Positions 1 to 64,000 of a stretch of 64,000 nucleotides of DNA are shown piece by piece. Made by a program: the position numbers and the translations under genes. Position 1 is the first letter of the stretch; every line of letters starts with the position of its first letter. Source of the DNA: Haladaptatus sp. R4 (GTDB lineage Archaea > Halobacteriota > Halobacteria > Halobacteriales > Haladaptataceae); NCBI RefSeq assembly GCF_001625445.1, contig NZ_LWHG01000033.1, forward strand, positions 1-64,000, read 5' to 3'. The notes beneath the pieces were generated by a model. That model worked only from the letters and a program-made list of their open reading frames with translations. It was not told where the DNA came from and did no database searches.

Positions 1-366
1 GAAAGTAGTTTAGAGAGTGGTATGAGTGCAATGGCTAGTGCCAACCGTTGTTACGGTACTGGTGTTAAATTTCTTGACGTACAAGTGTGTCTGAACAGCA
101 ATGGTAATATTAAGGCTTCTGTTGGGGTATTTGGGTTAGTGGCAGATAGCATTGTCATTAAACCTGGTCAGGCACGCAGAAGTGGTCATGTCACCACTGC
201 AATTCCTGGTCTTCCAGGTGTTGTTCAAGAATTCTCGACCACCTGGATTGTCCAGTGGTCAGGCACAACCGTTAGAAGAGTTCGTGTTCAGGCTACTCTC
301 AAAGGCTGGGACTTTGGCAGAGGATGGTATAAAATAGCCAGTTTGGATAGAGTAATAATTGATTAA
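1..366 (+). CDS. hypothetical protein, 5'-truncated by window edge
   Basis: The reading frame is open from base 1, so the gene probably begins outside the window; an internal ATG lies at 22. The visible part (about 121 residues) is rich in Val, Gly, Ser and Thr with alternating hydrophobic positions, which suggests a beta-rich or exported protein, and it has two cysteines. Base composition is more AT-rich than the neighbouring SprT gene. I recognise no family. It ends 114 bases before the SprT gene. Confidence 0.5.
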   Translation, partial: ESSLESGMSAMASANRCYGTGVKFLDVQVCLNSNGNIKASVGVFGLVADSIVIKPGQARRSGHVTTAIPGLPGVVQEFSTTWIVQWSGTTVRRVRVQATLKGWDFGRGWYKIASLDRVIID

Positions 367-480
367 TCTATAATAAATTCCCTATGGTGCCAATCGGTTC
401 TTCCGGTCCTTCATCTTCTCCTCATAGTACGCAAACGTGAGTGGACACCACTCGGCAGCCCGCTTCAGCTCTTTTTATCC

Positions 481-1050
481 ATGACACACCAAGTGACATT
501 CTCGGATATCATCGACCAGCGAACGCTCACGGAAAGCGCGAATGCTGCGACTGACGATACCCCCGAGACACCGACGGCTCTCCTCGACCGAGCACGACAG
601 CACGCGGCCGACGTTGCCACCGAACACTTCCCGGATCTACCGGTCGAAGCAATCGACTGGGAGGTCTCACATCGAGCACAACGACAAGCAGGGGTCACCA
701 AGTACGACCCGACAACAGAGGGAATCACGATTACGCTGACCTGGACAGCCTACGAGAAGCACGGATGGGAGCAATTCAGTGCGACTGTCCGGCACGAACT
801 CATTCACGCCTGGCAGTACCACGAGTTCGGTGACGCGGACCACGGTGCAACGTTCGCTCGATGGACGGACCGCCTCGACACCTCGCAACACTGCGAACGC
901 TTCACCACGCCAAAGTGGTGGCTCGTCTGCGAGGACTGCGGCGGTCGGATTGCCCGGTATCGACGCTCGAAAACAGTACGTAACCCCGAACAGTACAGTT
1001 GTGGTGAGTGCGGCGGTGCGATTCACGTCGAGAAGGGCGATGGCCACTGA
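481..1050 (+). CDS. SprT-like zinc metalloprotease (only intact copy)
   Basis: A 189-residue SprT/Spartan-type protein. The HELIHAW metalloprotease motif lies near residue 103, followed by a further histidine in DADHG. A C-terminal zinc ribbon has CEDCGG and CGECGG pairs. The acidic N-terminus (residues 1-50) is the part most often left as a remnant elsewhere. SprT family proteins are linked to DNA-protein crosslink processing or nucleic-acid binding; that role here is inference. The ATG follows a CTTTTTATCC stretch that is conserved upstream of the other copies. Elsewhere the gene sits just after a SWIM zinc-finger gene, but here no SWIM gene precedes it. About 100 bases of conserved 3' flank follow, ending near a 19-base palindrome. 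Confidence 0.85.
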   Translation: MTHQVTFSDIIDQRTLTESANAATDDTPETPTALLDRARQHAADVATEHFPDLPVEAIDWEVSHRAQRQAGVTKYDPTTEGITITLTWTAYEKHGWEQFSATVRHELIHAWQYHEFGDADHGATFARWTDRLDTSQHCERFTTPKWWLVCEDCGGRIARYRRSKTVRNPEQYSCGECGGAIHVEKGDGH

Positions 1051-1171
1051 CCGAATTCTCGTTTAAGTGGTTCTCGCGATAAGGAGTAAATACGAGGAAG
1101 ATTTTCGCGGATTACTGCCTGTTGCGCAAATGGTTAGCATCGCTTTTGATTTTTGAGTAGAGCATGTTCTG

Positions 1172-1190
1172 GTTAGTATCTTATTCTAAT
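1172..1190. repeat. degenerate copy of 19-bp palindrome (GTTAGTAT..)
   Basis: GTTAGTATCTTATTCTAAT is an imperfect version of the GTTAGTATnnTATACTAAC palindrome found at 9594, 39962 and 46656. It lies 122 bases after the SprT stop codon. The 9594 copy lies 120 bases after its SprT stop, so the site appears to belong to the 3' end of the SWIM-SprT module. Its function is unknown; it could be an operator or a recombination site. Confidence 0.5.
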
Positions 1191-1339
1191 CACACTTAAT
1201 CCTCAAATACTCTGCCTCCATGCTGTCCAAACCCATGGGAGATGCCAGGAGAATTGGTACTTCAAAAAGACGCACGTTCCCATCGTTGAGCCAGCGATCT
1301 TGCCCATTGTGACTCTATTTTGGACTGAAGTAACGGAGG

Positions 1340-1446
1340 AACGGAGTGGAGCGAGGGATGGATCAGGGTGATGGCGCCAGATCCGGTGATGTCAAAGCAT
1401 CCTCGCTACATGCTACCATTCGACATGGACAGTTAAATGTCTTGTG
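1340..1446. repeat. dispersed repeat with core GATGGCGCCAGATCC
   Basis: This segment shares the core GTGATGGCGCCAGATCC, then GTGATGTCAAAG and CCTCGCTACATGCTA, and ends in a CTTTGTGGTC-like stretch, with 39529-39627. A shorter match including GGAGTGATGGCGCCAGACCC is at 20563. No convincing reading frame is conserved between copies. It is probably a decayed dispersed element. Confidence 0.5.
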
Positions 1447-1559
1447 GTCATCTAAAAATGAATGTTCATCCTCAGAAAACCAATCAGAACGGCTTCTCTA
1501 ATGACGTGAAACAATCACGAAGCGTTACAAGAGGTCTGTCGGTGGTAAAAAATGATGCC

Positions 1560-1612
1560 AAGCTAGAAGGCTGTGATTGTGATGGTCTCGATAACTTCCC
1601 GTGATGGCCCAG
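1560..1612 (+). pseudogene. SWIM zinc-finger gene remnant (3' end)
   Basis: The stretch resembles the conserved 3' end of the SWIM genes, which encodes a Cys-rich CDCDGLGGFPCW tail in intact frames. Here the tail is interrupted by a stop in the position of the Trp-Pro-Cys region. Nothing upstream matches. The 629 bases between SprT (1050) and the next gene otherwise hold only the palindrome and the dispersed repeat. Confidence 0.55.
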
Positions 1613-1707
1613 TTTAGGAATACAACTATTGTTGATCCGTAATTGGTGAAGATCCTGAATGAGAGGGCAATTTAATACTGTTGAATATACAAATAGGAAA
1701 CACCAAT

Positions 1708-2829
1708 ATGACAGAGGAAGAAGATTTAAACGATTCTGATCTGGACTCTGCCTCTGATGACTGTCGTAATGAGCCAAAGTCTGACGAGTCAAAAGATTCC
1801 ATTGCAGCCTCTTCTTCTGAGTTAATGGAGACGTTAGACATGATTGACACGTCAACAATTGCTGCAATGATGGGTGAATTAGATTCATTGAGGGCACTCC
1901 CCTTGTCAACAAAAGCAGCTATGATCGGGAAATCAGATGCACTGAAAGCGTCCAATCTATCAACAACAGCTGCTATGTTGAGAAAATTAGACTCGCTGGA
2001 GACCTCTAAACTTATTTCATCCCGAACTGCAACCCAGGCAGTTGCGTTATCGGTAGAGCATTCAGGTCTATTCCCAATGCATCGTGCATTTCAAGAAGCT
2101 ACAAAATCGATAAATCAATTAGGAAAATATCCTGTTTCGAACACATTCCAGGAGGTTGCACAGTCTATAAATTACTTAGACTCATTCCCGACACAAAATG
2201 TATTTCAAGAAATCACACGATCAACAAATAATTCAGGACTTTTTCTAAACCAAAATGCACTAAATACCGCTTCTCTAGCCGTAGCACCGATAAATCATTC
2301 TCTAAAGATGAGTGCTCTTAACCAATTTATCAATCATCAACCTCTGTACTCTCAGAGCAAACTGTATAAGTCAGCGATTGCTTCTTTATCGGCGATCAAC
2401 TCTACAAGTATTCAAAATGATTTGTCACTAATCTCATCAAAAACGAAATATAACACATTTAATGAGAATATAGAAAATGGTCAACCAAAAACTGAAATAG
2501 ACGAAATTCGGCCACCTGAACTACGGATACATGATAATCTCATATGGGACGATGGAGGGTGGTATCGAAAAAGGTGTAGTAAAATTTCAATAACGGTTGT
2601 AGACTATATTTTCTGGAAAGCTAAAGAAGCAAATGAGCTATCTGATGCCTCTAATAACGAAATAGTTTCGGGTATGATCGCTTTAACACTAATCTTGACC
2701 TATATCCTAACTCAGGATTTGTTTTCATCGGTTACACTCGCGAGTCTTTCTAGTACGAGCAAAATGATGATGGAGGCAGCAGACGACCGATCCGAACGAA
2801 AGGATTTAGATGAAAAGTTTAGCAGGTAA
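1708..2829 (+). CDS. repeat-containing protein with C-terminal membrane segment, unknown function
   Basis: About 373 residues from ATG 1708; an in-frame TTG at 1681 is an alternative start. The N-terminus is acidic (EEEDLNDSDLDSASDD). Two kinds of internal repeat follow: three units of about 18 residues (bases 1855-2016, pattern T-x-AAM-x5-L-x6-LS) and three of 19 residues (bases 2089-2259, each starting FQE). A hydrophobic segment near the C-terminus (GMIALTLILTYILTQDLF) should span the membrane. The gene is clearly more AT-rich than its neighbours, which suggests acquisition by transfer. I recognise no family. The repeats resemble those of surface or phage-structural proteins, but that is speculation. 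Confidence 0.7.
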   Translation: MTEEEDLNDSDLDSASDDCRNEPKSDESKDSIAASSSELMETLDMIDTSTIAAMMGELDSLRALPLSTKAAMIGKSDALKASNLSTTAAMLRKLDSLETSKLISSRTATQAVALSVEHSGLFPMHRAFQEATKSINQLGKYPVSNTFQEVAQSINYLDSFPTQNVFQEITRSTNNSGLFLNQNALNTASLAVAPINHSLKMSALNQFINHQPLYSQSKLYKSAIASLSAINSTSIQNDLSLISSKTKYNTFNENIENGQPKTEIDEIRPPELRIHDNLIWDDGGWYRKRCSKISITVVDYIFWKAKEANELSDASNNEIVSGMIALTLILTYILTQDLFSSVTLASLSSTSKMMMEAADDRSERKDLDEKFSR

Positions 2830-2868
2830 ACGCCACGAAGTATTCAACAATATGTAGACTGGGGGTGA

Positions 2869-3420
2869 TTAAGCTGTTGTCGTAGTCGTATTCCAGCGAC
2901 CGTAACTGCGGTGTTTGGCCTGCTGCTGTTTACGCATGAATTCCTTGCGCTTGCTGAACTGGTTGTCAGGCACGCGAGCGTAGCCGATACGGACCAAATC
3001 CGTGTTGAACATGAAATTCCCGATGTAGACGTACGCTTGCATGCGACTGTCGTCTGTTGTGTCCACCTGTGGATCAGAGACGACTGTCACGACTTGGTGA
3101 TCCATTTGGGACTTCGTATAGCGAACTGCCTTCCTGTGAATCTGGCCACTATAAGGGACGCTCACACCAATCAAATCAACAGTGCGACTCTTCCCACTGT
3201 GGTTGATCTTGAGGCTCGTCGGATCGATGACCTGGGTCACACGTGCTTGGAAGCACTCGCTATTCTCTGGAGTATCAATATTCGTGGTCTTTGATTGCCG
3301 TAGATACGTCGTCTGCGTCCGTGCCCCCGCCTGAGGTTCTGTGATGGTTGTTGTAGCAGTCGGTTCTACTGTGGTCGTACTAGCGATCGAGGTCGTCATG
3401 TAGGGTTCGAGTGGCTGCAT
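2869..3420 (-). CDS. thermonuclease-like (SNase/TNase) protein without signal peptide
   Basis: A 183-residue protein with a Thr-rich linker (residues 8-40) followed by a staphylococcal-nuclease-like fold, recognised from VIDPTSLKI, VDLIGVSVP, a central AYVYIG-like strand and VRIGYARV. It is closely related to the gene at 52437-53110. That copy has an N-terminal hydrophobic signal; here it is missing, and the upstream frame has stops within about 70 bases. An extracellular or membrane-anchored nuclease role is likely for the family, but this copy may have lost export. The usual catalytic Arg/Asp set cannot be confirmed by eye. Confidence 0.7.
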   Translation of the reverse strand: MQPLEPYMTTSIASTTTVEPTATTTITEPQAGARTQTTYLRQSKTTNIDTPENSECFQARVTQVIDPTSLKINHSGKSRTVDLIGVSVPYSGQIHRKAVRYTKSQMDHQVVTVVSDPQVDTTDDSRMQAYVYIGNFMFNTDLVRIGYARVPDNQFSKRKEFMRKQQQAKHRSYGRWNTTTTTA

Positions 3421-3544
3421 GACCCCGAGTACATCCGCTGGCTTCCGTTCCTGTACGAACTCACCTCCCTCTTCTCGTCTTCATCAGGTATTGCTTTCCT
3501 TGCCGTCGCTTGGTCTCTCTTCTCATCACGATAGTGGTCTCGGT

Positions 3545-3563
3545 GTTAGGATTTTATACTAAC
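3545..3563. repeat. degenerate copy of the 19-bp palindrome
   Basis: GTTAGGATTTTATACTAAC matches the GTTAGTATnnTATACTAAC family, with a perfect right arm and one mismatch in the left arm. It lies in a 330-base gene-free stretch between the thermonuclease-like gene and the small gene at 3751. The rest of that stretch shows no coding signal. Confidence 0.5.
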
Positions 3564-3710
3564 CTTGGACAATCTTGCAAACCCTAATCGCTTCCCAGAC
3601 TACCCACACCGACAACCGTCCCATCACCCTACCACCCCCCAATAACTGGGACTGAGAACTCCCGTTCGCAGTTTTCAGCTGGGAATAGCAGCTCACAGCT
3701 GCCAAAGGCA

Positions 3711-3720
3711 AACTTATAAC
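3711..3720 (+). promoter_or_regulatory. TATA-like element for the 3751-4550 operon
   Basis: AACTTATAAC is a good haloarchaeal TATA box. It lies about 35 bases before the ATG at 3751, which would leave a leader of roughly 10 bases. Confidence 0.4.
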
Positions 3721-3750
3721 CGTCTTTACCAAGTAGAGATACATACGAAC

Positions 3751-3873
3751 ATGGCGCTGGAAAAGATACTCACGGTCGAACAATTGGCCGAGACAACGGG
3801 CCAATCGGAAGAACAACTCCGAAAAGACCGCGAAGCCGCAGAGAAGATGGCTGGCGACGCTGCAGACGACTAG
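3751..3873 (+). CDS. 40-residue small protein upstream of HEPN-like gene
   Basis: A short acidic helical protein starting MALEKILTVEQLAETTGQ, read from an ATG behind a TATA box and ending 14 bases before the HEPN-like gene. The small size and tight spacing would fit an antitoxin or accessory subunit of the downstream gene, but no family is recognised and the role is inference. Confidence 0.5.
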   Translation: MALEKILTVEQLAETTGQSEEQLRKDREAAEKMAGDAADD

Positions 3874-3887
3874 CGCTACACCTTTTC

Positions 3888-4550
3888 ATGACCGGTAGTG
3901 GTTCGACGAACACGATAGACCAATTACTCGGTCATACTGATGGTCCATCGAAGCCAATTGCAGACCGTGATCTGACTCGCGTTCGCTCATCTGCATATAT
4001 TGTCCACGGTAATTTCGCCAGACTTGATGAGATCTGTGACGACATCACAACGTCTGGGCTCATCAGTGCCCGTGAGTCTGCAGCAAAGACAGACGTACGA
4101 AACGAAGTCTATCGACGCACGCATAATTATCTCTCGTCGCTCTACTCCTACAACGAACAGATCCGAACCATTCTCAACGACCGTCTCAGCGAGAACATCC
4201 ACAAAGGCTACTTTTTACCAGCCCGCGACAACAAAGGCAGCCCGGAGTACATTCGACGAGGTACGTTTCTTTGGGGACTGAGAAATGACTTCCAGCACGG
4301 TGATTATTGGTGCCTATCGATCGAAAAACAGGGTTCAATGGATGGGCAGGACAAATACCACTTATTCTTTAAGAAAGAGTATTTCGAGGCGACTGCAAAA
4401 GGGAACCTCGATAGTTCCGGCGATTATCTGGCTCATGCACCCGATTCAGATTTAGAGTACCCACTGCCGTACATCGGTGATTTTCATCGAAATCTCTTCA
4501 ACGAGTTCGAAACCGCGTTCGAGAATTGGTGTACTCGGAACTCTACCTAA
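3888..4550 (+). CDS. HEPN-like protein, candidate toxin RNase
   Basis: A 220-residue protein whose centre contains RNDFQH (near residue 132). This fits the RNxxxH (Rx4-6H) motif of HEPN ribonucleases and lies in a predicted helix with a preceding WGL. The rest is hydrophilic, with no membrane segment. HEPN proteins often act as RNases in toxin-antitoxin and defence systems; that role here is inferred from one motif. It appears to be co-transcribed with the 40-residue gene before it. An alternative is a conserved haloarchaeal protein without nuclease activity. Confidence 0.6.
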   Translation: MTGSGSTNTIDQLLGHTDGPSKPIADRDLTRVRSSAYIVHGNFARLDEICDDITTSGLISARESAAKTDVRNEVYRRTHNYLSSLYSYNEQIRTILNDRLSENIHKGYFLPARDNKGSPEYIRRGTFLWGLRNDFQHGDYWCLSIEKQGSMDGQDKYHLFFKKEYFEATAKGNLDSSGDYLAHAPDSDLEYPLPYIGDFHRNLFNEFETAFENWCTRNST

Positions 4551-4601
4551 CTCTGTCTTGCTCTATCCCGGAAATCCCGAAAGAAGTATGCTAAGTCGAA
4601 A

Positions 4602-4718
4602 TTATGCGTGAAACTCTGCACCACAGTTTCGGCAAGTCGTCCACTGTTATTGATACACCTTCTGCTTCTTCCCGCACTCTGGACACTCACGCCATACCGA
4701 TCGATTTTGATGGGACAT
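4602..4718 (-). pseudogene. small zinc-ribbon gene broken by a stop codon
   Basis: Read from ATG 4718 leftwards, the frame gives MSHQNRSVWRECPECGKKQK, then an in-frame TAA after codon 24, then TTCRNCGAEFHA and a stop. The two CxxC pairs on either side of the stop form a typical zinc ribbon, so the gene seems to have been inactivated by a single nonsense change. Confidence 0.5.
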
Positions 4719-4850
4719 ATTACCACTATCAAAGGATTGGGTAAATCTCTATCTCGTGTGGGTTCGATTTCGCACCCCGAGAGATTACTTTCACCCCGGT
4801 TAGTCAACATTCATGATATTCTGATGCATAGACAAAAATGCGCTAAAACC

Positions 4851-5144
4851 ATGAACAATGTGATCTGCAAAGCAATTCAAGAGAAGAAGACAATCGAGTT
4901 CACCTACGATGGTCATCATCGGACAATTGAGCCCTACTGCCATGGCAGGAGTAAAGCGGGTAAAGAATCGCTCCGTGGTTACCAAATCGCGGGAGGCAGT
5001 AATTCGCGACGAGTCCCGTTTTGGCGGCTCTTCACGGTGGCAAAGATGGGGAATCTAACGCTAACAGATGAACATTTCACTGGGAACCGCCCTCACTATA
5101 ACCCGAACGATAAGGACCTATCTCCGATTCACTGCAACATCTGA
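4851..5144 (+). CDS. WYL-like small protein
   Basis: About 97 residues from ATG 4851. The sequence pattern (IEFTYDGHHRTIEP, then a KESLRGYQ segment and a WRLF segment) resembles the WYL/SH3-like ligand-sensing fold and a group of small stand-alone haloarchaeal and bacterial proteins. A longer open frame starts at 4608, but its upstream part is antisense to the zinc-ribbon remnant and looks non-coding. No DNA-binding domain is attached. The function is unknown; a ligand or nucleic-acid binding role is inference. Confidence 0.6.
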   Translation: MNNVICKAIQEKKTIEFTYDGHHRTIEPYCHGRSKAGKESLRGYQIAGGSNSRRVPFWRLFTVAKMGNLTLTDEHFTGNRPHYNPNDKDLSPIHCNI

Positions 5145-5161
5145 GTTGAGTAGTGGAAACT

Positions 5162-5347
5162 TTATTCCTCATTGTTTGGAATCCACCAGATAACCACCCG
5201 CGGACTCAACTTCCCGCGTTCTAACTCACCTCGCTCATGCAACTCCTCGAGCCGCTGGTGCACTGGCCGCCGCTCCATCTCCACCGTATCTGCGACCCAC
5301 CGAGCGGTAACCGCCGGAAACTCGGACTCACGAATCACCCGAAGCAT
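5162..5347 (-). CDS. winged-helix DNA-binding protein, short copy
   Basis: A 61-residue winged helix (MLRVIRESEFPAVTARWV, then RRPVHQRLEELHERG and a WWIP end). It is nearly identical to the 17878-18122 copy and related to the HTH partner of the PIN gene at 35062-35457. The homologous coding frame continues upstream for about 25 codons (ESERDEQGRFAEQTSDD) to a TGA without an ATG, so the original start may be lost. The PIN partner expected from the 35 kb locus is absent. Confidence 0.6.
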   Translation of the reverse strand: MLRVIRESEFPAVTARWVADTVEMERRPVHQRLEELHERGELERGKLSPRVVIWWIPNNEE

Positions 5348-5515
5348 ATCGTCATCGCTCGTTTGCTCCGCAAATCGCCCCTGCTCGTCGCGTTCACTCT
5401 CCCCCGATACTTCGCAAACGCATCATAGCTCGTCCTAACTGCTCGAATCCTTCTGAACCACTATATGGTCACAAACGCCATACTAAACCCGGGGAAGTCG
5501 AGCTAACGAAAAACG

Positions 5516-5656
5516 CTAGTCTTCAAGGTCGGCAACGTGCGCTGCAACAGCCGAAAGACTCTCAGCTGCAACACCGTTCTCTCGTGCCTCAACCCGCTCA
5601 CGGGCACTCCGGATGTACTCCCGAGCGTCAATGTGCACGGATTCGTTCTTGCTCAT
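5516..5656 (-). CDS. 46-residue acidic protein
   Basis: The ORF starts MSKNESVHIDAREYIRSARE and reads as a charged helical protein. It is the second gene of a small minus-strand pair, 37 bases after the 60-residue ORF at 5694. The size and composition would fit an antitoxin-like protein, but no family is recognised. Confidence 0.4.
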   Translation of the reverse strand: MSKNESVHIDAREYIRSARERVEARENGVAAESLSAVAAHVADLED

Positions 5657-5693
5657 ACTACTAACTCGGGACAAAGGAACCATAACGATTGGG

Positions 5694-5876
5694 TCATAAT
5701 CGATTTACGAAGGCGCGTTTCCCATCATCCCTCTGCGTAAGCAATTCAGGGGCCCCCGCTCGTTGGAGATAGTCTGTCGCAAACTCCTCCCAGACGTGTT
5801 CATGTTCGGCCGCATAGTACGCCCACGGATCGTCAACATCGGGCGGATACGTCTCAACTGAATCTGGCCCTTTCAC
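5694..5876 (-). CDS. 60-residue protein, unknown
   Basis: A hydrophilic acidic protein (MKGPDSVETYPPDVDDPWAY), upstream of and on the same strand as the 46-residue gene. The residue composition is typically haloarchaeal, with aromatic clusters in WAYYAAEHEHVWEEF. It could be the first half of a small two-gene unit. Confidence 0.45.
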   Translation of the reverse strand: MKGPDSVETYPPDVDDPWAYYAAEHEHVWEEFATDYLQRAGAPELLTQRDDGKRAFVNRL

Positions 5877-5912
5877 TTCATTTATTAACCAAATAGAACA
5901 AACAATTTATAT

Positions 5913-6128
5913 GTGCATCTGAAACAAAATGCTGTGAATTTCATCATACAGCTTGCTGCTATCGCGACGGGCCTACTCGGACTTGCATATATCATTGCTC
6001 CAAGGGCAGTCCATCGATATGAACTCAAATTTGCCTCTACTTCGGATGAGCCATCTCAACGAATGATCTGGGTGTATCGATTCCTTGGAATTGGGCTCAT
6101 TACAATCAGTATCTCCCATATTGTCTAA
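5913..6128 (+). CDS. small two-segment membrane protein
   Basis: 71 residues with two hydrophobic segments (FIIQLAAIATGLLGLAYII and FLGIGLITISISHIV) and a charged loop between them, read from GTG 5913 behind an AT-rich TATA-like stretch. Its function is unknown. Confidence 0.55.
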   Translation: MHLKQNAVNFIIQLAAIATGLLGLAYIIAPRAVHRYELKFASTSDEPSQRMIWVYRFLGIGLITISISHIV

Positions 6129-6270
6129 GAACTATTTCGCGATCGCTTTGTCAGGAACATTAATCGCTACCCGCTGATTCTGGCATTGATTTCTGACCAC
6201 AGCAAGCACCTCCTCAATACGACGCTTTTCAAGGAAGATCATATTGTAATCATCCGCAACCCATGACATT

Positions 6271-6714
6271 GCTGAGACGGCACAGAAACGCGCACAGGCC
6301 GACCAATTTGCCTTCGACATCGATGCCCCTGGACTCCTCACTGTCACCAACGAGAGCCATGACAAGCCTGTAGACCACCAGTACACAGTCACCATCGACG
6401 ACATGACCGAGGAACTGATGGCCTGTACGTGCCCGCACCACGTCCACCGCAATCTCTGCTGCAAACACATGGCCGCTGTCGAAACCGCAACCGACGATGG
6501 GACGCTCGACGCCTTCTCATCGGACGACGAGCGTATCAGTGGCCCGTACACTGGCTACGACACGTACGGCAACCTCGATCACAAATACTGGCAGTGTAAG
6601 GACTGTGGCGCGGAAGCCACTCGGGAAATAGTACCCTTTTATGGGTTCAAAATTGTCTTAGTGTTGCCTAACACTCTTGACATCTCAATCTTGCCCAGGA
6701 ATTGTAACCGTTGA
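6271..6714 (+). pseudogene. SWIM zinc-finger gene, 5'-truncated and fused to a zinc ribbon
   Basis: The frame encodes ETAQKRAQADQFAF, an ESHDKP-region beta segment and then the SWIM motif CTCPHHVH...CCKHMAAVE. The usual Cys-rich tail is replaced after DAFSSDDE by an unrelated segment with WQCKDCGAEATRE, half of a zinc ribbon. No start codon precedes the homologous part; translation could begin only at ATG 6403. It ends inside the 3' end of the convergent MscS gene. Confidence 0.65.
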
Positions 6715-7803
6715 TTCGCCATCGACCACCCGAAAGCCACCGGCTTCTTCTCGAGCCAATACCTCTTGCTGTGGATATGGAATTTTGATTCCCTCTCGGT
6801 CATAGGCGAGTTTGACTGCCCGAACCACGGCGGTCACTGCCCGCCATTTCTTGCGGCTACTCGGCTTCTCGATCCAGAACCGAAGTTCAAGAAGGACTGA
6901 AGACTCCCCGAATTGCTTTAGAACGACGTCTGGACTCGGTACCGCCAAAATCTCGTCGATACCCTTCATTGCCTCCTTTGCAACTGCCATCGCATGATCG
7001 GGGTCAACTTCATAGTCTACCCCGACTTCCACACCGAGTCGAAGTCGTCCTTTGCGCCCGATATTGATGATTGTACTACTACTGACAACATCGTTTGGGA
7101 GCATGATGTATTTTCCTTCGAACGTCTCGATACGAGTCGTAAAAATCGTGATGTCAGTCACGATCCCTTCATGCTCATCGATTTGTACCCAGTCACCAAT
7201 CTCAAACGGTCTGGAGAACATGAGTTGAAAGCCAGCAAGCAACGACCCAAGCGTTTCATTCGCTGCTAATCCAATCACGGCACCAAGCAGTCCAGCACCT
7301 ACAAATAGCCCTTGGAGGTTTATTTTCCAGACACTTAATATCGCGAAAAGACCAACGATATATACACCAATAATAGACAACCGGGAAACGACTTTTCCCT
7401 GGTGGCGTGTAATCTCTTCGGTCTGTTGCAAGAGTCGGTCAATGACCCGATTGACCATTCCAGCACTAACATACGCTGCTGTACATACACCGAGTGTCAG
7501 CACGATCTGAACTCCCATCCTTTTGACTGTGCCGAGTGCTTTTACACTCTTTACCGCTTGATGCGTCTGTTCCCAGATTATAACGTAGAGGCTCCCACTC
7601 AACCCAATGAGAATCAAACTCGCGACAAGTATACTGACATTTACTAGACGATATGGATACTCACGCTTTGCAACCCGTGAGAGTTTCCAAAGTATCCACT
7701 CACAAAGGATGAACCCGATACCCACAATGAGTGAGAGGACAAACTGGCCCTCAGAACCTGGAAATTGGTTAACAATCCACTGAAGAAGCGATGCGAGAAT
7801 CAT
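6685..7803 (-). CDS. MscS-family mechanosensitive channel
   Basis: 372 residues with at least four hydrophobic segments (about 20-45, 50-75, 95-120 and 140-185). The pore-lining region around LFVGAGLLGAVIGLAANETLG and the following FEIGDWVQID / GIVTDITIFTTRIETFEGK segment are hallmarks of the MscS beta domain. The C-terminal cytosolic domain is present. The family releases solutes when the membrane is stretched and protects against hypo-osmotic shock. The gene stands alone between two SWIM remnants and seems intact. Confidence 0.9.
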   Translation of the reverse strand: MILASLLQWIVNQFPGSEGQFVLSLIVGIGFILCEWILWKLSRVAKREYPYRLVNVSILVASLILIGLSGSLYVIIWEQTHQAVKSVKALGTVKRMGVQIVLTLGVCTAAYVSAGMVNRVIDRLLQQTEEITRHQGKVVSRLSIIGVYIVGLFAILSVWKINLQGLFVGAGLLGAVIGLAANETLGSLLAGFQLMFSRPFEIGDWVQIDEHEGIVTDITIFTTRIETFEGKYIMLPNDVVSSSTIINIGRKGRLRLGVEVGVDYEVDPDHAMAVAKEAMKGIDEILAVPSPDVVLKQFGESSVLLELRFWIEKPSSRKKWRAVTAVVRAVKLAYDREGIKIPYPQQEVLAREEAGGFRVVDGESTVTIPGQD

Positions 7804-7975
7804 CGATATTTCCTTCCATTGAATTGGTGGTGTGAAGTACTATCTGGGTGGTGTATCCAGGTTTGGGGGTGTAGTTTTTCTACGATGCGTGCCATGCGTC
7901 ACATTGGAAGACAGTGGCGTCACAAGAGTGTACCGAAATTATATCTCACCAAATTCAGATATAATTAATCCACCG

Positions 7976-8274
7976 GCATTCCCGGACTCCTCACTGTCAC
8001 CAACGAAAGCCACGACAAGCCCGCAGCCCACCAGTACACCGTCGCCATCGACGACGTGACCGAGGAACTGATGGCCTGCACGTGCCCGCATCACGTCCAC
8101 CGGAACGCCGTCTGCAAACACATGGCCGCCGTCGAAACCGCGACGGACGACGGGACGCTTGAGGCATTCCCATCGGAGGACGAAAACGAACCCGAAGACT
8201 GCGACTGTGATGGCCTCGGCGGCTTCCCGTGCTGGCCGTGCGTAAGGATGGGACGAAAGGAACTGCCGAACTAA
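7976..8274 (+). pseudogene. SWIM zinc-finger gene, N-terminally truncated
   Basis: Open from the PGLLTVTNESHDKP segment through the SWIM motif (CTCPHHVH...CKHMAAVE) to the Cys-rich tail (CDCDGLGGFPCWPC) and a proper stop. The 5' third of the gene is missing; the only start available is GTG 8056. A SprT remnant follows 6 bases later, keeping the normal gene order. Confidence 0.65.
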
Positions 8275-8280
8275 CCCCCC

Positions 8281-8405
8281 GCTTCAGCTCTTTTTATCCA
8301 GAGTACGGCAAGTGACGGTCTCAGATAGCACCGACCAGCGAACGCTAACGAAAAGCGGGAATACAATGACGATGACATCTCCGAAACACGGGCGATCTTG
8401 CTTGA
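8281..8405 (+). pseudogene. SprT gene remnant (5' part)
   Basis: It matches the SprT leader (CTTTTTATCC) and about the first 40 codons of the intact gene, but the start codon is changed and small deletions break the frame. Bases 8406-8656 after it show no coding signal. Confidence 0.55.
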
Positions 8406-8659
8406 CCGAGTGCGAACACACAAAGTGTACGTCACCGCTATGTAGTTTCTTGATTTCATTTGCTGAGTAAGTATCTGAAAAGATCCTGCGAATTGAAGAC
8501 AGCCCTCGTCCCCCCTACAGGATTGGTTTGGCCATTTCTCCGTATCTATCGTCTACCCGAGTTCTAGTAACATATTTTTAACACAATATGCAGCAAGGAT
8601 TTTTCCCGAAACGGTAGTCGAATCCACAAACAATATCGTCGGTGATTGACTAGGCTTTG

Positions 8660-9007
8660 ATGAGAATCATGGCGACATTAGACACAATCTTTGACCTATT
8701 CAGTAAGGAGCGGCGGCGATATGCATTGTACTATCTTGATCAGCACAGCGGTACGGTGTCGGTTGATGAGGTTGTGGACTATGTTGCAAATCAGGAGAGT
8801 GATGCCCCTGATGGATCGATTCCCGACGAGCAGTACGATCGGATCGACCTCTCACTTCGCCAGGTAGATATTCCGAAAACAGCTGAAATTGACTCCATCG
8901 AATATAATCGCGATGAAGAGGAGATTAACATTCGGGGCACTTCAACGAAATTTAATGCAATTGTGGCCATTGCGAAGATCCTCGAACACCCCGACAGATC
9001 TGAGTAA
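8660..9007 (+). CDS. DUF7344-type winged-helix regulator
   Basis: About 115 residues; ATG 8660 or 8669 are both possible. The pattern IFDLFSKERRRYALYYLDQH, then a central RIDLSLRQVDIPKTAEIDSIEY and an ILEHPDRSE end match the haloarchaeal DUF7344 winged-helix proteins. Relatives lie at 11617, 13380, 44129 and 44672. They are presumed DNA-binding regulators. This one stands alone between two SprT remnants. Confidence 0.7.
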   Translation: MRIMATLDTIFDLFSKERRRYALYYLDQHSGTVSVDEVVDYVANQESDAPDGSIPDEQYDRIDLSLRQVDIPKTAEIDSIEYNRDEEEINIRGTSTKFNAIVAIAKILEHPDRSE

Positions 9008-9120
9008 TTAACCGACCGATGGTCGCCTGTGGTGGCGCTCTCGGCAGTATACTTTCTGGATCTGGCAATCGAAGTAATTGCGAGGGAGAGTTCGAAGCAC
9101 ACCAGTGACAGATAGACATC

Positions 9121-9474
9121 AGGAAGTACGACCCAACAACAGAGGCAATCACGATTGCGCTCACCTGGACGGCTTACCAGCAACACGGCTGGGAGCAATT
9201 CAGTGAAACCGTCCGGCACGAACTCATTCACGCGTGGCAGTACCACGAGTTCGGTGATGCGGACCACGGCGCAACCTTCACCCGTTGGACGGATCGCCTC
9301 GATACCTCGCAGTACTGCAAGCGATTCACTACACCACAATGGTGGCTCGTCTGCGAGGACTGCGGCGGTCGGATTCCACGGTATCGATGCTCGAAGACCG
9401 TCCGCAACCCCGAGCAGTACAGCTGTAGCAAGTGCGGTGGTGGAATTCGTGTGGAAGAGGACAACGGCCACTAA
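9121..9474 (+). pseudogene. SprT gene remnant (3' two thirds)
   Basis: An uninterrupted frame encodes KYDPTTEAITIALTW, HELIHAWQYHEF and both zinc-ribbon CxxC pairs, but the N-terminal 70 residues are missing and a TGA lies just upstream at 9106 with no ATG between. The 20-30 bases before 9121 are a degraded version of the missing part. The 3' flank stays alike for about 100 bases and ends in the palindrome at 9594. Confidence 0.7.
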
Positions 9475-9593
9475 CCAATTCTCTTTTAAGTAGTTCTCGC
9501 GATAAGCAGTAGATATGAGGAAGATTCTCACGGCTCACTGCTTACTGCTTGAGTTCTTGCTATCGCTTCTCGTTCACAGAAAAGCCTGCACTC

Positions 9594-9612
9594 GTTAGTA
9601 TTGTATACTAAC
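9594..9612. repeat. 19-bp palindrome
   Basis: GTTAGTATTGTATACTAAC, an almost perfect inverted repeat, 120 bases after a SprT stop codon and about 80 bases before the HTH-PIN operon. It could be the end mark of the SWIM-SprT module or an operator of that operon. Confidence 0.6.
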
Positions 9613-9690
9613 TCTCGATGATCCAATTTCTCACTGTAACACAACCCGAGCAGAAGAGCTATTACGAATTATGCATAACTCATAACTACG

Positions 9691-10224
9691 ATGGCACAGT
9701 CTGCCGCCTCCACCGATTCGATACCAATTGCGCAACTCCAAACAGTGGTCGAACTACTGGAGAACCCAACACTAGCGCGAATCTACACCTACGCGCTCCG
9801 TTCTGATGGCGCTACTGTCGCGGACTTCGTCACTGAACTAGATGTTCCACAGGGGACCGCCTACGACTACGTCCGAACGCTTGAGGGTGCGGGACTACTG
9901 ACGAAACAAGAAGACAACCGTCCTTACGAATTCGAAGCCGAACCGCTCTCGCTCACGCTCACAACAGACGGCGAGACGCGAACCATCACGGACGAACTCG
10001 TAGACGCCGCCGCACGCCGCACAGAAAACGAGGATATCGACGTCTACATTGACCGGCATGGTATCGATGGCCTCGCAACTGCCCTAGAGTACGCTCATGA
10101 GTTCGTGGATGGCACCGTCAATCACCGAATCATGGCCCGTGAACTGGATCTGTCGCCACTCGAAGCAGAGATTATCTTGCAGGCCCTTGAACCGGTCATC
10201 CGTGCCCACTCCGACGACGAATGA
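9691..10224 (+). CDS. HTH antitoxin-like regulator of the PIN toxin
   Basis: 177 residues with an N-terminal winged helix (LARIYTYALRSDGATVADFV, then VPQGTAYDYVRTLEGAGLL) and a C-terminal helical domain. The stop overlaps the ATG of the PIN gene by four bases, the classic arrangement of a toxin-antitoxin operon. The same pair recurs at 33109-34205. In such haloarchaeal pairs the HTH protein is presumed to neutralise the PIN RNase and repress the operon; this is inference. Confidence 0.75.
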   Translation: MAQSAASTDSIPIAQLQTVVELLENPTLARIYTYALRSDGATVADFVTELDVPQGTAYDYVRTLEGAGLLTKQEDNRPYEFEAEPLSLTLTTDGETRTITDELVDAAARRTENEDIDVYIDRHGIDGLATALEYAHEFVDGTVNHRIMARELDLSPLEAEIILQALEPVIRAHSDDE

Positions 10225-10748
10225 CGACGTACATCGCAGATACGGGTGTTTTTGTCCGGTGTGGCGGGCCGGACAACGAGAAGTACCAACGCCTTCGCCG
10301 CGCTGTCCGACAAGCTGATGTCCCGCTGCTTGTCCCTCGTCGAGTGTATGAAGAACTCGGTGGTGATCCTGACGACGAAGCCTATCCATCAAGCAACAGC
10401 CGGTGGCAAGAGGGAGTTGACGAGGGATGGATCCAAATTGCCGATGAACTCGATTACACCAATTCTCGAGTATCGCGGGTGATGGATGCAGCTCGACGGT
10501 TTATCGCGAACGACACTGATCGACCTGAGGACACAATCGAAAAGACGGATACTGCGCTTATCGGCCTCGGAGCACAGCTCTTCGACACCGGACAAGCAAA
10601 CACCATTGTCTTGCTGACCACGGACAAACCAGCAGGACGGGCTGCCGAATCACTGCTTCCCAGCCATGGGTTCACAAACCATGTTGAATATCGGTATGTT
10701 AGTGTCGAATTCCTTGAAACGATCACAGCAGCTGAGTTCGACGACTAA
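10221..10748 (+). CDS. PIN-domain-like ribonuclease, toxin candidate
   Basis: 175 residues. The N-terminal YIADTGVFVRCGGPDNEKYQ corresponds to the first PIN strand with its acidic residue. An acidic cluster (EKTDTALIGLGAQLF) and a late TTDKPAGRAAE segment supply the other expected acidic positions. Overlaps the upstream HTH gene by four bases. It is related to the gene at 33675-34205. Confidence 0.7.
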   Translation: MTTYIADTGVFVRCGGPDNEKYQRLRRAVRQADVPLLVPRRVYEELGGDPDDEAYPSSNSRWQEGVDEGWIQIADELDYTNSRVSRVMDAARRFIANDTDRPEDTIEKTDTALIGLGAQLFDTGQANTIVLLTTDKPAGRAAESLLPSHGFTNHVEYRYVSVEFLETITAAEFDD

Positions 10749-10979
10749 GCTTCCACGAGCTCTTCACTCCATCGTAATAGTGTACAGAAGACAGGAGGGT
10801 TTTGACGACACGATACCTACCCGTTCCTAATGGCGGATTAACCACTAGACAACACCTCAGGACACCCTACAGCAAATGACGACTTTCCACCCAGAGATCC
10901 ACGCCTCAGACTCGAATTTCATTCCGATGATCTCGCAAAGCCATTTCAAGAGGCGTTCGATGAACCGATAACGATCACA

Positions 10980-11567
10980 GTGAATTCCGTTGTCCAACTT
11001 GCCGATGGGACTCACCTCCAGTACTGGACGGTCACTCACACCTCCCCCGATCGACTTTCCAAAACAGTCGTGAACTTTCCAACCACTCTCGATGCCCGAC
11101 TATTGAGCACGGTTGGCGATACCCACCGAATCGAGGTTCATGGTGATTCCTCGTCGTTATTCTCGACCTTCAATGCATTCGATGGTATCACTAGATCTGC
11201 TGTGTATGATGAGGATGGAGTCCATGTCCTCGCAGAATTTCCATCGAGTGTTGAAACAGACATGGTTGTCGATGCTGTTCACGACATCTATCCGGATCTC
11301 GATCTCGTGTCCTCTCGCACGATCCAAACAATCCCCGTCTTTCGACACATCATCGAAGACCAGTTGACCGACCGGCAACTGACTGCATTGCGGATCGCGT
11401 ACTTCAGTGGATACTACGAGCAACCTCGAATGAGTACGGGTGAGGAACTAGCAGAGCGAATGGGAATTTCAAAGCAAGCCTTTCATGAACATCTCCGGAA
11501 AGCATACGCCACAATATTTGAACACCTCTTGGAGAACGATGAACTCAGCATGGAGGTTGACCAGTAA
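10980..11567 (+). CDS. HTH_10 (Bat-type) regulator, probably broken at its N-terminus
   Basis: The C-terminal 60 residues form the HTH_10 domain of bacterio-opsin activator-like proteins (LTALRIAYFSGYYEQPR, then GISKQAFHEHLRKA). The coding frame continues upstream of GTG 10980 through a sensible sequence (LRLEFHSDDLAKPFQEAF) to ATG 10830, but codon 4 is TAA (10839-10841). Either translation begins at GTG 10980, giving 195 residues and losing a conserved-looking N-terminal segment, or the gene is inactivated. The ligand is unknown. Confidence 0.65.
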   Translation: MNSVVQLADGTHLQYWTVTHTSPDRLSKTVVNFPTTLDARLLSTVGDTHRIEVHGDSSSLFSTFNAFDGITRSAVYDEDGVHVLAEFPSSVETDMVVDAVHDIYPDLDLVSSRTIQTIPVFRHIIEDQLTDRQLTALRIAYFSGYYEQPRMSTGEELAERMGISKQAFHEHLRKAYATIFEHLLENDELSMEVDQ

Positions 11568-11584
11568 AGTACAATTTTAATGGG

Positions 11585-11605
11585 CCAGCAAATCCACTTT
11601 GCTGG
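11585..11605. promoter_or_regulatory. inverted repeat between regulator genes
   Basis: CCAGCAAA and TTTGCTGG separated by five bases form a perfect 8-bp hairpin between the stop of the Bat-type gene and the start of the next gene. It could be a transcription stop or an operator for the downstream DUF7344 gene; no T-tract follows. Confidence 0.4.
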
Positions 11606-11616
11606 CAGTGAAATTG

Positions 11617-11979
11617 ATGGACTTTTCTTCGGACAACCCAGACAAGCGATGTTCGCTTGACGAGCTATTCAACCTCCTGGCAGATAGACACCGCCGTCAT
11701 ATCCTTACGTACCTCGTTACACATGCCGATCAACCTGTGCCGCTCGAAGCACTCGTTGAACATCTCGAGAGACACACAGACGCTGACCGAGAGCGCCTCG
11801 TGATCCGGCTCCATCATCTCCATCTGCCCAAACTTGCTGATTATGGCGTGATCGAGTACAATTCCTCACTGCAACTTGTTTCGTACACGGAACACCCTCG
11901 CCTCGAAGCACTGTTGCAGGCAGGAGAGAACCTCGGTGACGGTGGCAATGAGTCGGATATGAATGAATCCAACTCGTAG
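11617..11979 (+). CDS. DUF7344-type winged-helix regulator
   Basis: About 120 residues from ATG 11617. The pattern LDELFNLLADRHRRHILTYL, then VIRLHHLHLPKLADYGVIEY is characteristic. The HLPKLADYGVIEY stretch is the recognition-helix/wing region shared by the DUF7344 proteins at 13380, 44129 and 44672. It follows the Bat-type regulator after about 50 bases and may share control with it. Confidence 0.75.
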   Translation: MDFSSDNPDKRCSLDELFNLLADRHRRHILTYLVTHADQPVPLEALVEHLERHTDADRERLVIRLHHLHLPKLADYGVIEYNSSLQLVSYTEHPRLEALLQAGENLGDGGNESDMNESNS

Positions 11980-12128
11980 CACTCTAGCTCCTGATTGTAG
12001 GAGGTAGATCCGCCACGAGGCACCCCTAAAACCAGTGATCGACGTGGTTTCTCGAACGTTTTGTCCGTATACGCTTTTACCGTTGTCTCCACCGGTACTC
12101 TCATACTCATACCCCATCTTGTTCGCAT

Positions 12129-12320
12129 ATGCCAGAGTTTGTCGTCGAGATTGACGATCATCCGAAACTCGAGCTTGACAATCTTGACGTCGGCGTTGAA
12201 GAAGACGTCATCGCCTTCGATGTAACAGGCACGATCCGAGACCTCGACGAGGATCTCCTCGATGCACTCACTGACACAACCCTTCGACCAACCGAGGTCC
12301 ACTTCACAACAGACGATTAG
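12129..12320 (+). CDS. small acidic protein, unknown
   Basis: 63 residues, very acidic (start MPEFVVEIDDHPKLELDNLD), with alternating hydrophobic residues that suggest a small beta-rich fold. It converges on the HalOD1 gene at 12336. The family is not recognised. Confidence 0.5.
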   Translation: MPEFVVEIDDHPKLELDNLDVGVEEDVIAFDVTGTIRDLDEDLLDALTDTTLRPTEVHFTTDD

Positions 12321-12335
12321 TGTACAGTACGACTT

Positions 12336-12686
12336 CTACTCGTCACTCGGCGACTGTTCACTGTCGGAACTTGATTCGGAGTGGTGAACCGTAATCTGCC
12401 CGCTGCTATCGACCTTGATGTGGTACGCATCGTAGTTGAACAGGACATGGCCATTCGGCTCACGTGGTTTCTCTGCAGCCCGTGCGCCGAAGAGCGCATC
12501 AAGTGCTTCGGGATCAACGAAATCCGAGAGGAGTGCTACTTCAGTTGGGTCAGCATCGTTCAGTGTCGCAACCGCTGTGATTAGCTCTTCACTGACGCTG
12601 TCCGTTATCGGATCGAATTCCGTTTGGTAGGCCGCATCGTCTTCCTGCTCGTGATCATCGTCGGATGGGGGTGTGTGATCAGTCAT
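12336..12686 (-). CDS. HalOD1 output-domain protein
   Basis: 116 residues with disordered acidic ends around a HalOD1 domain: SEELITAVATLNDADPTEVA, then FVDPEALDALF, then a short beta hairpin ending in QITVHHSE. HalOD1 is a haloarchaeal output domain usually attached to sensors or found alone; its binding target is unknown. Stand-alone copies also lie at 12935, 23332, 39135, 41601 and 45108. Confidence 0.75.
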   Translation of the reverse strand: MTDHTPPSDDDHEQEDDAAYQTEFDPITDSVSEELITAVATLNDADPTEVALLSDFVDPEALDALFGARAAEKPREPNGHVLFNYDAYHIKVDSSGQITVHHSESSSDSEQSPSDE

Positions 12687-12934
12687 GGTGGGGTGCGAGA
12701 AGTACTAACTCTAGAATGCACCCCACATACGGCATGTGAAACAGCCAGACTGTTTCTGAAAGGTTCGCTTCCGCGCCTTGGAAACGGATACACAGTATGT
12801 TCTTGCTTCTCCGTCAGAGACCCTATGCACCCGTCACATAAAGTTCTGGCTGGGAACCGAGCACGACCTGAAGGACACACTTCGTACCACTCGTAAATCC
12901 GTTCATCCGGATGCAAGCGATAGACAGAATGGAG

Positions 12935-13303
12935 TCAGTCCCCGTACGCAGTAGGCTCGGACACCGTAATCCACCCATCACTGGCAACCTCGACGCGATA
13001 CTGATTATATCGGAAGGAAACACTCCCATCGCTATCACGGGTATGCCCGGCGACCTTCGGCCCGAAGAAGCCGTCTTCAATCGCAGCGATATCCACACAC
13101 TCGTATAACGGGGGATCCTTGAGATCCGTCGGCACGACGTCTGCGGCATCCGCAATCGCGAAGATGATTTCGGTGGTGAGATCGCGATGGCTCTCGCGTT
13201 CGTAGTGAGCCTGTGTTACAAACGTCATGCCGGGATCGTCGGGTTCGTTTCCGTCCTGTGCAAGTTTGGTGCCATCATCAGTGTGGTCATTACTTGACGT
13301 CAT
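12935..13303 (-). CDS. HalOD1 output-domain protein of DUF7344-HalOD1 operon
   Basis: 122 residues. The LYECVDIAAIEDGFFGP segment and the following VSFRYNQYRVEVASDGWITV hairpin are the HalOD1 core. It lies 76 bases downstream of the DUF7344 gene on the same strand. The same gene pair, clearly homologous, is present at 44672-45443, which implies duplication or a separate capture of one operon. Confidence 0.75.
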   Translation of the reverse strand: MTSSNDHTDDGTKLAQDGNEPDDPGMTFVTQAHYERESHRDLTTEIIFAIADAADVVPTDLKDPPLYECVDIAAIEDGFFGPKVAGHTRDSDGSVSFRYNQYRVEVASDGWITVSEPTAYGD

Positions 13304-13379
13304 CTGTTATCCTCCGTCTGACCGTGTCCTATCGTACAGTCATGCCCGAGGTAGTAATACCTCTTTGGGTAGCCATGGG

Positions 13380-13856
13380 TTACTGAGTGTCTTCCCGGTC
13401 GAACTCGCTGCGAGCATGTGCTTCTTGTCGAGTGTCGAGACTGCCACCTGCACCCTCCAACGCCGCCAACACTTGCACTGCATGTGGACCTGGCGTGATC
13501 GTCTCAGTCTCGTCATCATACTCGATCACATCCAAATCCACGAGTTTCGGCACGTGGGAGTGATAGAGCGATGTATACATCTCCTGGTACGTGAGCGTCG
13601 CGATGTTCGCCTCTTTCGTATCAGTTTCCCACGCCGCGAGTTTGGTCGCGAGGTCATCGAGTGACCATTCTGTCTCTTCGGCGAGAGTGTAGACGAGGTA
13701 GCGTCGTCGTGGATGCCCAATCGCCTCGAAGACGGGTTGTAACTCGAGGACGACCTCTGAGACATCGATATCGAGATCGCGCTCGGCGGCGCTCTCCTCG
13801 CCGGACTGACTGGAATGGTTCTCCCACTCGTCGGGAGGTGGCTCGTTCCCCGTCAT
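13380..13856 (-). CDS. DUF7344 winged-helix regulator of DUF7344-HalOD1 operon
   Basis: 158 residues from ATG 13856; the frame is open further upstream, but that part does not resemble the family. Core: LQPVFEAIGHPRRRYLVYTL, EETEWSLDDLATKLAAWETD, and SLYHSHVPKLVDLDVIEYDD. It is about as similar to the 44672 gene as paralogues are. It is the likely DNA-binding partner of the HalOD1 protein downstream. Confidence 0.8.
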   Translation of the reverse strand: MTGNEPPPDEWENHSSQSGEESAAERDLDIDVSEVVLELQPVFEAIGHPRRRYLVYTLAEETEWSLDDLATKLAAWETDTKEANIATLTYQEMYTSLYHSHVPKLVDLDVIEYDDETETITPGPHAVQVLAALEGAGGSLDTRQEAHARSEFDREDTQ

Positions 13857-14172
13857 AGTCGATGCTGAGGCGTCAAACGAAAAAAAAAATTCCGGTAGAC
13901 ACTGTTTTCCCGACCATATTCGACAGATACGTACTTCGTCGCCGTATCGGACTATCCATAGGTACTGGTACATTCTCAGTGTGATTTTTCGAAGGTTCTC
14001 GATACTGACTAGCGATGATATCCAGAATCGTTGATGTGCCCGACCAGTGGACAGTCGGTCTGTATTCGTACGGAGGACAGTCGGCCATGCAGAAATAGTG
14101 CCCACCCTGACGTCAAACACCCCGCCTTTCAAGTGAAACCCAACAGCACAGACAACCAGCACTAGCCAGCCT

Positions 14173-14541
14173 GACAGTCCACTACTACCACACCGCAGTT
14201 CCGGAGTAAATCACCTGTCCACTACCGGGAGACACCTTCTCCTTCCACAATCACTCCCGGTCTCACAGACAGTCCCATTGGCTCATCCCCACTGACAGTC
14301 CGGCTGCTGATTCACGGAAAACAGTCCGGTGACCGCAACCAGTCCACGTCACACCTCGTCACAGCACGCTGGACAGTCCTCCCGGTCGTCACCAGATATG
14401 ACCATCACCCGCTGGTGTCGGGATGACAGTCCCACGGGCTGTTACACTCCCAACGTCTGTTCTGCTAGTCGGTAGCGGACAGTCCAGAGTTGCTTTGTCC
14501 AACTCCGGGTTGGCTATCCTCACCTCCTGGAGCCAGTCCGG
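14173..14541. repeat. ACAGTCC iteron-like array
   Basis: Seven ACAGTCC sites (starting near 14174, 14269, 14295, 14321, 14373, 14426 and 14479), all in the same orientation, plus two CAGTCC variants (14340, 14535). Most spacings are close to 26 bases or its double. The region 13857-14764 has no gene. The same motif forms larger arrays at 53254-54350. Such helically phased repeats are typical of replication or partition protein binding sites. Confidence 0.7.
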
Positions 14542-14577
14542 CAGTACGTTCATTGAAAACCCGGAGTCTCACCTAGT

Positions 14578-14661
14578 GGCACCCCCACCATAGCACCCGT
14601 GTTGGCACCCAGATCTTCGTGAAAACAGTGGGCACCCCAACCAATGCATCCACTGGCACCC
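14578..14661. repeat. GGCACCC array
   Basis: Five GCACCC sites (14579, 14593, 14604, 14631 and 14655), mostly in the form GGCACCCC, directly after the ACAGTCC array. The same order, ACAGTCC sites then GGCACCCC sites, occurs at 53371-53862, so the two arrays form one functional or ancestral unit. Confidence 0.65.
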
Positions 14662-14764
14662 CTCTCCCGTCGCTCATCGGATTTCATCACCTTGCCCGGG
14701 ATAGAGGGACTGTCAGCACTCGTTGCTCTTAGTGACCGTCCTGTGCTGTCTCACAGCCAGAAAG

Positions 14765-15568
14765 TCATTCCGCTGGTGTTACCTCGTTGATCCGAAGTGA
14801 ATACTGCTCGGGCAAATTCTCAATCCTCACCCGGATCTTCAACACCCGTTCCTGTGCTGCCAATTCCTCCATCACCATACCCTGCGATCGTTCGAACGAC
14901 GCATTTCCTGTTTTGATCTCACAGTAGTACCTCGACAACACACATCCATCCCACCCATCCTTTGCCCGAACGATACAGTCGGGTGTCCACCGCTTTTCCC
15001 CATCTGGATGGGCAACCGAGATCGGCGTGCCTCTCTCAACCTCAAGGACTAGCCCAAACTCTATATCCCCATCATCGAATTCTAAATCCTCCCGAACAAA
15101 GTAGTAGAGTGCGTGCGGTTTCGATGCACCCGTCAAAATGGCCTCGCCAAGTGCCCCGTAGAGATTCGCACCAACATCGAACGTCCATGTCTTACCATCA
15201 GTTGCAGCCGGTTCCGAAATCGATGGTGTGTGATCAGCAAGAAGATAGGCATCCACATCGCGCGGGTCATTTACTGGTGCAGCTTGAATCCGTAGTGACC
15301 CATCGCCTGCCGACAACTGACTCGCATATGCCTCGGCATGGGCCCTTGATCCAAAGTCAAGAGTACGGTCATGCGTCGTAATGACTTCCGAAAGTGCGGA
15401 ATTCACCGCGATGGCGTTGTCTTTCACTTCGACAGTGAATCCTATTCGATCGCCCGGCGTGATTGGTTCAGCGGTGTATTCCTCGCTCGCTGCCCCTTCC
15501 GGCGACTTCTTCACGAGACTCCCTTTGTCGAATTGTAGTTGTACCGTGTCTGACTCAGGATCGGGCAT
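14765..15568 (-). CDS. PD-(D/E)XK-nuclease-like protein beside the repeat array
   Basis: 267 residues, no membrane segment. Near residue 200, WTPDCIVRAKDGWDG is followed by YYCEIKTGNASFERSQ. The spacing PD...ExK with a trailing Gln matches the catalytic core of PD-(D/E)XK nucleases. The N-terminal 150 residues are not recognised. Its 3' end lies about 100 bases from the GGCACCC array, so a role in replication, transfer or defence of the replicon is possible. The nuclease assignment rests on motif only. Confidence 0.6.
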   Translation of the reverse strand: MPDPESDTVQLQFDKGSLVKKSPEGAASEEYTAEPITPGDRIGFTVEVKDNAIAVNSALSEVITTHDRTLDFGSRAHAEAYASQLSAGDGSLRIQAAPVNDPRDVDAYLLADHTPSISEPAATDGKTWTFDVGANLYGALGEAILTGASKPHALYYFVREDLEFDDGDIEFGLVLEVERGTPISVAHPDGEKRWTPDCIVRAKDGWDGCVLSRYYCEIKTGNASFERSQGMVMEELAAQERVLKIRVRIENLPEQYSLRINEVTPAE

Positions 15569-15716
15569 TGGGTCGATTTTGTCACCTCTTCATCTAAAGA
15601 GATTCGTCGATGGTTTCAGAAGTACCCTTGTTGGGTTGACCTCATCATCACGTACCTTGAGACAAAACTTGACGGTTGCAGACGAACCGTATGAGAGACT
15701 ATAATAGTTAGAGGAC

Positions 15717-15821
15717 GTGCCCCAACCAGCGAGCGACCCCTACCAACCAGGCGACAACGTACAGGTCTACATCTCCGAAACCGATCCCGACAGCGAACAT
15801 CACGGAAAAGTTGACAAATAA
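15717..15821 (+). pseudogene. fragment of a small haloarchaeal protein
   Basis: The frame from GTG 15717 encodes PQPASDPYQPGDNVQVYISE then DPDSEHHGKV and stops; the next 95 bases encode related-looking sequence out of frame. It resembles the N-terminus of a widespread small haloarchaeal protein whose function is unknown to me, cut short here. Confidence 0.4.
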
Positions 15822-16222
15822 CCGTTGACAGTGGGGCCACCGATACGTTTTCACTCAAGTTCGATATCTCCCGAGATGACCCCAACGGCGAGAAGGGTAT
15901 CCGACCATCCATGACGCTAGAATGAGGATCACTATTTATCCTAATTTTATTATGTTCGCCCTCGGTAGGATGCGCCTCTGAAAGATTTACTTACCAACCC
16001 TACGCCAGATTACCGTGTCTTCTCCAATTCAACAGTACAACCTGCCGACATTGAAATACCAAATACAACGAGGTCTACCAGCAAGCGAAGAGCCGAATAT
16101 TTGAAACTATCTCTTTCAATAATGAGCCGATTATTTATGCACGTCCCTATCAGGCCAACAGGACAACCGAAACGTAGATAGGGTCGCAAGAAATAGAAAA
16201 TTCAGAACGGATTGAAACACAA
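15822..16222. other. AT-rich gene-free stretch
   Basis: Apart from about 95 bases of the decayed gene above, I see no coding frame, clear promoter or repeat here. Base composition changes to AT-rich near 15,940, matching the hydrolase gene that follows. Confidence 0.4.
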
Positions 16223-17035
16223 TTGTCAATAAATCATAAAATAATCGGAGAGGGATTCCCGATAGTTATACTGCATGGCTGGTCTTTGGATCATCAAACG
16301 ATGTCAAGCTGTTTGGAGCCAATATTCAAGGAACGAAGTGGTTGGAAAAGAATATATATAGATCTTCCCGGAATGGGCAAGTCACAGCCGCAAGAAGACA
16401 TCAAAAATTCAGATGACATATTAGAGGTCATTCTGAAGTTTATTGATCAACTCATACCAAACCAGCCCTTCTTGCTTTGTGGACAATCATACGGTGGATA
16501 TCTTGATCGTGGAATCCTTCATTTTCGCAGAGATCTGGTTCGTGGGATGTTGCTTATTGCGCCCGTGATTATTGCGGATCACGATGAAAGGAACGTACCT
16601 GATCATCAAATTTTGAGGAAAGATCCATCTCTTATCTCCCGATTGTCATCAGAAGATGTTGCCGAATTCGAACCAATGGCTGTGATACAAGGTGAACAAG
16701 AATGGAAGAGATTCTGTGAGGAAATTTTGCTTCCCTCACGAAACGCTAATACTGAGTTTATGGATCCTATTCAGCGGGACGGTTATGGGTTTACTTTCGA
16801 TGTCGATAGTGACCCATCACCGTTTGAATATCCAACATTAATAATTACGGGTCGGCAGGATAGCAGCGTTGGATATAAAGATGCATGGGAGTTGATTGAC
16901 GATTATTCACGGGCAACCTTTGCTACACTAGACATGGCAGGTCATAATCTGCAAATTGAACAACCCGATGTATTTGAATCACTAGTGAATAATTGGCTTG
17001 ATAGAGCTGAATCTATACCGTCGGTGAAGCAATAA
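16223..17035 (+). CDS. alpha/beta hydrolase
   Basis: 270 residues from TTG 16223; no ATG lies nearby. The fold is recognised from ILHGW (residues 16-20, oxyanion), the nucleophile elbow GQSYGG (Ser near 89), ITGRQDSSV (acid Asp) and AGHNLQIEQP (catalytic His), so the triad is complete. The gene is strongly AT-rich compared with its neighbours and the sequence looks bacterial, consistent with recent transfer. The substrate is unknown. Confidence 0.85.
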   Translation: MSINHKIIGEGFPIVILHGWSLDHQTMSSCLEPIFKERSGWKRIYIDLPGMGKSQPQEDIKNSDDILEVILKFIDQLIPNQPFLLCGQSYGGYLDRGILHFRRDLVRGMLLIAPVIIADHDERNVPDHQILRKDPSLISRLSSEDVAEFEPMAVIQGEQEWKRFCEEILLPSRNANTEFMDPIQRDGYGFTFDVDSDPSPFEYPTLIITGRQDSSVGYKDAWELIDDYSRATFATLDMAGHNLQIEQPDVFESLVNNWLDRAESIPSVKQ

Positions 17036-17384
17036 ACAGTTTGTCCGATACGTGCAACGCGCTTGTCACCCCCGTCTTAGCACGTCCATCTCGTTGCCGT
17101 ATCCCTATTCAACAGAGCAGGATGTTCCTGATTGGTATTTCGCTGAATCTCGCTTGTCGATTGGGTTGACTGCCAGAGTGATCTACAAGCTCGTCAGTTA
17201 GGGGTTAATCAGGGACCACCACTTCTTTACGCTATTTATTGCTTTCATGGCGATCCCGTCGTTGTACATTTACTTTCTCCGTCCCTGTACCCCCTATTAC
17301 TTTGGAAGGATTTGGAGGTACAGATCGACATTTGACGGCTTTAAAATTGCATAGAATCGTGTAGGGCTGGTTTCCGGCCATAGA
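17036..17384. other. gene-free stretch, possible decayed ORF
   Basis: Bases 17120-17355 show a broken reading frame with aromatic and hydrophobic residues (for example WYFAESRLSIGLTARVIYK, then a stop), possibly the remains of a membrane protein gene. Nothing else is visible. Confidence 0.3.
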
Positions 17385-17603
17385 ATCCAGCCTTAGGATT
17401 CTAAGGTTGGATCGAAATCATACATGTAGCCTTTCACAGCCTCAAACGACTGAAAACCGGTCTTACCCGAGTCGTCCTGGATGCTGTTACTCATCCAACC
17501 TTAGACGCTCCTACTCTTGTTACTATTCCAACCTTAGGTTTGTGGGTCGATATGGGCTCACACAGGTAGTATCACGGAATAGAACGTCTATATCCAGCCT
17601 TAG
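17385..17603. repeat. ATCCARCCTTAG repeat cluster
   Basis: Five copies of ATCCAGCCTTAG / ATCCAACCTTAG at 17385, 17401 (inverted), 17493, 17525 and 17592. The first two face each other across GATT and form a 12-bp inverted repeat. The cluster lies in a gene-free 700-base stretch before a small zinc-ribbon gene. It is probably a set of binding sites; the protein is unknown. Confidence 0.55.
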
Positions 17604-17740
17604 CTCCAAGATGTTAATATTCTATAAATGATTCCTCATATACTTGTGACTTTGGAGATATACTCTCCAACCCAGTCGTCGATTCAGGACATCTCTTGCC
17701 TTCCCAAAGTAGTTGGTACAGGAAGCCGTTGAGAAATGAA

Positions 17741-17851
17741 ATGAGTCCTGGCTTCACTCAATGTCCTGACTGTGGATGGACCGGGAAGACAAGTGATCGC
17801 GTGATCGATGAACTCGAACGAAAGTGCCCTGTCTGCGACTATGTCTTTTGA
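17741..17851 (+). CDS. 36-residue zinc-ribbon protein
   Basis: From ATG 17741: MSPGFTQCPDCGWTGKTSDR, then a short linker and CPVCDYVF. Two CxxC pairs 24 residues apart make a complete small zinc ribbon of the kind abundant in haloarchaea. The ORF is short, but the coding pattern is convincing. Confidence 0.55.
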   Translation: MSPGFTQCPDCGWTGKTSDRVIDELERKCPVCDYVF

Positions 17852-17877
17852 CGTAATTCGTGAACCGAGAGATTTAT

Positions 17878-18122
17878 TCACTCTTTCTCCGGAATCCACC
17901 AGATCACAACCCGCGGACTCAATTTCCCACGTTCCAATTCACCTCGCTCGTGAAGCTCCTCAAGCCGCTGATGCACTGGGCGCCGTTCCATTGCAACTGT
18001 ATCTTCGACCCACCGAGCGGTTACTGCCGGAAACTCGGACTCACGAATCACCCGAAGAATATCGTCATCACTCGTTTGCTCCGCAAATCGTCCCTGCTCG
18101 TCGCGTTCACTCTCGTTCTCAG
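17878..18122 (-). CDS. winged-helix DNA-binding protein
   Basis: About 80 residues: a charged lead (TENESERDEQGRFAEQTSDD), then the winged helix also seen at 5162-5347, with which it is nearly identical. There is no in-frame ATG between the upstream gene's stop (18137) and the domain; the first plausible codon is CTG 18122, so translation may begin there, further upstream within the neighbouring gene, or not at all. The internal ATG of the 5162 copy is ATT here. Confidence 0.5.
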
Positions 18123-18136
18123 TCAGAGCGCATCTA

Positions 18137-18550
18137 TCACGGAATTCCGATATGTCGATGGCGGAAGAACAGATAGAGGCATGCAATTGGGACATTGAGC
18201 AGCGGAATGACCATGAGAAAATAGAGAATGGTTGGCTTCCACTCGGAGTGCTTCCGGACATATTGGCGGTCAGAATACACAGCCACCAGTGACAGAAGTG
18301 CAACTGCGTAACTCACGAGGATGATTCCCCCAGCAAGATACGTCGTCAAATACCCTGAGACATTGAGCGGGACAAATCTAGTGATACCCATTGTAAAGAT
18401 CGTCACAACAGACCAGAGAACGAATAGCACCGGAATTGCGAGTATCACCAGCCACCATCCTCTCGAGTGAAGATATCGCTCGAACGACGACCTTGAAGAG
18501 AGTTCTGTAGTGACCATAGATGCTATATCGCTCCCCGGAGGTAAATCCAT
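18137..18550 (-). CDS. small membrane protein with four predicted segments
   Basis: About 137 residues from ATG 18550 (ATG 18517 also possible). Hydrophobic segments lie near VILAIPVLFVLWSVVTIF, LAGGIILVSYAVALLSLV and ILYFLMVIPLLNVPIACLYL. It lies directly upstream of the winged-helix gene on the same strand. The family is unknown. Confidence 0.55.
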   Translation of the reverse strand: MDLPPGSDIASMVTTELSSRSSFERYLHSRGWWLVILAIPVLFVLWSVVTIFTMGITRFVPLNVSGYLTTYLAGGIILVSYAVALLSLVAVYSDRQYVRKHSEWKPTILYFLMVIPLLNVPIACLYLFFRHRHIGIP

Positions 18551-18616
18551 TCCTAGAATGATGAGTAACTTGTTCCCACACAAGAGCTTTGTTCAGATAC
18601 GCACAACTACCAAATA

Positions 18617-19432
18617 ATGCTTCAGCGTCCGGTACAGCGTACTCTCTTTGATCTCGCGTGTGGGATTTATACTAGCATTCTTGCAACAGTGGTCGTTACA
18701 CTCCTCACGAGCACTCACTACTTCTCACGCATTTCACTCATTACAGCATGCTTCGGCCTCTTGTTTGGTATTGCTCTTGCAGTTGCTCGAGACGATCTCG
18801 CTGAATTGCTTGTTCGCACTCGTCTCTATCTCGCGCTCTCACTCGGTCCATTCTTGGTGTATCTGATCAGCGAAGGAGTTACCGCATTTAGGATGGGTCC
18901 AGATTCGACCGTACTACAGAATTGGATCGCTGAAGCTCTACTTCTCACAATTGCTGGATTCTTCCTCTATATCACAACGATGAACTACTATGCTGTGGTC
19001 CTCCGCCGTCATGAAGAAGTTCTCATCGAGTGGTTTGGGCGACCAGATACCTCGTATCTCCGTTTCGTTCGACTATTATCAATCGTGGGCGGTCTCATCT
19101 TCCTTGTGAGCGGATTCATACTCCACATCCCGATAGAACCAATCCAAGGTTTGTTCCCCTCGATCGGAGGCGTTCTCTTGGGCAATGCAATTGTCATAGG
19201 AAAAACCAAGCACTATACACTGGTTGAGAGCGGCCTCCTCGTAAAACGGAGTGGCACACTCGCTACCCGATTTATTCCACGCCAGCAGCTACGCTCGGTC
19301 GAATACAACGAAGATGTTCTCACGCTTCATCGGGGATTACCATGGCCACTGCCATTTCGATGCCGACTCGCACCGATTCCAGATTCTGACTCGGTTGTCC
19401 AGTCACTTCAGAAGTATGTAAACGAAAATTAG
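18617..19432 (+). CDS. multi-pass membrane protein with C-terminal PH-like segment
   Basis: 271 residues. About six hydrophobic segments in the first 190 residues are followed by a soluble C-terminus (KHYTLVESGLLVKRSG, then QQLRSVEYNEDVLTL) resembling the membrane-attached PH-like (bPH) domains. Divergent from the membrane protein at 18137. The role is unknown. Confidence 0.65.
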   Translation: MLQRPVQRTLFDLACGIYTSILATVVVTLLTSTHYFSRISLITACFGLLFGIALAVARDDLAELLVRTRLYLALSLGPFLVYLISEGVTAFRMGPDSTVLQNWIAEALLLTIAGFFLYITTMNYYAVVLRRHEEVLIEWFGRPDTSYLRFVRLLSIVGGLIFLVSGFILHIPIEPIQGLFPSIGGVLLGNAIVIGKTKHYTLVESGLLVKRSGTLATRFIPRQQLRSVEYNEDVLTLHRGLPWPLPFRCRLAPIPDSDSVVQSLQKYVNEN

Positions 19433-19443
19433 AACAAAGATTT

Positions 19444-19662
19444 CTACCGAGAGAGGACACGGCGAATCGGGGTCTGAACGAGATACAATGCGATTGTCGC
19501 ACCAAGGAATGGCGTGAAAGCATCACTGACTGTGTGAATATTGCCGATGAGGAGATTGACGAGTACAGCAATGATTCCAACGAGAACAGAAAACGCCAGA
19601 CGCTGCTTGTCGAATAAGAGTTCTCGAGAGGAGGGAGATGAGCGAGCGGAGTTTGCTGTCAT
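19444..19662 (-). CDS. small two-segment membrane protein
   Basis: 72 residues with hydrophobic segments around LAFSVLVGIIAVLVNLLIG and FLGATIALYLVQTPI. It converges on the 18617 gene with an 11-base gap. The function is unknown. The 260 bases upstream (19663-19924) have no gene. Confidence 0.5.
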   Translation of the reverse strand: MTANSARSSPSSRELLFDKQRLAFSVLVGIIAVLVNLLIGNIHTVSDAFTPFLGATIALYLVQTPIRRVLSR

Positions 19663-19924
19663 ACAAACCTATTGGATAGTGTTCTGAATAAACATTACGA
19701 GTGGATCGAAATTAGCGTATCCCTATCATTTTGAGGAACATTCAACACCCACTAAGTCATCGTACCGATGAATTGCTCTCTTTGTTCCTGGTCGGCCTTT
19801 GGTGTGGCTCTCATTTAGCAGCGAGCAGCACCTGATCACGACGCTGCCTTCTCGATAATCGCTAAAACAGTCTCACATGTTATAATAACTATTTGGCGTC
19901 GTGTATTCTCATAGAGACTACAGT

Positions 19925-20287
19925 ATGGTTACAGAACAAACTCGAGCCCGTATGGAGTTTATCGGAAGTATCACTAGCCTACTGGCAATCTTGCTGTTTC
20001 GGAGACGCTCTGATGAGTATGAACCCCTCTCTCGCCGATGGATGATTGCTGGCTTTGTTAGCATGATCCCGTATCAGTGGGCGTACGATCGTGATTGGCA
20101 TTCGCTCAAGAGTTCTACTCGACGACGGGGAATCGCGACGATGGGGTGGTCAGCTATTCAGCAATTCATCCTGCCAGAAAATGAGTCCGTCAAGTATAGT
20201 TTCTCAATCGGAATGCTCGCAGGCAGCATTGTATATCGACTTTGGTATGGTGTGCTTCAGCCTCTCCCCATCACCGATAACGAGTAG
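19925..20287 (+). CDS. small membrane-associated protein, unknown
   Basis: About 120 residues from ATG 19925 (the open frame begins at 19901). Two weak hydrophobic segments (FIGSITSLLAILLF and FSIGMLAGSIVYRLWYG) flank a basic, aromatic-rich middle (MIPYQWAYDRDWHSLKSSTR). I do not recognise a family. Confidence 0.5.
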   Translation: MVTEQTRARMEFIGSITSLLAILLFRRRSDEYEPLSRRWMIAGFVSMIPYQWAYDRDWHSLKSSTRRRGIATMGWSAIQQFILPENESVKYSFSIGMLAGSIVYRLWYGVLQPLPITDNE

Positions 20288-20753
20288 AACGGGACTGTCG
20301 GCGGTTCACTGGTTCACTATTTGGATGACCAACCAATAGTGACCCGCTTCTCTCACCCTTGAAGCTCAACCGTGACTCTCACTCACCACCACTGGTTTCG
20401 ATACCAAGAATTTGGATATCACTCGCTTGCTCAGTATCAATCTCGGGCGTCGAACTGGGTAATAGAGACATGACTGGATCAGTTGTATTTCCCTACTCGG
20501 GCACACTATGGCACGCGGTCGAGCAGGAAGGAGGGGGTGGCGAGGGAGAGGGCGTGCGGATCCGGAGTGATGGCGCCAGACCCACGCGAGACCGATTCAG
20601 GGTGTCAGAGGCAACCGCGCCACACCTGGTCCTTTGGGGGGTTCGGTATATGCTTTGTGCTACTGTTAAAAAATAAGACAGTCAGACAAACGACCATAGA
20701 CGGGATTTCGACTATCGTGACCGTTCAACGCAGTTTGTGATTCTATCTTATCA
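20288..20753. other. gene-free stretch with a GATGGCGCCAGA repeat copy
   Basis: This holds the third copy of the dispersed repeat (GGAGTGATGGCGCCAGACCC near 20563), ending in a CTTTGTGCTACT stretch that resembles CTTTGTGGTCA in the other copies. Open frames here are not supported by any recognisable protein pattern. Confidence 0.4.
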
Positions 20754-21059
20754 TCATCGATGTATGAACGTCGAGATATAGAGCGGCAACCGACCAAGGA
20801 AGATGAGGCTGAAGTACGTTACTCCGGCAATTCGAACTAATATCGGAAATAGGTTGAGCAACGCTTGTACACCGAGGACAATCGCCAGTATCAATGAAAA
20901 TCGGAGAAGCGGACGCTGGAATCGGTTCATCACAAATTCACTGTTGAATAACACCAGTGATATTCCAGCTAAGAAAACACCAATACCCGCACCAACAATG
21001 AGTGTGGTCACACTCGCCGAGGCTACCATTTTCGAAGTCAGTAATATAGACCCATACAA
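20754..21059 (-). CDS. small membrane protein, 5' flank replaced by SprT remnant
   Basis: 101 residues with three hydrophobic segments (TLIVGAGIGVFLAGISLVLF, LILAIVLGVQALLNLFPILV and a last one near YFSLIFLGRLPLY). Its upstream region is cut by a SprT fragment that begins at about 21078, so the natural promoter is likely lost and the gene may be silent or itself truncated. Confidence 0.5.
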   Translation of the reverse strand: MYGSILLTSKMVASASVTTLIVGAGIGVFLAGISLVLFNSEFVMNRFQRPLLRFSLILAIVLGVQALLNLFPILVRIAGVTYFSLIFLGRLPLYISTFIHR

Positions 21060-21077
21060 CCCAAGAGCAAGCAGTAA

Positions 21078-21302
21078 ATTCGGCGACGCAGATCACGGCG
21101 CAACGTTCACCCAGTGGACAGACCGCCTTGACACCTCACAGCACTGTAAGTGATTCACTCCACCCAAGTGGTGCTCATCTGCGAGGACTGCGGCGGTCGG
21201 ATTGCCCGATATCGTCGGTCGAAGACGGTCCGCAATCCGGAGCAGTACAGCTGTAGTGAGTGCGGCGGTGCAATTCGTGTCGAAAAGGGAGCCGATCAGT
21301 AA
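21078..21302 (+). pseudogene. SprT gene remnant (3' part)
   Basis: Corresponds to the intact SprT gene from its EFGDADHGATF segment to the stop. It carries a TGA after QHCK and a small deletion in the PKWWLV region that shifts frame; the final zinc-ribbon pairs (CEDCGG, CSECGG) are still readable. Confidence 0.65.
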
Positions 21303-21388
21303 CATCGCGAGAATCGAGAACCCGCAATTACTACTCAATATTTTAAGCACGGGCAAGATATATGTTGTGGTAGTGCGAAGAATAGGAT

Positions 21389-21916
21389 ATGACTCCAGAC
21401 GACACCTCATCCACGCCGCCAAGTCTCTCTGAGGAATGGACCGAAACGTGGGAAAACGAATCGACACGAGACCGGGTGTATACCACAGCCCTGCAGTTGT
21501 ATGAGCCAACACGAGTTGCTGCGATCGCCGAGAGAGCAAACGTCTCGAAGGAAACCGCTCGAGACTATCTGCAGTGGTTCACGGAAATCGGGATGCTAAC
21601 GCAAACCAACGAGGCTCCAGATGAATTTGTCCGTGACGAGGATTACTTCCAATGGCGACGGATTCATCGGCTGTGTGGACTCCCCATGGAGGAACTCGAA
21701 CAACGATTGAAAACAGAAATCGAAAAAGAGCGGCGCTACCGCGAAAAATACGATGCTGAGGGACCCGACCAAGTGGATGCGCTCGATCATGCAGACTATG
21801 CTGATGTCGAGGATATCTGGTCGGAATTGCAAGAGTGGAAAACCGTTCGACGGCGAATTGAAGAACTCGAACAGGCACGGCAGAATCACGACAACACCAC
21901 GCAAGCGTCCGCCTAA
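21389..21916 (+). CDS. DUF7342-type winged-helix protein
   Basis: 175 residues: a winged helix (YTTALQLYEPTRVAAIAERA, then VSKETARDYLQWFTEIGML) followed by a long charged helix ending in a coiled-coil-like RRIEELEQARQ. In haloarchaea such genes stand before a small partner protein. Here the partner starts four bases downstream but is broken. Probably the regulator or antitoxin half of a two-gene module. Confidence 0.7.
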   Translation: MTPDDTSSTPPSLSEEWTETWENESTRDRVYTTALQLYEPTRVAAIAERANVSKETARDYLQWFTEIGMLTQTNEAPDEFVRDEDYFQWRRIHRLCGLPMEELEQRLKTEIEKERRYREKYDAEGPDQVDALDHADYADVEDIWSELQEWKTVRRRIEELEQARQNHDNTTQASA

Positions 21917-21920
21917 TCGA

Positions 21921-22113
21921 TGAGCGACGATACCGAGAAAATACTCGATGAGACACTGTTACGGCACATTGCTCGTCGATTGGACGCTCTCACTCGTTGA
22001 ATCTGTCTCTGTCTTTCCGCACGAACGTCCGGAATCGGTTGTAGCGTGGTTTGATCTTCGGTATTTTCCTGACACAATTCAAAAGGTTGTATTCGAGATC
22101 CGTGTCTACACGA
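21921..22113 (+). pseudogene. truncated partner gene of the DUF7342 protein
   Basis: From ATG 21921 the frame encodes MSDDTEKILDETLLRHIARR and then LDALTR before a stop. In another frame the similarity continues (VSVFPHERPESVV, then RYFPDTIQKVVFEIRVYTN) up to 22113, where SWIM sequence takes over. The C-terminal half of the expected protein is absent. It is therefore inactivated by a frameshift and by replacement with a SWIM fragment. Confidence 0.6.
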
Positions 22114-22253
22114 ACCTTCTGCAAACACATGGCTGCCGTCGAAACCGCAACAGACGACGGATGCTCGACGCCTTCCCCTCCGAGGACGACAACGAGACCG
22201 AACCCGACGATTGTGATTGTGACGGTCTCGGTGGCTTCCTGTGCTGGGCAAGC
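22114..22253 (+). pseudogene. SWIM gene remnant (3' part)
   Basis: It begins inside the SWIM motif (FCKHMAAVE equivalent), carries a one-base deletion near 22160, and ends in the Cys-rich tail. It is joined without a gap to the truncated gene before it. Confidence 0.6.
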
Positions 22254-22327
22254 TTCATACAATCGTCACACTCATGGAGTAAATGACCAACACGAGGGAT
22301 CGGAATGGTCATCATTCGGTTAGCTAT

Positions 22328-23014
22328 CTACTCAGTGACCGCGTCCATTCGCTCATCGCCGCGCTCGTTTTCGTCGCCGTTCAGGCTTGCGGTCACTCGT
22401 TCGACGAGCAGCGGAAGAGTCGAAACCCCGGTACCAATCACGGCTCCCGTGACTTTCCCCTTCGTCCCAAACCGTTTGCCGACCTCGTATCCTGTTCTTG
22501 CGTGCCGAACACCGTCTAAATACCGCTCAATGTCACTCACCCCACTGAACGGTTGTGGTGGTTCTTCGGGGTCAAATGTCTCACGGGTGCTGTTGTACGC
22601 ACCGTACATCGTACCTATCCCGCCCCCGAGAACCGCACCGTACGGTCCGGCGATGTATCCTCGTCGCGCCCCTTGGAACGCGCTCTTCGCTGCGTAGCGA
22701 TGGTCAATTGCGTCGACAAACTCTCGAATTTCGATTGCAAGCGTGGTCGTCGATCGGTTTGCTGTTGCCGCAATCGCCAATGGGTCCGACGGTGTTTTCA
22801 AACTTTGGTTGTTCATGTGTTCCCGAACGATATCGACCGCTTCTCTCGCCGACGTGGCGGCGCTCGATAGCTCATTGTATGCAATGGTCCCATTTCTGAC
22901 CGTCTCTCGTGCGGCGGTTTCTCCCACGTTACGCCCTACGTGTGACACCGCTTCTGTTTGCTCCGTTACGTCCTCGGCAACCTCGCGTACGCGATTTCGG
23001 AGTTGAAGTTCCAT
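22328..23014 (-). CDS. glycine-zipper-containing protein, unknown
   Basis: About 228 residues from ATG 23014 (the frame is open to 23047). The N-terminal helical half (LRNRVREVAEDVTEQTEAV) is followed by RRGYIAGPYGAVLGGGIGTM and a second Gly-rich GKVTGAVIGTGVS segment, typical of glycine-zipper membrane-inserting helices. It could associate with membranes, but no family is recognised. Confidence 0.55.
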   Translation of the reverse strand: MELQLRNRVREVAEDVTEQTEAVSHVGRNVGETAARETVRNGTIAYNELSSAATSAREAVDIVREHMNNQSLKTPSDPLAIAATANRSTTTLAIEIREFVDAIDHRYAAKSAFQGARRGYIAGPYGAVLGGGIGTMYGAYNSTRETFDPEEPPQPFSGVSDIERYLDGVRHARTGYEVGKRFGTKGKVTGAVIGTGVSTLPLLVERVTASLNGDENERGDERMDAVTE

Positions 23015-23331
23015 ACATCTTGATAGTGGTTCTACAGTCCTGGCCATTCGCTTTGCGCATGTAAGGTCCTTCTAAGGGAAGCACGATTGGCATCAAAGAG
23101 GAAAGATATGGAGAGCCTGAGCAATATTTCATATATTTTGGATTACTATCAATCGGTTGCTTAGGCCGTCGGATGAGCGCTCACTATCCACTCGGTATGT
23201 GACGTATGCTTCTTATGGACAGTTACTAGCTAACATGTTATCAACTAGCTGTCCGATCATAGTCTGTTTGGACTATTGTTTTGCTTGATCAACACTCTTA
23301 TGGAAAACACGTTCTAAGAGTAGATGTGACA

Positions 23332-23607
23332 ATGAGTGTAACGGCTAGTTCACAGTCTCTGGATGGTATGTGTGCCAATCGAGCGAGCGCCGTCGCTCTT
23401 GAGGCATTAGTACAATACGACGACCTCGATCTCGACGAAATGGGCCTTCGACTCTACGATTTGGTTGATCCAGAGGCACTCGATAGCCTGTTTTGCCATC
23501 AGGAAGAATCTGCCCCTTCTGTAGAGTTCGAGGTTTGCGATGCTACGGTCCATGTATGGCAATCAGATGGCGAGATCCGAGCACGGGTCAATGATGAACA
23601 TGACTAG
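23332..23607 (+). CDS. HalOD1 output-domain protein
   Basis: About 91 residues from ATG 23332. Core LRLYDLVDPEALDSLF, then VEFEVCDATVHVWQSDGEIR. A short stand-alone HalOD1 domain; its 3' side is followed within 75 bases by a SWIM remnant. Confidence 0.65.
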   Translation: MSVTASSQSLDGMCANRASAVALEALVQYDDLDLDEMGLRLYDLVDPEALDSLFCHQEESAPSVEFEVCDATVHVWQSDGEIRARVNDEHD

Positions 23608-23679
23608 CTCACTGGGGCGCACAGAGAAGAAATCGAGAGCCTTGAAATCGAGCCCCGGTAGAGTTGTTACCCTCGTTAG

Positions 23680-23938
23680 CAACACCTACGGCAAACATAT
23701 GGCCGCCGTTGAGAATGCGACTGACGACGGAACGCTCGACGCCTTCCCCTGGAGACGACGACGATACCCAACCCGACAACTGCGACTGTGACGGTCTTAA
23801 CGGGTCCCATGCTGGCCGTGCGTGCGAACGGGACGAACAGAACTACCGAACGAACCACCGCTGCAGCCCTTTTTATCCATGGCACGCCAATTGACGTTCT
23901 CGGATCTCACCGAGCAGCGAACGCTCAGGGCAGATCCT
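23680..23938 (+). pseudogene. SWIM 3' remnant followed by SprT 5' remnant
   Basis: Bases 23680-23852 match the second half of the SWIM gene with a one-base change of frame near 23750. Bases 23879-23938 are the SprT start (MARQLTFSDLTEQRTL) and break off after about 18 codons. The CTTTTTATCC leader before ATG 23879 is intact. The 195 bases after it have no gene. Confidence 0.65.
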
Positions 23939-24133
23939 GGAATAGTTGTGGGTTGTATTTGAAATACTGTGTGGCTGTTTGAGGAGATGAGATACCTCTT
24001 GATTTGAGATATAAAGGAATGCCTAAGCTCACGTATTTAGAGATAACCTTCTGAATGTCGAATATTCACTACCTCAACACAATCACCCGCTTCCAACGGA
24101 TTTAAGACATGGTGTTCCATAGTATTGGGTACA

Positions 24134-25258
24134 GTGAGCAATACCAAATTCAACCCATCCGAGATTGCGCGACGTGTACAGGACGATGACGCCGAAGAGC
24201 TGTTCGTTCTCGACGTCCGTCGAGAAGAGGACTTCGAAGAATGGCAGATTCCGGGAAGTACGAACGTACCAGTCTACGACGAACTCCTGGAGTACAATTA
24301 CGCCACGCTCGAAGATCACCTCGACGAACTCCCTGAAGACAAAGAGATAGCCGTCGTCTGCGTTGCTGGCATTACGTCCGCTCGCGCGGCCGAGTTCCTC
24401 CGCGAACATGGGTACGACGCCGAATCCATCGACAACGGAATGAACGGTTGGGGTCGCGTCCACCGCCAGTATGACCTCACCGCTGCTGATGGCGTAATTC
24501 AAACCATCCGTCCCGGGACAGGCTGTGTCTCCTATCTCGTCCACGACGATGACGAAGCGGTCGTTGTCGATCCCACTCAATACATTGAGGAGTATCTAGC
24601 CATTGCCGACGAACAAGACCTCGAGATCATCGGCGTCGCAGACACACACGCACACGCCGACCACGTTTCCGGTGCTCGTCGCCTCGCTGGCGAACTCGAC
24701 GTTCCGTACTACCTCCACGGCGAGGATGCAGGGGAACTCGATGGTGTGACCGAACTCACGGATGATGATGCAATCACTGTCGGTGACCGAACGCTCGATG
24801 TCATCTATACACCCGGCCATACGCCCGGTAGCGTCTCCTTCGAGTACGGCAACGTGCTCCTCTCCGGGGACACCCTGTTCCTCCGAAGCGTCGGTCGTCC
24901 CGATCTCGAAGACAGCTCCGAAGATGCCGTCCGCGAAGCTGCAAGCAAGCTATTCGAAAGCCTTGAGCGTCTCACCAATTACAACGATGGAACGCTCGTC
25001 CTCCCCGGGCACTTCAGCGATGAGACGGTTCGTCCACTTGCCACTGATCTCGATGAGCTCCAAGAAGAAACGACGAACGAACTTCTAAGCTACGTTGAGG
25101 CAGACGACGAGACTGCATTCGTCGAAACCATCGTTGACAGTCTCGCTGACGAGCCCGCCAACTATAACGAGATTAAGCAGATCAACTGGGGGAAAGAACA
25201 ACCTGGTGGAGACGTCGAATCCCTCGAACTCGGTCCGAACAACTGCGCGGCAAACTAA
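24134..25258 (+). CDS. rhodanese / metallo-beta-lactamase fusion (persulfide dioxygenase-like)
   Basis: About 374 residues from GTG 24134. An N-terminal rhodanese domain (LFVLDVRREEDFEEWQIPGS) has its active Cys in VVCVAGITSARA, near residue 75. A metallo-beta-lactamase domain follows with the metal motif THAHADHVSG, then YTPGHTPGS, LLSGDTLF and VLPGHF. In ETHE1/Blh-type enzymes this combination oxidises glutathione or other persulfides to sulfite and passes sulfane sulfur on. The MFS gene 18 bases downstream fits a sulfur export role. The soluble enzyme appears intact. Confidence 0.85.
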   Translation: MSNTKFNPSEIARRVQDDDAEELFVLDVRREEDFEEWQIPGSTNVPVYDELLEYNYATLEDHLDELPEDKEIAVVCVAGITSARAAEFLREHGYDAESIDNGMNGWGRVHRQYDLTAADGVIQTIRPGTGCVSYLVHDDDEAVVVDPTQYIEEYLAIADEQDLEIIGVADTHAHADHVSGARRLAGELDVPYYLHGEDAGELDGVTELTDDDAITVGDRTLDVIYTPGHTPGSVSFEYGNVLLSGDTLFLRSVGRPDLEDSSEDAVREAASKLFESLERLTNYNDGTLVLPGHFSDETVRPLATDLDELQEETTNELLSYVEADDETAFVETIVDSLADEPANYNEIKQINWGKEQPGGDVESLELGPNNCAAN

Positions 25259-25276
25259 ACGCTAAACCGTTCTTCT

Positions 25277-26553
25277 ATGACCTACAGGCAGGGTATTCGA
25301 CGAAATTGGTCGCAATTTGCACTGCAACTCCTCATCGTGTTTGCAGTTGGACTAACGATCGGTACCGAGCGGAACGTCGTCCCCGTCCTTGGCGAGATAT
25401 TTTAGGGGTCAAATCGATACTCGTCGTCGGATCGTTCGTGGTGAGCTTTGGCTTCGTCAAAGCGTTACTCAACCTCTATGGAGGAAAGTGGTCGGAATCG
25501 TATGGTCGCAAGCCGATTCTTATTGGTGGGTGGCTCATTGCATTACCAATTCCGATCATCCTGATCTATGCACCAAACTGGTGGTGGATCACGCTGGGGA
25601 ACGTTCTCCTCGGAATTAATCAGGGATTGGCATGGAGTATGAGCGTCAACGCAAAGATCGATCTCGCCGGAAGCGATGCTCGTGGGCTCGCCGTCGGACT
25701 TGACGAAGCATTCGGGTATGGTGGAGTCGCCCTCGGCGCATGGGTCACGGGCATCATCGCTGCACAATACGGACTTCGACCTGCCCCCTTCTACTTCCTT
25801 GCAAGCGTTATCGTACTCGCATTCGTTATCTCGGTTCTGTCTGTGAAGGAGACGCTTCCCTATGCAGAGGCCGAAGCTGCGAATCAGACTAGCGAGACGG
25901 ACGCTGAGCTTCCGTTTCAATCGATACTGAAACGTGCGACATGGGGTGACAAAACGCTGTTTGCAGCATCGCAAGCCGGAAATGTCGAGAAGTTCGTCGA
26001 CGCGCTAGTCTGGATCGCCTATCCCCTTTTCTTAACGACTGCTGGGTTGTCAGTCGTGGAGGTTGGGACAGTTATTGGGGTCTATGGAGGTCTCTGGGGG
26101 GTTCTTCAATTATACACCGGAAAGCTCGCAGATGACATCGGTCGGCGTCCGCCTGTCGTGACTGGGATGTTCATTGCTGGCATCGGTGTGCTTACGACAG
26201 TGATCGTCAATGGATACTTGTTCTGGCTCATAACCGCTGGCATCACAGGGGTTGGAATGGCGCTTCTCTACCCCAACCTCATCACAGTCGTGGGTGATGC
26301 CGCTCACCCATCGTGGCGGGCGACTGGCCTTGGCGTGTATCGAATGTGGCGTGACGCGGGGTACGGATTCGGAGCCATCGTGATCGGCCTAACAGCTGAT
26401 CTTGTCTCAATGGAAGCCGCGTTCTATCTCGTTGCGATAGCGATGTTCGTCTCAGGGGGTATTACACTCGTGTGGATGCGAGAGACGCATCCTGAACAGG
26501 ATACGGATGGAGGCCTTACAACTCAGATATCGGGATCCTCTAGCGACAATTGA
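25277..26553 (+). pseudogene. MFS transporter with a one-base frameshift
   Basis: About 12 hydrophobic segments of a major facilitator transporter. From ATG 25277 the first 43 codons (for example WSQFALQLLIVFAVGLTIGT) run into TAG at 25403. Adding one base near 25396 restores GEDILGVKS and joins the long frame (SFVVSFGFVKALLNLYGG, then WSESYGRKP, the loop 2-3 motif). The rest is intact. The final stop TGA is formed where a SWIM remnant begins, so the C-terminus may have been reset by recombination. A sequencing error cannot be excluded. Confidence 0.75.
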
Positions 26554-26870
26554 TGGCTTGTACGTGCTCGCACCATATCCACCGCAACGCATTTTGCAAA
26601 CACATGGCTGTCGTCGAAACCGCAACTGACGACGGGACGCTCGATGCGTTCCCATCGAAAGACAACGAGTCTGAACCCGAAGACTGCGACTGTGACGGCC
26701 TCGGTGACTTCCCGTGCTGGCCGTGCGTACGAACGGGCCGGAAGGAACTACCGAACGAACCACCGCTTCAGTTCTTTTTAGACATGGCACGCCAACTGAC
26801 GGCATCGGATATCCCCGCCCAGCGAATGCTAATCGAACACGTGGATACTAGAGATATTATTGCTGAATAG
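26553..26870 (+). pseudogene. SWIM 3' and SprT 5' remnants read as one frame
   Basis: From the ATG of the SWIM core (MACTCSHHIH...CKHMAVVE) through the Cys-rich tail, the normal stop is replaced by a Glu codon. The frame runs on through the spacer (NEPPLQFFLD) into MARQLTASDIPAQRML of SprT, then leaves homology at about 26833. A fusion protein of about 105 residues is possible but probably meaningless. It overlaps the MFS stop codon. Confidence 0.6.
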
Positions 26871-27036
26871 TATAATTGTGTGTTCAATTTTGGAACGAAT
26901 GGAGAGTGCAGTGGCGACATAGAAATAAACGATCCTGCCTAAGTTCTATTGAGGGAGGAGTACTCCTGAGGAGCAAGCTATGTCATGTGTGGGGTGAATA
27001 GGGGGAACGAACGCCATGTTTTCGGGGGGACCAACA

Positions 27037-27756
27037 ATGGCACACGATGAATCTAATCGACCAACAGATAATGCGGGAACGGACGAGCAAACGAGCGAAG
27101 AAGAGCGACAGCGTGAACGAGAGGGGACTCTTGTTAAACGTGCGGATGGTGATGGATATGAGTATCATCCACCAGAGATGTCACGGCGAACGGTAGCAAA
27201 ATGGCTGGCAGCAGTCGGTGGCGGCGTTGCAATTGGTAGTATCGGTGTGAGTACAATCGGCGCAATCTCGGATGCTGGTGTCGGCGCTGGCCGGGGATCA
27301 TCCTACAAGACGGTATATGTGAAGGGAACCCACCTCGTGGATAAGAACGGTGCCCGACTGAACGCAAACAATGCGCTACCATCCGGATCCGGGAAGGAGC
27401 GTGTCGTTCTTCCGGAGCTGAGATCAGGAAAACCACTCAAAACCTCCGCGGCACCGACCTTGTTGCTTCGATTTCCCGAAGGGAAGTACACGAAGCCGAC
27501 TCACACCGATTGGACAGCCGACGGGTACGTGGCGTACTCGATGGTTTGTACGCATGAAGGGTGTCTTGTTTCGGAGCGAAGCGGCGAGAATCTTCACTGT
27601 CCCTGCCATAATAGTATATATGATCCACTCAAAGGAGCGGAAGTCCTCAGTGGTCCTGCACCCCGGCCACTTCCACAACTTCCCATTGGTATCAGTACGA
27701 AAGGTCATCTCTTGGTCGCAACCGGGCCGTTCGATGCACCCATCGGACCCCAATAA
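27037..27756 (+). CDS. Rieske iron-sulfur protein
   Basis: About 239 residues from ATG 27037. A SRRTVAKWLAAVGGG stretch near residue 50 looks like a twin-arginine export signal/anchor. The two Rieske motifs are CTHEGC and CPCHNSIYD, supplying two Cys and two His ligands for the 2Fe-2S centre. In a cytochrome bc complex such a protein passes electrons from quinol to a c-type cytochrome or halocyanin; no cytochrome b gene is nearby, so it may serve another complex or be an orphan passenger. It lies between two SprT remnants. Confidence 0.85.
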   Translation: MAHDESNRPTDNAGTDEQTSEEERQREREGTLVKRADGDGYEYHPPEMSRRTVAKWLAAVGGGVAIGSIGVSTIGAISDAGVGAGRGSSYKTVYVKGTHLVDKNGARLNANNALPSGSGKERVVLPELRSGKPLKTSAAPTLLLRFPEGKYTKPTHTDWTADGYVAYSMVCTHEGCLVSERSGENLHCPCHNSIYDPLKGAEVLSGPAPRPLPQLPIGISTKGHLLVATGPFDAPIGPQ

Positions 27757-27907
27757 GATCGTTATCTTTCCCTAATTCACGTACTCTCTCACTCATCGGT
27801 ATGTTTTAGACATGAGTTGCACTAGCCGGTACAATATTCCCAGTCTTACTGTCAGTTAATTTCGTTCGTCAATGAACGGATGAAGGAACGAACCACAATA
27901 TCGATCG

Positions 27908-28460
27908 TGGTGATCTCGAATCTCACCGATCAGCAAACGCTGAAAGAGCGAACGCTGCGACCGACGATTCACCCGAGACACCGATAGCCCTCCTCGACCG
28001 AGCACGACAGCACGCAACGAACGTCGCCGCTGAACACTTCCCTGACCTGCCGGTCGAAACGATCGATTGGGAGGTATCACATCGAGCCCAACGACAGGCA
28101 GGCGTCACGAAGTACGACCCTGCAACAGCGGCAATCACGATCGCGTTGACCTGGAAAGCTTACCAGCAACACGGCTGGGAGCAATTCAGTGAAACCGTCC
28201 GGCACGAACTCATCCACGCCTGACAGTACCACGAGTTCGGTGAGGCGAATCACGGCGGAACGTTCACCTGTTGGACGGACGCCCTCGATACCTCCCAGCA
28301 CTGCGAGCGATTCACTACACCACAATGGTGGCTCGTCTGCGAGGACTGCGCCGGTCGGATTGCTCGGTATCGACGCTCGAAAACAGTGCGCAACCCCGAG
28401 CAATACAGTTGTAGCAAGTGCGGCGGGTCACTCCATGTTGAGGTGGGCAACGGCCACTGA
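27908..28460 (+). pseudogene. SprT gene, nearly full length but inactivated
   Basis: The intact gene is matched from codon 8 to the stop. The start codon is gone, a small deletion near 27945 shifts frame, and TGA at 28221 replaces Trp after HELIHA. The zinc ribbon (CEDCAGR, CSKCGG) is otherwise preserved, as is about 100 bases of 3' flank. Confidence 0.7.
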
Positions 28461-28684
28461 CCGAATCCTCGTATTAAGTAGTTCTCGCAACAAGGAAAAG
28501 ATACGAGGAAGATTTTCGCGGACTACTAGTTTCTGCTTGAGCCCTTGCTTTCACTCTTCGTTCACATCCCACAAGACAGAATGGCGCTGCTCGATCGAGG
28601 AGTACAACAGTACGCACCGAAAGTGATGATCCTCGACCGTTGTTTCTAAAATCCTTTTTCTGTTTCTTGATTCTGCCGAACACC

Positions 28685-29311
28685 CTATCCAAGCTCCATT
28701 AGTGCTGTTTGAATCTGTATTTCACCTGAAAGAATCTCGAACGTCTCCCCATATGTACTCTCTAGGGAGAGCGCAGTGACGAGTGTTCCGGCGACATCGG
28801 CACGCGGAATATCTCCATCTCGCTCAAGATCATCCCCGATTTTGATTTGACCAGTACTCGGCTCATTCGTTAACGGGCCTGGCCGAATGATCGTATAGAG
28901 TAACTCACTTTCTTGGAGTGCTTTATCGGCTTCAGCTTTCGCAGCCAAATACTCTTGGAGCGCTTCGGGGCTCTCTTCGGGCGAGTCAGCATTGATTGAG
29001 CTTAGCATCACAAACCGTTCGACATCTTGATTTTCTGCAGCTTCAATCAAATTGATCGCTCCATCTCGATCAACTCCCCACACGTCATCGCCACCAGATC
29101 CGGCAGCAAAAATAATTGCATCACATCCTTCAACTGCATGCGACACATCCTGGGTGAGGTCTGCGACGACCGCCTCTGCCCCGAGATCTTCGATATCTTC
29201 TACTTGGCGATCGTCTCGAACCATTCCTCGAACGGTATGATCACTCTGACTCAGTAGATCGATAATGTGCTGTCCGACTTGACCGTGAGAGCCTGCAACC
29301 AGTACATCCAT
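28685..29311 (-). CDS. NAD(P)-binding SDR-like protein
   Basis: About 208 residues from ATG 29311. An N-terminal dinucleotide-binding GSHGQVGQH motif, a DLTQD acidic position after the second strand, FAAGSG, VMLSSINAD and a YLAAKAEAD segment mark an atypical short-chain dehydrogenase of the NmrA/YwnB kind (NAD(P)H-binding). Such proteins may be oxidoreductases or redox sensors; the substrate is unknown. Confidence 0.8.
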   Translation of the reverse strand: MDVLVAGSHGQVGQHIIDLLSQSDHTVRGMVRDDRQVEDIEDLGAEAVVADLTQDVSHAVEGCDAIIFAAGSGGDDVWGVDRDGAINLIEAAENQDVERFVMLSSINADSPEESPEALQEYLAAKAEADKALQESELLYTIIRPGPLTNEPSTGQIKIGDDLERDGDIPRADVAGTLVTALSLESTYGETFEILSGEIQIQTALMELG

Positions 29312-29500
29312 TGTTCGTACAGGTACTGAAACGATTGCCATCCCAAAGACTCTGATGACCCCATAGCTAATCGGGATGTGCTATGTCCACTAGACCACAC
29401 CACCAAGTCTATGCGTAGAAAAACAGAGACCAATAATCCGTGCGACGAAGATGTTTTTGCCGTTATTCTGCGCTCTCTTCGACGGGCAAGAGGATGTCTA

Positions 29501-29752
29501 TTATGTTACGTTCTTAATAACAAGAACACCATTGTTGAATCGGTGTTCTGCCTCCTGTTCTGGGAGGGTAAGGTCAATCTCTGTTTTGAGTGTTGGTGTA
29601 TCGATGCCAATAACAGCTTCCTCTTCAAGATAATCGACTGTGACGTATTCGGTGTCGATAGCCAATTCGAGAAGGTCGACAGCAACGACCCAACCTGATT
29701 CGTATTCATAACGTGCAACGTGAAGGTCTGTATCAGAACGTGATTTGTTCAT
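29501..29752 (-). CDS. small Hsp20-like (DUF7127-type) protein
   Basis: 83 residues. VARYEYESGWVVAVDL, then TVDYLEEEAVIGIDT and RFNNGVLVIKNVT follow the beta-sandwich pattern of haloarchaeal DUF7127/Hsp20-like proteins. A chaperone-like role is possible; the sequence is too short to be sure. Confidence 0.55.
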   Translation of the reverse strand: MNKSRSDTDLHVARYEYESGWVVAVDLLELAIDTEYVTVDYLEEEAVIGIDTPTLKTEIDLTLPEQEAEHRFNNGVLVIKNVT

Positions 29753-29933
29753 TATCTACCTGTTCTTTGTGCTACGATCGAATAGTCCCTGGTTCGGCGT
29801 ATGCCGAGTATTTAGCAACTTTGGTATTCAGTATAATCGATAGATGGACGAGGTACTGGAATACGGCAGCACTATTCCATGGGTAGCCGCGTCAACCCCA
29901 AGCATTTTATTCGGTATAGGCCAACTTCCCTTG

Positions 29934-30698
29934 ATGCGAGAATTCGTTTTCAGAATTGAGTACGAACATGGGATCAATCCGATTATGGATGTGTTCATGG
30001 ACTACCCCAGTGCTCACGCTCGGACGCTTACATGCCATGTCTCGAAAAGCGGCATCTGGCGTATTGATCGGATCGCTGGACCCACAGAAGCGCTTGATCA
30101 GATAGACAGCGTGTATGACTCGCATGAACAGTGCCTTGAATGTGTAACTGATGATCACGCACACCTCGATTGGGAGTACGAGTTGCTCGATGCTGATCGC
30201 CATACTCGGACCGTGTATCTGTACCGACCGGCGACAACAGACTGTCACTCGATTCCATGTCTAGCGGCCCATTATCTTGGAGACGGTCTCCTCGCTGAGG
30301 CTGAACGACGAACAAACACCTACGAATGGCATCTGCTTATGCGGAATGATGAGAACGTTGGTGATCTATACGAATCGCTCAATGCACATCTCCAAGATGG
30401 ACTCTCGGTACATTTTGAACAGCTTGGAGAGCCTTGTCATTGGGCTGAGCGGACTATCTCAGTGGCTGAACTTCCCTATGAACAACGAGCAGCCGCTGAA
30501 GCTGCAGTTGCTAATGGCTACTATGAGACACCACGTGAGATCTCACTCAACGAACTCGCAAACACAATTGACGTTCCACGGTCGACACTCCAATATCGGT
30601 TGCAACAAGCTGAATCGTGGATTATGACTCGCTTCGTAAAAGACTCGACACTAAATGGTGTCGCGTTGCTCGATCAAGAGGTTGAGAGACGGAGATAG
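29934..30698 (+). CDS. HTH_10 (Bat-type) transcription regulator
   Basis: About 254 residues from ATG 29934, which has a TTTTATT box about 27 bases upstream, as expected for a leaderless transcript. The C-terminal HTH_10 domain (AAAVANGYYETPREISL, then IDVPRSTLQYRLQQAESW) is complete. The first 190 residues form a sensory part of unknown ligand. Such proteins activate haloarchaeal regulons. It stands apart from any obvious target gene. Confidence 0.8.
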   Translation: MREFVFRIEYEHGINPIMDVFMDYPSAHARTLTCHVSKSGIWRIDRIAGPTEALDQIDSVYDSHEQCLECVTDDHAHLDWEYELLDADRHTRTVYLYRPATTDCHSIPCLAAHYLGDGLLAEAERRTNTYEWHLLMRNDENVGDLYESLNAHLQDGLSVHFEQLGEPCHWAERTISVAELPYEQRAAAEAAVANGYYETPREISLNELANTIDVPRSTLQYRLQQAESWIMTRFVKDSTLNGVALLDQEVERRR

Positions 30699-30795
30699 AA
30701 GGATAGTGGAATATCTAAAACTAGTACGTTTTCGTGGGAATACTACTCAGATATGCTCCAAAAATGACGGTTCACTCTGGGATTAGCGAGCGTAA

Positions 30796-31095
30796 CTAGG
30801 TCTTGACCTGAAAGCCTTCTTCTCCGAGTATTTCTCGTAATCGGGAACGATGCTCGCCTTGTAGTTCGATATGCCCATCAGTGACGGTGCCACCGACAGC
30901 GAGTTTGCTCTTCAGTGTTGAGGCGAGTTCTTCGAGATCAACGCTAGATGAATCTAAGCCTTCGACAATCGTCATCGCTTTGCCATAGCGACGCGTATCG
31001 ATACGGATCAAGGCCCGTTGCTCGGAACGAGCGAGGTCATCTCCGATGTTAAGCTCGTCAGGTAGTCCAGCGATGTCGTTGAGGTTGTTGCTCAC
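30796..31095 (-). CDS. SUI1/aIF1-type translation initiation factor
   Basis: 99 residues from GTG 31095. The sequence fits the SUI1 fold (RIDTRRYGKAMTIVEGLD, then LKSKLAVGGTVTDGHIELQG and EILGEEGFQV). aIF1 helps scan for the start codon on the small ribosomal subunit. The main chromosome normally carries its own copy, so this is likely an accessory paralogue. Divergent from the TFB gene. Confidence 0.85.
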   Translation of the reverse strand: MSNNLNDIAGLPDELNIGDDLARSEQRALIRIDTRRYGKAMTIVEGLDSSSVDLEELASTLKSKLAVGGTVTDGHIELQGEHRSRLREILGEEGFQVKT

Positions 31096-31280
31096 TACAT
31101 TCTACCTTTAGAGGTATTCCCTTATGAGTGCTTGTTTGGACTATGCCAAATCGAATGCGGACATTCATAACGTATTTGACAGACTCAATTTAGTCTAGAA
31201 CGGATTATACCGTCTTATTCTTGCGATAAAGGAGGCAAAGAATGTGATCCATTTATTCGGCATATACCGAACAAGCATTC

Positions 31281-32420
31281 TTGATTGACTGGCTCTTACT
31301 TACTGTTGAAGCGTTGACTACGCTTACAGGTGAGAAACCACTCTCATCGAATTCAGTCACCTCTGAAAAAACCACATTTGAACGTGGACCGACGTCAAAG
31401 GCCACGTCCCGGACCCCGGAAACAGAGCACGAAAACAATGAGAACACGATTACCGAGCAAACCGTCTGTCCAGAATGCGGCGGTCAGTTAGAAGCGGACA
31501 GCAAGCGGGGTGAAACCGTGTGTACCGAATGTGGACTCGTCGTTGATGAAGATTCCATTGACCATGGACCAGAATGGCGAGCATTCGATTCAAACGAACG
31601 AGATCAGAAGTCCCGTGTGGGTGCCCCAACGACGAAAATGATGCACGATAAGGGACTTTCGACGAACATCAGTTGGCAGAACAAAGACGCCTACGGAAAC
31701 TCGCTTTCAGCCCGTCAGCGTCAGAAGATGCAACGTCTTCGCACATGGAATGAGCGCTTCCGCACCCGTGATAGTAAAGAGCGTAACCTCAAACAGGCGC
31801 TCGGAGAGATCCAACGCATGAGTTCCGCGCTTGGTCTATCCAAGGCCAATCGTGAGACTGCCTCCGTTGTCTATCGGCGTGCGCTTGACGAAGATCTCTT
31901 GCCTGGTCGTTCTATCGAGGGCGTTGCAACTGCTGCAGTCTATGCAGCGATCCGACAGACACAGACACCAAGAACGCTTGAAGCGGTAGCGCAAGTGAGC
32001 CGGGTCGATGAACTGGAGTTCAAACGAGCCTATCGCTATATTAATCGCGAGCTTGGCCTCGAGATCGGACCACCGGATGCAGAGAATTACATCGCTTCGT
32101 CTGCATCAGAGCTCGCAATCAGCGACACTACCGAACGGCAGGCCCACGACCTACTCCGGATCGGCAAAGAAGCCGGACTTCATAGTGGCCGGAATCCAGT
32201 TGGACTTGCTGCTGCGGCCATTTACGCAGCTGCGTTACTGACTGATGAGAAGGTGACGCAAGATGAGGTATCGGCAGTAACTGACGTGAGCACCGTTACG
32301 ATTCGGAATCGGTATCAGGAACTCCTTGCGGCTGCAAGTGAATGCGACTCTGACATCCAAGTAACGGCACAGACGAAGGGCGACAACAGTCAGCTCCGCG
32401 CTATATCTGCAGCCAAGTGA
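31281..32420 (+). CDS. tfb: transcription initiation factor TFB
   Basis: About 380 residues, start codon uncertain (TTG 31281 or a nearby non-ATG start). An N-terminal zinc ribbon (CPECGG, then CTECG) is followed by the B-finger region (PEWRAFDSNERDQKSR) and two cyclin folds (near SALGLSKANRETASVVYRRA and the repeat beginning ELAISDTT). TFB recruits RNA polymerase to TATA-bound TBP. Haloarchaea have many TFBs; extra ones on plasmids can redirect transcription. It is flanked downstream by a SWIM remnant. Confidence 0.9.
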   Translation: MIDWLLLTVEALTTLTGEKPLSSNSVTSEKTTFERGPTSKATSRTPETEHENNENTITEQTVCPECGGQLEADSKRGETVCTECGLVVDEDSIDHGPEWRAFDSNERDQKSRVGAPTTKMMHDKGLSTNISWQNKDAYGNSLSARQRQKMQRLRTWNERFRTRDSKERNLKQALGEIQRMSSALGLSKANRETASVVYRRALDEDLLPGRSIEGVATAAVYAAIRQTQTPRTLEAVAQVSRVDELEFKRAYRYINRELGLEIGPPDAENYIASSASELAISDTTERQAHDLLRIGKEAGLHSGRNPVGLAAAAIYAAALLTDEKVTQDEVSAVTDVSTVTIRNRYQELLAAASECDSDIQVTAQTKGDNSQLRAISAAK

Positions 32421-32497
32421 GTTTGCTATCAATAATGATCTTCCGATTCGGGTACCCGCTAGAGCCCTTGTTATATTCCACTACATCTGCAGCCCGT

Positions 32498-32861
32498 GAA
32501 GCTGACGAGACGGCACAGAAACGCGCACAGACCGAACAATTTGCCTTCAACGTCGATGCCCCCGGACTCATCGAAGTCACCAATGAAAGCCATGAGAACC
32601 CCGCTGACCACCGGTACTCCGTCTCCATCGACGACGTGACCGAGGTAACTGATGGCCTGTACCTGCCCGCATCACGTCCACCGCAACGCCTTTTGCAAAC
32701 ACATGGCCGCCGTCGAAAATGCAACCGACGACGGCACGCTCGACGCATTCCCGTCTGAGGACGAAGACGAAGCCGAACCAGACAACTGTGACTGCGACGG
32801 CCTCGGTGGCTTCCCGTGCTGGCCGTGCGTACAAACAGGACGGAAGAAACTGCCGAACTAA
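32498..32861 (+). pseudogene. SWIM zinc-finger gene, frameshifted
   Basis: Matches the SWIM gene from its EADETAQKRAQTEQFAFN segment to the normal stop. One extra base near 32647 shifts frame just before the SWIM core, so the Cys/His motif is read in a different frame from the N-terminal part. It begins about 80 bases after the TFB stop. The CTGCAG sequence is present on both sides of the junction. Confidence 0.65.
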
Positions 32862-32885
32862 CCACCACTTCAGCGCTTTTTATCC

Positions 32886-33045
32886 ATGGTACGCCAGTTG
32901 ACGTTCTCAGATATCACCGACCAGCGAACGCTCACGAAAAGCGCGAAAACTGAGACCGATGATACACCTGAGACACCGACGGGTCCCCTTGACCGAACAC
33001 GACAGCACGCTACGACGGTCGCCGCCGAGTACTTCCCGACTTCTG
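32886..33045 (+). pseudogene. SprT gene remnant (5' part)
   Basis: MVRQLTFSDITDQRTLTKSA and the following residues match intact SprT for about 53 codons, up to AAEYFP, then unrelated sequence begins. The remnant at 36083 breaks at nearly the same point of the gene. Confidence 0.65.
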
Positions 33046-33108
33046 GTTTTCGATACCATTCCGTCGTAGGAGAAGAGTTAATACACTATCCATAGAACAT
33101 GTATTGTG

Positions 33109-33675
33109 ATGTCAACGGACGACCGAATCTCGACAACCCCCAACCACGAGGAAACGTTCAACGACCTTCTCACCTACGCTGAACTCCTGAACACACCTCA
33201 ACTTGCCCGCCTCTACATCTACATTCTCCAGAATGGGCCAGTCGCAATCGAGACGATCAAAACGGATCTCGATATGGCCCACTCGACGACCTACAAATAT
33301 ATCGGGCAACTCGAGGAGATGGGTGTGCTGTCCCGCCACGACGATGAGACACCAGCAATGGTCACCGTCGAACCGATTCGTCTCCAAATCGAGACCGAGC
33401 ATGGCAACGTGACTGCAACACCAACCCTCATCGACGCGATTGGCCGCCAGCACGATACAGAGGACATCCGCGTCTTCGTCGAGCGACAGGGAATCGCGAA
33501 ACTGGCCGCGGCGCTCCACTACACGCTCCGGGTCATGAATGGTGAACTCACACAACGGACTGGGGCATCCAAACTTGGTGTTCATCCCGTTGAGGGAATG
33601 ACCGTTTTCACTGCGTTACAGGACGTCGTCGAGGAGGCGACTAACTACGATCCCTATCTGGAGCGAGCCGAATAA
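33109..33675 (+). CDS. HTH antitoxin-like regulator of PIN toxin
   Basis: About 188 residues from ATG 33109. A winged helix near LARLYIYILQNGPVAIETIK and AHSTTYKYIGQLEEMGVL and a C-terminal helical domain parallel the 9691 gene. The stop overlaps the start of the PIN gene (33675). The AGTTAATACACTAT stretch upstream resembles half of the 19-bp palindrome. Confidence 0.75.
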   Translation: MSTDDRISTTPNHEETFNDLLTYAELLNTPQLARLYIYILQNGPVAIETIKTDLDMAHSTTYKYIGQLEEMGVLSRHDDETPAMVTVEPIRLQIETEHGNVTATPTLIDAIGRQHDTEDIRVFVERQGIAKLAAALHYTLRVMNGELTQRTGASKLGVHPVEGMTVFTALQDVVEEATNYDPYLERAE

Positions 33676-34205
33676 TGGGAGGGGCCGAGATTCCGAGCGA
33701 CAGCACTGCGATTATCGACAGTAGTGTCCTATTCGCAATGGGTGGGCCGTCGAACGAGAAATACCAGGCGTTCGAGCGATTCGTTCGCCAGCGGAACCTC
33801 ACCGTCACAGTCCCAGAACAAGTTGCTGCGGAGTTAGGTGAGAGCCCTGATGCATACGCCTACCAGCGCGATCGATTGCGAGCAGCCCAAGATGCAGGAT
33901 GGTTGGAGCCAGGTCGAATTGACTTCTCAATTCCTCGTGTTCCGGAAGTCGTCGACAAAACGCGAAGACGGATGTTGAGTCTCTCAGCCAATGACGTCAC
34001 GGAAGACGAAATCGAGAAAACGGATACTATTCTCGCTGGATTGGCCTATCAATTCGTCGTCGAAGATGCAGCTCACGTTGCGGTACTTGTGAGTGATACG
34101 ATCGCGGAGCAAGCGATTCGAGATGTCTTGGTAGCTGTTGGTGTAGAGGACCGGATCTCAGTTGTGGAGGGCCGAGTGTTGTTGAACGATCTTATTGACC
34201 GATAG
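33675..34205 (+). CDS. PIN-domain-like ribonuclease, toxin candidate
   Basis: 176 residues: AIIDSSVLFAMGGPSNEKYQ at the N-terminus, EDEIEKTDTILAGLAYQF in the middle and a late VLVSDTIAEQAIRD segment give the expected acidic residues. Paralogous to 10221-10748 and similarly coupled to an HTH gene. Confidence 0.7.
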   Translation: MGGAEIPSDSTAIIDSSVLFAMGGPSNEKYQAFERFVRQRNLTVTVPEQVAAELGESPDAYAYQRDRLRAAQDAGWLEPGRIDFSIPRVPEVVDKTRRRMLSLSANDVTEDEIEKTDTILAGLAYQFVVEDAAHVAVLVSDTIAEQAIRDVLVAVGVEDRISVVEGRVLLNDLIDR

Positions 34206-34229
34206 CTGTGATAAACCACGATCTCTCGT

Positions 34230-34603
34230 TCACTCCGGGAACTGGATATCCGTAGGTACCCGAGTGAGTCCGAGCGTCGTGAAATCCCGATCAAAGGCAA
34301 AGACATGGTCGATCTCATATTCACGAGCAAGCACCGCACTCGTGTGATCAACAAACGAAATCTGCTGGTCGTCATAGCGCTCGAATTCATCATACGCTGC
34401 GGCAAATACACCCTCTCCAACGGGAAGAATATTGAAACTCTCCGAACGCCGAATCGTCTGAAGCAGATCCACCGCTGTCTTGTAGTTATTTTCCGAGTGG
34501 TGAGCATTGCTAACTCCGAGAGCACATACCGACTCGTGAACACCGGACCATATTTACCCGATTCCATCCCATCGAAGACCGCACTTGCTGCGTCGTGATT
34601 CAC
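34230..34603 (-). pseudogene. PIN-domain gene, truncated and frameshifted
   Basis: The first part (SRYVLSELAMLTTRK) and second part (AVDLLQTIRRSESFN, then ISFVDHTSAVLAREY and HVFAFDRDF) are in different frames joined near 34475. The N-terminal strand with the first catalytic Asp is missing upstream. It converges on the intact PIN gene at 33675. Confidence 0.65.
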
Positions 34604-34630
34604 ATCGTCTTCATCAAAACCAATACGGTT

Positions 34631-35065
34631 TTACAGACTGTCTACTGAGTCTTCGCGAACGTCGAAGACATCAAGGCTCTTAACGTTCGAAAAGTCCCCA
34701 TCGGCCGTGACAAGGAGCATTTCCTTCCGACGGGCGATTCCGGCGATCAGGATGTCTGCCCCGTTGATGAGCTCGCCTTGTGACGCCAGTTCTGATTCGA
34801 TCTCCGCTGCTTCGAGCGCAGAATACCGATCAAAACCAACGGTATTTGCCCACCGAAGTTTGTAATCGAGGTCAGGAATATCGGCTGGGCCGTCGCTATG
34901 CAACCGGCCTCGATACATTTCGTAGAGGACAAGCGTGGGAATCGAAATGGGTTCGTTGCGTTCGCCTTTGTACTCGGTGAGAAACGCTTTCGTTTCGGGC
35001 GTTCGGTCCGTATAGTCGATCAGAAAGCTGGTATCGAGGAGTGCACCAGGTGACTGACTACTCAT
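34631..35065 (-). CDS. vapC: PIN-domain ribonuclease (VapC-like)
   Basis: 144 residues with the PIN pattern: ALLDTSFLIDYTD (first Asp), IPTLVLYEMYRG (Glu), INGADILIAGIARRKEMLLV (Asp) and TADGDF (Asp). Four-base overlap with the upstream HTH gene marks a co-translated toxin-antitoxin pair. VapC toxins cleave specific RNAs; the target here is unknown. Confidence 0.8.
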   Translation of the reverse strand: MSSQSPGALLDTSFLIDYTDRTPETKAFLTEYKGERNEPISIPTLVLYEMYRGRLHSDGPADIPDLDYKLRWANTVGFDRYSALEAAEIESELASQGELINGADILIAGIARRKEMLLVTADGDFSNVKSLDVFDVREDSVDSL

Positions 35066-35457
35066 CGATCGTTCTCATCTCGCTGTTCAGCGTGCCGATC
35101 GGCGCGCTCGTCAAAAGCGGCACCGAGATCGTCATGTGCTTCGCGAACGCGTTCTCCGAAATCCGTTCCGGCAGCAGCACCCCAGCCAGCCAGGTAGTCC
35201 GGCTCGCCGCTCTCGTCACCATTCTCGTCGGCAACCCACCACACCTGGCCGCGTGGTCCGACCTCCATGCTCTCGACGACACCGCGAGATTCAAGGGATT
35301 TGAGACGGTCGAGGACGGCGCGCCTGGTGATCGGCAACTCATCCGCCGCCATCTTGGTTGTTAGCACGGGAGTGTCAGCCCGGCGAAGAACGCGGAGGAG
35401 TTCATCGTCAGTGACTCGGGGGTTTCGCCCCGGGCCCTTGTCAGTGCTTTCGCCCAT
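35062..35457 (-). CDS. winged-helix antitoxin of the VapC-like protein
   Basis: 131 residues: a winged helix (LLRVLRRADTPVLTTKMAAD, then RRAVLDRLKSLESRGVV) followed by an acidic helical tail. The winged helix is related to the orphan copies at 5162 and 17878. It has a leaderless-type promoter and an inverted repeat just upstream, consistent with autorepression. Confidence 0.75.
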   Translation of the reverse strand: MGESTDKGPGRNPRVTDDELLRVLRRADTPVLTTKMAADELPITRRAVLDRLKSLESRGVVESMEVGPRGQVWWVADENGDESGEPDYLAGWGAAAGTDFGERVREAHDDLGAAFDERADRHAEQRDENDR

Positions 35458-35480
35458 GTTTCACTGTATCAGTGCGACCA

Positions 35481-35508
35481 CTATAAACATTCCCTTTGTG
35501 AGAAGGGA
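35481..35508 (-). promoter_or_regulatory. TATA box and inverted repeat before the HTH-PIN operon
   Basis: On the minus strand TTTATAG lies about 26 bases before ATG 35457. Adjacent to it, TCCCTT and AAGGGA (35491-35508) form an inverted repeat that could be the operator for the HTH protein. A second palindrome, TTCCCATAGTGGGAA, lies at about 35556. Confidence 0.45.
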
Positions 35509-35574
35509 TATTAGATATGGAGCCTTATAGTCCCATTTGGCAGTATTAAGCTGATTCCCATAGTGGGAAGTAAT

Positions 35575-35670
35575 AGGAAGAACGGTGCCCCTCAGGGCGT
35601 AACAATCCGAGAAACGCGCCGGGTGCGACAACACCCGGCACCGGTCTTCCTAATGGACTCAGGAAAGACC
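35575..35670 (+). ncRNA. structured leader with mutually exclusive stems before a SWIM gene
   Basis: AGGAAGAACGGTGCC (35575-35589) can pair with GGCACCGGTCTTCCT (35637-35651), 14 of 15 positions. Inside lies a perfect 8-bp hairpin GCCGGGTG/CACCCGGC (35618-35639). The segment GGTCTTCCT can instead pair with AGGAAAGACC (35661-35670), right before the SWIM ATG at 35671. Two exclusive folds directly at a start codon are what a regulatory leader would look like. It matches no riboswitch I know; it might also be a remnant of an unrelated structured RNA. Confidence 0.5.
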
Positions 35671-36058
35671 ATGTCAACGATAATGCCTAGTGACTTTGAA
35701 GCTGACGAGACGGCACAGAAACGCGCCTAGTGGGAACAATTCTCCTTCGATGTCGATATCCCTGGAATGGTCGACGTCTCCAACGAGAGCTACGAGAACC
35801 CCGTTGACCACCAATACACCGTCTCCATCGACGACGTGAACAACGAACTGATTGGCCTGCACGTGTCCGTATCACGTCCATCGCAACACCTTCTGCAAAC
35901 ACATGGCCGCCGTCGAGAACGCAACCGACGACGGGACGCTTGAGGCCTTTCCGTCCGAGGACAACGAGACCGAACCCGAAGACTGTGACTGTGAGGGCCT
36001 CGGTGACTTCCCGTGCTGGCCGTGCGTAAGGATGGGACGGAAAGAACTGCCGAACTAA
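35671..36058 (+). pseudogene. SWIM zinc-finger gene with complete 5' end, inactivated
   Basis: The only copy with a likely original start: MSTIMPSDFEADETAQKRA, then TAG replaces the next codon (35728). Later a base insertion shifts frame before the SWIM core (CTCPYHVH...FCKHMAAVE), and the Cys-rich tail and stop are normal. The SprT start follows 25 bases later. Confidence 0.65.
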
Positions 36059-36082
36059 CCACCACTTCAGCTGTTTTTATCC

Positions 36083-36236
36083 ATGGCACGCCAATTGACG
36101 ATCTCGGATATCACCGACCAGCGAACGCTCACCGAAAGCGCGAGCACTGTGACCGACGATACTCCCGAGACACCGACGGCTCTCCTCGACCGAGCACAGC
36201 AGCACGCAACAAACGTCACCACAGAACATTTCAAAT
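36083..36236 (+). pseudogene. SprT gene remnant (5' part)
   Basis: MARQLTISDITDQRTLTESA and about 30 further codons match intact SprT up to VTTEHF, then homology ends. The 170 bases to the next gene hold a minus-strand frame (LASSVVTLDEQKARFYAKE) that looks like the end of another lost gene. Confidence 0.65.
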
Positions 36237-36406
36237 TTCCGTTATTCTACCGCATTCCCGACAGATCATCGAGACGCACCACTAACATTTCCTTGGCATA
36301 GAACCTGGCTTTTTGCTCATCGAGAGTGACTACTGACGACGCCAAAATATCGTCGTCAATTCCGTGTGTATGACTGGCACATAACCGAGACCCGCGGTCA
36401 TGGTAT

Positions 36407-38092
36407 TCACTGGAGGGTGTAATCATCGAAAGACCGGGCCGCATACCGATACGCGACTGCTCCGACACCGAGTGCTGCGACCAAAATCACGACGAACAAC
36501 ACTCGTGCTATGGTGGATAAAATCGATAACGAGTGCCAACCCGTGCTGTGAAGCCACGACACGGGAAGGTCGACACCAAAACTCACTACTAAATCAGCAA
36601 GTATTGCTGGGGCGAGGAGTGCTACGATCGCAATGCCACCGAGACCACTAACTAATACAGAATAAACACTCATTGCGGTCAAACCGGGTGAGACGTCCTC
36701 ACGGCTTCGTCCAGGAAGAAGGGCACTGAAACGGGGGAAGCGAATCCCGACCGCAGGAGCAACAGCGGTTGCGAAGCCAGTGAGTACGACGCTGAGAATG
36801 ACGAGACCAAGTCGTTCCCACGGTGTATACGGGCTAAATATGGCTGCGACAAGTGTTGAGAGAGCGGCGAGCGGCAGTCCAAACAACAATCCAGGAAGCA
36901 TCAGCCCGCGGACGAACTGACGCCCGGAAATCGAGGACGTGAGCGTTGTAGGGAGGAGTGGTCCCTCATCACCGAGCGGGTTGAGTCCGAATGTAGCCCC
37001 CGCGAACCATGGGACGAACAGTGCACAAACTGGTGGGACGAAAGCACTGACTTTGTCCGTCTGAACGACCACATTACTCAGTGTCGTGCCGACTGTGAGG
37101 ACCACGACGAAGAGCAATGACAGCCGGCGGGGCGCACGACGAAAGCGAAGCATTGCCAGTTGTGAGACGCGATAAGCCGGAACGCTCGTGAAACGCGGAA
37201 TCAAAAGCGGTGAGAGTGCGTCTGCAAGCGTCTTGACGCCGTGACCGATGTTCGTGTCGTCGACCAGATGCACTGTTGATTCAGTGTGCCAATACGTGGT
37301 GGCGAGACATTCAGTGATGGTTATTCCGCCGAGGATGACGACGAGTGCTCCGAGGAGTCCGCCAACTGCTCGACCTAACGAGACGACGACTGGCGTCCCA
37401 AGGAGTGCGAGATCGATGAACCATCCAATCGGAATCCATGCCACCTTGCTCACGTCAGACGACTCGAAAATAGCCAGTTGTATTATCAGGTAGATAGCGA
37501 TGGCAACGACAACGCTAAGCGCACCAAGTTCAGTGGCGTACCGATTAGCGAATCGTGACCGTGTAAACAAGAGCGCCTTCCCGAACCCGAATACGTACCC
37601 GATTGCAACCGCACTCGCGGTGAACGCCATGACTGCGAGCGGGACGAACAACACACTGAGTGGAGTTCGAAAGGCGTAGATGACGATTCCAACAGCCAGT
37701 GTCGTCGGCAGGAAGAGATACGTAACCGACCGTAGGAGCTCAGCGATGAGGAGTCCACCGACCGCTGCTCTGTCGGAGACTGTCGTGAGTACGAATGCTT
37801 CAGCGTCAAGGCGTGTTCTGAGCGAGATTGATCGCTGGGTTAGGAAAATCACCAGTGCCCATCCTATGACGACCGTCCCTCGGAAGGTGTCAGAGAGCAC
37901 TATCGGTCGTTCCATTGAGCGGAGTAACACGGCATAAAGGACGCCAATACCACCAAAGCCAATGCCAACTCCAAGCAAACCGACGCCGAGAAAGAGCAAT
38001 CGTGTCGGGTTGTACCGAAACTTCCTGACGGTTCGCCGGTAGTCGGTGAAGCCAATACGGACGCTGTGACGTATCCAATGGAGGTCACGCAT
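36407..38092 (-). CDS. ABC-2 type transporter permease
   Basis: 561 residues with about twelve hydrophobic segments and few charged loops, the pattern of large haloarchaeal ABC-2 membrane subunits. Its start overlaps the end of the ATPase gene by eight bases, so the two form one exporter. The exported substrate (lipid, drug or peptide) cannot be told from sequence. Confidence 0.8.
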   Translation of the reverse strand: MRDLHWIRHSVRIGFTDYRRTVRKFRYNPTRLLFLGVGLLGVGIGFGGIGVLYAVLLRSMERPIVLSDTFRGTVVIGWALVIFLTQRSISLRTRLDAEAFVLTTVSDRAAVGGLLIAELLRSVTYLFLPTTLAVGIVIYAFRTPLSVLFVPLAVMAFTASAVAIGYVFGFGKALLFTRSRFANRYATELGALSVVVAIAIYLIIQLAIFESSDVSKVAWIPIGWFIDLALLGTPVVVSLGRAVGGLLGALVVILGGITITECLATTYWHTESTVHLVDDTNIGHGVKTLADALSPLLIPRFTSVPAYRVSQLAMLRFRRAPRRLSLLFVVVLTVGTTLSNVVVQTDKVSAFVPPVCALFVPWFAGATFGLNPLGDEGPLLPTTLTSSISGRQFVRGLMLPGLLFGLPLAALSTLVAAIFSPYTPWERLGLVILSVVLTGFATAVAPAVGIRFPRFSALLPGRSREDVSPGLTAMSVYSVLVSGLGGIAIVALLAPAILADLVVSFGVDLPVSWLHSTGWHSLSILSTIARVLFVVILVAALGVGAVAYRYAARSFDDYTLQ

Positions 38093-38846
38093 CGTTCGAT
38101 TCTCCTTCGAAGGCCGATTCGTCGTCGGTCACTTCAAGGAACACGTCTTCGAGGGTGTCTTGCTCGCCCGATTCGGCGCGACGTTTCAATTCAGCGGGCG
38201 AACCCTCGGTAATGAGTTGTCCGTCGAACAGCACGCCAACCGTATCTGCAAGTTCGTCAACGATGGGTAAAATGTGTGTCGAGAGAAACACCGTCGTTCC
38301 ATTGTTAGTGAGTTCGATGATGATGTCCCGCACTGTACGTGCCGATCGTGGGTCAAGACCGCTTGTCGGTTCGTCCAGAAAGAGAACATCCGGGTCGTGG
38401 AGAATTGCCTGTATGAACGCAGTTTTTTGGCGCATTCCCTTCGAATATCCAACGATCCGATCGTCTGCGTCGCCAGTCAAATCGAGACGGTCGAGGAGTG
38501 TTTCAATTCGGTTAGTTGTTTCCGGTGTTGCGATGTCTCGCAGACCGGCGGCGTAGTCCAACTGTTCGTATGCGGTTAACTCCGGGTACAGCGGTGGTTC
38601 TTCCGGTAAATAACCAATGTGTGTCGTTACGGCGTTACGATCGGTAATCGACTCACCTCCGACGAACGCCTGTCCACTGGTCGGCCGGATAAGCGTTGTC
38701 AGCATTCGCATCGTTGTTGTTTTTCCCGCACCGTTCGGACCCAAGAACCCATATACAATGCCATTGGGGACCGTCAGGTCAAGCGAATCGACTGCTGTCG
38801 TGTCGCCGTACCGTTTCGTCAAGCTAGTTGCTCGTATTGAGTTCAT
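38085..38846 (-). CDS. ABC transporter ATP-binding protein
   Basis: 253 residues. Walker A GPNGAGKTT (near residue 36), the region YSKGMRQKTA in place of the usual LSGGQ signature, as in CcmA/NatA-type exporters, and Walker B VLFLDEPTSGLD, followed by a switch His in STHIL. It energises the permease encoded next to it. Confidence 0.9.
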   Translation of the reverse strand: MNSIRATSLTKRYGDTTAVDSLDLTVPNGIVYGFLGPNGAGKTTTMRMLTTLIRPTSGQAFVGGESITDRNAVTTHIGYLPEEPPLYPELTAYEQLDYAAGLRDIATPETTNRIETLLDRLDLTGDADDRIVGYSKGMRQKTAFIQAILHDPDVLFLDEPTSGLDPRSARTVRDIIIELTNNGTTVFLSTHILPIVDELADTVGVLFDGQLITEGSPAELKRRAESGEQDTLEDVFLEVTDDESAFEGESNDA

Positions 38847-39134
38847 GTGTTGAATTATACTTCCTTGGAGGGCGGATTAGCACGATTATGGAAATATCTG
38901 ATGCAGTCACGAACTACTGCTCACGTAACCGATTGTTCTCGGATGTCTATTTATATTCGTCTATTCTAATTATAAAAATATTTGGAAAGAATTCACCTTG
39001 GAGGTCAGAAGATGCGTAGCTATTGTCTCTTCGTCATATATTATTCCCATCCTTCCTGAGATCGCTGAAAAACGTCACTCTTCACCGCTCAGACTTCCAG
39101 TATGAGCCCTTTTTCGGCCAGTAGACCACGTCGC

Positions 39135-39383
39135 TTATGCCAATTCGGAAACCGAGACCGTCCGATGTGAATCAATCGTGATTTGATAGCCAATATATTC
39201 AAAATGAACCGTCGGCGACGAGTGTTGGTACAGCTGTTCAAGCGCATCCGGATCAATGGCTTGATACAGCGGTGTCTGGGGTTCAGATCCATGAACCTCA
39301 AGGACAGCCTCAATGACCGCTTCGATAATTGACTCGGGCTGGGTGTCATGTGGCTGTGCCGATGTGGTGGAGGAGCTACTCAT
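39135..39383 (-). CDS. HalOD1 output-domain protein
   Basis: 82 residues from ATG 39383. Core LYQAIDPDALEQLYQ, then VHFEYIGYQITIDSHRTVSV. The 288 bases to the ABC operon are AT-rich without an evident gene. Confidence 0.7.
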   Translation of the reverse strand: MSSSSTTSAQPHDTQPESIIEAVIEAVLEVHGSEPQTPLYQAIDPDALEQLYQHSSPTVHFEYIGYQITIDSHRTVSVSELA

Positions 39384-39528
39384 ACTCGAGTAAACAGACA
39401 ACAGATAGCTAAATATCACTTTGGGGATGAGCGGTAACACACAGCATTCTATCGTCGGATTATTACTGCCTATGAAAGGCCGAGATACCACTTCCCGAGT
39501 TTTTTCGATGGGTAGCTAAATGTGGCGG

Positions 39529-39627
39529 GGAGCGGATCAGGAGTGATGGCGCCAGATCCGTGATGTCAAAGTATCCTCGCTACATGCTATTCTCTGACAC
39601 GTCTTGATAAATGCTTTGTGGTCACCT
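39529..39627. repeat. dispersed repeat with core GATGGCGCCAGATCC
   Basis: Second full copy of the repeat at 1340: GGAGTGATGGCGCCAGATCC, GTGATGTCAAAG, CCTCGCTACATGCTA and CTTTGTGGTCA in the same order and spacing. Confidence 0.5.
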
Positions 39628-39707
39628 GAAACATAGCGACGGCCAAGACCTATTCTCGTCTGCGACGACTGCAACAAATTGCTTTCCATCGAGAAGGAGG
39701 CAAATCG

Positions 39708-39872
39708 ATGGAGACAGAGTGTCGATACCCGTACTGCCTGCGGCTTGTTGGGACCATGACGGTGGCGAGTCCGTCACGGTTCCATGTCAGTCCGTGCGGC
39801 CATCGTCTCGCTACACCTGATGCGGTGCTTGCAATGGGCGATTTGCATCCCCCTGCCCTGGTGTGTGGTTGA
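39708..39872 (+). CDS. small Cys/His-rich protein
   Basis: 54 residues from ATG 39708 with two Cys near the start (ECRYPYC) and a CGH in HVSPCGHRL, an arrangement that could bind zinc. Additional Cys pairs occur just upstream in another frame (CDDCN), so this may be the end of a frameshifted zinc-finger gene. Confidence 0.35.
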   Translation: METECRYPYCLRLVGTMTVASPSRFHVSPCGHRLATPDAVLAMGDLHPPALVCG

Positions 39873-40320
39873 CGGATTTCTTCGCTGACTCTCGCGAACG
39901 CTTCTGGTCCTCTTTTATTCTCGCATTCGTTCGTTTTTCCGCGGTACAGACACTAATAAGAGTTAGTATATTATACTAACTTCGACGTATTCATTTCCAG
40001 TCTGGCTAGCGATGAACCCCACCAGACAATTTGATTTAGATCGGTGACAACGAGCGTGGGAATTGATGGCAGTAATCGCTACCAAGCTAGAAGTTCCATC
40101 CGGTAGTCTGCTCGATACGATTGACAATGTCTCCACCGACGAGGACAAACAAAACGATTGAACCTGATTTCCTGCCGGTTAAATCCATAAGCGGAAGTAA
40201 AAGACCCCCGGGACCCCTGTTTCGATCTGTGCGCAACGCGTCTTCACCCCGAACTGGATGATCTGAGATGGTTGTAGCGAACGGCCATAGACCGGTCAAG
40301 ATCTGGGAAAACCGGTCACT
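39873..40320. other. gene-free stretch with exact palindrome and duplicated segment
   Basis: Contains GTTAGTATATTATACTAAC at 39962-39980, a perfect 19-bp palindrome. The surrounding 130 bases (39890-40020) recur with changes at 41064-41190. No coding signal is visible in the remainder. Confidence 0.5.
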
Positions 40321-40524
40321 CTATTCATTGGTATCTTCTGGCGTAAACAAATCTTCAATCGTACAGTCGAAATAATCTGCCAGTTTAAATGCTAATTCGA
40401 GACTAGGATCGTACCGTCCAGTTTCGATTGCATTGATTGTTTGCCGACTAACTCCGAGCGCCGTTGCAAGATCCCCTTGTGTGAGGTCGTGGATTGCTCG
40501 TTGCACTTTGAGCGTGTTTTCCAT
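40321..40524 (-). CDS. XRE-family helix-turn-helix regulator
   Basis: 67 residues: HDLTQGDLATALGVSRQTIN, then AIETGRYDPSLELAFKLADY is a canonical Cro/C1-type HTH. Small stand-alone regulators like this are usually paired with a membrane protein gene, as here. Confidence 0.85.
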   Translation of the reverse strand: MENTLKVQRAIHDLTQGDLATALGVSRQTINAIETGRYDPSLELAFKLADYFDCTIEDLFTPEDTNE

Positions 40525-40533
40525 CTCGCCACC

Positions 40534-40950
40534 TTAGATGAGATTGCGATGCTGTATCTCGGATACTCCCATAACGAGCGTCGTTACAGTTACTCCTGCG
40601 AGAATACTCCCGACGAAAATGGTCTCTATCGACATGGATGAGAGTATAGTATATGTCATTCCGAGCATAAACCCGGCAACAATCGTTAGAAACCCCCATG
40701 CCATCGCTGAATCCAGAATCTCTTGATCACGCTCATCAACTGTGGTTTCAGGGGCAGTTTCTTGGCGAAAGTTATATCCAATATTTGAGCCGATGAGTGC
40801 CCCGATTGGAAGCCCCCAGAGAAGCACGAGATCGAAGCCACCAAAGTATAATCCTAATGCAGCTCCGACAACAGCGGTTGCACTGAATAAGAGACCGTTG
40901 TATTTCGGTGGTAAGAGTTCTATCCCGGCTATAGATCGATTGGAAACCAT
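40534..40950 (-). CDS. DUF2178-type membrane protein
   Basis: 138 residues with four hydrophobic segments (LLFSATAVVGAALGLYFGG, LLWGLPIGALIGS, FLTIVAGFMLGMTYTIL and IFVGSILAGVTVTTLVMG) and a central VDERDQEI loop. The gene precedes the XRE regulator by nine bases, the usual arrangement for this family. The function is unknown. Confidence 0.7.
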   Translation of the reverse strand: MVSNRSIAGIELLPPKYNGLLFSATAVVGAALGLYFGGFDLVLLWGLPIGALIGSNIGYNFRQETAPETTVDERDQEILDSAMAWGFLTIVAGFMLGMTYTILSSMSIETIFVGSILAGVTVTTLVMGVSEIQHRNLI

Positions 40951-41063
40951 ACTTTACACAATGTCAACGTCACTTATCAATATTTCCCTTCTTCATTTTC
41001 ACTGAAATCTATTGGCGAATGTAGATAGCGAAGATGTAATGTCAATTCAAGCCCTTTCCTGGC

Positions 41064-41190
41064 TACCGCTTTCAATCCTCTCGTATTCACTCATTCGTTC
41101 GTTTTTTCCGGTGTTACCGGAATTCACAGAGTTAGCACAATATGCCAACTTGGGTGTATTCACTTCCGATCTGGCTGGCGACTGTTTACG
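41064..41190. repeat. diverged copy of the 39890-40020 segment
   Basis: Shares CATTCGTTCGTTTTTTCCG, the palindrome position (GTTAGCACAATATGCCAAC at 41131) and GTATTCACTTCCGATCTGGC with the earlier segment. The rest of 40951-41600 is AT-rich, with no gene. Confidence 0.5.
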
Positions 41191-41600
41191 GTGCGTTCTA
41201 GCGAAGTAACCGCATTATACTCGGTGAGACGGCTCTGTTTGATGCGCTCTAAAGTAAGCTTGCTATCGTGATGAATGAGACTCTCCCGGTCAATTGGTGG
41301 GAAGTTATCTGATTTCTGGAATTTCGGCACATTTCAACACGCAAGATTGATTTATTAACACAGGTAGAACGTACGACGGCAGCGAGGTCGGTTTCTTGAA
41401 TTTGGCCGATTTAGCGGATTTACTTCCTGTGGGCAGTCTAAGCGGCAGTGCAACCACTCCAGTCTCCGCTGATCAAAGGAATGAGAACCTATGTGCGGTC
41501 GTAGAGACTGCCACAGTCTCGCTTCCGCAAGCAGGTGCGTGTATCTTGTCACCCAGATTGTCAAAGGGTCTTTTATTGATCACGACGAAAGTACCCTACG

Positions 41601-41903
41601 ATGAGTAAGGAGAATCCCCCGAACTCTGACGATGACACCGAATCCGATGGGATTTCCAACCACTATGACTGGTCCTCGACCGCCCCGAGTACCGCGATTG
41701 TCGAGACCATTGCCCAGGCAATGAACTGTGAATCACTGGAGGTCGGTCCACTCTACGAGTGGGTAGATCCCGATTCCCTTGACGCGATCTTCGATGGACA
41801 CTCGACACGAACCCGCAACTCGGCTACTTCAATCTCTTTTTCCTACACTAACTATACCGTCACTGTCAACAGTACTGGTACCGTTCACGTTGCTCCCGCC
41901 TAG
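41601..41903 (+). CDS. HalOD1 output-domain protein
   Basis: 100 residues. An acidic start is followed by VETIAQAMNCESLEVGPLYE, WVDPDSLDAIF and a hairpin ending TVTVNSTGTVHVAP. A stand-alone domain convergent with the TrmB-type gene. Confidence 0.75.
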   Translation: MSKENPPNSDDDTESDGISNHYDWSSTAPSTAIVETIAQAMNCESLEVGPLYEWVDPDSLDAIFDGHSTRTRNSATSISFSYTNYTVTVNSTGTVHVAPA

Positions 41904-41996
41904 CACGTACCCCTCTCACAGTACATCCCCATTGTTACGGACCGTCATGCAACCGCCTCATTCTGCAAATCCAGTTCTGCAGGCTCACTACTGAAA

Positions 41997-42829
41997 CTAT
42001 TCGTCTGCGATTCCAGGATCCTGTGTCGGTCGCAATCCCGTCGCCATTAATCGTCGGGCTATCACCACCAATCCGTTGTTGAATCCTCGGCCGAAGACGG
42101 CCTGCTCGGATTCAATTTCACCCGTTGGACGCTCGTGTGCGGTACTCACGAGGATCGTAGACCGGTCTACAAGCAATAATCGCGTAATTGTCGTTTCGCC
42201 CTCGTGATCGAGTGAGGAACTATCCAACCATTCCAAGCCAGAATGAAACACTGTTGCGTCGGGCACTACCGTCGTCACCCGATCCCGGAGTTTTTCGGTG
42301 AGTGTCCCAACCACCACCTTAACTCCTCTCTCTTCGCTGCCTGCAGTTGCTCACCGAAGTGATCAGTAAGAATCTCATCGCGCCCAACAATCAGAACGAT
42401 CTCATCGGTTGCGCCATCGATAAGCTGCCTCGTTCGATTTGCAATGGGAGTCGTTCCCCAGAGAGCCCAGACGTCGTGAGTTACCTCTTCGTCCACATTC
42501 GATTCGGCTGGCTCTAATGCATTCAGTGTCTCCGCCAGCGTGGCAGTTCGAGACTCGTACTCGTGCCGTAGCGTCTCGCTCGCTTCCTCGACCGAGACAG
42601 CCCGATACTGCTGTGGGTTCGTATTCTGCACCTCGACTAATCCTTTGGCTTCGAGCACTTTGATTGCATCATACACACGCGTTCGTGGCACTTCTGAAAT
42701 ATCACTGACCTCTTTGGCTGTCGCTTTGGAGACGCGTGAGAGCGCCACAAGACAACGTGCTTCGTACTCTTTGAGTCCGAGTTGTTGGAGCAATTCGACT
42801 GCTTGTTGGTGATTAGACAGTTCACTCAT
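41997..42829 (-). pseudogene. TrmB-family regulator split by a frameshift
   Basis: From ATG 42829 the winged helix (LGLKEYEARCLVALSRVSKA, then SEVPRTRVYDAIKVLEAKGL) and the start of the sensor domain are in one frame. At about 42320 the frame changes, and the rest (VVVGTLTEKLRDRVTTVVPD, then LLVDRSTILVSTAHE) is read from the next one; one extra base would join them. TrmB proteins sense sugars or other metabolites through this C-terminal domain. Inactivation or a sequencing error are both possible. Confidence 0.7.
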
Positions 42830-43256
42830 GGGTCCCAACCATTTGCCCAGGTATCCTGGGGCTGTTCAGACCGTTGTGTCGTCGCCCGTAAGTCAGTTGT
42901 TGTCTCACTCCCCGAGCGACCTCGACAGAGCGATGTATCATCAGTATCCATTCTCTGTCCAGACGTATCAAAGACCCTATTCTCTAGATTGCCATACTGC
43001 TATATCCTCAGTCTAGCCCCCATTCACTCGCATAATAACAATATAAAATTCCTCATTCCGCAATATATGATGGGTAGTCTGCCAATTCAGCAGCCGACGC
43101 CGAACAGATTCGAATCATTTCTTCGCTATTCGTTCGTATATATCTGTGTGCCAATACACAACTGCCGTCTCTGAATAGTATCTGACGATGTCCAAGTCTG
43201 ACAGTGTCATTCATGTCATATTCATGCGATTAAATATCATTAACTCAGATGATCAC
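42830..43256. other. gene-free stretch
   Basis: I see no supported coding frame between the TrmB-type gene and the RNA-like element at 43257. The sequence becomes AT-rich after 43,000. Confidence 0.3.
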
Positions 43257-43368
43257 AGTAGGGTTATACACGGCGAGCATATACCTTGAAATGGTACGGA
43301 GTTCGATTAGGGTCCCAACCAATCACTGCTCCGTACCAAGACTGCCACTTTTGTGGCAGTTTTTCGTC
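43257..43368 (+). ncRNA. possible small RNA ending in a terminator-like hairpin
   Basis: GGTACGGAG (43293) pairs with CTCCGTACC (43329), a perfect 9-bp stem. Three bases later ACTGCCAC-TTTT-GTGGCAGT (43341-43360) forms a perfect hairpin followed by TTTT. A TATA-like GATTAAATATC lies about 25 bases before 43257. The layout suggests a short transcript, or the leader of the Lrp-type gene downstream. Confidence 0.4.
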
Positions 43369-43505
43369 TACACTACTCATACACAGACCGCATGATACGG
43401 GTTGTCCGGCGTTTGAAGAAGTGAATGGACGGTGAAACAATTGCTCTCCTGGTTCACTCATATTCTCACACATCTTCTTTACGTCTCCTTGATGTACTCT
43501 GGGGT

Positions 43506-43997
43506 ATGAGTCGAAACCTCGACAACGTTGATCGCGGAATCCTGTATCATCTTCAGCGTGATGCACGCAACACGACCACCCAAGAAATCGCCGAAACAGT
43601 TGGTACCTCGGCGAGCACGGTCCGTAATCGCATCGAAGCACTCGAAGAGGACGGGATCATCAAAGGCTACCACCCTGAAATCGATTACGAGGCGGCGAAC
43701 CTACCCCTTCGGATTCAGTTTGTCTGCACAGCCACACCAACCAAGCGGGCCGAGTACGTCAGGGAGATTCTTGAGATACAGGGCGTGATTGACGTTCGTG
43801 AGATGCTGGTCGGACGCCAGAATATTTACGTCGAGGCAGTCGGGACGAGTACCAAAGATATCACACGCATCACGGACGTGCTGCATGAAATGGGTCTCAC
43901 GGTTGAATCGGCCGAAATGATGCGTAAGCGTCACATCCAACCGTTCAACCATTTCCATTTCAGAGAGGATATCACCGAAGACACACCTGAGAGCTAA
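43506..43997 (+). CDS. Lrp/AsnC-family regulator
   Basis: 163 residues from ATG 43506; the frame is open upstream, but that part is not family-like. An N-terminal HTH (NVDRGILYHLQRDARNTTTQ, then TSASTVRNRIEALEEDGIIK) is followed by an RAM-type ligand domain (YVREILEIQGVIDVREMLVG). Such proteins respond to amino acids or related metabolites. Confidence 0.85.
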   Translation: MSRNLDNVDRGILYHLQRDARNTTTQEIAETVGTSASTVRNRIEALEEDGIIKGYHPEIDYEAANLPLRIQFVCTATPTKRAEYVREILEIQGVIDVREMLVGRQNIYVEAVGTSTKDITRITDVLHEMGLTVESAEMMRKRHIQPFNHFHFREDITEDTPES

Positions 43998-44128
43998 GCG
44001 AAATTTTGATCGACGCGTCAGCATTCTACCGTCTCTCGGTTCGCTAGCAGTCCCGCTAGAATGCCGTCGTTCTCACTGAGACGAAGAGTAATTCGTAGTC
44101 ATCTCTACCAGACTCGAAGGGTTGCAGA

Positions 44129-44323
44129 TTAGGGCCAATCGTCGGGTAACTCGTCTGCATGATCACTCATCAGTGTGAGCAGTGGGGCAATCTCGTCAAT
44201 GCTGGGCCCACGACAGATCGCCCCTGTGTCCGGGTTCCAGTCAATATAGCCCGCATCCGCTAATTTAGGGAGATGTGTGTGGTGGAGTTGTGTTTTCAGC
44301 GATTCTATCTCTGCCTCATTCAT
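44129..44323 (-). pseudogene. DUF7344 gene, N-terminally truncated
   Basis: 64 residues containing only the second half of the family (LKTQLHHTHLPKLADAGYID). The upstream frame stops within about 14 codons, and SprT sequence starts at about 44366, so the first half of the gene has been removed at that boundary. Confidence 0.6.
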
Positions 44324-44365
44324 CTTGTCTAGGGTAAACTCATCTTCAGCACGAGGATTCTAATT

Positions 44366-44470
44366 CAGGACTGCGGCGATTGGAGTGCTCGACATCGACA
44401 CTCGAAAACCGTCTGCAACCCAGAGCAGTACAGCGTAGTGAGTGCGGTGGGTTGATCTACATCTGGAGGA
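44366..44470 (+). pseudogene. SprT gene remnant (zinc-ribbon part)
   Basis: Corresponds to the DCGGRIARYR to CGECGG region of intact SprT with several base changes and a stop in the second Cys pair. Bases 44471-44671 after it have no gene. Confidence 0.5.
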
Positions 44471-44671
44471 AAACTGTTCCCATCGATATCGACCGTCGAG
44501 ATTTTCACGCTATTTTGTCTTCTCATTGAATGTACAATTCATACCATCTACCGGATGTGTGCAGATGTGAGTTAACGCTGTTTTTAACCATGTCAAGTGC
44601 CTCTGTGTACCAGAAGCCAGAACGCACATTGTTGGTAGTACCGATTGCGATAGTAGGAGTAATTCAGTAAT

Positions 44672-45124
44672 ATGACACAAGATAACGATGACGACGATGG
44701 GACGGCATCGGAGAGACCATCCGATGCCGGGACCATACCGGAGATTCCTGAGCACATCTTGGAGTTAGACTACGTCTTTCAATCGATTGCAAAGTCTCGC
44801 CGCCGCTATCTGCTCTACACACTTGAATCAAAAACGGAGTGGTCAGTGACTGAGCTTGCAACCAAGCTTGCCGCCTGGGAGGGTGACACCCCTGAGAAAG
44901 ATATTCCACAGGAGGAGATTGATCGGATGTTCGCTTCACTCTATCATGCCCACATTCCCAAACTTGTTGATGAACGGGTCATCGAGTTTGATGACGAAAC
45001 CGAGGTTATCAGGGCGGGAGAGTACGCCGAGCAGGTACTGGCCGCCTTGGCAGGAGCGGGTGCGAGTCTCGACAACCGCCAAGAAGCCCACGCACGGAGT
45101 GAGATGGATGACGAGAAGTTTTGA
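44672..45124 (+). CDS. DUF7344 winged-helix regulator of DUF7344-HalOD1 operon
   Basis: 150 residues: YVFQSIAKSRRRYLLYTLES, TEWSVTELATKLAAWEGD, and SLYHAHIPKLVDERVIEFDD. Closely related to 13380-13856, including the RQEAHARSE tail. It overlaps the following HalOD1 gene by 17 bases. Confidence 0.8.
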   Translation: MTQDNDDDDGTASERPSDAGTIPEIPEHILELDYVFQSIAKSRRRYLLYTLESKTEWSVTELATKLAAWEGDTPEKDIPQEEIDRMFASLYHAHIPKLVDERVIEFDDETEVIRAGEYAEQVLAALAGAGASLDNRQEAHARSEMDDEKF

Positions 45125-45443
45125 CGAGGAAAGTGAATCCAAGGTCAGCTTAGACGGTGGCGAACAAATCCTCGAGCAAGCTCAGTATAAGCGGGCCGGT
45201 TGCGACGATCTGACGACCACGATTGTTGTGGCGATTGCAGCGGCCGAGGGTATCTCACCGGCCGAGCTGAAAGAGCCGATACTCTACGACTGTGTTGATA
45301 TTGCGGCGTTGGAGGATTCCTTTTTCGGGCCGAGAGTCGCAGGCGACCGCCGTGATGCGGTTGGCAGTGTCGAATTTGAGTTTGGCACGTATCGGGTTGA
45401 AGTCAGTAGTGATGGTTGGGTTTCGGTGTATGGACACCCCTGA
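45108..45443 (+). CDS. HalOD1 output-domain protein of DUF7344-HalOD1 operon
   Basis: About 111 residues from ATG 45108. Core ELKEPILYDCVDIAALEDSF, then VEFEFGTYRVEVSSDGWVSV. Homologous to 12935-13303. The start inside the preceding gene suggests translational coupling. Confidence 0.75.
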   Translation: MTRSFDEESESKVSLDGGEQILEQAQYKRAGCDDLTTTIVVAIAAAEGISPAELKEPILYDCVDIAALEDSFFGPRVAGDRRDAVGSVEFEFGTYRVEVSSDGWVSVYGHP

Positions 45444-45897
45444 GTTCGTATACACTCTCGTGACGAACAAATCATCGCACTCAGTAGACATCGGCCGGTG
45501 AGAAACGAGACGATTAGGGACTACGGGTGACAATTCACTGCCGAACTGGGTTATGTTTTAGCCTGGCTTCGTTCTGCCGCGCCAATTGACGCTCTCGAAT
45601 ATCATCGACGAGCGAATACTTACCGCAAGGTTAGTGGTCAGTGGACTCCAACGTGGATGGATAACTGGACGAGTGTAAGCTAGTGATTGTCTCAGGCGGT
45701 GCTGGATACCCGGAGTTCGAATTAATGATTGTGAGTGTGACAACAGGGATAGCGGGTTTGTCCCTTGAATTTGATCGATATTAGATGTAAGTAGAACATC
45801 CACACCCGCTTAGTGCAACATGGGGTAGTGATACGAACGGATCTCAACGAAGTCAGCCTGAGTTCACTGTCGTAAAAATCCGAAATGAGCAGTGGAT
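45444..45897. other. gene-free stretch with a SprT 5' remnant
   Basis: Bases 45577-45628 match the start of SprT (RQLTLSNIIDERILT) without its ATG. The rest shows no supported gene. Confidence 0.45.
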
Positions 45898-46281
45898 TCA
45901 GTAGTTCTCAACATCGACACCTCGGATGTAGTCAAAATCCGAATCACGGGTGACAACAGTGCCACCGATAGACCGAACAATGGCACCAATCATTACATCG
46001 GGTGTGCCAACAGGCGTCCCGTTCTCGCGCAACTCTCGCTGAATTTGTGCTGATTCACGGGCCGCAGTTTCATCGAAATCCAACACAGTCGCCCAATCAA
46101 ACGTGTCGAACACATCGTCCATCGTCATTGGAGAATGCGACCACAAGACGCCCCGATACGTCTCATACAATGCGACTGTTGTGGTTGCCAGCATCGTGTC
46201 TTCACGGTCATCCAACCACGCTTGTGCACCGTCATCCCCCTCAAGATAGTCGATGAGAAAGCTACTGTCCAAACAGTTCAT
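45898..46281 (-). CDS. vapC: PIN-domain toxin VapC
   Basis: 127 residues from ATG 46281. PIN pattern: CLDSSFLIDYLEGD (first Asp), TTTVALYETYRGV (Glu), GTPVGTPDVMIGAIVRSIGG (Asp) and TRDSDFDYI (Asp). Overlaps the vapB gene by 20 bases. VapC proteins are RNases inhibited by VapB. Confidence 0.85.
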   Translation of the reverse strand: MNCLDSSFLIDYLEGDDGAQAWLDDREDTMLATTTVALYETYRGVLWSHSPMTMDDVFDTFDWATVLDFDETAARESAQIQRELRENGTPVGTPDVMIGAIVRSIGGTVVTRDSDFDYIRGVDVENY

Positions 46282-46495
46282 CCTGTCTCTCTTTGAAATC
46301 CTTGTCAAATTCTTCGCGCTGTTCTTCGTAGGCTTCTCGGAGTCCCGTGCCTTCGAGTTTGCCAAAGCCTTTCCATACATCCTTTTCGTTACCGAACTCG
46401 CGGAGAATCACGTCAGTGAAGCTTTCCCCCTCCCGTTTTCGAGATTTGAGTTTTTCGTAGGCCTCTTCTGTGAGGCTAATGTTCTTTGTACTCAT
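46262..46495 (-). CDS. vapB: antitoxin VapB
   Basis: 77 residues from ATG 46495. STKNISLTEEAYEKLKSRKR is the start of a DNA-binding antitoxin domain of the haloarchaeal VapB type, and the charged helical rest would wrap the toxin. A TATA-like CCTTATGT lies about 30 bases upstream on the minus strand. Confidence 0.8.
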   Translation of the reverse strand: MSTKNISLTEEAYEKLKSRKREGESFTDVILREFGNEKDVWKGFGKLEGTGLREAYEEQREEFDKDFKERQDELFGQ

Positions 46496-46507
46496 ACACA
46501 TACACAT

Positions 46508-46864
46508 ACACAGTACACAGACATAAGGTTTGTGTCAATCTTCCAACGTGCGATTAGGAGTACAACCGACGGTGCAGATTGACGCAGTGCCCGTTTGGAT
46601 GTCCGGATTGCACGGTCGCGCCGATCAGCACTTGTCTTCTATTGGCATGTGGTGGGTTAGTATACTATACTAACTCTGACTTCTGAACGAGATCAGATTA
46701 TGTGAGTGGTTGAATTTCGTGTTTATCCATAAAAAAACGTGCAATCAAAAACACCGACAACCCGCGAGACTACCGAAATCACCCGACTCAACATATCGAT
46801 AGCGCCGTCCCCAACCTCTCTATTGCACGAAATTCATAACTAACACGCAATAAAGACGGAACGA
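46508..46864. other. gene-free stretch with exact palindrome
   Basis: Carries GTTAGTATACTATACTAAC at 46656-46674, a perfect palindrome and the fourth good copy of this family. A short CACATACACATACACA tandem stretch lies near 46500. Nothing else is recognised. Confidence 0.5.
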
Positions 46865-47400
46865 AACAAAGACGGGACGTTCAATGTGTGGCTCAGTCGG
46901 GAGGAGTATCGGGCGATCCCGCGCGCAGCTGATTCGTTCGAACATGAGATCGCCATTCGGTTGATGGGCGACTGTGGCCTCCGTGTGACCGAAGTTCTCG
47001 GCGTCACGCCCTCGGACATCGCACGGATGGACGACGGCCGTCACTACGAGTTAGAGGTGACGAACGGCAAGGACAGACCGGGAGCTACGACGGTGGGAAG
47101 CAACGTGAGACGTGGTTACCGGTTGAGGTCGGAGCGACGATCAACCGATATGTCCAGCAAGCCGATCTTCGGGACGACGACCCCCTGATTGGACGGTCGA
47201 AACGCACCGTCTAGTACTGGGTTGAGCACGCTGCTGACCGCGCTGTCGATGAAACGGACAACGACGACTATCGGCGGGTGTCGACCCACGACTTGCGCCG
47301 CTGTTGGGCGAATCACCTGCTGGTCGAAGAGAACGTGTCTCCGCGGATTGTGATGGCGCTCGGTGGCTGGTCAAGAGTCGATCCACGAAACTGCTTTGGA
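46865..47400 (+). pseudogene. tyrosine recombinase (integrase) pseudogene
   Basis: The frame reads TFNVWLSREEYRAIPRAADS, then LMGDCGLRVTEVLGV, which holds the box I Arg. Near 47080 the frame shifts to ETWLPVEVGATINRYVQQAD, a TAG stands at 47212, and the frame continues with STHDLRRCWANHLLVEENVS (box II HxxR) and ALGGW. The part with the catalytic Tyr is not clear; sequence degenerates up to the reductase gene. This is a plasmid/provirus-type haloarchaeal integrase, now inactive. Confidence 0.75.
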
Positions 47401-47428
47401 TACGAAACCGAAGACGACATCGCTCGCT

Positions 47429-48406
47429 TTACTGGTGCCCAACGACCGGGACCGGTTCGTATGGCTCCTCCAGATAGTCGACATCGCGCGCCGAGAGCGA
47501 GAGGTCGAGGGCTTCCACCGCTTCTTCGAGGTGTTCAATTCTAGAAACGCCGACAATTGGTGCGGTCACGACATCCTTACTGAGCAGCCAGGCAAGCGCT
47601 ACCTGGGCCATGGTGGCGTCGTACCGGTCGGCGAGTTCTTGGACGCGCTCGTTTATCTCGCGTCCACCTCCCCCTACGTAGGAGGCTCGGAATCGATCAA
47701 TGTACTCGTCGCTGTCTTTCCGCAACGTGTTCGCAGTCATGTGAGGACGAGCAAGGTAGCCTCGCGCGAGCGGGCTCCACGGTATAACGCCGATTCCCTC
47801 CTTTTCGCAAAGGGGGAGCATCTCGCGCTCCTCTTCCCGGTAGACGAGGTTGTAATGATTTTGCATCGTTTGGAACCGTTCGCGGTTCTCTAAGTCGCTG
47901 GCAGCGAGCGCATGGGCGAGCTGGTAGGCCCACATCGAACTCGCGCCCGCGTATCGTACATCACCCCGGTGGATGGCATCGTCAAATGCCGAGAGAGTTA
48001 CGTTTATCGGCGTGGCGTCGTCCCAACGATGGATCTGGTAGAGGTCTATTGCGTCTATGCCGAGCCGGTCGAGACTCCCGCGGAGTTCCTGTTCGACGGT
48101 CTTCCGCGAGAGACCCAGTGCGTTTGGGTACTCGGCTCCAGACGCGAACCGGACCTTCGTCGCGATCACTAACTCGTCATGGTCGTAACCGTCGATAGCT
48201 CGTCCGAGGATACGTTCGCTATCTCCGACCGAATACGAATTCGAAGTGTCGAAGAAGTTGATGCCGAGGTCGATGGCGCGCTCGATTAGCTCTCCACCCT
48301 CCTCCTCATCGAGCATCCACGCCTGTTCGTCGCCGAAGCTCATACAACCGAGCCCGATTTTGCTCACTGTCATTCCCGTGTTGCCGAGAGTTGTGTACTC
48401 CATCAC
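47429..48406 (-). CDS. aldo/keto reductase
   Basis: 325 residues of the AKR fold: MEYTTLGNTGMTVSKIGLGC, NFFDTSNSYSVGDSE with the catalytic Asp and Tyr, VIATKVRF with the Lys, and DLYQIHRWDD with the His. The C-terminal NADPH-binding SRIEHLEEAVEAL is present. It reduces aldehydes or ketones using NADPH; the substrate is unknown. The divergent HxlR gene may control it. The gene's 3' end lies next to the integrase remnant. Confidence 0.9.
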   Translation of the reverse strand: MMEYTTLGNTGMTVSKIGLGCMSFGDEQAWMLDEEEGGELIERAIDLGINFFDTSNSYSVGDSERILGRAIDGYDHDELVIATKVRFASGAEYPNALGLSRKTVEQELRGSLDRLGIDAIDLYQIHRWDDATPINVTLSAFDDAIHRGDVRYAGASSMWAYQLAHALAASDLENRERFQTMQNHYNLVYREEEREMLPLCEKEGIGVIPWSPLARGYLARPHMTANTLRKDSDEYIDRFRASYVGGGGREINERVQELADRYDATMAQVALAWLLSKDVVTAPIVGVSRIEHLEEAVEALDLSLSARDVDYLEEPYEPVPVVGHQ

Positions 48407-48531
48407 TCAGCCTGATGCGACGGGAAGAAATATACTGTCAGGACCTAGAAAACGAACTAACGCCGAACCTTCGGCGTTACTTCCGTTCGTATCCCAGCAC
48501 CTATAATATCGCTCCGGCCTCATCCCTTACA

Positions 48532-48906
48532 ATGAGTTATCCCGACTCCTTCCCTGACGATTCGTTCTTGACCGCGCTTGAGAACACTCCAGAACCCTCT
48601 ATCGACGTCGAAGCCAAGACCCAGTTGTTCACCCTCTTAGGGAGTGCACACACGCTCCCCATCCTTCACGAATTCGCGTTCAGCGCCGAACCTCGTAGAT
48701 TCAACGAACTCCAAGATAGACTCAACGTCCCGACGACGACACTCACCGACCGACTTCAGGAGCTGACAGACGCCGATTTCCTGCGCCGACACTCCTACGA
48801 CGAAATCCCTCCGCGGGTCGAGTACACCGCAACCGAGAAAACAACCAACCTCAAGCCATTGTTCGAATTCCTCTGCGCTTGGGCGGTCTATCACGGCTAC
48901 GAGTAA
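48532..48906 (+). CDS. HxlR-family regulator
   Basis: 124 residues from ATG 48532. A winged helix of HxlR type: LFTLLGSAHTLPILHEFAFS, then RRFNELQDRLNVPTTTLTDR and LQELTDADFLRR, with the wing at PPRVEYTATEK. Divergent from the aldo/keto reductase with 125 bases between, so mutual control is likely. HxlR proteins often respond to reactive aldehydes or quinones. Confidence 0.8.
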   Translation: MSYPDSFPDDSFLTALENTPEPSIDVEAKTQLFTLLGSAHTLPILHEFAFSAEPRRFNELQDRLNVPTTTLTDRLQELTDADFLRRHSYDEIPPRVEYTATEKTTNLKPLFEFLCAWAVYHGYE

Positions 48907-49176
48907 TAGAGATGGATACTTCCGAATCGACCGAACGTCGTCGCACTGTGATATAGCTCTATGCCCTTCTTCGGAGTTGAATACCCAAACTCAGTACCTC
49001 ACAAAGCATCCTCAGTTAACTGTTTCTGAGACCTGAGTACTGTGTCGGAGCGGTTGCTCTGACGATCACAACGAGAGAAGCGTGGACAAATCAAAGGCGA
49101 GCCGTCGCTGTCGGCGGCGGTCTGCCGCCGACGCAACAGCGTCGGCACTCATACCGCAGGCTAGCCCGACCGAAAA

Positions 49177-50190
49177 TTACCGGGTAAACCGGTCATCCGG
49201 TGGTCGATTCGCGTGGACGGCCCTCGTGACGCGTCGGGCCGTCGCCACGTATTCCCAGTGCAAAAACCGCCAGACGTTCTGTAACAGCAAGCTCACCACC
49301 ACGTACAACAGCCGTACAACCGGATTTTGTATTGAGGTCGTCGAAATACTTTGTTCGGAGAGTCGATAGCTGGCCTCGATACCGAAGCGTTTCGCGTAGT
49401 GGTATCGAGCGTCTCGTGGCGTGTCGACAAACGGTGCGTCAGCGGCGTAGCCGTGACGCACCACGTCCTGTTCGCCGTACCGCCCGTTCTGGTAGGTACA
49501 GTCGATGTAGACGGGAAACTCGACGCTCCAGCTGTGACCGTTGAGTTTCACCGTCAGACTGTGTTGAATCATGCGACTCCAGCCTTCCGAGAGTTCGTGC
49601 TTGATCGTCCGTCCCCAGCGGACGATCGGCATAACGTAGGCGTGGTTGTGTGCCTGAAGCAGCGTCAAACACTTGCCATCGTAGAATTCGCGGTCAAGGT
49701 AGACGTGACACCGAAGTCAAGGCCGTCGAGGATACCAAGGAACTCTGCGGGGACACTGCTGGCGGTGTCGCCGTCTTCGAGACGGCGCACCGCCATGTGT
49801 AGCGTTTTGTTCTTCACACGCGCGGAGAGTGTGGCGTAGGCGTGGAACGCGGTGGTTTCACGCTTCGCTTGCGAGTGATAGAGGCCGTCCGTGTCATCTT
49901 CGTCGACATAATAGGACCGCAGGTGGAGGTCAGCGATGACCTCCATCTGCTCGGGGATGATATCGAGAACGTCCTTCTGGAGGAGTGTGTTGCCAATTTG
50001 TTCGAGTGTCTCCAAGTCGAACTTGGTGCGAAGATGGTAGAGAACTGAGTTTTCGTGAGGCGCATCTTCGCTATTCTCACAGAGCGTAGTGACCGGGGTC
50101 TCTCGCGCAGGCGCCGACGAGGACCCCATAGATGTCTTCAGCATCAAGTTCGGTGTTTTCAGCGAGTGTGAGGCTAACTTCCTTCAAGTG
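49177..50190 (-). pseudogene. ISH3-type transposase, degraded
   Basis: Three pieces in different frames are homologous to ISH3-family transposases: LAENTELDAEDIYGVLVGAC, then SVLYHLRTKFDLETLEQIGN and DLHLRSYYVDEDDTDGLYHS, then VYLDREFYDGKCLTLLQAHN and RHGYAADAPFVDTPRDARYH. At least two frameshifts (near 50100 and 49720) and a missing internal stretch near the C-terminus, before ANRPPDDRF, show it cannot be functional. Terminal repeats were not identified. Confidence 0.8.
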
Positions 50191-50278
50191 GGATTAACGA
50201 CGGATCTGGTGTATACTTCCCACTAGGCCTCGGCGAGTCTGGTTGTGTTACTCTCTGTCGGCAGAGAAAAGATCGAGG

Positions 50279-51100
50279 CTACGCTTCTACTTCGTCTCGA
50301 ATACGGACTTCGTCGCCGACGCTAACCGACTTCCCGTAATCGAACTCCGGGATCTTCGTAATGAGCATCACCGTGAAGAAATGCTCGAAGGCGTCTCTGT
50401 CTGCCCACTCGGGGAGCGTTGCTTCACGCTTCTCGGCGAATCGCTGTTGGAACTTCTCTATTGGCTCGCCAGTATCGGGGTCGCGCGAGGGGACGACACA
50501 ACGTGCGCAGGCTTCCGCACCCTCGAAGGTGACTCCATTCACTTCGAAAGTCGGTGCATCGCCGCCGAGGAAGCGATCTTCCCAGAATGCAGGGACACCG
50601 CCGATCTCGATGTTCGGTCGAAGACGGATTCGCGCGCCGTCGACGGTCATCTCGTCGAACCAAGATGCGACTTTCTCGAGTGTCCCGGTACTGATGACCG
50701 ACGGACCCAGGTTCGGTCGGTCGATAAAGGACGGCGGTTCTCGACGTCGTAATTCGACTGGTTCGCCGACAAATTCACTGAACCACTCGCTTGCTGCGTC
50801 GCGCTTGGAGGTCAGGTCGAATTCATACGTCTCGCCAGTCTCAGCCATCCGGAGGGTGAGTACGTCGGTCTCCGGGTCGAATGACGAGGTGACCTCGTGT
50901 GTGTGATTGATCTCTTTCCCGTTGAAAGTCTTGCCGACAGAGTCGAAGCGGTCTTCGATGACGTTGTCCTCTTCAGGGTCGAGCAATGCGTATTCTCGAT
51001 CGCCTTCGAACGTCCCCGCCCCATTGATACTGATCGACTCAACGTTCATCCTGTCGAGTCCCTTGACTGGGTAGACCCAGAGATTCTCAATGTGTGCCAT
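50279..51100 (-). CDS. MOSC-domain protein
   Basis: About 273 residues from ATG 51100. The N-terminal beta-barrel domain (AHIENLWVYPVKGLDRMNVE) is followed by the MOSC domain with the conserved Cys in ACARCVVPSRDPDTGE and the RPNIEIGG segment. Relatives bind molybdenum cofactor and reduce N-hydroxylated compounds or relate to mARC; they lack FeS domains, as here. It seems intact. Confidence 0.85.
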   Translation of the reverse strand: MAHIENLWVYPVKGLDRMNVESISINGAGTFEGDREYALLDPEEDNVIEDRFDSVGKTFNGKEINHTHEVTSSFDPETDVLTLRMAETGETYEFDLTSKRDAASEWFSEFVGEPVELRRREPPSFIDRPNLGPSVISTGTLEKVASWFDEMTVDGARIRLRPNIEIGGVPAFWEDRFLGGDAPTFEVNGVTFEGAEACARCVVPSRDPDTGEPIEKFQQRFAEKREATLPEWADRDAFEHFFTVMLITKIPEFDYGKSVSVGDEVRIRDEVEA

Positions 51101-51170
51101 CACTACTTTATGTACAGTTCAATTTGATAACTATTGGGCATAATTCTCAATAACTAGAATTGTGGGGGAC

Positions 51171-51419
51171 TCACGCCCACGGCCAGAATCCGGCTGCCAT
51201 CAAGTAGCCGACCAGTGCCGTCGCGGCGCCGACGAGGGCTGTAAAGGTCGCAACCGGCTCGGTGTATTCATCGCGCTCGAGCGCCAAGAGCAGACAGAAC
51301 GTTGCCCAGAGAACTCTCCCAAATCCACCAGAGGAGAGTGAATCCGATGTCTCCAGCCAGAAAGGGAGAGAGCCGATCGGCATAGTGATGACGGCGATGA
51401 ACGCACAGTACCAGCCTGT
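51171..51419 (-). pseudogene. C-terminal fragment of a membrane protein
   Basis: The open frame encodes GWYCAFIAVITMPIGSLPFW, then LWATFCLLLALERDEYTEPV and ATFTALVGAATALVGYLMAA before a stop. Three hydrophobic segments remain; the N-terminal part is missing and unrelated sequence lies upstream. The family is not recognised. Confidence 0.4.
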
Positions 51420-51441
51420 CGTCGTTCACGACGTACAGTAC

Positions 51442-51748
51442 GTTCGCCCTCGAAACCGTACAGGTGTCACCGGTTCTCGGCGTCGTCAACGTCGTGGCGA
51501 ACTACGGCGTCGGATTCGCCACCGTCTTGCTTGGCCGGTCGCTTGTCGCCCGCTTCGGAGGAGAGGCGAGTGATTGACCCCGCGTATCTCGTCGGCGCCG
51601 GCACTTGTGTGGGCGCTCGTGCTCGGCTTCGCCGCAGGCGAGAGCCGAACATTCGCTGGTTTCAGACGTAGCTACAACTCGATAGCCGACGAGACGCTCT
51701 CTCCCGGCGAGTGGCTCACGGCGTTCCTCGCCGAATCTGATGACTAAT
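51442..51748 (+). pseudogene. crcB: remnants of two overlapping crcB (fluoride channel) genes
   Basis: FALETVQVSPVLGVVNVVAN, then GVGFATVLLGRSLVARFGGE and a stop is the C-terminus of a FluC/CrcB protein. GTG at 51570 overlaps that stop and starts VIDPAYLVGAGTCVGA, the N-terminus of a second FluC subunit, which is scrambled after 16 residues. Haloarchaea usually encode two overlapping crcB genes, so this is a decayed pair. Confidence 0.55.
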
Positions 51749-52068
51749 TCCCTTTGATGCTCTCGGCTCTCTCCCTTTTCGCTTCTTTTTTGGACTTTAT
51801 TCTAACTATATCAAATTGAAATATTGTAATGATGCTATGAGTATGATTCCGATAACCAAGATTGCTTTTTGTATCCTTGGGTCTACGTCTACAAGAATCC
51901 GAAAGCCGTCGTTCATCTGTATTTCATCAAGAAAATCATTTCTTCACATCTTATTATAATTTATCAAAAATCACTTGGTCTACATATCTGTCCTTCCTCT
52001 CTTCATTCCTATTCGGCTGGAATCTCCCGGTATTCGTCACTGAACAGCCAGCGAACGCGTGGATGCAC
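51749..52068. other. AT-rich gene-free stretch
   Basis: No supported gene. The composition shifts to AT-rich between 51,780 and 51,980; open frames here lack the acidic haloarchaeal coding bias. Confidence 0.35.
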
Positions 52069-52385
52069 TCATAGAAAGTAGTCTTCGCCAAGTCTGCGAA
52101 TCGCGGCCCACATGTGTTGTGGTACGTGTGATTTATCGAGATGGGTTCTATACTGGCCGTTCAGTCGGTCCTGCCCAATATCGATACGAACAATCGAATA
52201 ACCAAGCATATCGTGGATGACCGCCCCCCGCCGTCGTCAATTAGGCCGACAAGCTGGTGTCGCGGCGAATCATTCCCGAGCAAATCGCCGACGGCGCGCT
52301 CGGTGTCTTTCTGGGGTTGTTCCGCTTCGATCACGGCGGCCATTTCTTCAGAGAGTTCGTCAACAAGTGGCTGGCCTTGTCCCAT
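52069..52385 (-). pseudogene. hypothetical gene with a frameshift
   Basis: One frame gives VDELSEEMAAVIEAEQPQKD, then ERAVGDLLGNDSPRHQLVGL; near a run of G at about 52225 the likely coding frame changes to HDMLGYSIVRIDIGQDRLNG and RTHLDKSHVPQHMWAAIRRL up to a stop. Both parts have haloarchaeal coding bias. I know no family for it. Confidence 0.4.
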
Positions 52386-52436
52386 ACCCGTGCTCGGGAG
52401 TGGCCGCGTGAAAGTGTCCGCTGGACACTGAATGTA

Positions 52437-53110
52437 TTAGTTCGCCGTCGTCGTGTTCCACAGGCCGTAGCCGCCCTGTTTGGCTTGACGCTGCTTCTGG
52501 CGGAACTGCTGGCGTTTGCTGAACTCGCCGTCTGTTACTCGTGCATATCCAGTCCGGAGTAACTGGGTGTTGTACAGCCACTCTCCCGTGTAGATATACG
52601 CTCGAAGATGGCCGTCTGCGTCACTCTCAATGGTCGGGTCTGTGACGACGGTGACGACACGATGGGCAAGCTGGGCGTCAGTCGTCTGGAGTGCTCGTTT
52701 GTGGATCTGACCACTGTCAGGCACGCGCACACCGATGAGGTCGACCGTCTGATTCTCACCGTTGTGTTCGATGGTGACGGTCGTCGGATCGACGACTTTC
52801 GTTACTCGTGCTTGGAAGCGCTCGCTCTCCTCGGGTGTATCAATGCGAGCGGTGGTTGTTGTCCGGAGATACGTCGTTTGGGTCGGTTGAGTGGTATGCG
52901 TTGTTGTGCTGGCTGTTTGCGTGGCTGTTGTGGTTGTGGTCGCTGGCTCGGTTGTCGTCGTTGATGCCGTGCTGGTCGCCGTCTGCGTCGGCTCTGTGCT
53001 GGCCGGTGTTGTTGTGGTATCGTTACTACTCCCGCCGAGTCCAAGGCCGCCGAGACAGCTACGAGGACGATGAGCAGGGCAAGGGCGAGTAGTGGAAGTG
53101 ACCGCTGCAT
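52437..53110 (-). pseudogene. thermonuclease-like exported protein, frameshifted signal region
   Basis: From ATG 53110, MQRSLPLLALALLIVLVAVS is a clear signal segment. At about 53055 the frame must change to reach the Thr-rich linker and the nuclease-like part (TVTIEHNGENQTVDLIGVRV, then HLRAYIYTGEWLYNTQLLRT). The domain is paralogous to 2869-3420. If translated in one piece the protein would be exported, perhaps as a lipoprotein. The GLGLGG stretch at the junction is repetitive, so a sequencing slip is also possible. Confidence 0.65.
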
Positions 53111-53253
53111 ACTGGAGGTGGTTTCCGTGTTTAGTTCAAGGTTGGGGGTGCCGAATGATGCACGAAAGCGAGCGATTGAATGCGCCGAGCCGAACGCTCG
53201 ACTGAATACTGCGGCGAATGTCCCGCTGCTGCTAACGCGGGTGGGACAGTCAG
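53111..53253. other. start of the 1.6-kb gene-free region
   Basis: Upstream flank of the nuclease-like gene, without repeats or a gene of its own. The gene-free region continues to 54727. Confidence 0.3.
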
Positions 53254-53636
53254 ACTGCTATAGCCGGTGGACAGTCGGATTGTTCGGAGAGAGAGAGGAC
53301 ACCAGACTTCCTTTGTAATCTGGGTGCCTACAGGCGCTTCACCGCCGTTTGTGGCCGGTCCGCTCTCAGTGACAGTCCTCCAACACGGAGCTCACGGCTG
53401 ACAGTCCCTCTGGGGATCTGCCGGAGGACAGTCATCCCTGCTGATACTGGCACTCGTGGAGTGTCCTTACAGACAGTTCCTCGTGCTGTCGCTGCTCGCC
53501 GTCCACCTGCTTCGGTAGGGTGGACAGTCCCACCGGCTAGACCATGCCGGAGCCCAGGGCGTGCTGGTCGCCAGATCTGACAGTCCCCTTTGTCGGTGGC
53601 CGGCGGGTACGGCAGTCTGTCGCTCGTGGACAGTCC
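53254..53636. repeat. forward ACAGTCC array
   Basis: Five ACAGTCC sites (53372, 53401, 53524, 53580 and 53630) plus GACAGTC variants near 53254, 53271 and 53428, all in the same orientation. Same motif as at 14173-14541. Confidence 0.7.
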
Positions 53637-53701
53637 TCCGTGCTGGTCCGCTCCCACTGACGCGGCTCACTTCAGTGAAACTGCGGTGTGTCGCACACAC
53701 T

Positions 53702-53862
53702 GGCACCCCACTAGTGCGCTCACAGTAGCACCCAGATGATGCAGTCACACCGGCACCTGGACAGTGCGCTCGTGCTGGCACCCCAGCTTGTCTCTCACCG
53801 TGCATTACGGTGTGTCGTGCACAGTGGCACCCCCTCTGTTCGGGTGGAGAGGTTGGCACCCC
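53702..53862. repeat. central GGCACCCC array
   Basis: Six sites: GGCACCCC at 53702, 53778, 53826 and 53855, plus AGCACCC (53728) and GGCACC (53752). They occupy the middle between forward and inverted arrays of the other motif. Confidence 0.7.
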
Positions 53863-53905
53863 ACATTGTCGCTTAGCGGCGTTTTCGCTGTGTTCTGGCA
53901 GGCCA

Positions 53906-54350
53906 GACTGTCCAGTGTTCTCTTCACGTCTCTTTTCACAGGTATCCCGGCCATTCTCGTCTGTGCTGGCCGTCACTCGGTTTCTGGGGTGCTGTCGCGG
54001 TACTGTTGCTGTTGCGGTCCTGTTACAGTCTTCCTGCTGTCCGGTCCTCCTATTCAGTGTTGTTCATGGCGTCTTGCCGCCAGTGCTGTTCGTTCCTGTT
54101 GGAAGTCCGCTCTTCGTTGCGGGCCCGCTGGTCGCATCCGTGGACTGTCCCCTGTTCGCTCGTCTGTTGTTCCCCGCCGGGTCCGTCATAGCCTGACTGT
54201 CCCACAGTGTCGCTCCCTGTGTTCTTCGCGTGACCTCAGGTGGACTGTCCCAGTGCTGTCGCTCTGTTTTTCGGTGGTGGATCTGCTTAATGGACTGTCC
54301 CATTCGTGTTGCTCTGGTTTCCTGTGGTGGTTCTGCTTGGTGGACTGTCC
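53906..54350. repeat. inverted GGACTGTCC array with 50-bp periodicity
   Basis: GACTGTCC at 53906, then GGACTGTCC or TGACTGTCC at 54142, 54194, 54242, 54292 and 54342, spacings 52, 48, 50 and 50. The last units are true 50-bp tandem repeats that also share GCTCTG, TGGTGG and TCTGCTT. The motif is the reverse complement of GGACAGTCC, so the three arrays form a large imperfect symmetrical structure. Confidence 0.75.
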
Positions 54351-54727
54351 TCTGTGTCGGTGTGTTGTATCCGCCGCTTCTCGTGGGATCTGTCCGGCTC
54401 TGTGTCGCCCTCTGGGGTGCCCTCTGTGCGCCAGTGTTGTCTACGTCTATATTATGATATATTGGGGGTGCAGTCTCTGGCGCTTTGTTGGGTGCCCACT
54501 GTTGGCTATGATCTATTTTTTCTTCTCTGGATCGGGGGTGGTTGTCCCCCGCGGTGTGTCGCGTACATCTATCTCATCATTTTGACAGTACTGTTGTTCA
54601 TCCCCTCCGCGTTATTTTTTGGTCTCTTTCACTGCTTCATGCACCGCCGTCGGGATGCGGTGGCTCAATTGAATCCAACCATAATATTATAGTTGGTGTA
54701 GTTCGTTAGCCTTGCGTATAGCTTCCT
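54351..54727. other. gene-free stretch before the HTH gene
   Basis: T- and G-rich on the + strand, with a single GGGTGCCC near 54490. The open frames here lack haloarchaeal codon bias. An AATATTATAGTTG stretch at about 54680 may be the promoter of the next gene. Confidence 0.35.
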
Positions 54728-55237
54728 ATGTCATCTGATAACTCCGCCACTTTGACCACGGGACACGCCGACGAGATGGAAGAAAAACTGAATCGTGGAA
54801 ATGAACATCGGCGCAACATCCTGGGTGCCCTTGCCACTGCTGACAGCGACACCCTCAACACGTCACAAATCCGAGAACGGGCTGACGTCCCCAGTGGGAG
54901 TATGAACCACTATCTGGAAACTCTAACAGAGTGGGGCATCGTCGAGGATACCGGACAACGAGAATACAGTCGTGGCGGAGGTCGGAAAGCGCGTGTCTGG
55001 CGACTCTCCGAGATGGGCGAGACATTCATCGAGGAACGACCAGATGCACTCAGTACACCAAAGACTGCCGCGACAGCAGAGCGGGTCACAGCGCTCGAAA
55101 ATCGCATCGAAGACCTTGAAGCTGAAACGAGGAAACGGCGGAAGACAATCGTGGAAATTCTGAAAGTGATCGCAGATGCCCAAGATGAGCACACTCAACA
55201 GCAGGTCACAGAGATTGTGACTAACGCCGATTTATAA
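54728..55237 (+). CDS. winged-helix protein with coiled coil
   Basis: 169 residues: a winged helix (NEHRRNILGALATADSDTLN, then PSGSMNHYLETLTEWGIVED and a basic RGGGRKARVWRL wing) and a C-terminal coiled coil (ALENRIEDLEAETRKRRKTI). It converges with the VirD4-like gene, overlapping by six bases, and faces the repeat arrays, so it may bind them or control the transfer operon. Confidence 0.75.
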   Translation: MSSDNSATLTTGHADEMEEKLNRGNEHRRNILGALATADSDTLNTSQIRERADVPSGSMNHYLETLTEWGIVEDTGQREYSRGGGRKARVWRLSEMGETFIEERPDALSTPKTAATAERVTALENRIEDLEAETRKRRKTIVEILKVIADAQDEHTQQQVTEIVTNADL

Positions 55238-58075
55238 CAAGCGGTCAAGGGAATCTGTCGTCGTCTCCTTGTCGTTCGCGTTCTCACTGTTGTCTGTGGT
55301 TCCACTGGCTGTCGCGGGTGTAGAGTTCGCCTCTGTGCTGTTGGCAGTCGGCTCGGAGCAATCGTTGTGTACGTCTCTCTCAGTTGGTGTTGTCTCGTCC
55401 TGCGTATCTACCACCCTGTCGGCTGCCTCTGCTTCTTCATCGTCCAGCAGGTCCGTCAGCGGCGTCTGGGTGTTTCCTTCGTATAGACGGAGATCCATCG
55501 GCGTCTCTGTCTCCGGTGGCACCACAACTACGTCCCACTCCACAGTGTGGAGATCATCGTCCATCTCGTACTCGGGAATGATCGGCGGCTTCACATTCCG
55601 GTTACCACCCCTTGGATAAGCACTCACATCGGTAAAGATGTCCGCCGCTGAATCAAACCGGGCGTGAACCGTCCCATCCCTGTCCCGAAGCACGTACTTC
55701 CCTGTTTGTTCGTCGTGAATCCACACGTTCTCACGATTTCCTGGCCGGGTGATCGTCTCACCCTCGATACTGAGCGTATTCGTTCCCGTGTAGAATCGCC
55801 GTTCACCCTCGACGCCGTGGTTGCTCCGACAACAGAATGGCTCGTGGGCAACTGTATCGTAAACCTTCTCGGCCACTTCCTCGCGGGCAAAGAACAAGCA
55901 CCGATGTCCGTCGTTATGCGCCTGTGCAAGATTCTTCACCGTCTGTGATGGCTGCGTACTACCGGTTGTGTGCTCGCTTTCGATATAGACGTCTTTCGTC
56001 CCCGCAAGCCGATTCAAGAGCGGGTGGTCCTCCCGGTAGCTGTTGACTGTGTCTGCCACCGTCTCCGGGTCCTCGTCCAACCCGATCACTAGTACGTCAT
56101 CCAGCCGGGCAAGACCGTCGGGCATGGCTTCTCCAGTCTGCTCAGGAATTTCAAAGATAAACCCGAGTTGAGTCATTGGGATGTAGGCATCGGCCATCGG
56201 TGCCCAATGCTCGGCCTTGCCGTCGTTCTCCGAGTCACCGAGATTCAGGAACCCGGTATCAAGCGGCTTCACTTCCATCTCGTCCTCAACTTCACGGTGA
56301 TCGAGATGCGTATCCGGCACTCGCTGCAAGACTTTTCGCCATGCTTTCCCAGCATCGGTCACATCGTCGCCAGGCAAATACCGGTTTAGCCGTTCAACAC
56401 ACGCCGCTATTTGCACCCAACCGCCCGGTTCACCCTGTCGAATGCTCTCATCGTAGACTGCTTTGAGCGTCTGATTGCGCAAGTGTTCATCTGTTCCGAC
56501 CGGGAGGTCTGCTGGATCGTCGGCAGTCGTTCCTTCGTTCAATTCTCCATACGGCAGTTCGCGCTGAATTTCGGCGTCGGTAATCGGCGGACTTCCATAC
56601 TGCTCCAGACTCCGGTGAATCACGTCCTCAGCGTCCTCTTCCGATCGAAGCGGTGGATACGGGGCAAAGGTATGGATTTTGAGCGGGTCAGAGTACTGCA
56701 TCCCGCCTTTGATGGGAATTCGCGTCCACACCTGGAAGTTCTCGGTCTCCATCAAATCCTCTTCAGTATATCCCTTGAACAACTTCGCAACGGGTCGTGC
56801 GTCTTCGTCGTTCGGGAGTCGGAAAATCACTGGGTTGTTGCAGTTCGCTTTGACGGCACTCAACACGCCTGCTTCTTTGAGTTGCTCGGGATACTGGCAG
56901 GCAATCGTCACTGACAGGCGCATCGAGCGGGCTCGAGCGAGCATATTTTTGACATCGAGATTCTGACTCGCGATGGCATCGAACTCGTCGAAAATGGCAA
57001 AGAACGGCTCGTTCTCTCCGTCCTCGAACGACCGGTTTTGCACAGCACTCCAGATCGGACGCATCACGCCAAGCGTGATCATCTGCTTCACGTCCTGGTT
57101 CGACACAGGCGTACGAACGATTACGATTTTGTTCTCGTCGATGATCTTCTGGAAGTCAATCGAACTCTCACGCTGGGCAATAATCCGGCGAATCACTCCG
57201 TTCTCAACCCAATTTTTCACTCGCGAGAGGAGAGGACGAACGGCGTCGTCGTCCATCTCGGCGATTTCATTGACGAACTCCTTGATGTACGGATCTTCAA
57301 CCTCCTCGGCAAACTGTTCGCGACGTTCTTGATTCAGGAGGACGAAGTAGAAATCGATCACCGAGTAGTCTTTGTCCGATTTCATCATCGCTCGACCCAT
57401 ACTCTCGGTAATCGCCCGCATGCGCGGCCCCCAATAATCGTCATTGTCAAGAATCGCTTTCAGGTTCTCGAGGCGATCCTCGATTTCGCGCTCTTGTTCG
57501 ACCTGGCGATCTGTCTCGGGGATTTCAAGGAAGTTGATTCCAACATCCCGATCAAAGTCTTCGTCGCCCGGTTCGATCCAAATCACATCGTCAAGGCGAT
57601 CCTCTGGCAGCAGTTGGAGGAGTTCTTTCGAGTCGCGTGCCTTGGGGTCGAAGTAGACGAAACCGTGGCCAGCGTACGCTAACTGTACCATCCAGTTCAG
57701 CAGCTCTGTCGTCTTCCCCGCACCCGTCGTTCCACATACCCAATTGTGCTGGAAGAGTGAGCCGAACTCAATCGGTACTTCGCGGAAGCCTTCCTGGGCG
57801 CTGTCGTTGTACCCCGTCCACAGCGGACCCTCTGGACGGTCACGCGAACCTTCGAGCAGTCGGCGAACCTTCGGCCCGGCGACGACGCCATGCTCTTCAG
57901 TGTGAGTGAGCACTTCTGCACCGCCAATGCGGTCGTTTCCAGTCGGCGTTATCTGATACGGTTCGCCGGTCGGTGCTCGAAGCTCATTCGGTATCTCGTC
58001 GATTTGCTCGTCGCGATCGGCGTCTACTGACTTGGTATCGGGGGTGTCGTCACCGCCGAATAGGTTGTCGAACAT
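55232..58075 (-). CDS. VirD4/TraG-type coupling ATPase
   Basis: 947 residues. Walker A GTTGAGKTT (about 115-123), Walker B AIFDEFD (about 360-366) and a hexameric-motor-like RSMRLSVTIACQYPEQLKEA segment near 385-404 place it in the HerA/VirD4 family. The C-terminal 450 residues are specific and end in a long acidic, disordered tail. No transmembrane segment is visible, which is common in archaeal relatives. It would hand DNA to the secretion channel. Last gene of the minus-strand cluster. Confidence 0.8.
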   Translation of the reverse strand: MFDNLFGGDDTPDTKSVDADRDEQIDEIPNELRAPTGEPYQITPTGNDRIGGAEVLTHTEEHGVVAGPKVRRLLEGSRDRPEGPLWTGYNDSAQEGFREVPIEFGSLFQHNWVCGTTGAGKTTELLNWMVQLAYAGHGFVYFDPKARDSKELLQLLPEDRLDDVIWIEPGDEDFDRDVGINFLEIPETDRQVEQEREIEDRLENLKAILDNDDYWGPRMRAITESMGRAMMKSDKDYSVIDFYFVLLNQERREQFAEEVEDPYIKEFVNEIAEMDDDAVRPLLSRVKNWVENGVIRRIIAQRESSIDFQKIIDENKIVIVRTPVSNQDVKQMITLGVMRPIWSAVQNRSFEDGENEPFFAIFDEFDAIASQNLDVKNMLARARSMRLSVTIACQYPEQLKEAGVLSAVKANCNNPVIFRLPNDEDARPVAKLFKGYTEEDLMETENFQVWTRIPIKGGMQYSDPLKIHTFAPYPPLRSEEDAEDVIHRSLEQYGSPPITDAEIQRELPYGELNEGTTADDPADLPVGTDEHLRNQTLKAVYDESIRQGEPGGWVQIAACVERLNRYLPGDDVTDAGKAWRKVLQRVPDTHLDHREVEDEMEVKPLDTGFLNLGDSENDGKAEHWAPMADAYIPMTQLGFIFEIPEQTGEAMPDGLARLDDVLVIGLDEDPETVADTVNSYREDHPLLNRLAGTKDVYIESEHTTGSTQPSQTVKNLAQAHNDGHRCLFFAREEVAEKVYDTVAHEPFCCRSNHGVEGERRFYTGTNTLSIEGETITRPGNRENVWIHDEQTGKYVLRDRDGTVHARFDSAADIFTDVSAYPRGGNRNVKPPIIPEYEMDDDLHTVEWDVVVVPPETETPMDLRLYEGNTQTPLTDLLDDEEAEAADRVVDTQDETTPTERDVHNDCSEPTANSTEANSTPATASGTTDNSENANDKETTTDSLDRLL

Positions 58076-58158
58076 CGTGTGTCACCAAAGTCCCGGCGTC
58101 GGACTTGCACCGACGTGGCGGCGTGGACCATCCGGGGAACAGGGGAGTGCCGTCGTTG

Positions 58159-59211
58159 TTACTCACTGCGCTGACTGTCAGCCGGAACTTCGCCGCCGCG
58201 TTGGGAGTAACGCCAGTCGATTTTCGGCGTTTCAATCTCCTTGTTTGGGATGTGTGCGGCACCAGCGAGTTCGCTTACCGAGAGGATCATCTCGCGGTCT
58301 TCCCACTCCCGAGCATGCAGTTTCTCGATGAACGCGCCACGCTCACTGGCAGGAACAGGGTCGTCGGTAAACCCCTGCTCGGTCATTGTGTTGTAGTAGC
58401 GAGTGAACATCCCCGCGACACCCCGTGCTCGTGATTCAGCTTCGTACTTGTCCGGTGAAACGGCAAGAATCCGCATGTTAGTGTGAAAGCCGTACTGTCC
58501 CCGTTGCATCTCGACGACGTCCGCCGCTTCGCGGTCCTTCTTACTCGCATCACGAGTACGGGGATTTAGCCAGCCGACAACCTGGTCCGACCGAAGCCCT
58601 TCGGCGACGTCGTCCACACTTTCACCCCGAGAGAAGAGTCCAGCATCCCCTTCCGTCCAGTCGTTTTTCGCGGGCCGGAAAACGACCTGCACCACAACCC
58701 GTGTTTCCGGCGTCGAGAGCATTTCACTCGTCACTTCGCCGTACGGGTCCCGCTCAAAGCCGTCGCCCTGGTGGTTCCGAATCGGGTAGTAGTAGTGACG
58801 GTTCAAGTCGAGTTCCGCACCCGCAATATAGTCGTCAGCATGGATTTGCGGAAATGCATCGCCGCCCTCCACTCGAAACACCTGCGTGTTCGAGTAGCTG
58901 TTCGCGACGCGTCGCCGGAACTTGTTTGCGGCACTCTCGTCGGCAGCGTGCATGTAGAACTTCAGCTTCTCCTCATCGAACCACAACTCGAAGGAGTGGT
59001 GCTGACTAATGTTCTTGTCGCGGAGTCCCTTCGTTCGAACGTCGTGAAGTGACTGGAGCATTGCGGCACCATCGACGATGCCCTGGTTGTCTTTGTAAGG
59101 ACGAATCCCGAGCAACACACCCGGCGTCTCGTCCACGGTTTGAGTGTACGACTCGTCAAGTTGCGTTGCCGTGTAGCTCCCCTGCGCCTCGTCACTGCCG
59201 AACAGGCCCAT
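58159..59211 (-). CDS. conserved conjugation-cluster protein, unknown
   Basis: 350 residues, soluble, acidic. Segments such as LLGIRPYKDNQGIVDGAAML and SFELWFDEEKLKFYMHAADE resemble the N-terminal non-ATPase domain found before archaeal coupling ATPases, so it may be a split partner of the VirD4-like protein. The start overlaps the VirB4 stop by one base; 83 bases separate it from the VirD4-like gene. Confidence 0.65.
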   Translation of the reverse strand: MGLFGSDEAQGSYTATQLDESYTQTVDETPGVLLGIRPYKDNQGIVDGAAMLQSLHDVRTKGLRDKNISQHHSFELWFDEEKLKFYMHAADESAANKFRRRVANSYSNTQVFRVEGGDAFPQIHADDYIAGAELDLNRHYYYPIRNHQGDGFERDPYGEVTSEMLSTPETRVVVQVVFRPAKNDWTEGDAGLFSRGESVDDVAEGLRSDQVVGWLNPRTRDASKKDREAADVVEMQRGQYGFHTNMRILAVSPDKYEAESRARGVAGMFTRYYNTMTEQGFTDDPVPASERGAFIEKLHAREWEDREMILSVSELAGAAHIPNKEIETPKIDWRYSQRGGEVPADSQRSE

Positions 59212-61259
59212 TAGAGCTCACCCCATTTGTCGGCGATGTACTCCTGGAAGGGACCATGCTCGCTGGCTTTGTAGCTATAGACAGTATCCTCAAATGGCGA
59301 CGCCCGAACTTGGGCGTGCATCCATCCTTGGACGTCCGCATAATCGACGAGATAGTCGGTATACCCGAGTCCCTGTTCACCGCGTTTGGCATGCTGAGTG
59401 ATGAACTGAAGTTGTTCGTCGTTCATCCCGAACCGCTCCTTTGCGTCTTGCTCTTCCAGTTTGTCCGTGTAGAAGAACTCTGTCGTCGGAATCTGCCCCA
59501 AGATCGCGCGTTTGTATTCCTGCATATCCGTGTCGTCAGCACTCGCGAAGTCACCCGGTCGGTGTGAGAGGAACCACAGTCCGGCGTTAAAGTGCCGCCA
59601 GTGGCGGGCCGACTGTTGAAGCCACGCCAGAATCTCCCTCGATTGGAAGAGATAGTGTGCTTCGTCGACGACAAAGAGTGTCTCGCCGGGCGCTCGTTTG
59701 ACTGCCTGATAGACTTGGCCGAGCATCAACTGGAGCATCGTCGCTTTGTCTGCCGCTGCCCCGAGTCCCTGAATCTGCTGAAGGTCGAGATACGACACCT
59801 GGCCCGGGCGAATATGGGCTTCTGACTTCCCGACGAGGGCATCGTGTTCACCGCCGTCTTTGAACCCACTGAGCCGCCGGAGTAGTGGTCCGGCGTTCTC
59901 TTTGATCTGAGCCTTCTCGAGTTCTGAATCGACGTAGTCACCCGGATTCCCACCCATATCATTGACGATTTTACGGAAGTTGGCCATCGTCGGGCTGTTC
60001 TCCGGTTTGTGCGTACTGACGTCGTTTTTCAGAATTCCTGCCCGTTCGTACGTGGCATTCAGCGCATCGGAAACGAGCGGAGTAAAGTCGCCGTTGGCGT
60101 CGCCGATCATATCGAGAATGAAGTTGCGGGCTTCGGTGAACTTCATGTCGTACGGATCCAGATTCCCCGACACTCGAAGCACATCCTCTGGCGTTTCCTC
60201 GATATGGAGCGGGTTGATTGTCTGTGACCCGTCCACCGTGATATGCTGACCGTTCATGAGTTCGACGAGACCACCGAACTCGCCCATCGTATCGCAGAGA
60301 ATCAGTGTGCGATCCTCACCAGCCAGATACCACTGAGTCGCTTGCTTACCGACGTGGTACGATTTTCCCGAGCCGGAACTCCCGATGGTAAGCCGATGAC
60401 CGGGTGCGACAGAGAACTGATTCTTGATGATCTCGCTGCCGTTCTGCACGTTTCGGCCCTGCTCGACACCGTTCTCCTGGTCGATGTACGCGGACACCGG
60501 CGGGAACGCTGCGGCGATTGTTCCCGACAACGTGAGTGAGTAGCGCTCGCGTGTAGAGACATCGGCGAACGCGTCTCGGCCGTTTGGTGAGCAGGATTCG
60601 AACAGCTCGGCCTGGCGCTGTTCCGGTGAAAGAACCGTTAGGTGAGCTGGCGCGCTTTCGAGCGTTCCTCTTACTTTCTCGCAAGCGCTTTCGAGTGCTC
60701 GGTGCTTCGCGATATCCAGCGTGAGTTCGTCTTCGTTCGCCAGCCCTTCCTCGATTCGCTCTTCGGCTTCATCCAGCGCCTGCCGGGTACCAGCTCGAAC
60801 TGTAACGTAGCCGCTCAAATCCCACGGTTGAGCCTGAGTGTGGTGGAGAAGCTTGTACATCTTCACGTACGGGTCGAGGTCGTCCTCGACGAGAATCGCG
60901 GAAACGTCGCTTACGTCTTTGCGCTCGTCGATGTTCGCGTCAATCTCCCCGATTGTGTCTTTCAATTCGAGTTCCGTTGCTCGCTTGTCCCGTGCCCGGA
61001 CGTCTAAGCACACATCGACGTCGACCCCTCGCATGGTGTAGATCTCCTCAAGAAATTTCTCACGGGGTTCGACCGGCCAATCGGCGATCCAGTAGGTCCG
61101 ACAGTACTGCTGGCCAGTGCGAACGTAGCCATCGCGAGCGTCGAACGTTTGCGGGGCCAGGAGTTCCTGTACCCGATCGTGGGCTAGGCCATCACTGTCG
61201 TTTTCGTCATCAGCGAGCGGGGCGAGCAAGCCTTCGCGGACCTGTGCAAGGAAGGACAC
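59211..61259 (-). CDS. VirB4/TraC-type secretion ATPase
   Basis: 682 residues from GTG 61259. Walker A GSSGSGKS (293-300), Walker B LFVVDEAH (528-535), and the family segment PTTEFFYTDKLEEQDAKERF near the C-terminus. VirB4 powers assembly or pumping of the type IV secretion channel from the cytosolic membrane face. The frame is open for about 25 codons upstream, inside the previous gene, so the true start is uncertain. Confidence 0.85.
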   Translation of the reverse strand: MSFLAQVREGLLAPLADDENDSDGLAHDRVQELLAPQTFDARDGYVRTGQQYCRTYWIADWPVEPREKFLEEIYTMRGVDVDVCLDVRARDKRATELELKDTIGEIDANIDERKDVSDVSAILVEDDLDPYVKMYKLLHHTQAQPWDLSGYVTVRAGTRQALDEAEERIEEGLANEDELTLDIAKHRALESACEKVRGTLESAPAHLTVLSPEQRQAELFESCSPNGRDAFADVSTRERYSLTLSGTIAAAFPPVSAYIDQENGVEQGRNVQNGSEIIKNQFSVAPGHRLTIGSSGSGKSYHVGKQATQWYLAGEDRTLILCDTMGEFGGLVELMNGQHITVDGSQTINPLHIEETPEDVLRVSGNLDPYDMKFTEARNFILDMIGDANGDFTPLVSDALNATYERAGILKNDVSTHKPENSPTMANFRKIVNDMGGNPGDYVDSELEKAQIKENAGPLLRRLSGFKDGGEHDALVGKSEAHIRPGQVSYLDLQQIQGLGAAADKATMLQLMLGQVYQAVKRAPGETLFVVDEAHYLFQSREILAWLQQSARHWRHFNAGLWFLSHRPGDFASADDTDMQEYKRAILGQIPTTEFFYTDKLEEQDAKERFGMNDEQLQFITQHAKRGEQGLGYTDYLVDYADVQGWMHAQVRASPFEDTVYSYKASEHGPFQEYIADKWGEL

Positions 61260-62428
61260 CTCTTTGTCGACGGCGTCGTCAGCACGGGTACTCGTTGCGA
61301 CCGGTTGCGAGACAGTGCCGCCGTCGGTCGTCGCTCGACCGTCGCAACGTCAGCAACTCCCGTCGATGGCGAGTCAGTCGCATCCACCGCTTCGGGGCGT
61401 GGGCTGTCACCGTCCTCGGCGCTATGCGGCCACACCGCGGCATCAACGTCCTTCGTCACACTGTCGGCATTGAAGGAGTGCTCGGTGCCACTCCAATACC
61501 GGCCCAGAAGGAGTGCGTGCTCGGCTGGACCGACTTGCGTGGTCTCACAGCCATCGGTACTTCCGAACGCCCTGGAGAGCCGGGAGAGCCGACTTTTCAC
61601 TTCCCGTTGCATCCGGCGGCGTTTGGCGTCCCACTGCTCATTATCGCTACCGAACAGCAGCGAGCGAATTTCGCCGTCGTCGGTCATGTCCGATACCGTC
61701 ACTTCATCCGGACGAACCTCGACGACGAGATAGTGCTGCCACTCGCGGGCGTTGAACCGGGGGAAGTCAGTGTTCTTGGTCCACGTGATGACGCTCCGAA
61801 GGAGCTTTCGCGCTAGCTTCCACTCCTCACCGGCGTACTTCGACGAGTAGAGTTTCGCCCGATACTTCGCGGTGACATCGCGGGGGTCAATCTCCAGGGC
61901 CGTGCTGAACAGGCGGAAATTGAAATCGCTCACGAGTTGGTCAAGTTCACCACGGATCCGACCGATCATCTCGCGGGCGTCACTCGTCTCCTGCATCGTC
62001 GTATTTCGGCCAGAGATCCGCGCCATCGCGACGAGTCGCCCGTCTTTCATCTCGGCAGAGCCATCGGCGTGGATCCGTTTCACGTCGTGTACAGTCGCCG
62101 CTTCATCGCCTGACTGTGGGAACCCGCGTTTGGCCTTCGCGTAGGCGAGCGGGGTTTTGATACGGTCCAGTCCCGTCGAGTACTCACCCGATGAGACGGC
62201 CAAACCAACAGCACCCAAGCCGCCGAATACACCGACACCGGCACCGATTAACGAAGGGCCGAGTGGAGCACCGAACAGGGCTGCAAGACCGCTGGCACCG
62301 ACGATACCGGCACCAGGCGTACCGTAGAGCAGGTCGTTCACTTTGAACCCGTGATAGTCGAGCCCGGAATCGACGTGTGGCGGGACGAGTTGGCTCGGAT
62401 CTTTCGGCGCGTCTGCGTTGTCTGTCAT
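61184..62428 (-). CDS. PrgI-like membrane component of secretion system
   Basis: 414 residues. An N-terminal pair of hydrophobic segments (GIVGASGLAALFGAPLGPSL and IGAGVGVFGGLGAVGLAVSS) is followed by a cytosolic domain with VHDVKRIHADGSAEMKDGRL. This layout fits the small membrane protein that precedes VirB4 in conjugation clusters. The last 45 residues overlap the VirB4 start in another frame and look non-native (RNRSQRVPVLTTPSTKRCPS), so a frameshift near the end is possible. Confidence 0.6.
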   Translation of the reverse strand: MTDNADAPKDPSQLVPPHVDSGLDYHGFKVNDLLYGTPGAGIVGASGLAALFGAPLGPSLIGAGVGVFGGLGAVGLAVSSGEYSTGLDRIKTPLAYAKAKRGFPQSGDEAATVHDVKRIHADGSAEMKDGRLVAMARISGRNTTMQETSDAREMIGRIRGELDQLVSDFNFRLFSTALEIDPRDVTAKYRAKLYSSKYAGEEWKLARKLLRSVITWTKNTDFPRFNAREWQHYLVVEVRPDEVTVSDMTDDGEIRSLLFGSDNEQWDAKRRRMQREVKSRLSRLSRAFGSTDGCETTQVGPAEHALLLGRYWSGTEHSFNADSVTKDVDAAVWPHSAEDGDSPRPEAVDATDSPSTGVADVATVERRPTAALSRNRSQRVPVLTTPSTKRCPSLHRSAKACSPRSLMTKTTVMA

Positions 62429-62485
62429 AGATAAGCCCCGTTTCCCAGCCTTGCACCGGAATGTCGGCGTGAACCGAAACGGGGG

Positions 62486-63838
62486 TCAGTCGTATCGCTG
62501 GAGTATCTCACGACCTTGATTCAGCTCGTAGTCAGCACACTCCTGCTCTTCTCGTGCTTCTTGGGCGTCGATACCGCCGTCTGCGTTCAGCGCGTTGTTC
62601 ACCGACCCGTAGTTCACGGTGTCCTCCCTTGCCGACGTGCCGGTGCTAAACGTTGAATTGTCCGACTGGTCCCAGCTCGAATCGTCGCTGCGATATTCCT
62701 GAACTTTCTCGTGAACTTCGTGGCCGACGCGCTCGCCGGCTTCGTCGACGTACTTGCCCGCTTTCCGCTGATTCGATGCAGACGTCCCGAGGGTGATCGA
62801 GGCGGCGTCATTGGCGTGGGCCAGCATCTCTTTCGGGAGAATGAGCAACGCGAAGACGAGCCCGCCAACGACAAGAGTGAACGTTTCCAGCACTCCAAGT
62901 GCGCCAGATGTCCATGGCAAATCGGCGAGTAACCGAAGGACGAGCGCCTGAAAGAGTTTCGTGACGATCACGACCCCAAAGAGATAGACGAAGGTGTCAC
63001 CGATGCTCTTTAGAAAGCCCGAATACGCACGACAGGCCCAGGAAAGCGGCCACAAAAACACGCATACGTAGATAAGGGCCCGCTCGAGGCCGAGAACGAG
63101 AATCCCGACCGCAATTGTACCTGACTCGATAAACCCGAGGAGGACACCAAGACCGATCCCAACACCGAGTTTCGCGAGCTTCGAGTTCGTTTGGATGAAC
63201 TCAGCGCCGTTAGGAGCAACTGACATCGCGGTCTCGTTCGCCAGGTGGAGCAAAAGCGGCGGGATGATCCAGGTCGTTGCGACCATAACGAAAGCGACCC
63301 CAATGCGTTTCCATGCTTGGCGCTTCTCGTAGGGATCCGACCGATAGAACGACATCCCGAAGGCCGCCATCAACGCAACGCTCGCGAGACCGGCCGTCCA
63401 CGCCGAGGCTTTGTACACGCCTGGCCACAGGCCGTTGTGAGGATTGGCCCACGTACTCGGCTTGTCTGGTTGCCCGGGAGCGGGCACAGCAGCGACGCTA
63501 TCACGAACCATATTCGCGATGCCCTTCCCCACACCGAGGAAAATTCCGGCAATCGCTTTGAGTTGCCCCTTTGCCATATCGATCGGGTTGATCGACGGGA
63601 CGAGTCCACCACCAAGCCCGCCAAGAACACCGTTATCGTTGCCACCGTTTGCGCCGCTCGTCGAATTATTCGATGGTGCCGTCGTCTGCCGGTCATCAGG
63701 ATTACCGATCCAGTGATTCTGGGATGTCGTGGTGTTGTTTGCACTGGCTGACTGTGCCGCGACTGGAGCGGCGAGCGACGCGACTAGCACGACAAGAAAG
63801 AGCGCCAGCAGCCAGCTACTGTGTCTGTTCTGTATCAT
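62486..63838 (-). CDS. VirB6/TrbL-like polytopic membrane protein
   Basis: About 450 residues from ATG 63838. A signal peptide (SSWLLALFLVVLVASLAAPV) is followed by an Asn/Ser-rich region and about seven hydrophobic segments, including LGVGIGLGVLLGFIESGTIA and LVLGLERALIYVCVFLWPLS. The C-terminus is soluble and acidic. The position upstream of VirB4 and the topology suggest the inner-membrane channel subunit of the transfer system. Confidence 0.7.
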   Translation of the reverse strand: MIQNRHSSWLLALFLVVLVASLAAPVAAQSASANNTTTSQNHWIGNPDDRQTTAPSNNSTSGANGGNDNGVLGGLGGGLVPSINPIDMAKGQLKAIAGIFLGVGKGIANMVRDSVAAVPAPGQPDKPSTWANPHNGLWPGVYKASAWTAGLASVALMAAFGMSFYRSDPYEKRQAWKRIGVAFVMVATTWIIPPLLLHLANETAMSVAPNGAEFIQTNSKLAKLGVGIGLGVLLGFIESGTIAVGILVLGLERALIYVCVFLWPLSWACRAYSGFLKSIGDTFVYLFGVVIVTKLFQALVLRLLADLPWTSGALGVLETFTLVVGGLVFALLILPKEMLAHANDAASITLGTSASNQRKAGKYVDEAGERVGHEVHEKVQEYRSDDSSWDQSDNSTFSTGTSAREDTVNYGSVNNALNADGGIDAQEAREEQECADYELNQGREILQRYD

Positions 63839-63865
63839 AGTCGGAAGAGAAGTACCTGAAAGCAC

Positions 63866-64000
63866 TCACATTATATTCGCGAAATTCACGCACGAGAGCG
63901 TGCTCACACCGGCCTTGTCGAGGACGACGGCGAACAGTGGGAAGAACCACGCACCACAAAACGTGATTACCGCTCCACGGGCTGCATCGCGACCCTCTTT
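63866..64000 (-). CDS. partial membrane protein at window edge
   Basis: The last 44 codons of a gene whose start lies outside the window: RDAARGAVITFCGAWFFPLF, then AVVLDKAGVSTLSCVNFANI and a stop. It ends 27 bases before the VirB6-like start and belongs to the same operon by position. Confidence 0.5.
   Translation of the reverse strand, partial: KEGRDAARGAVITFCGAWFFPLFAVVLDKAGVSTLSCVNFANIM

Follow-up and report, generated by a model that had tools for sequence, protein, structure and literature searches.

Phased two-motif arrays beside the coupling-protein genes of haloarchaeal plasmids: candidate conjugation transfer sites and a retained half copy

What is the role of two short motifs repeated at even spacing across non-coding DNA of a haloarchaeal plasmid, and why does a single contig carry such an array twice, once complete and once as a half? 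The window analysed here (64,000 nucleotides, positions 1 to 64,000 of Haladaptatus sp. R4 plasmid contig NZ_LWHG01000033.1, hereafter C33) contains a half array at 14.05-14.71 kb and, at 53 kb, a complete one, a 1.3-kb non-coding region of evenly spaced motifs beside DNA-transfer genes. Conjugation has been demonstrated in archaea and requires VirB4/VirD4-like proteins, but a primary paper and a review state that archaeal conjugative plasmids have no recognised relaxase (PMC9905601; PMC12857230). The literature searched contains no description of an archaeal origin of transfer (PMC9905601, PMC12857230). We put at about even odds (roughly 0.5) the reading that the arrays are cis-acting, oriT- or clt-like recognition sites of haloarchaeal conjugation, with the 14-kb copy as a retained half.

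Architecture and phasing of the two arrays

The arrays are built from GACAGTC-type sites (A) and GCACCC sites (C), motifs of 7-8 bp to which array conservation is mostly limited; their cores are GGACAGTCC (mean of 150 sites) and TGGCACCC (mean of 109 sites), respectively. With > and < denoting motif orientation, the complete layout runs A>, C>, one or two central <A, a gap of ~150-500 bp, <A, <C and then a gene for a winged-HTH protein. This layout is present at 53 kb on C33, on contigs C30 and C7 of the same genome, and on plasmids of other species. The arms are not mirror images, as both proceed from A to C, left to right, and motif orientation alone flips. The half array has nine A sites in one orientation (14051-14485), five C sites (14579-14661) and one inverted A site (14707). 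A preliminary description, made from the letters of the window, had counted seven ACAGTCC and five GCACCC sites here, which is exact, and had recognised the two-motif architecture of the 53-kb locus, which is borne out. It overlooked the two leading A sites (14051, 14077) and the inverted A site (14707-14713), and its remark that the inverted arm is missing holds for the right arm, the central inverted A site being kept.

The same description had named a motif density normal for the genome background as grounds for rejection, and we found density to be far above chance in the window, in simulations and across the genome. ACAGTCC occurs 22 times in the whole window against 9.0 expected, a count reached in 0 of 100 shuffles, and 17 of these 22 sites fall in the 14-kb and 53-kb loci. 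Seven ACAGTCC on one strand were reached in 0 of 5000 Markov simulations of the 14-kb locus, the highest simulated count being 4. Per 489-bp stretch, ACAGTC reaches 9 at 14.05 kb, 8 at 53.24 kb and 6 at 53.9 kb (the inverted arm), while the best stretch outside these loci in the whole window holds 2. Genome-wide, 23 of 25 GACAGTC pairs lie in four clusters (C7 at 26.5 kb, C30 at 13.6 kb, and C33 at 14 kb and 53 kb), and the reversed-pattern control for such pairs gave 0.

The spacing of the sites is equally regular. Successive ACAGTCC sites at 14 kb are separated by 95, 26, 26, 52, 53 and 53 bp, near multiples of 25-26 bp, and over all loci the distances between neighbouring sites are multiples of ~25 bp, mostly 23-31, 46-58, 67-79 or 92-104 bp. 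The best period is 24.8 bp, with a Rayleigh R of 0.74 (105 neighbouring sites, eight loci) against a maximum of 0.37 in 2000 jittered nulls; this comparison describes the pattern and carries no independent p value, because related loci enter it repeatedly. Spacings in multiples of ~25 bp agree with the earlier suggestion that the phasing would suit an oligomerising protein.

Table 1. Features of the half array and of the complete array with its neighbouring genes (window coordinates)
Feature	Span	Strand	Site starts and remarks
Two leading A-type sites (GGACAGTCGG)	14049..14083	+	14051, 14077; 26 bp apart; similar pair 53246/53271 in 53-kb locus
Half array, left-arm A (seven ACAGTCC)	14174..14485	+	14174, 14269, 14295, 14321, 14373, 14426, 14479
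Half array, left-arm C (five GCACCC)	14579..14661	+	14579, 14593, 14605, 14632, 14656
Central inverted A site	14707..14713	-	kept in half array
Junction, CTCACAGCC^AGAAAGTCATTCC	14750..14764		right half missing; same in CP085302, CP085331, CP111042
267-aa protein	14765..15568	-	PD-(D/E)XK nuclease signature (GalGEai ... W.PDC ... CEIKxGxxSFER.Q); adjoins half array
Complete locus, left-arm A	53244..53636	+	53246, 53271, 53372, 53401, 53428, 53524, 53580, 53630
Complete locus, left-arm C	53703..53861	+	53703, 53728, 53753, 53778, 53827, 53856
Complete locus, central inverted A	53904..53914	-	
Complete locus, right-arm inverted A	54142..54350	-	54143, 54195, 54243, 54293, 54343
Complete locus, right-arm inverted C	54415..54496	-	54416, 54467, 54491
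Winged-HTH protein, 169 aa	54728..55237	+	helical-looking C-terminal tail; beside array in complete loci
VirD4/TraD-like type IV coupling protein, 947 aa	55232..58075	-	matches TrwB/TraD/VirD4 family
T4SS-operon protein, 350 aa	58159..59211	-	no function assigned; similar-sized genes at same place in relatives
VirB4-like ATPase	59211..62428	-	two overlapping ORFs; relatives have a single gene of about 1070 aa here
Predicted membrane protein, T4SS operon	62486..63865	-	

Neighbouring genes and spread among plasmids

The genes to the right of the complete array encode a coupling protein, a VirB4-like ATPase and a membrane protein, which together are a predicted conjugation (type IV secretion) module. 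The VirB4-like ATPase is split between ORFs at 59211-61259 (682 aa) and 61184-62428 (414 aa), by a frame break or a sequencing error in this copy. In the window, the winged-HTH gene and the VirD4-like gene converge tail to tail. The distance from the outer A site of the complete array to a VirD4 gene or its remnant, measurable from site pairs at 15 loci, is 0.85-8.0 kb, and at 12 of them it falls within 1.7 kb; this is where an oriT would be looked for. On CP085331 and CP085341 the T4SS operon is reversed, yet the array and the winged-HTH gene stay together.

In the collection, homologues of the winged-HTH protein were limited to 17 plasmids, every one haloarchaeal and nearly all carrying an array or VirD4. 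The protein has weak similarity to the Sso10a chromatin family. No relaxase match was obtained among the proteins scanned, the winged-HTH protein giving a sub-threshold Replic_Relax match. Winged-HTH proteins are often just 20-40% identical between loci with the same motif, and a Halococcus homologue has a similar recognition helix, yet adjoins a different motif. Such divergence at a constant motif is the main objection to the winged-HTH protein as the sole reader of the motif, and the reader may therefore be another protein.

To the left of the 53-kb array (52437-53110, minus strand) lies a gene resembling that of staphylococcal nuclease (thermonuclease); its start looks like a signal peptide and its reading frame is broken here, and relatives flank arrays in CP085339, CP085304, CP111042 and CP085302. 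The window holds a second thermonuclease-like copy (2869-3420, minus strand), which matches the CP085304 protein at 78% identity across 143 residues.

The order A> C> (<A) ... <A <C, winged-HTH is common to plasmids of Haladaptatus, Natrinema zhouii, Haloterrigena KLK7 and Actinarchaeum, and several plasmids have multiple array copies. A scan of 391 haloarchaeal genomes returned many tandem repeats that were coding by appearance, and real arrays, as judged by eye, were confined to Haladaptatus and to a small number of members of two further families; a broader contig motif scan gave chance matches throughout bacteria and is uninformative on breadth. Halococcus dombrowskii plasmid unnamed4 has the same order of VirD4, winged-HTH gene and long non-coding region, with other motifs: GGACCCC occurs 8 times and GACATCC 5 times, each against 0.3 expected. 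Because the arrangement of the motifs differs too, the Halococcus array is analogous rather than alignable, and its replaced motifs are as would be expected for element-specific recognition.

In more distant VirD4 families the A and C motifs are absent at the corresponding position. One such family has a short intergenic region after VirD4 with repeated words of its own (CATGGACA; ACCCTGGACA; L025 8941-9294 and L026 8923-9262), which may represent a third type of array. On H. turkmenica pHTUR02 there are remnants of an array but no VirD4. In Actinarchaeum and Halocatena plasmids, two paired genes of about 265 and 120 aa, neither with a Pfam match, are conserved on the far side of the intergenic region (L022 10632-11790 and L028 9182-10344).

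The half copy at 14 kb

The 14-kb copy comprises the left half only and aligns to the left part of the complete C30 locus at 79%. Past its junction lies the 267-aa gene, whose product carries the signature of the PD-(D/E)XK superfamily and is a predicted nuclease, with no Pfam or NCBIfam match. The E ... PD ... ExK residues are kept in Haladaptatus, Haloarcula and Natronomonas homologues, and in other haloarchaea the signature is retained at identities as low as about 33-41%. An obligate partnership between this gene and the array is ruled out, as two of its six Haladaptatus copies (L042, L043) lack an adjoining array, and the gene may thus be a chance neighbour. Also ruled out is a single specific point at which half arrays are cut, the breakpoints being at 469, 520, 602, 631, 682, 867, 882 and 920 in C30 coordinates; breakpoint 867 is common only to the nuclease-linked half copies. 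On the left, a HalOD1-domain gene (12935-13303, minus strand) precedes the half array, and its close homologues adjoin half arrays in CP085339 and CP111041, a shared left flank.

Comparison of the 14-kb copy with that of CP085302 bears on whether the half array is maintained. Motif columns, defined from sequences other than this pair, are identical at 101 of 104 positions (97%) and the rest at 415 of 547 (76%; Fisher p = 2.6e-8), and by this measure the half array looks maintained. Since the two copies already share their junction, the difference suggests selection for the half array as such, provided that its sites were not renewed by conversion from complete copies. Half arrays are also conserved without adjoining T4SS genes.

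The alternative for the 14-kb copy is that plasmid fusion or decay simply left it behind as a neutral relic, an account that concerns the half copy alone and is compatible with any role of the complete array. We consider this a real, though minority, possibility. The right half is gone, contig C33 has three Orc1/Cdc6 genes, and other half copies are broken at varied points, some of them decayed, L035 together with its nuclease gene; for those copies the relic reading remains. The preliminary description had offered plasmid fusion as an origin of the locus, and the part of that proposal which stands is the link by duplication or fusion, as this is the left half of a locus still complete on C30; conservation of the sites above their surroundings speaks against a mere relic, although conversion could mimic it. 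Its question whether some plasmids carry only one kind of locus can be answered with yes, in both directions.

Transfer weighed against partition, replication and regulation

The preliminary description had also proposed a second origin or partition site, and here the location of the complete arrays, adjoining VirD4, points elsewhere. The Orc1/Cdc6 and ParA genes of C33 lie at 84.8, 119.7, 121.5 and 125.9 kb (Orc1/Cdc6 at 84.8, 121.5 and 125.9 kb), and the arrays at 14 and 53 kb. Such a separation by tens of kb makes an origin or a partition site unlikely, and the linkage of the arrays to VirD4 therefore favours transfer over replication and partition. An iteron-like replication origin of the element would account for directional repeats in a long non-coding region adjoining the gene of a DNA-binding protein, but Orc1/Cdc6 genes are present in 18 of the 19 genomes or records searched, at a distance from the arrays rather than in the adjacency typical of haloarchaeal origins. 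In the 42-kb Actinarchaeum plasmid, moreover, the cumulative GC skew turns near 28 and 37 kb and not at the array (8.3-9.8 kb), and we hold an origin to be very improbable. A parS-like centromere, bound by a partition protein that might be the winged-HTH protein, has more to be said for it: there are many phased sites beside a small winged-HTH gene whose product has a helical-looking tail and resembles Sso10a, if weakly, and the case is kept open by AspA of pNOB8, itself a winged-HTH partition protein. ParA/ParB-like genes, such as adjoin a parS, are nevertheless not found next to the arrays. ParA lies with Orc1/Cdc6 tens of kb off in most plasmids (C33, C30, W08, W09, W17, W19 and others), the exceptions being one Halococcus plasmid, where it is about 3.4 kb from the winged-HTH gene, and the 42-kb Actinarchaeum plasmid, at about 10 kb. 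The array tracks VirD4 instead, and its presence in several copies on several plasmids likewise argues against a centromere, which we regard as improbable.

Little credence attaches, in our view, to a regulatory super-operator or silencing platform from which the winged-HTH protein would repress the transfer module and have no part in DNA processing. The winged-HTH gene does start ~230 bp past the last right-arm site, and proteins like its product carry annotations as transcriptional regulators; against this, an array that spreads ~22 sites of two motif types over 1.3 kb and reverses polarity goes beyond usual operators, and half arrays are conserved where no T4SS genes neighbour them. That the long conserved non-coding region encodes a structured RNA has negligible probability, and we rejected it: there was no Rfam match, folding z-scores were -1.3 and -0.7, the two arms run in opposing orientations, and what is conserved is mostly the motifs.

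If the arrays are transfer sites, a protein encoded on the plasmid, with the neighbouring winged-HTH protein as the likeliest candidate, would bind A and/or C sites on the ~25-bp grid and oligomerise from both arms toward the 150-500-bp centre, giving a polar nucleoprotein filament. DNA would then be opened or cut at the centre and handed to the neighbouring VirD4 coupling ATPase. The 14-kb feature would be the left half of a second locus that lost its right half and its transfer genes and kept the recognition sites; because these were kept, it may serve as a mobilisation site that still draws in the machinery in trans, or may titrate away the protein that binds them. It would not be needed for mobilisation of C33, as a complete copy is on the same contig.

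Known systems offer partial parallels to such a transfer site. Like a bacterial oriT with relaxosome accessory sites, the array is a non-coding region of presumed protein sites beside genes for a coupling protein and a small DNA-binding protein, with a motif set that varies between element families; unlike it, the haloarchaeal array covers 1.3 kb and has two motif classes, a ~25-bp grid, a polarity reversal and no recognised relaxase gene. The closest working analogy would be the Streptomyces clt, where TraB reads 8-bp repeats (PMC5365140). In both, short directional motifs (here the 7-8-bp A and C) are repeated near the gene of a DNA translocase. TraB, however, is FtsK-type, reads its repeats by its own C-terminal HTH and is by itself enough for primary transfer, whereas the haloarchaeal ATPase is VirD4/TraD-like, matching TrwB/TraD families and no FtsK family, and is partnered by VirB4, the winged HTH being on a separate protein. 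Two other conjugative plasmids of archaea, pNOB8 of Sulfolobus and pT33-3 of Thermococcus, likewise have VirB4/VirD4-like proteins and no recognised relaxase; the published text searched describes no comparable array for them (PMC12857230). We found no description of such arrays in the open-access literature, and an earlier one may exist in subscription papers, which lay outside the search.

A bolder form of the proposal is that the arrays are the first identified start sites of archaeal conjugation and work free of a relaxase: a winged-HTH filament, formed on two converging arms with ~25-bp phasing, would present the DNA to VirD4, and single-arm copies such as that at 14 kb would allow other replicons to be mobilised in trans. 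We consider this full version doubtful. In either form, a conserved, syntenic, motif-defined site beside the coupling gene is a concrete DNA segment for cloning, mutation and testing, and, as the conjugative plasmids of archaea have no recognised relaxase, the array makes an open question testable. If it is confirmed, haloarchaeal genetics would gain a mobilisation sequence, and it would become possible to predict which plasmids can move.
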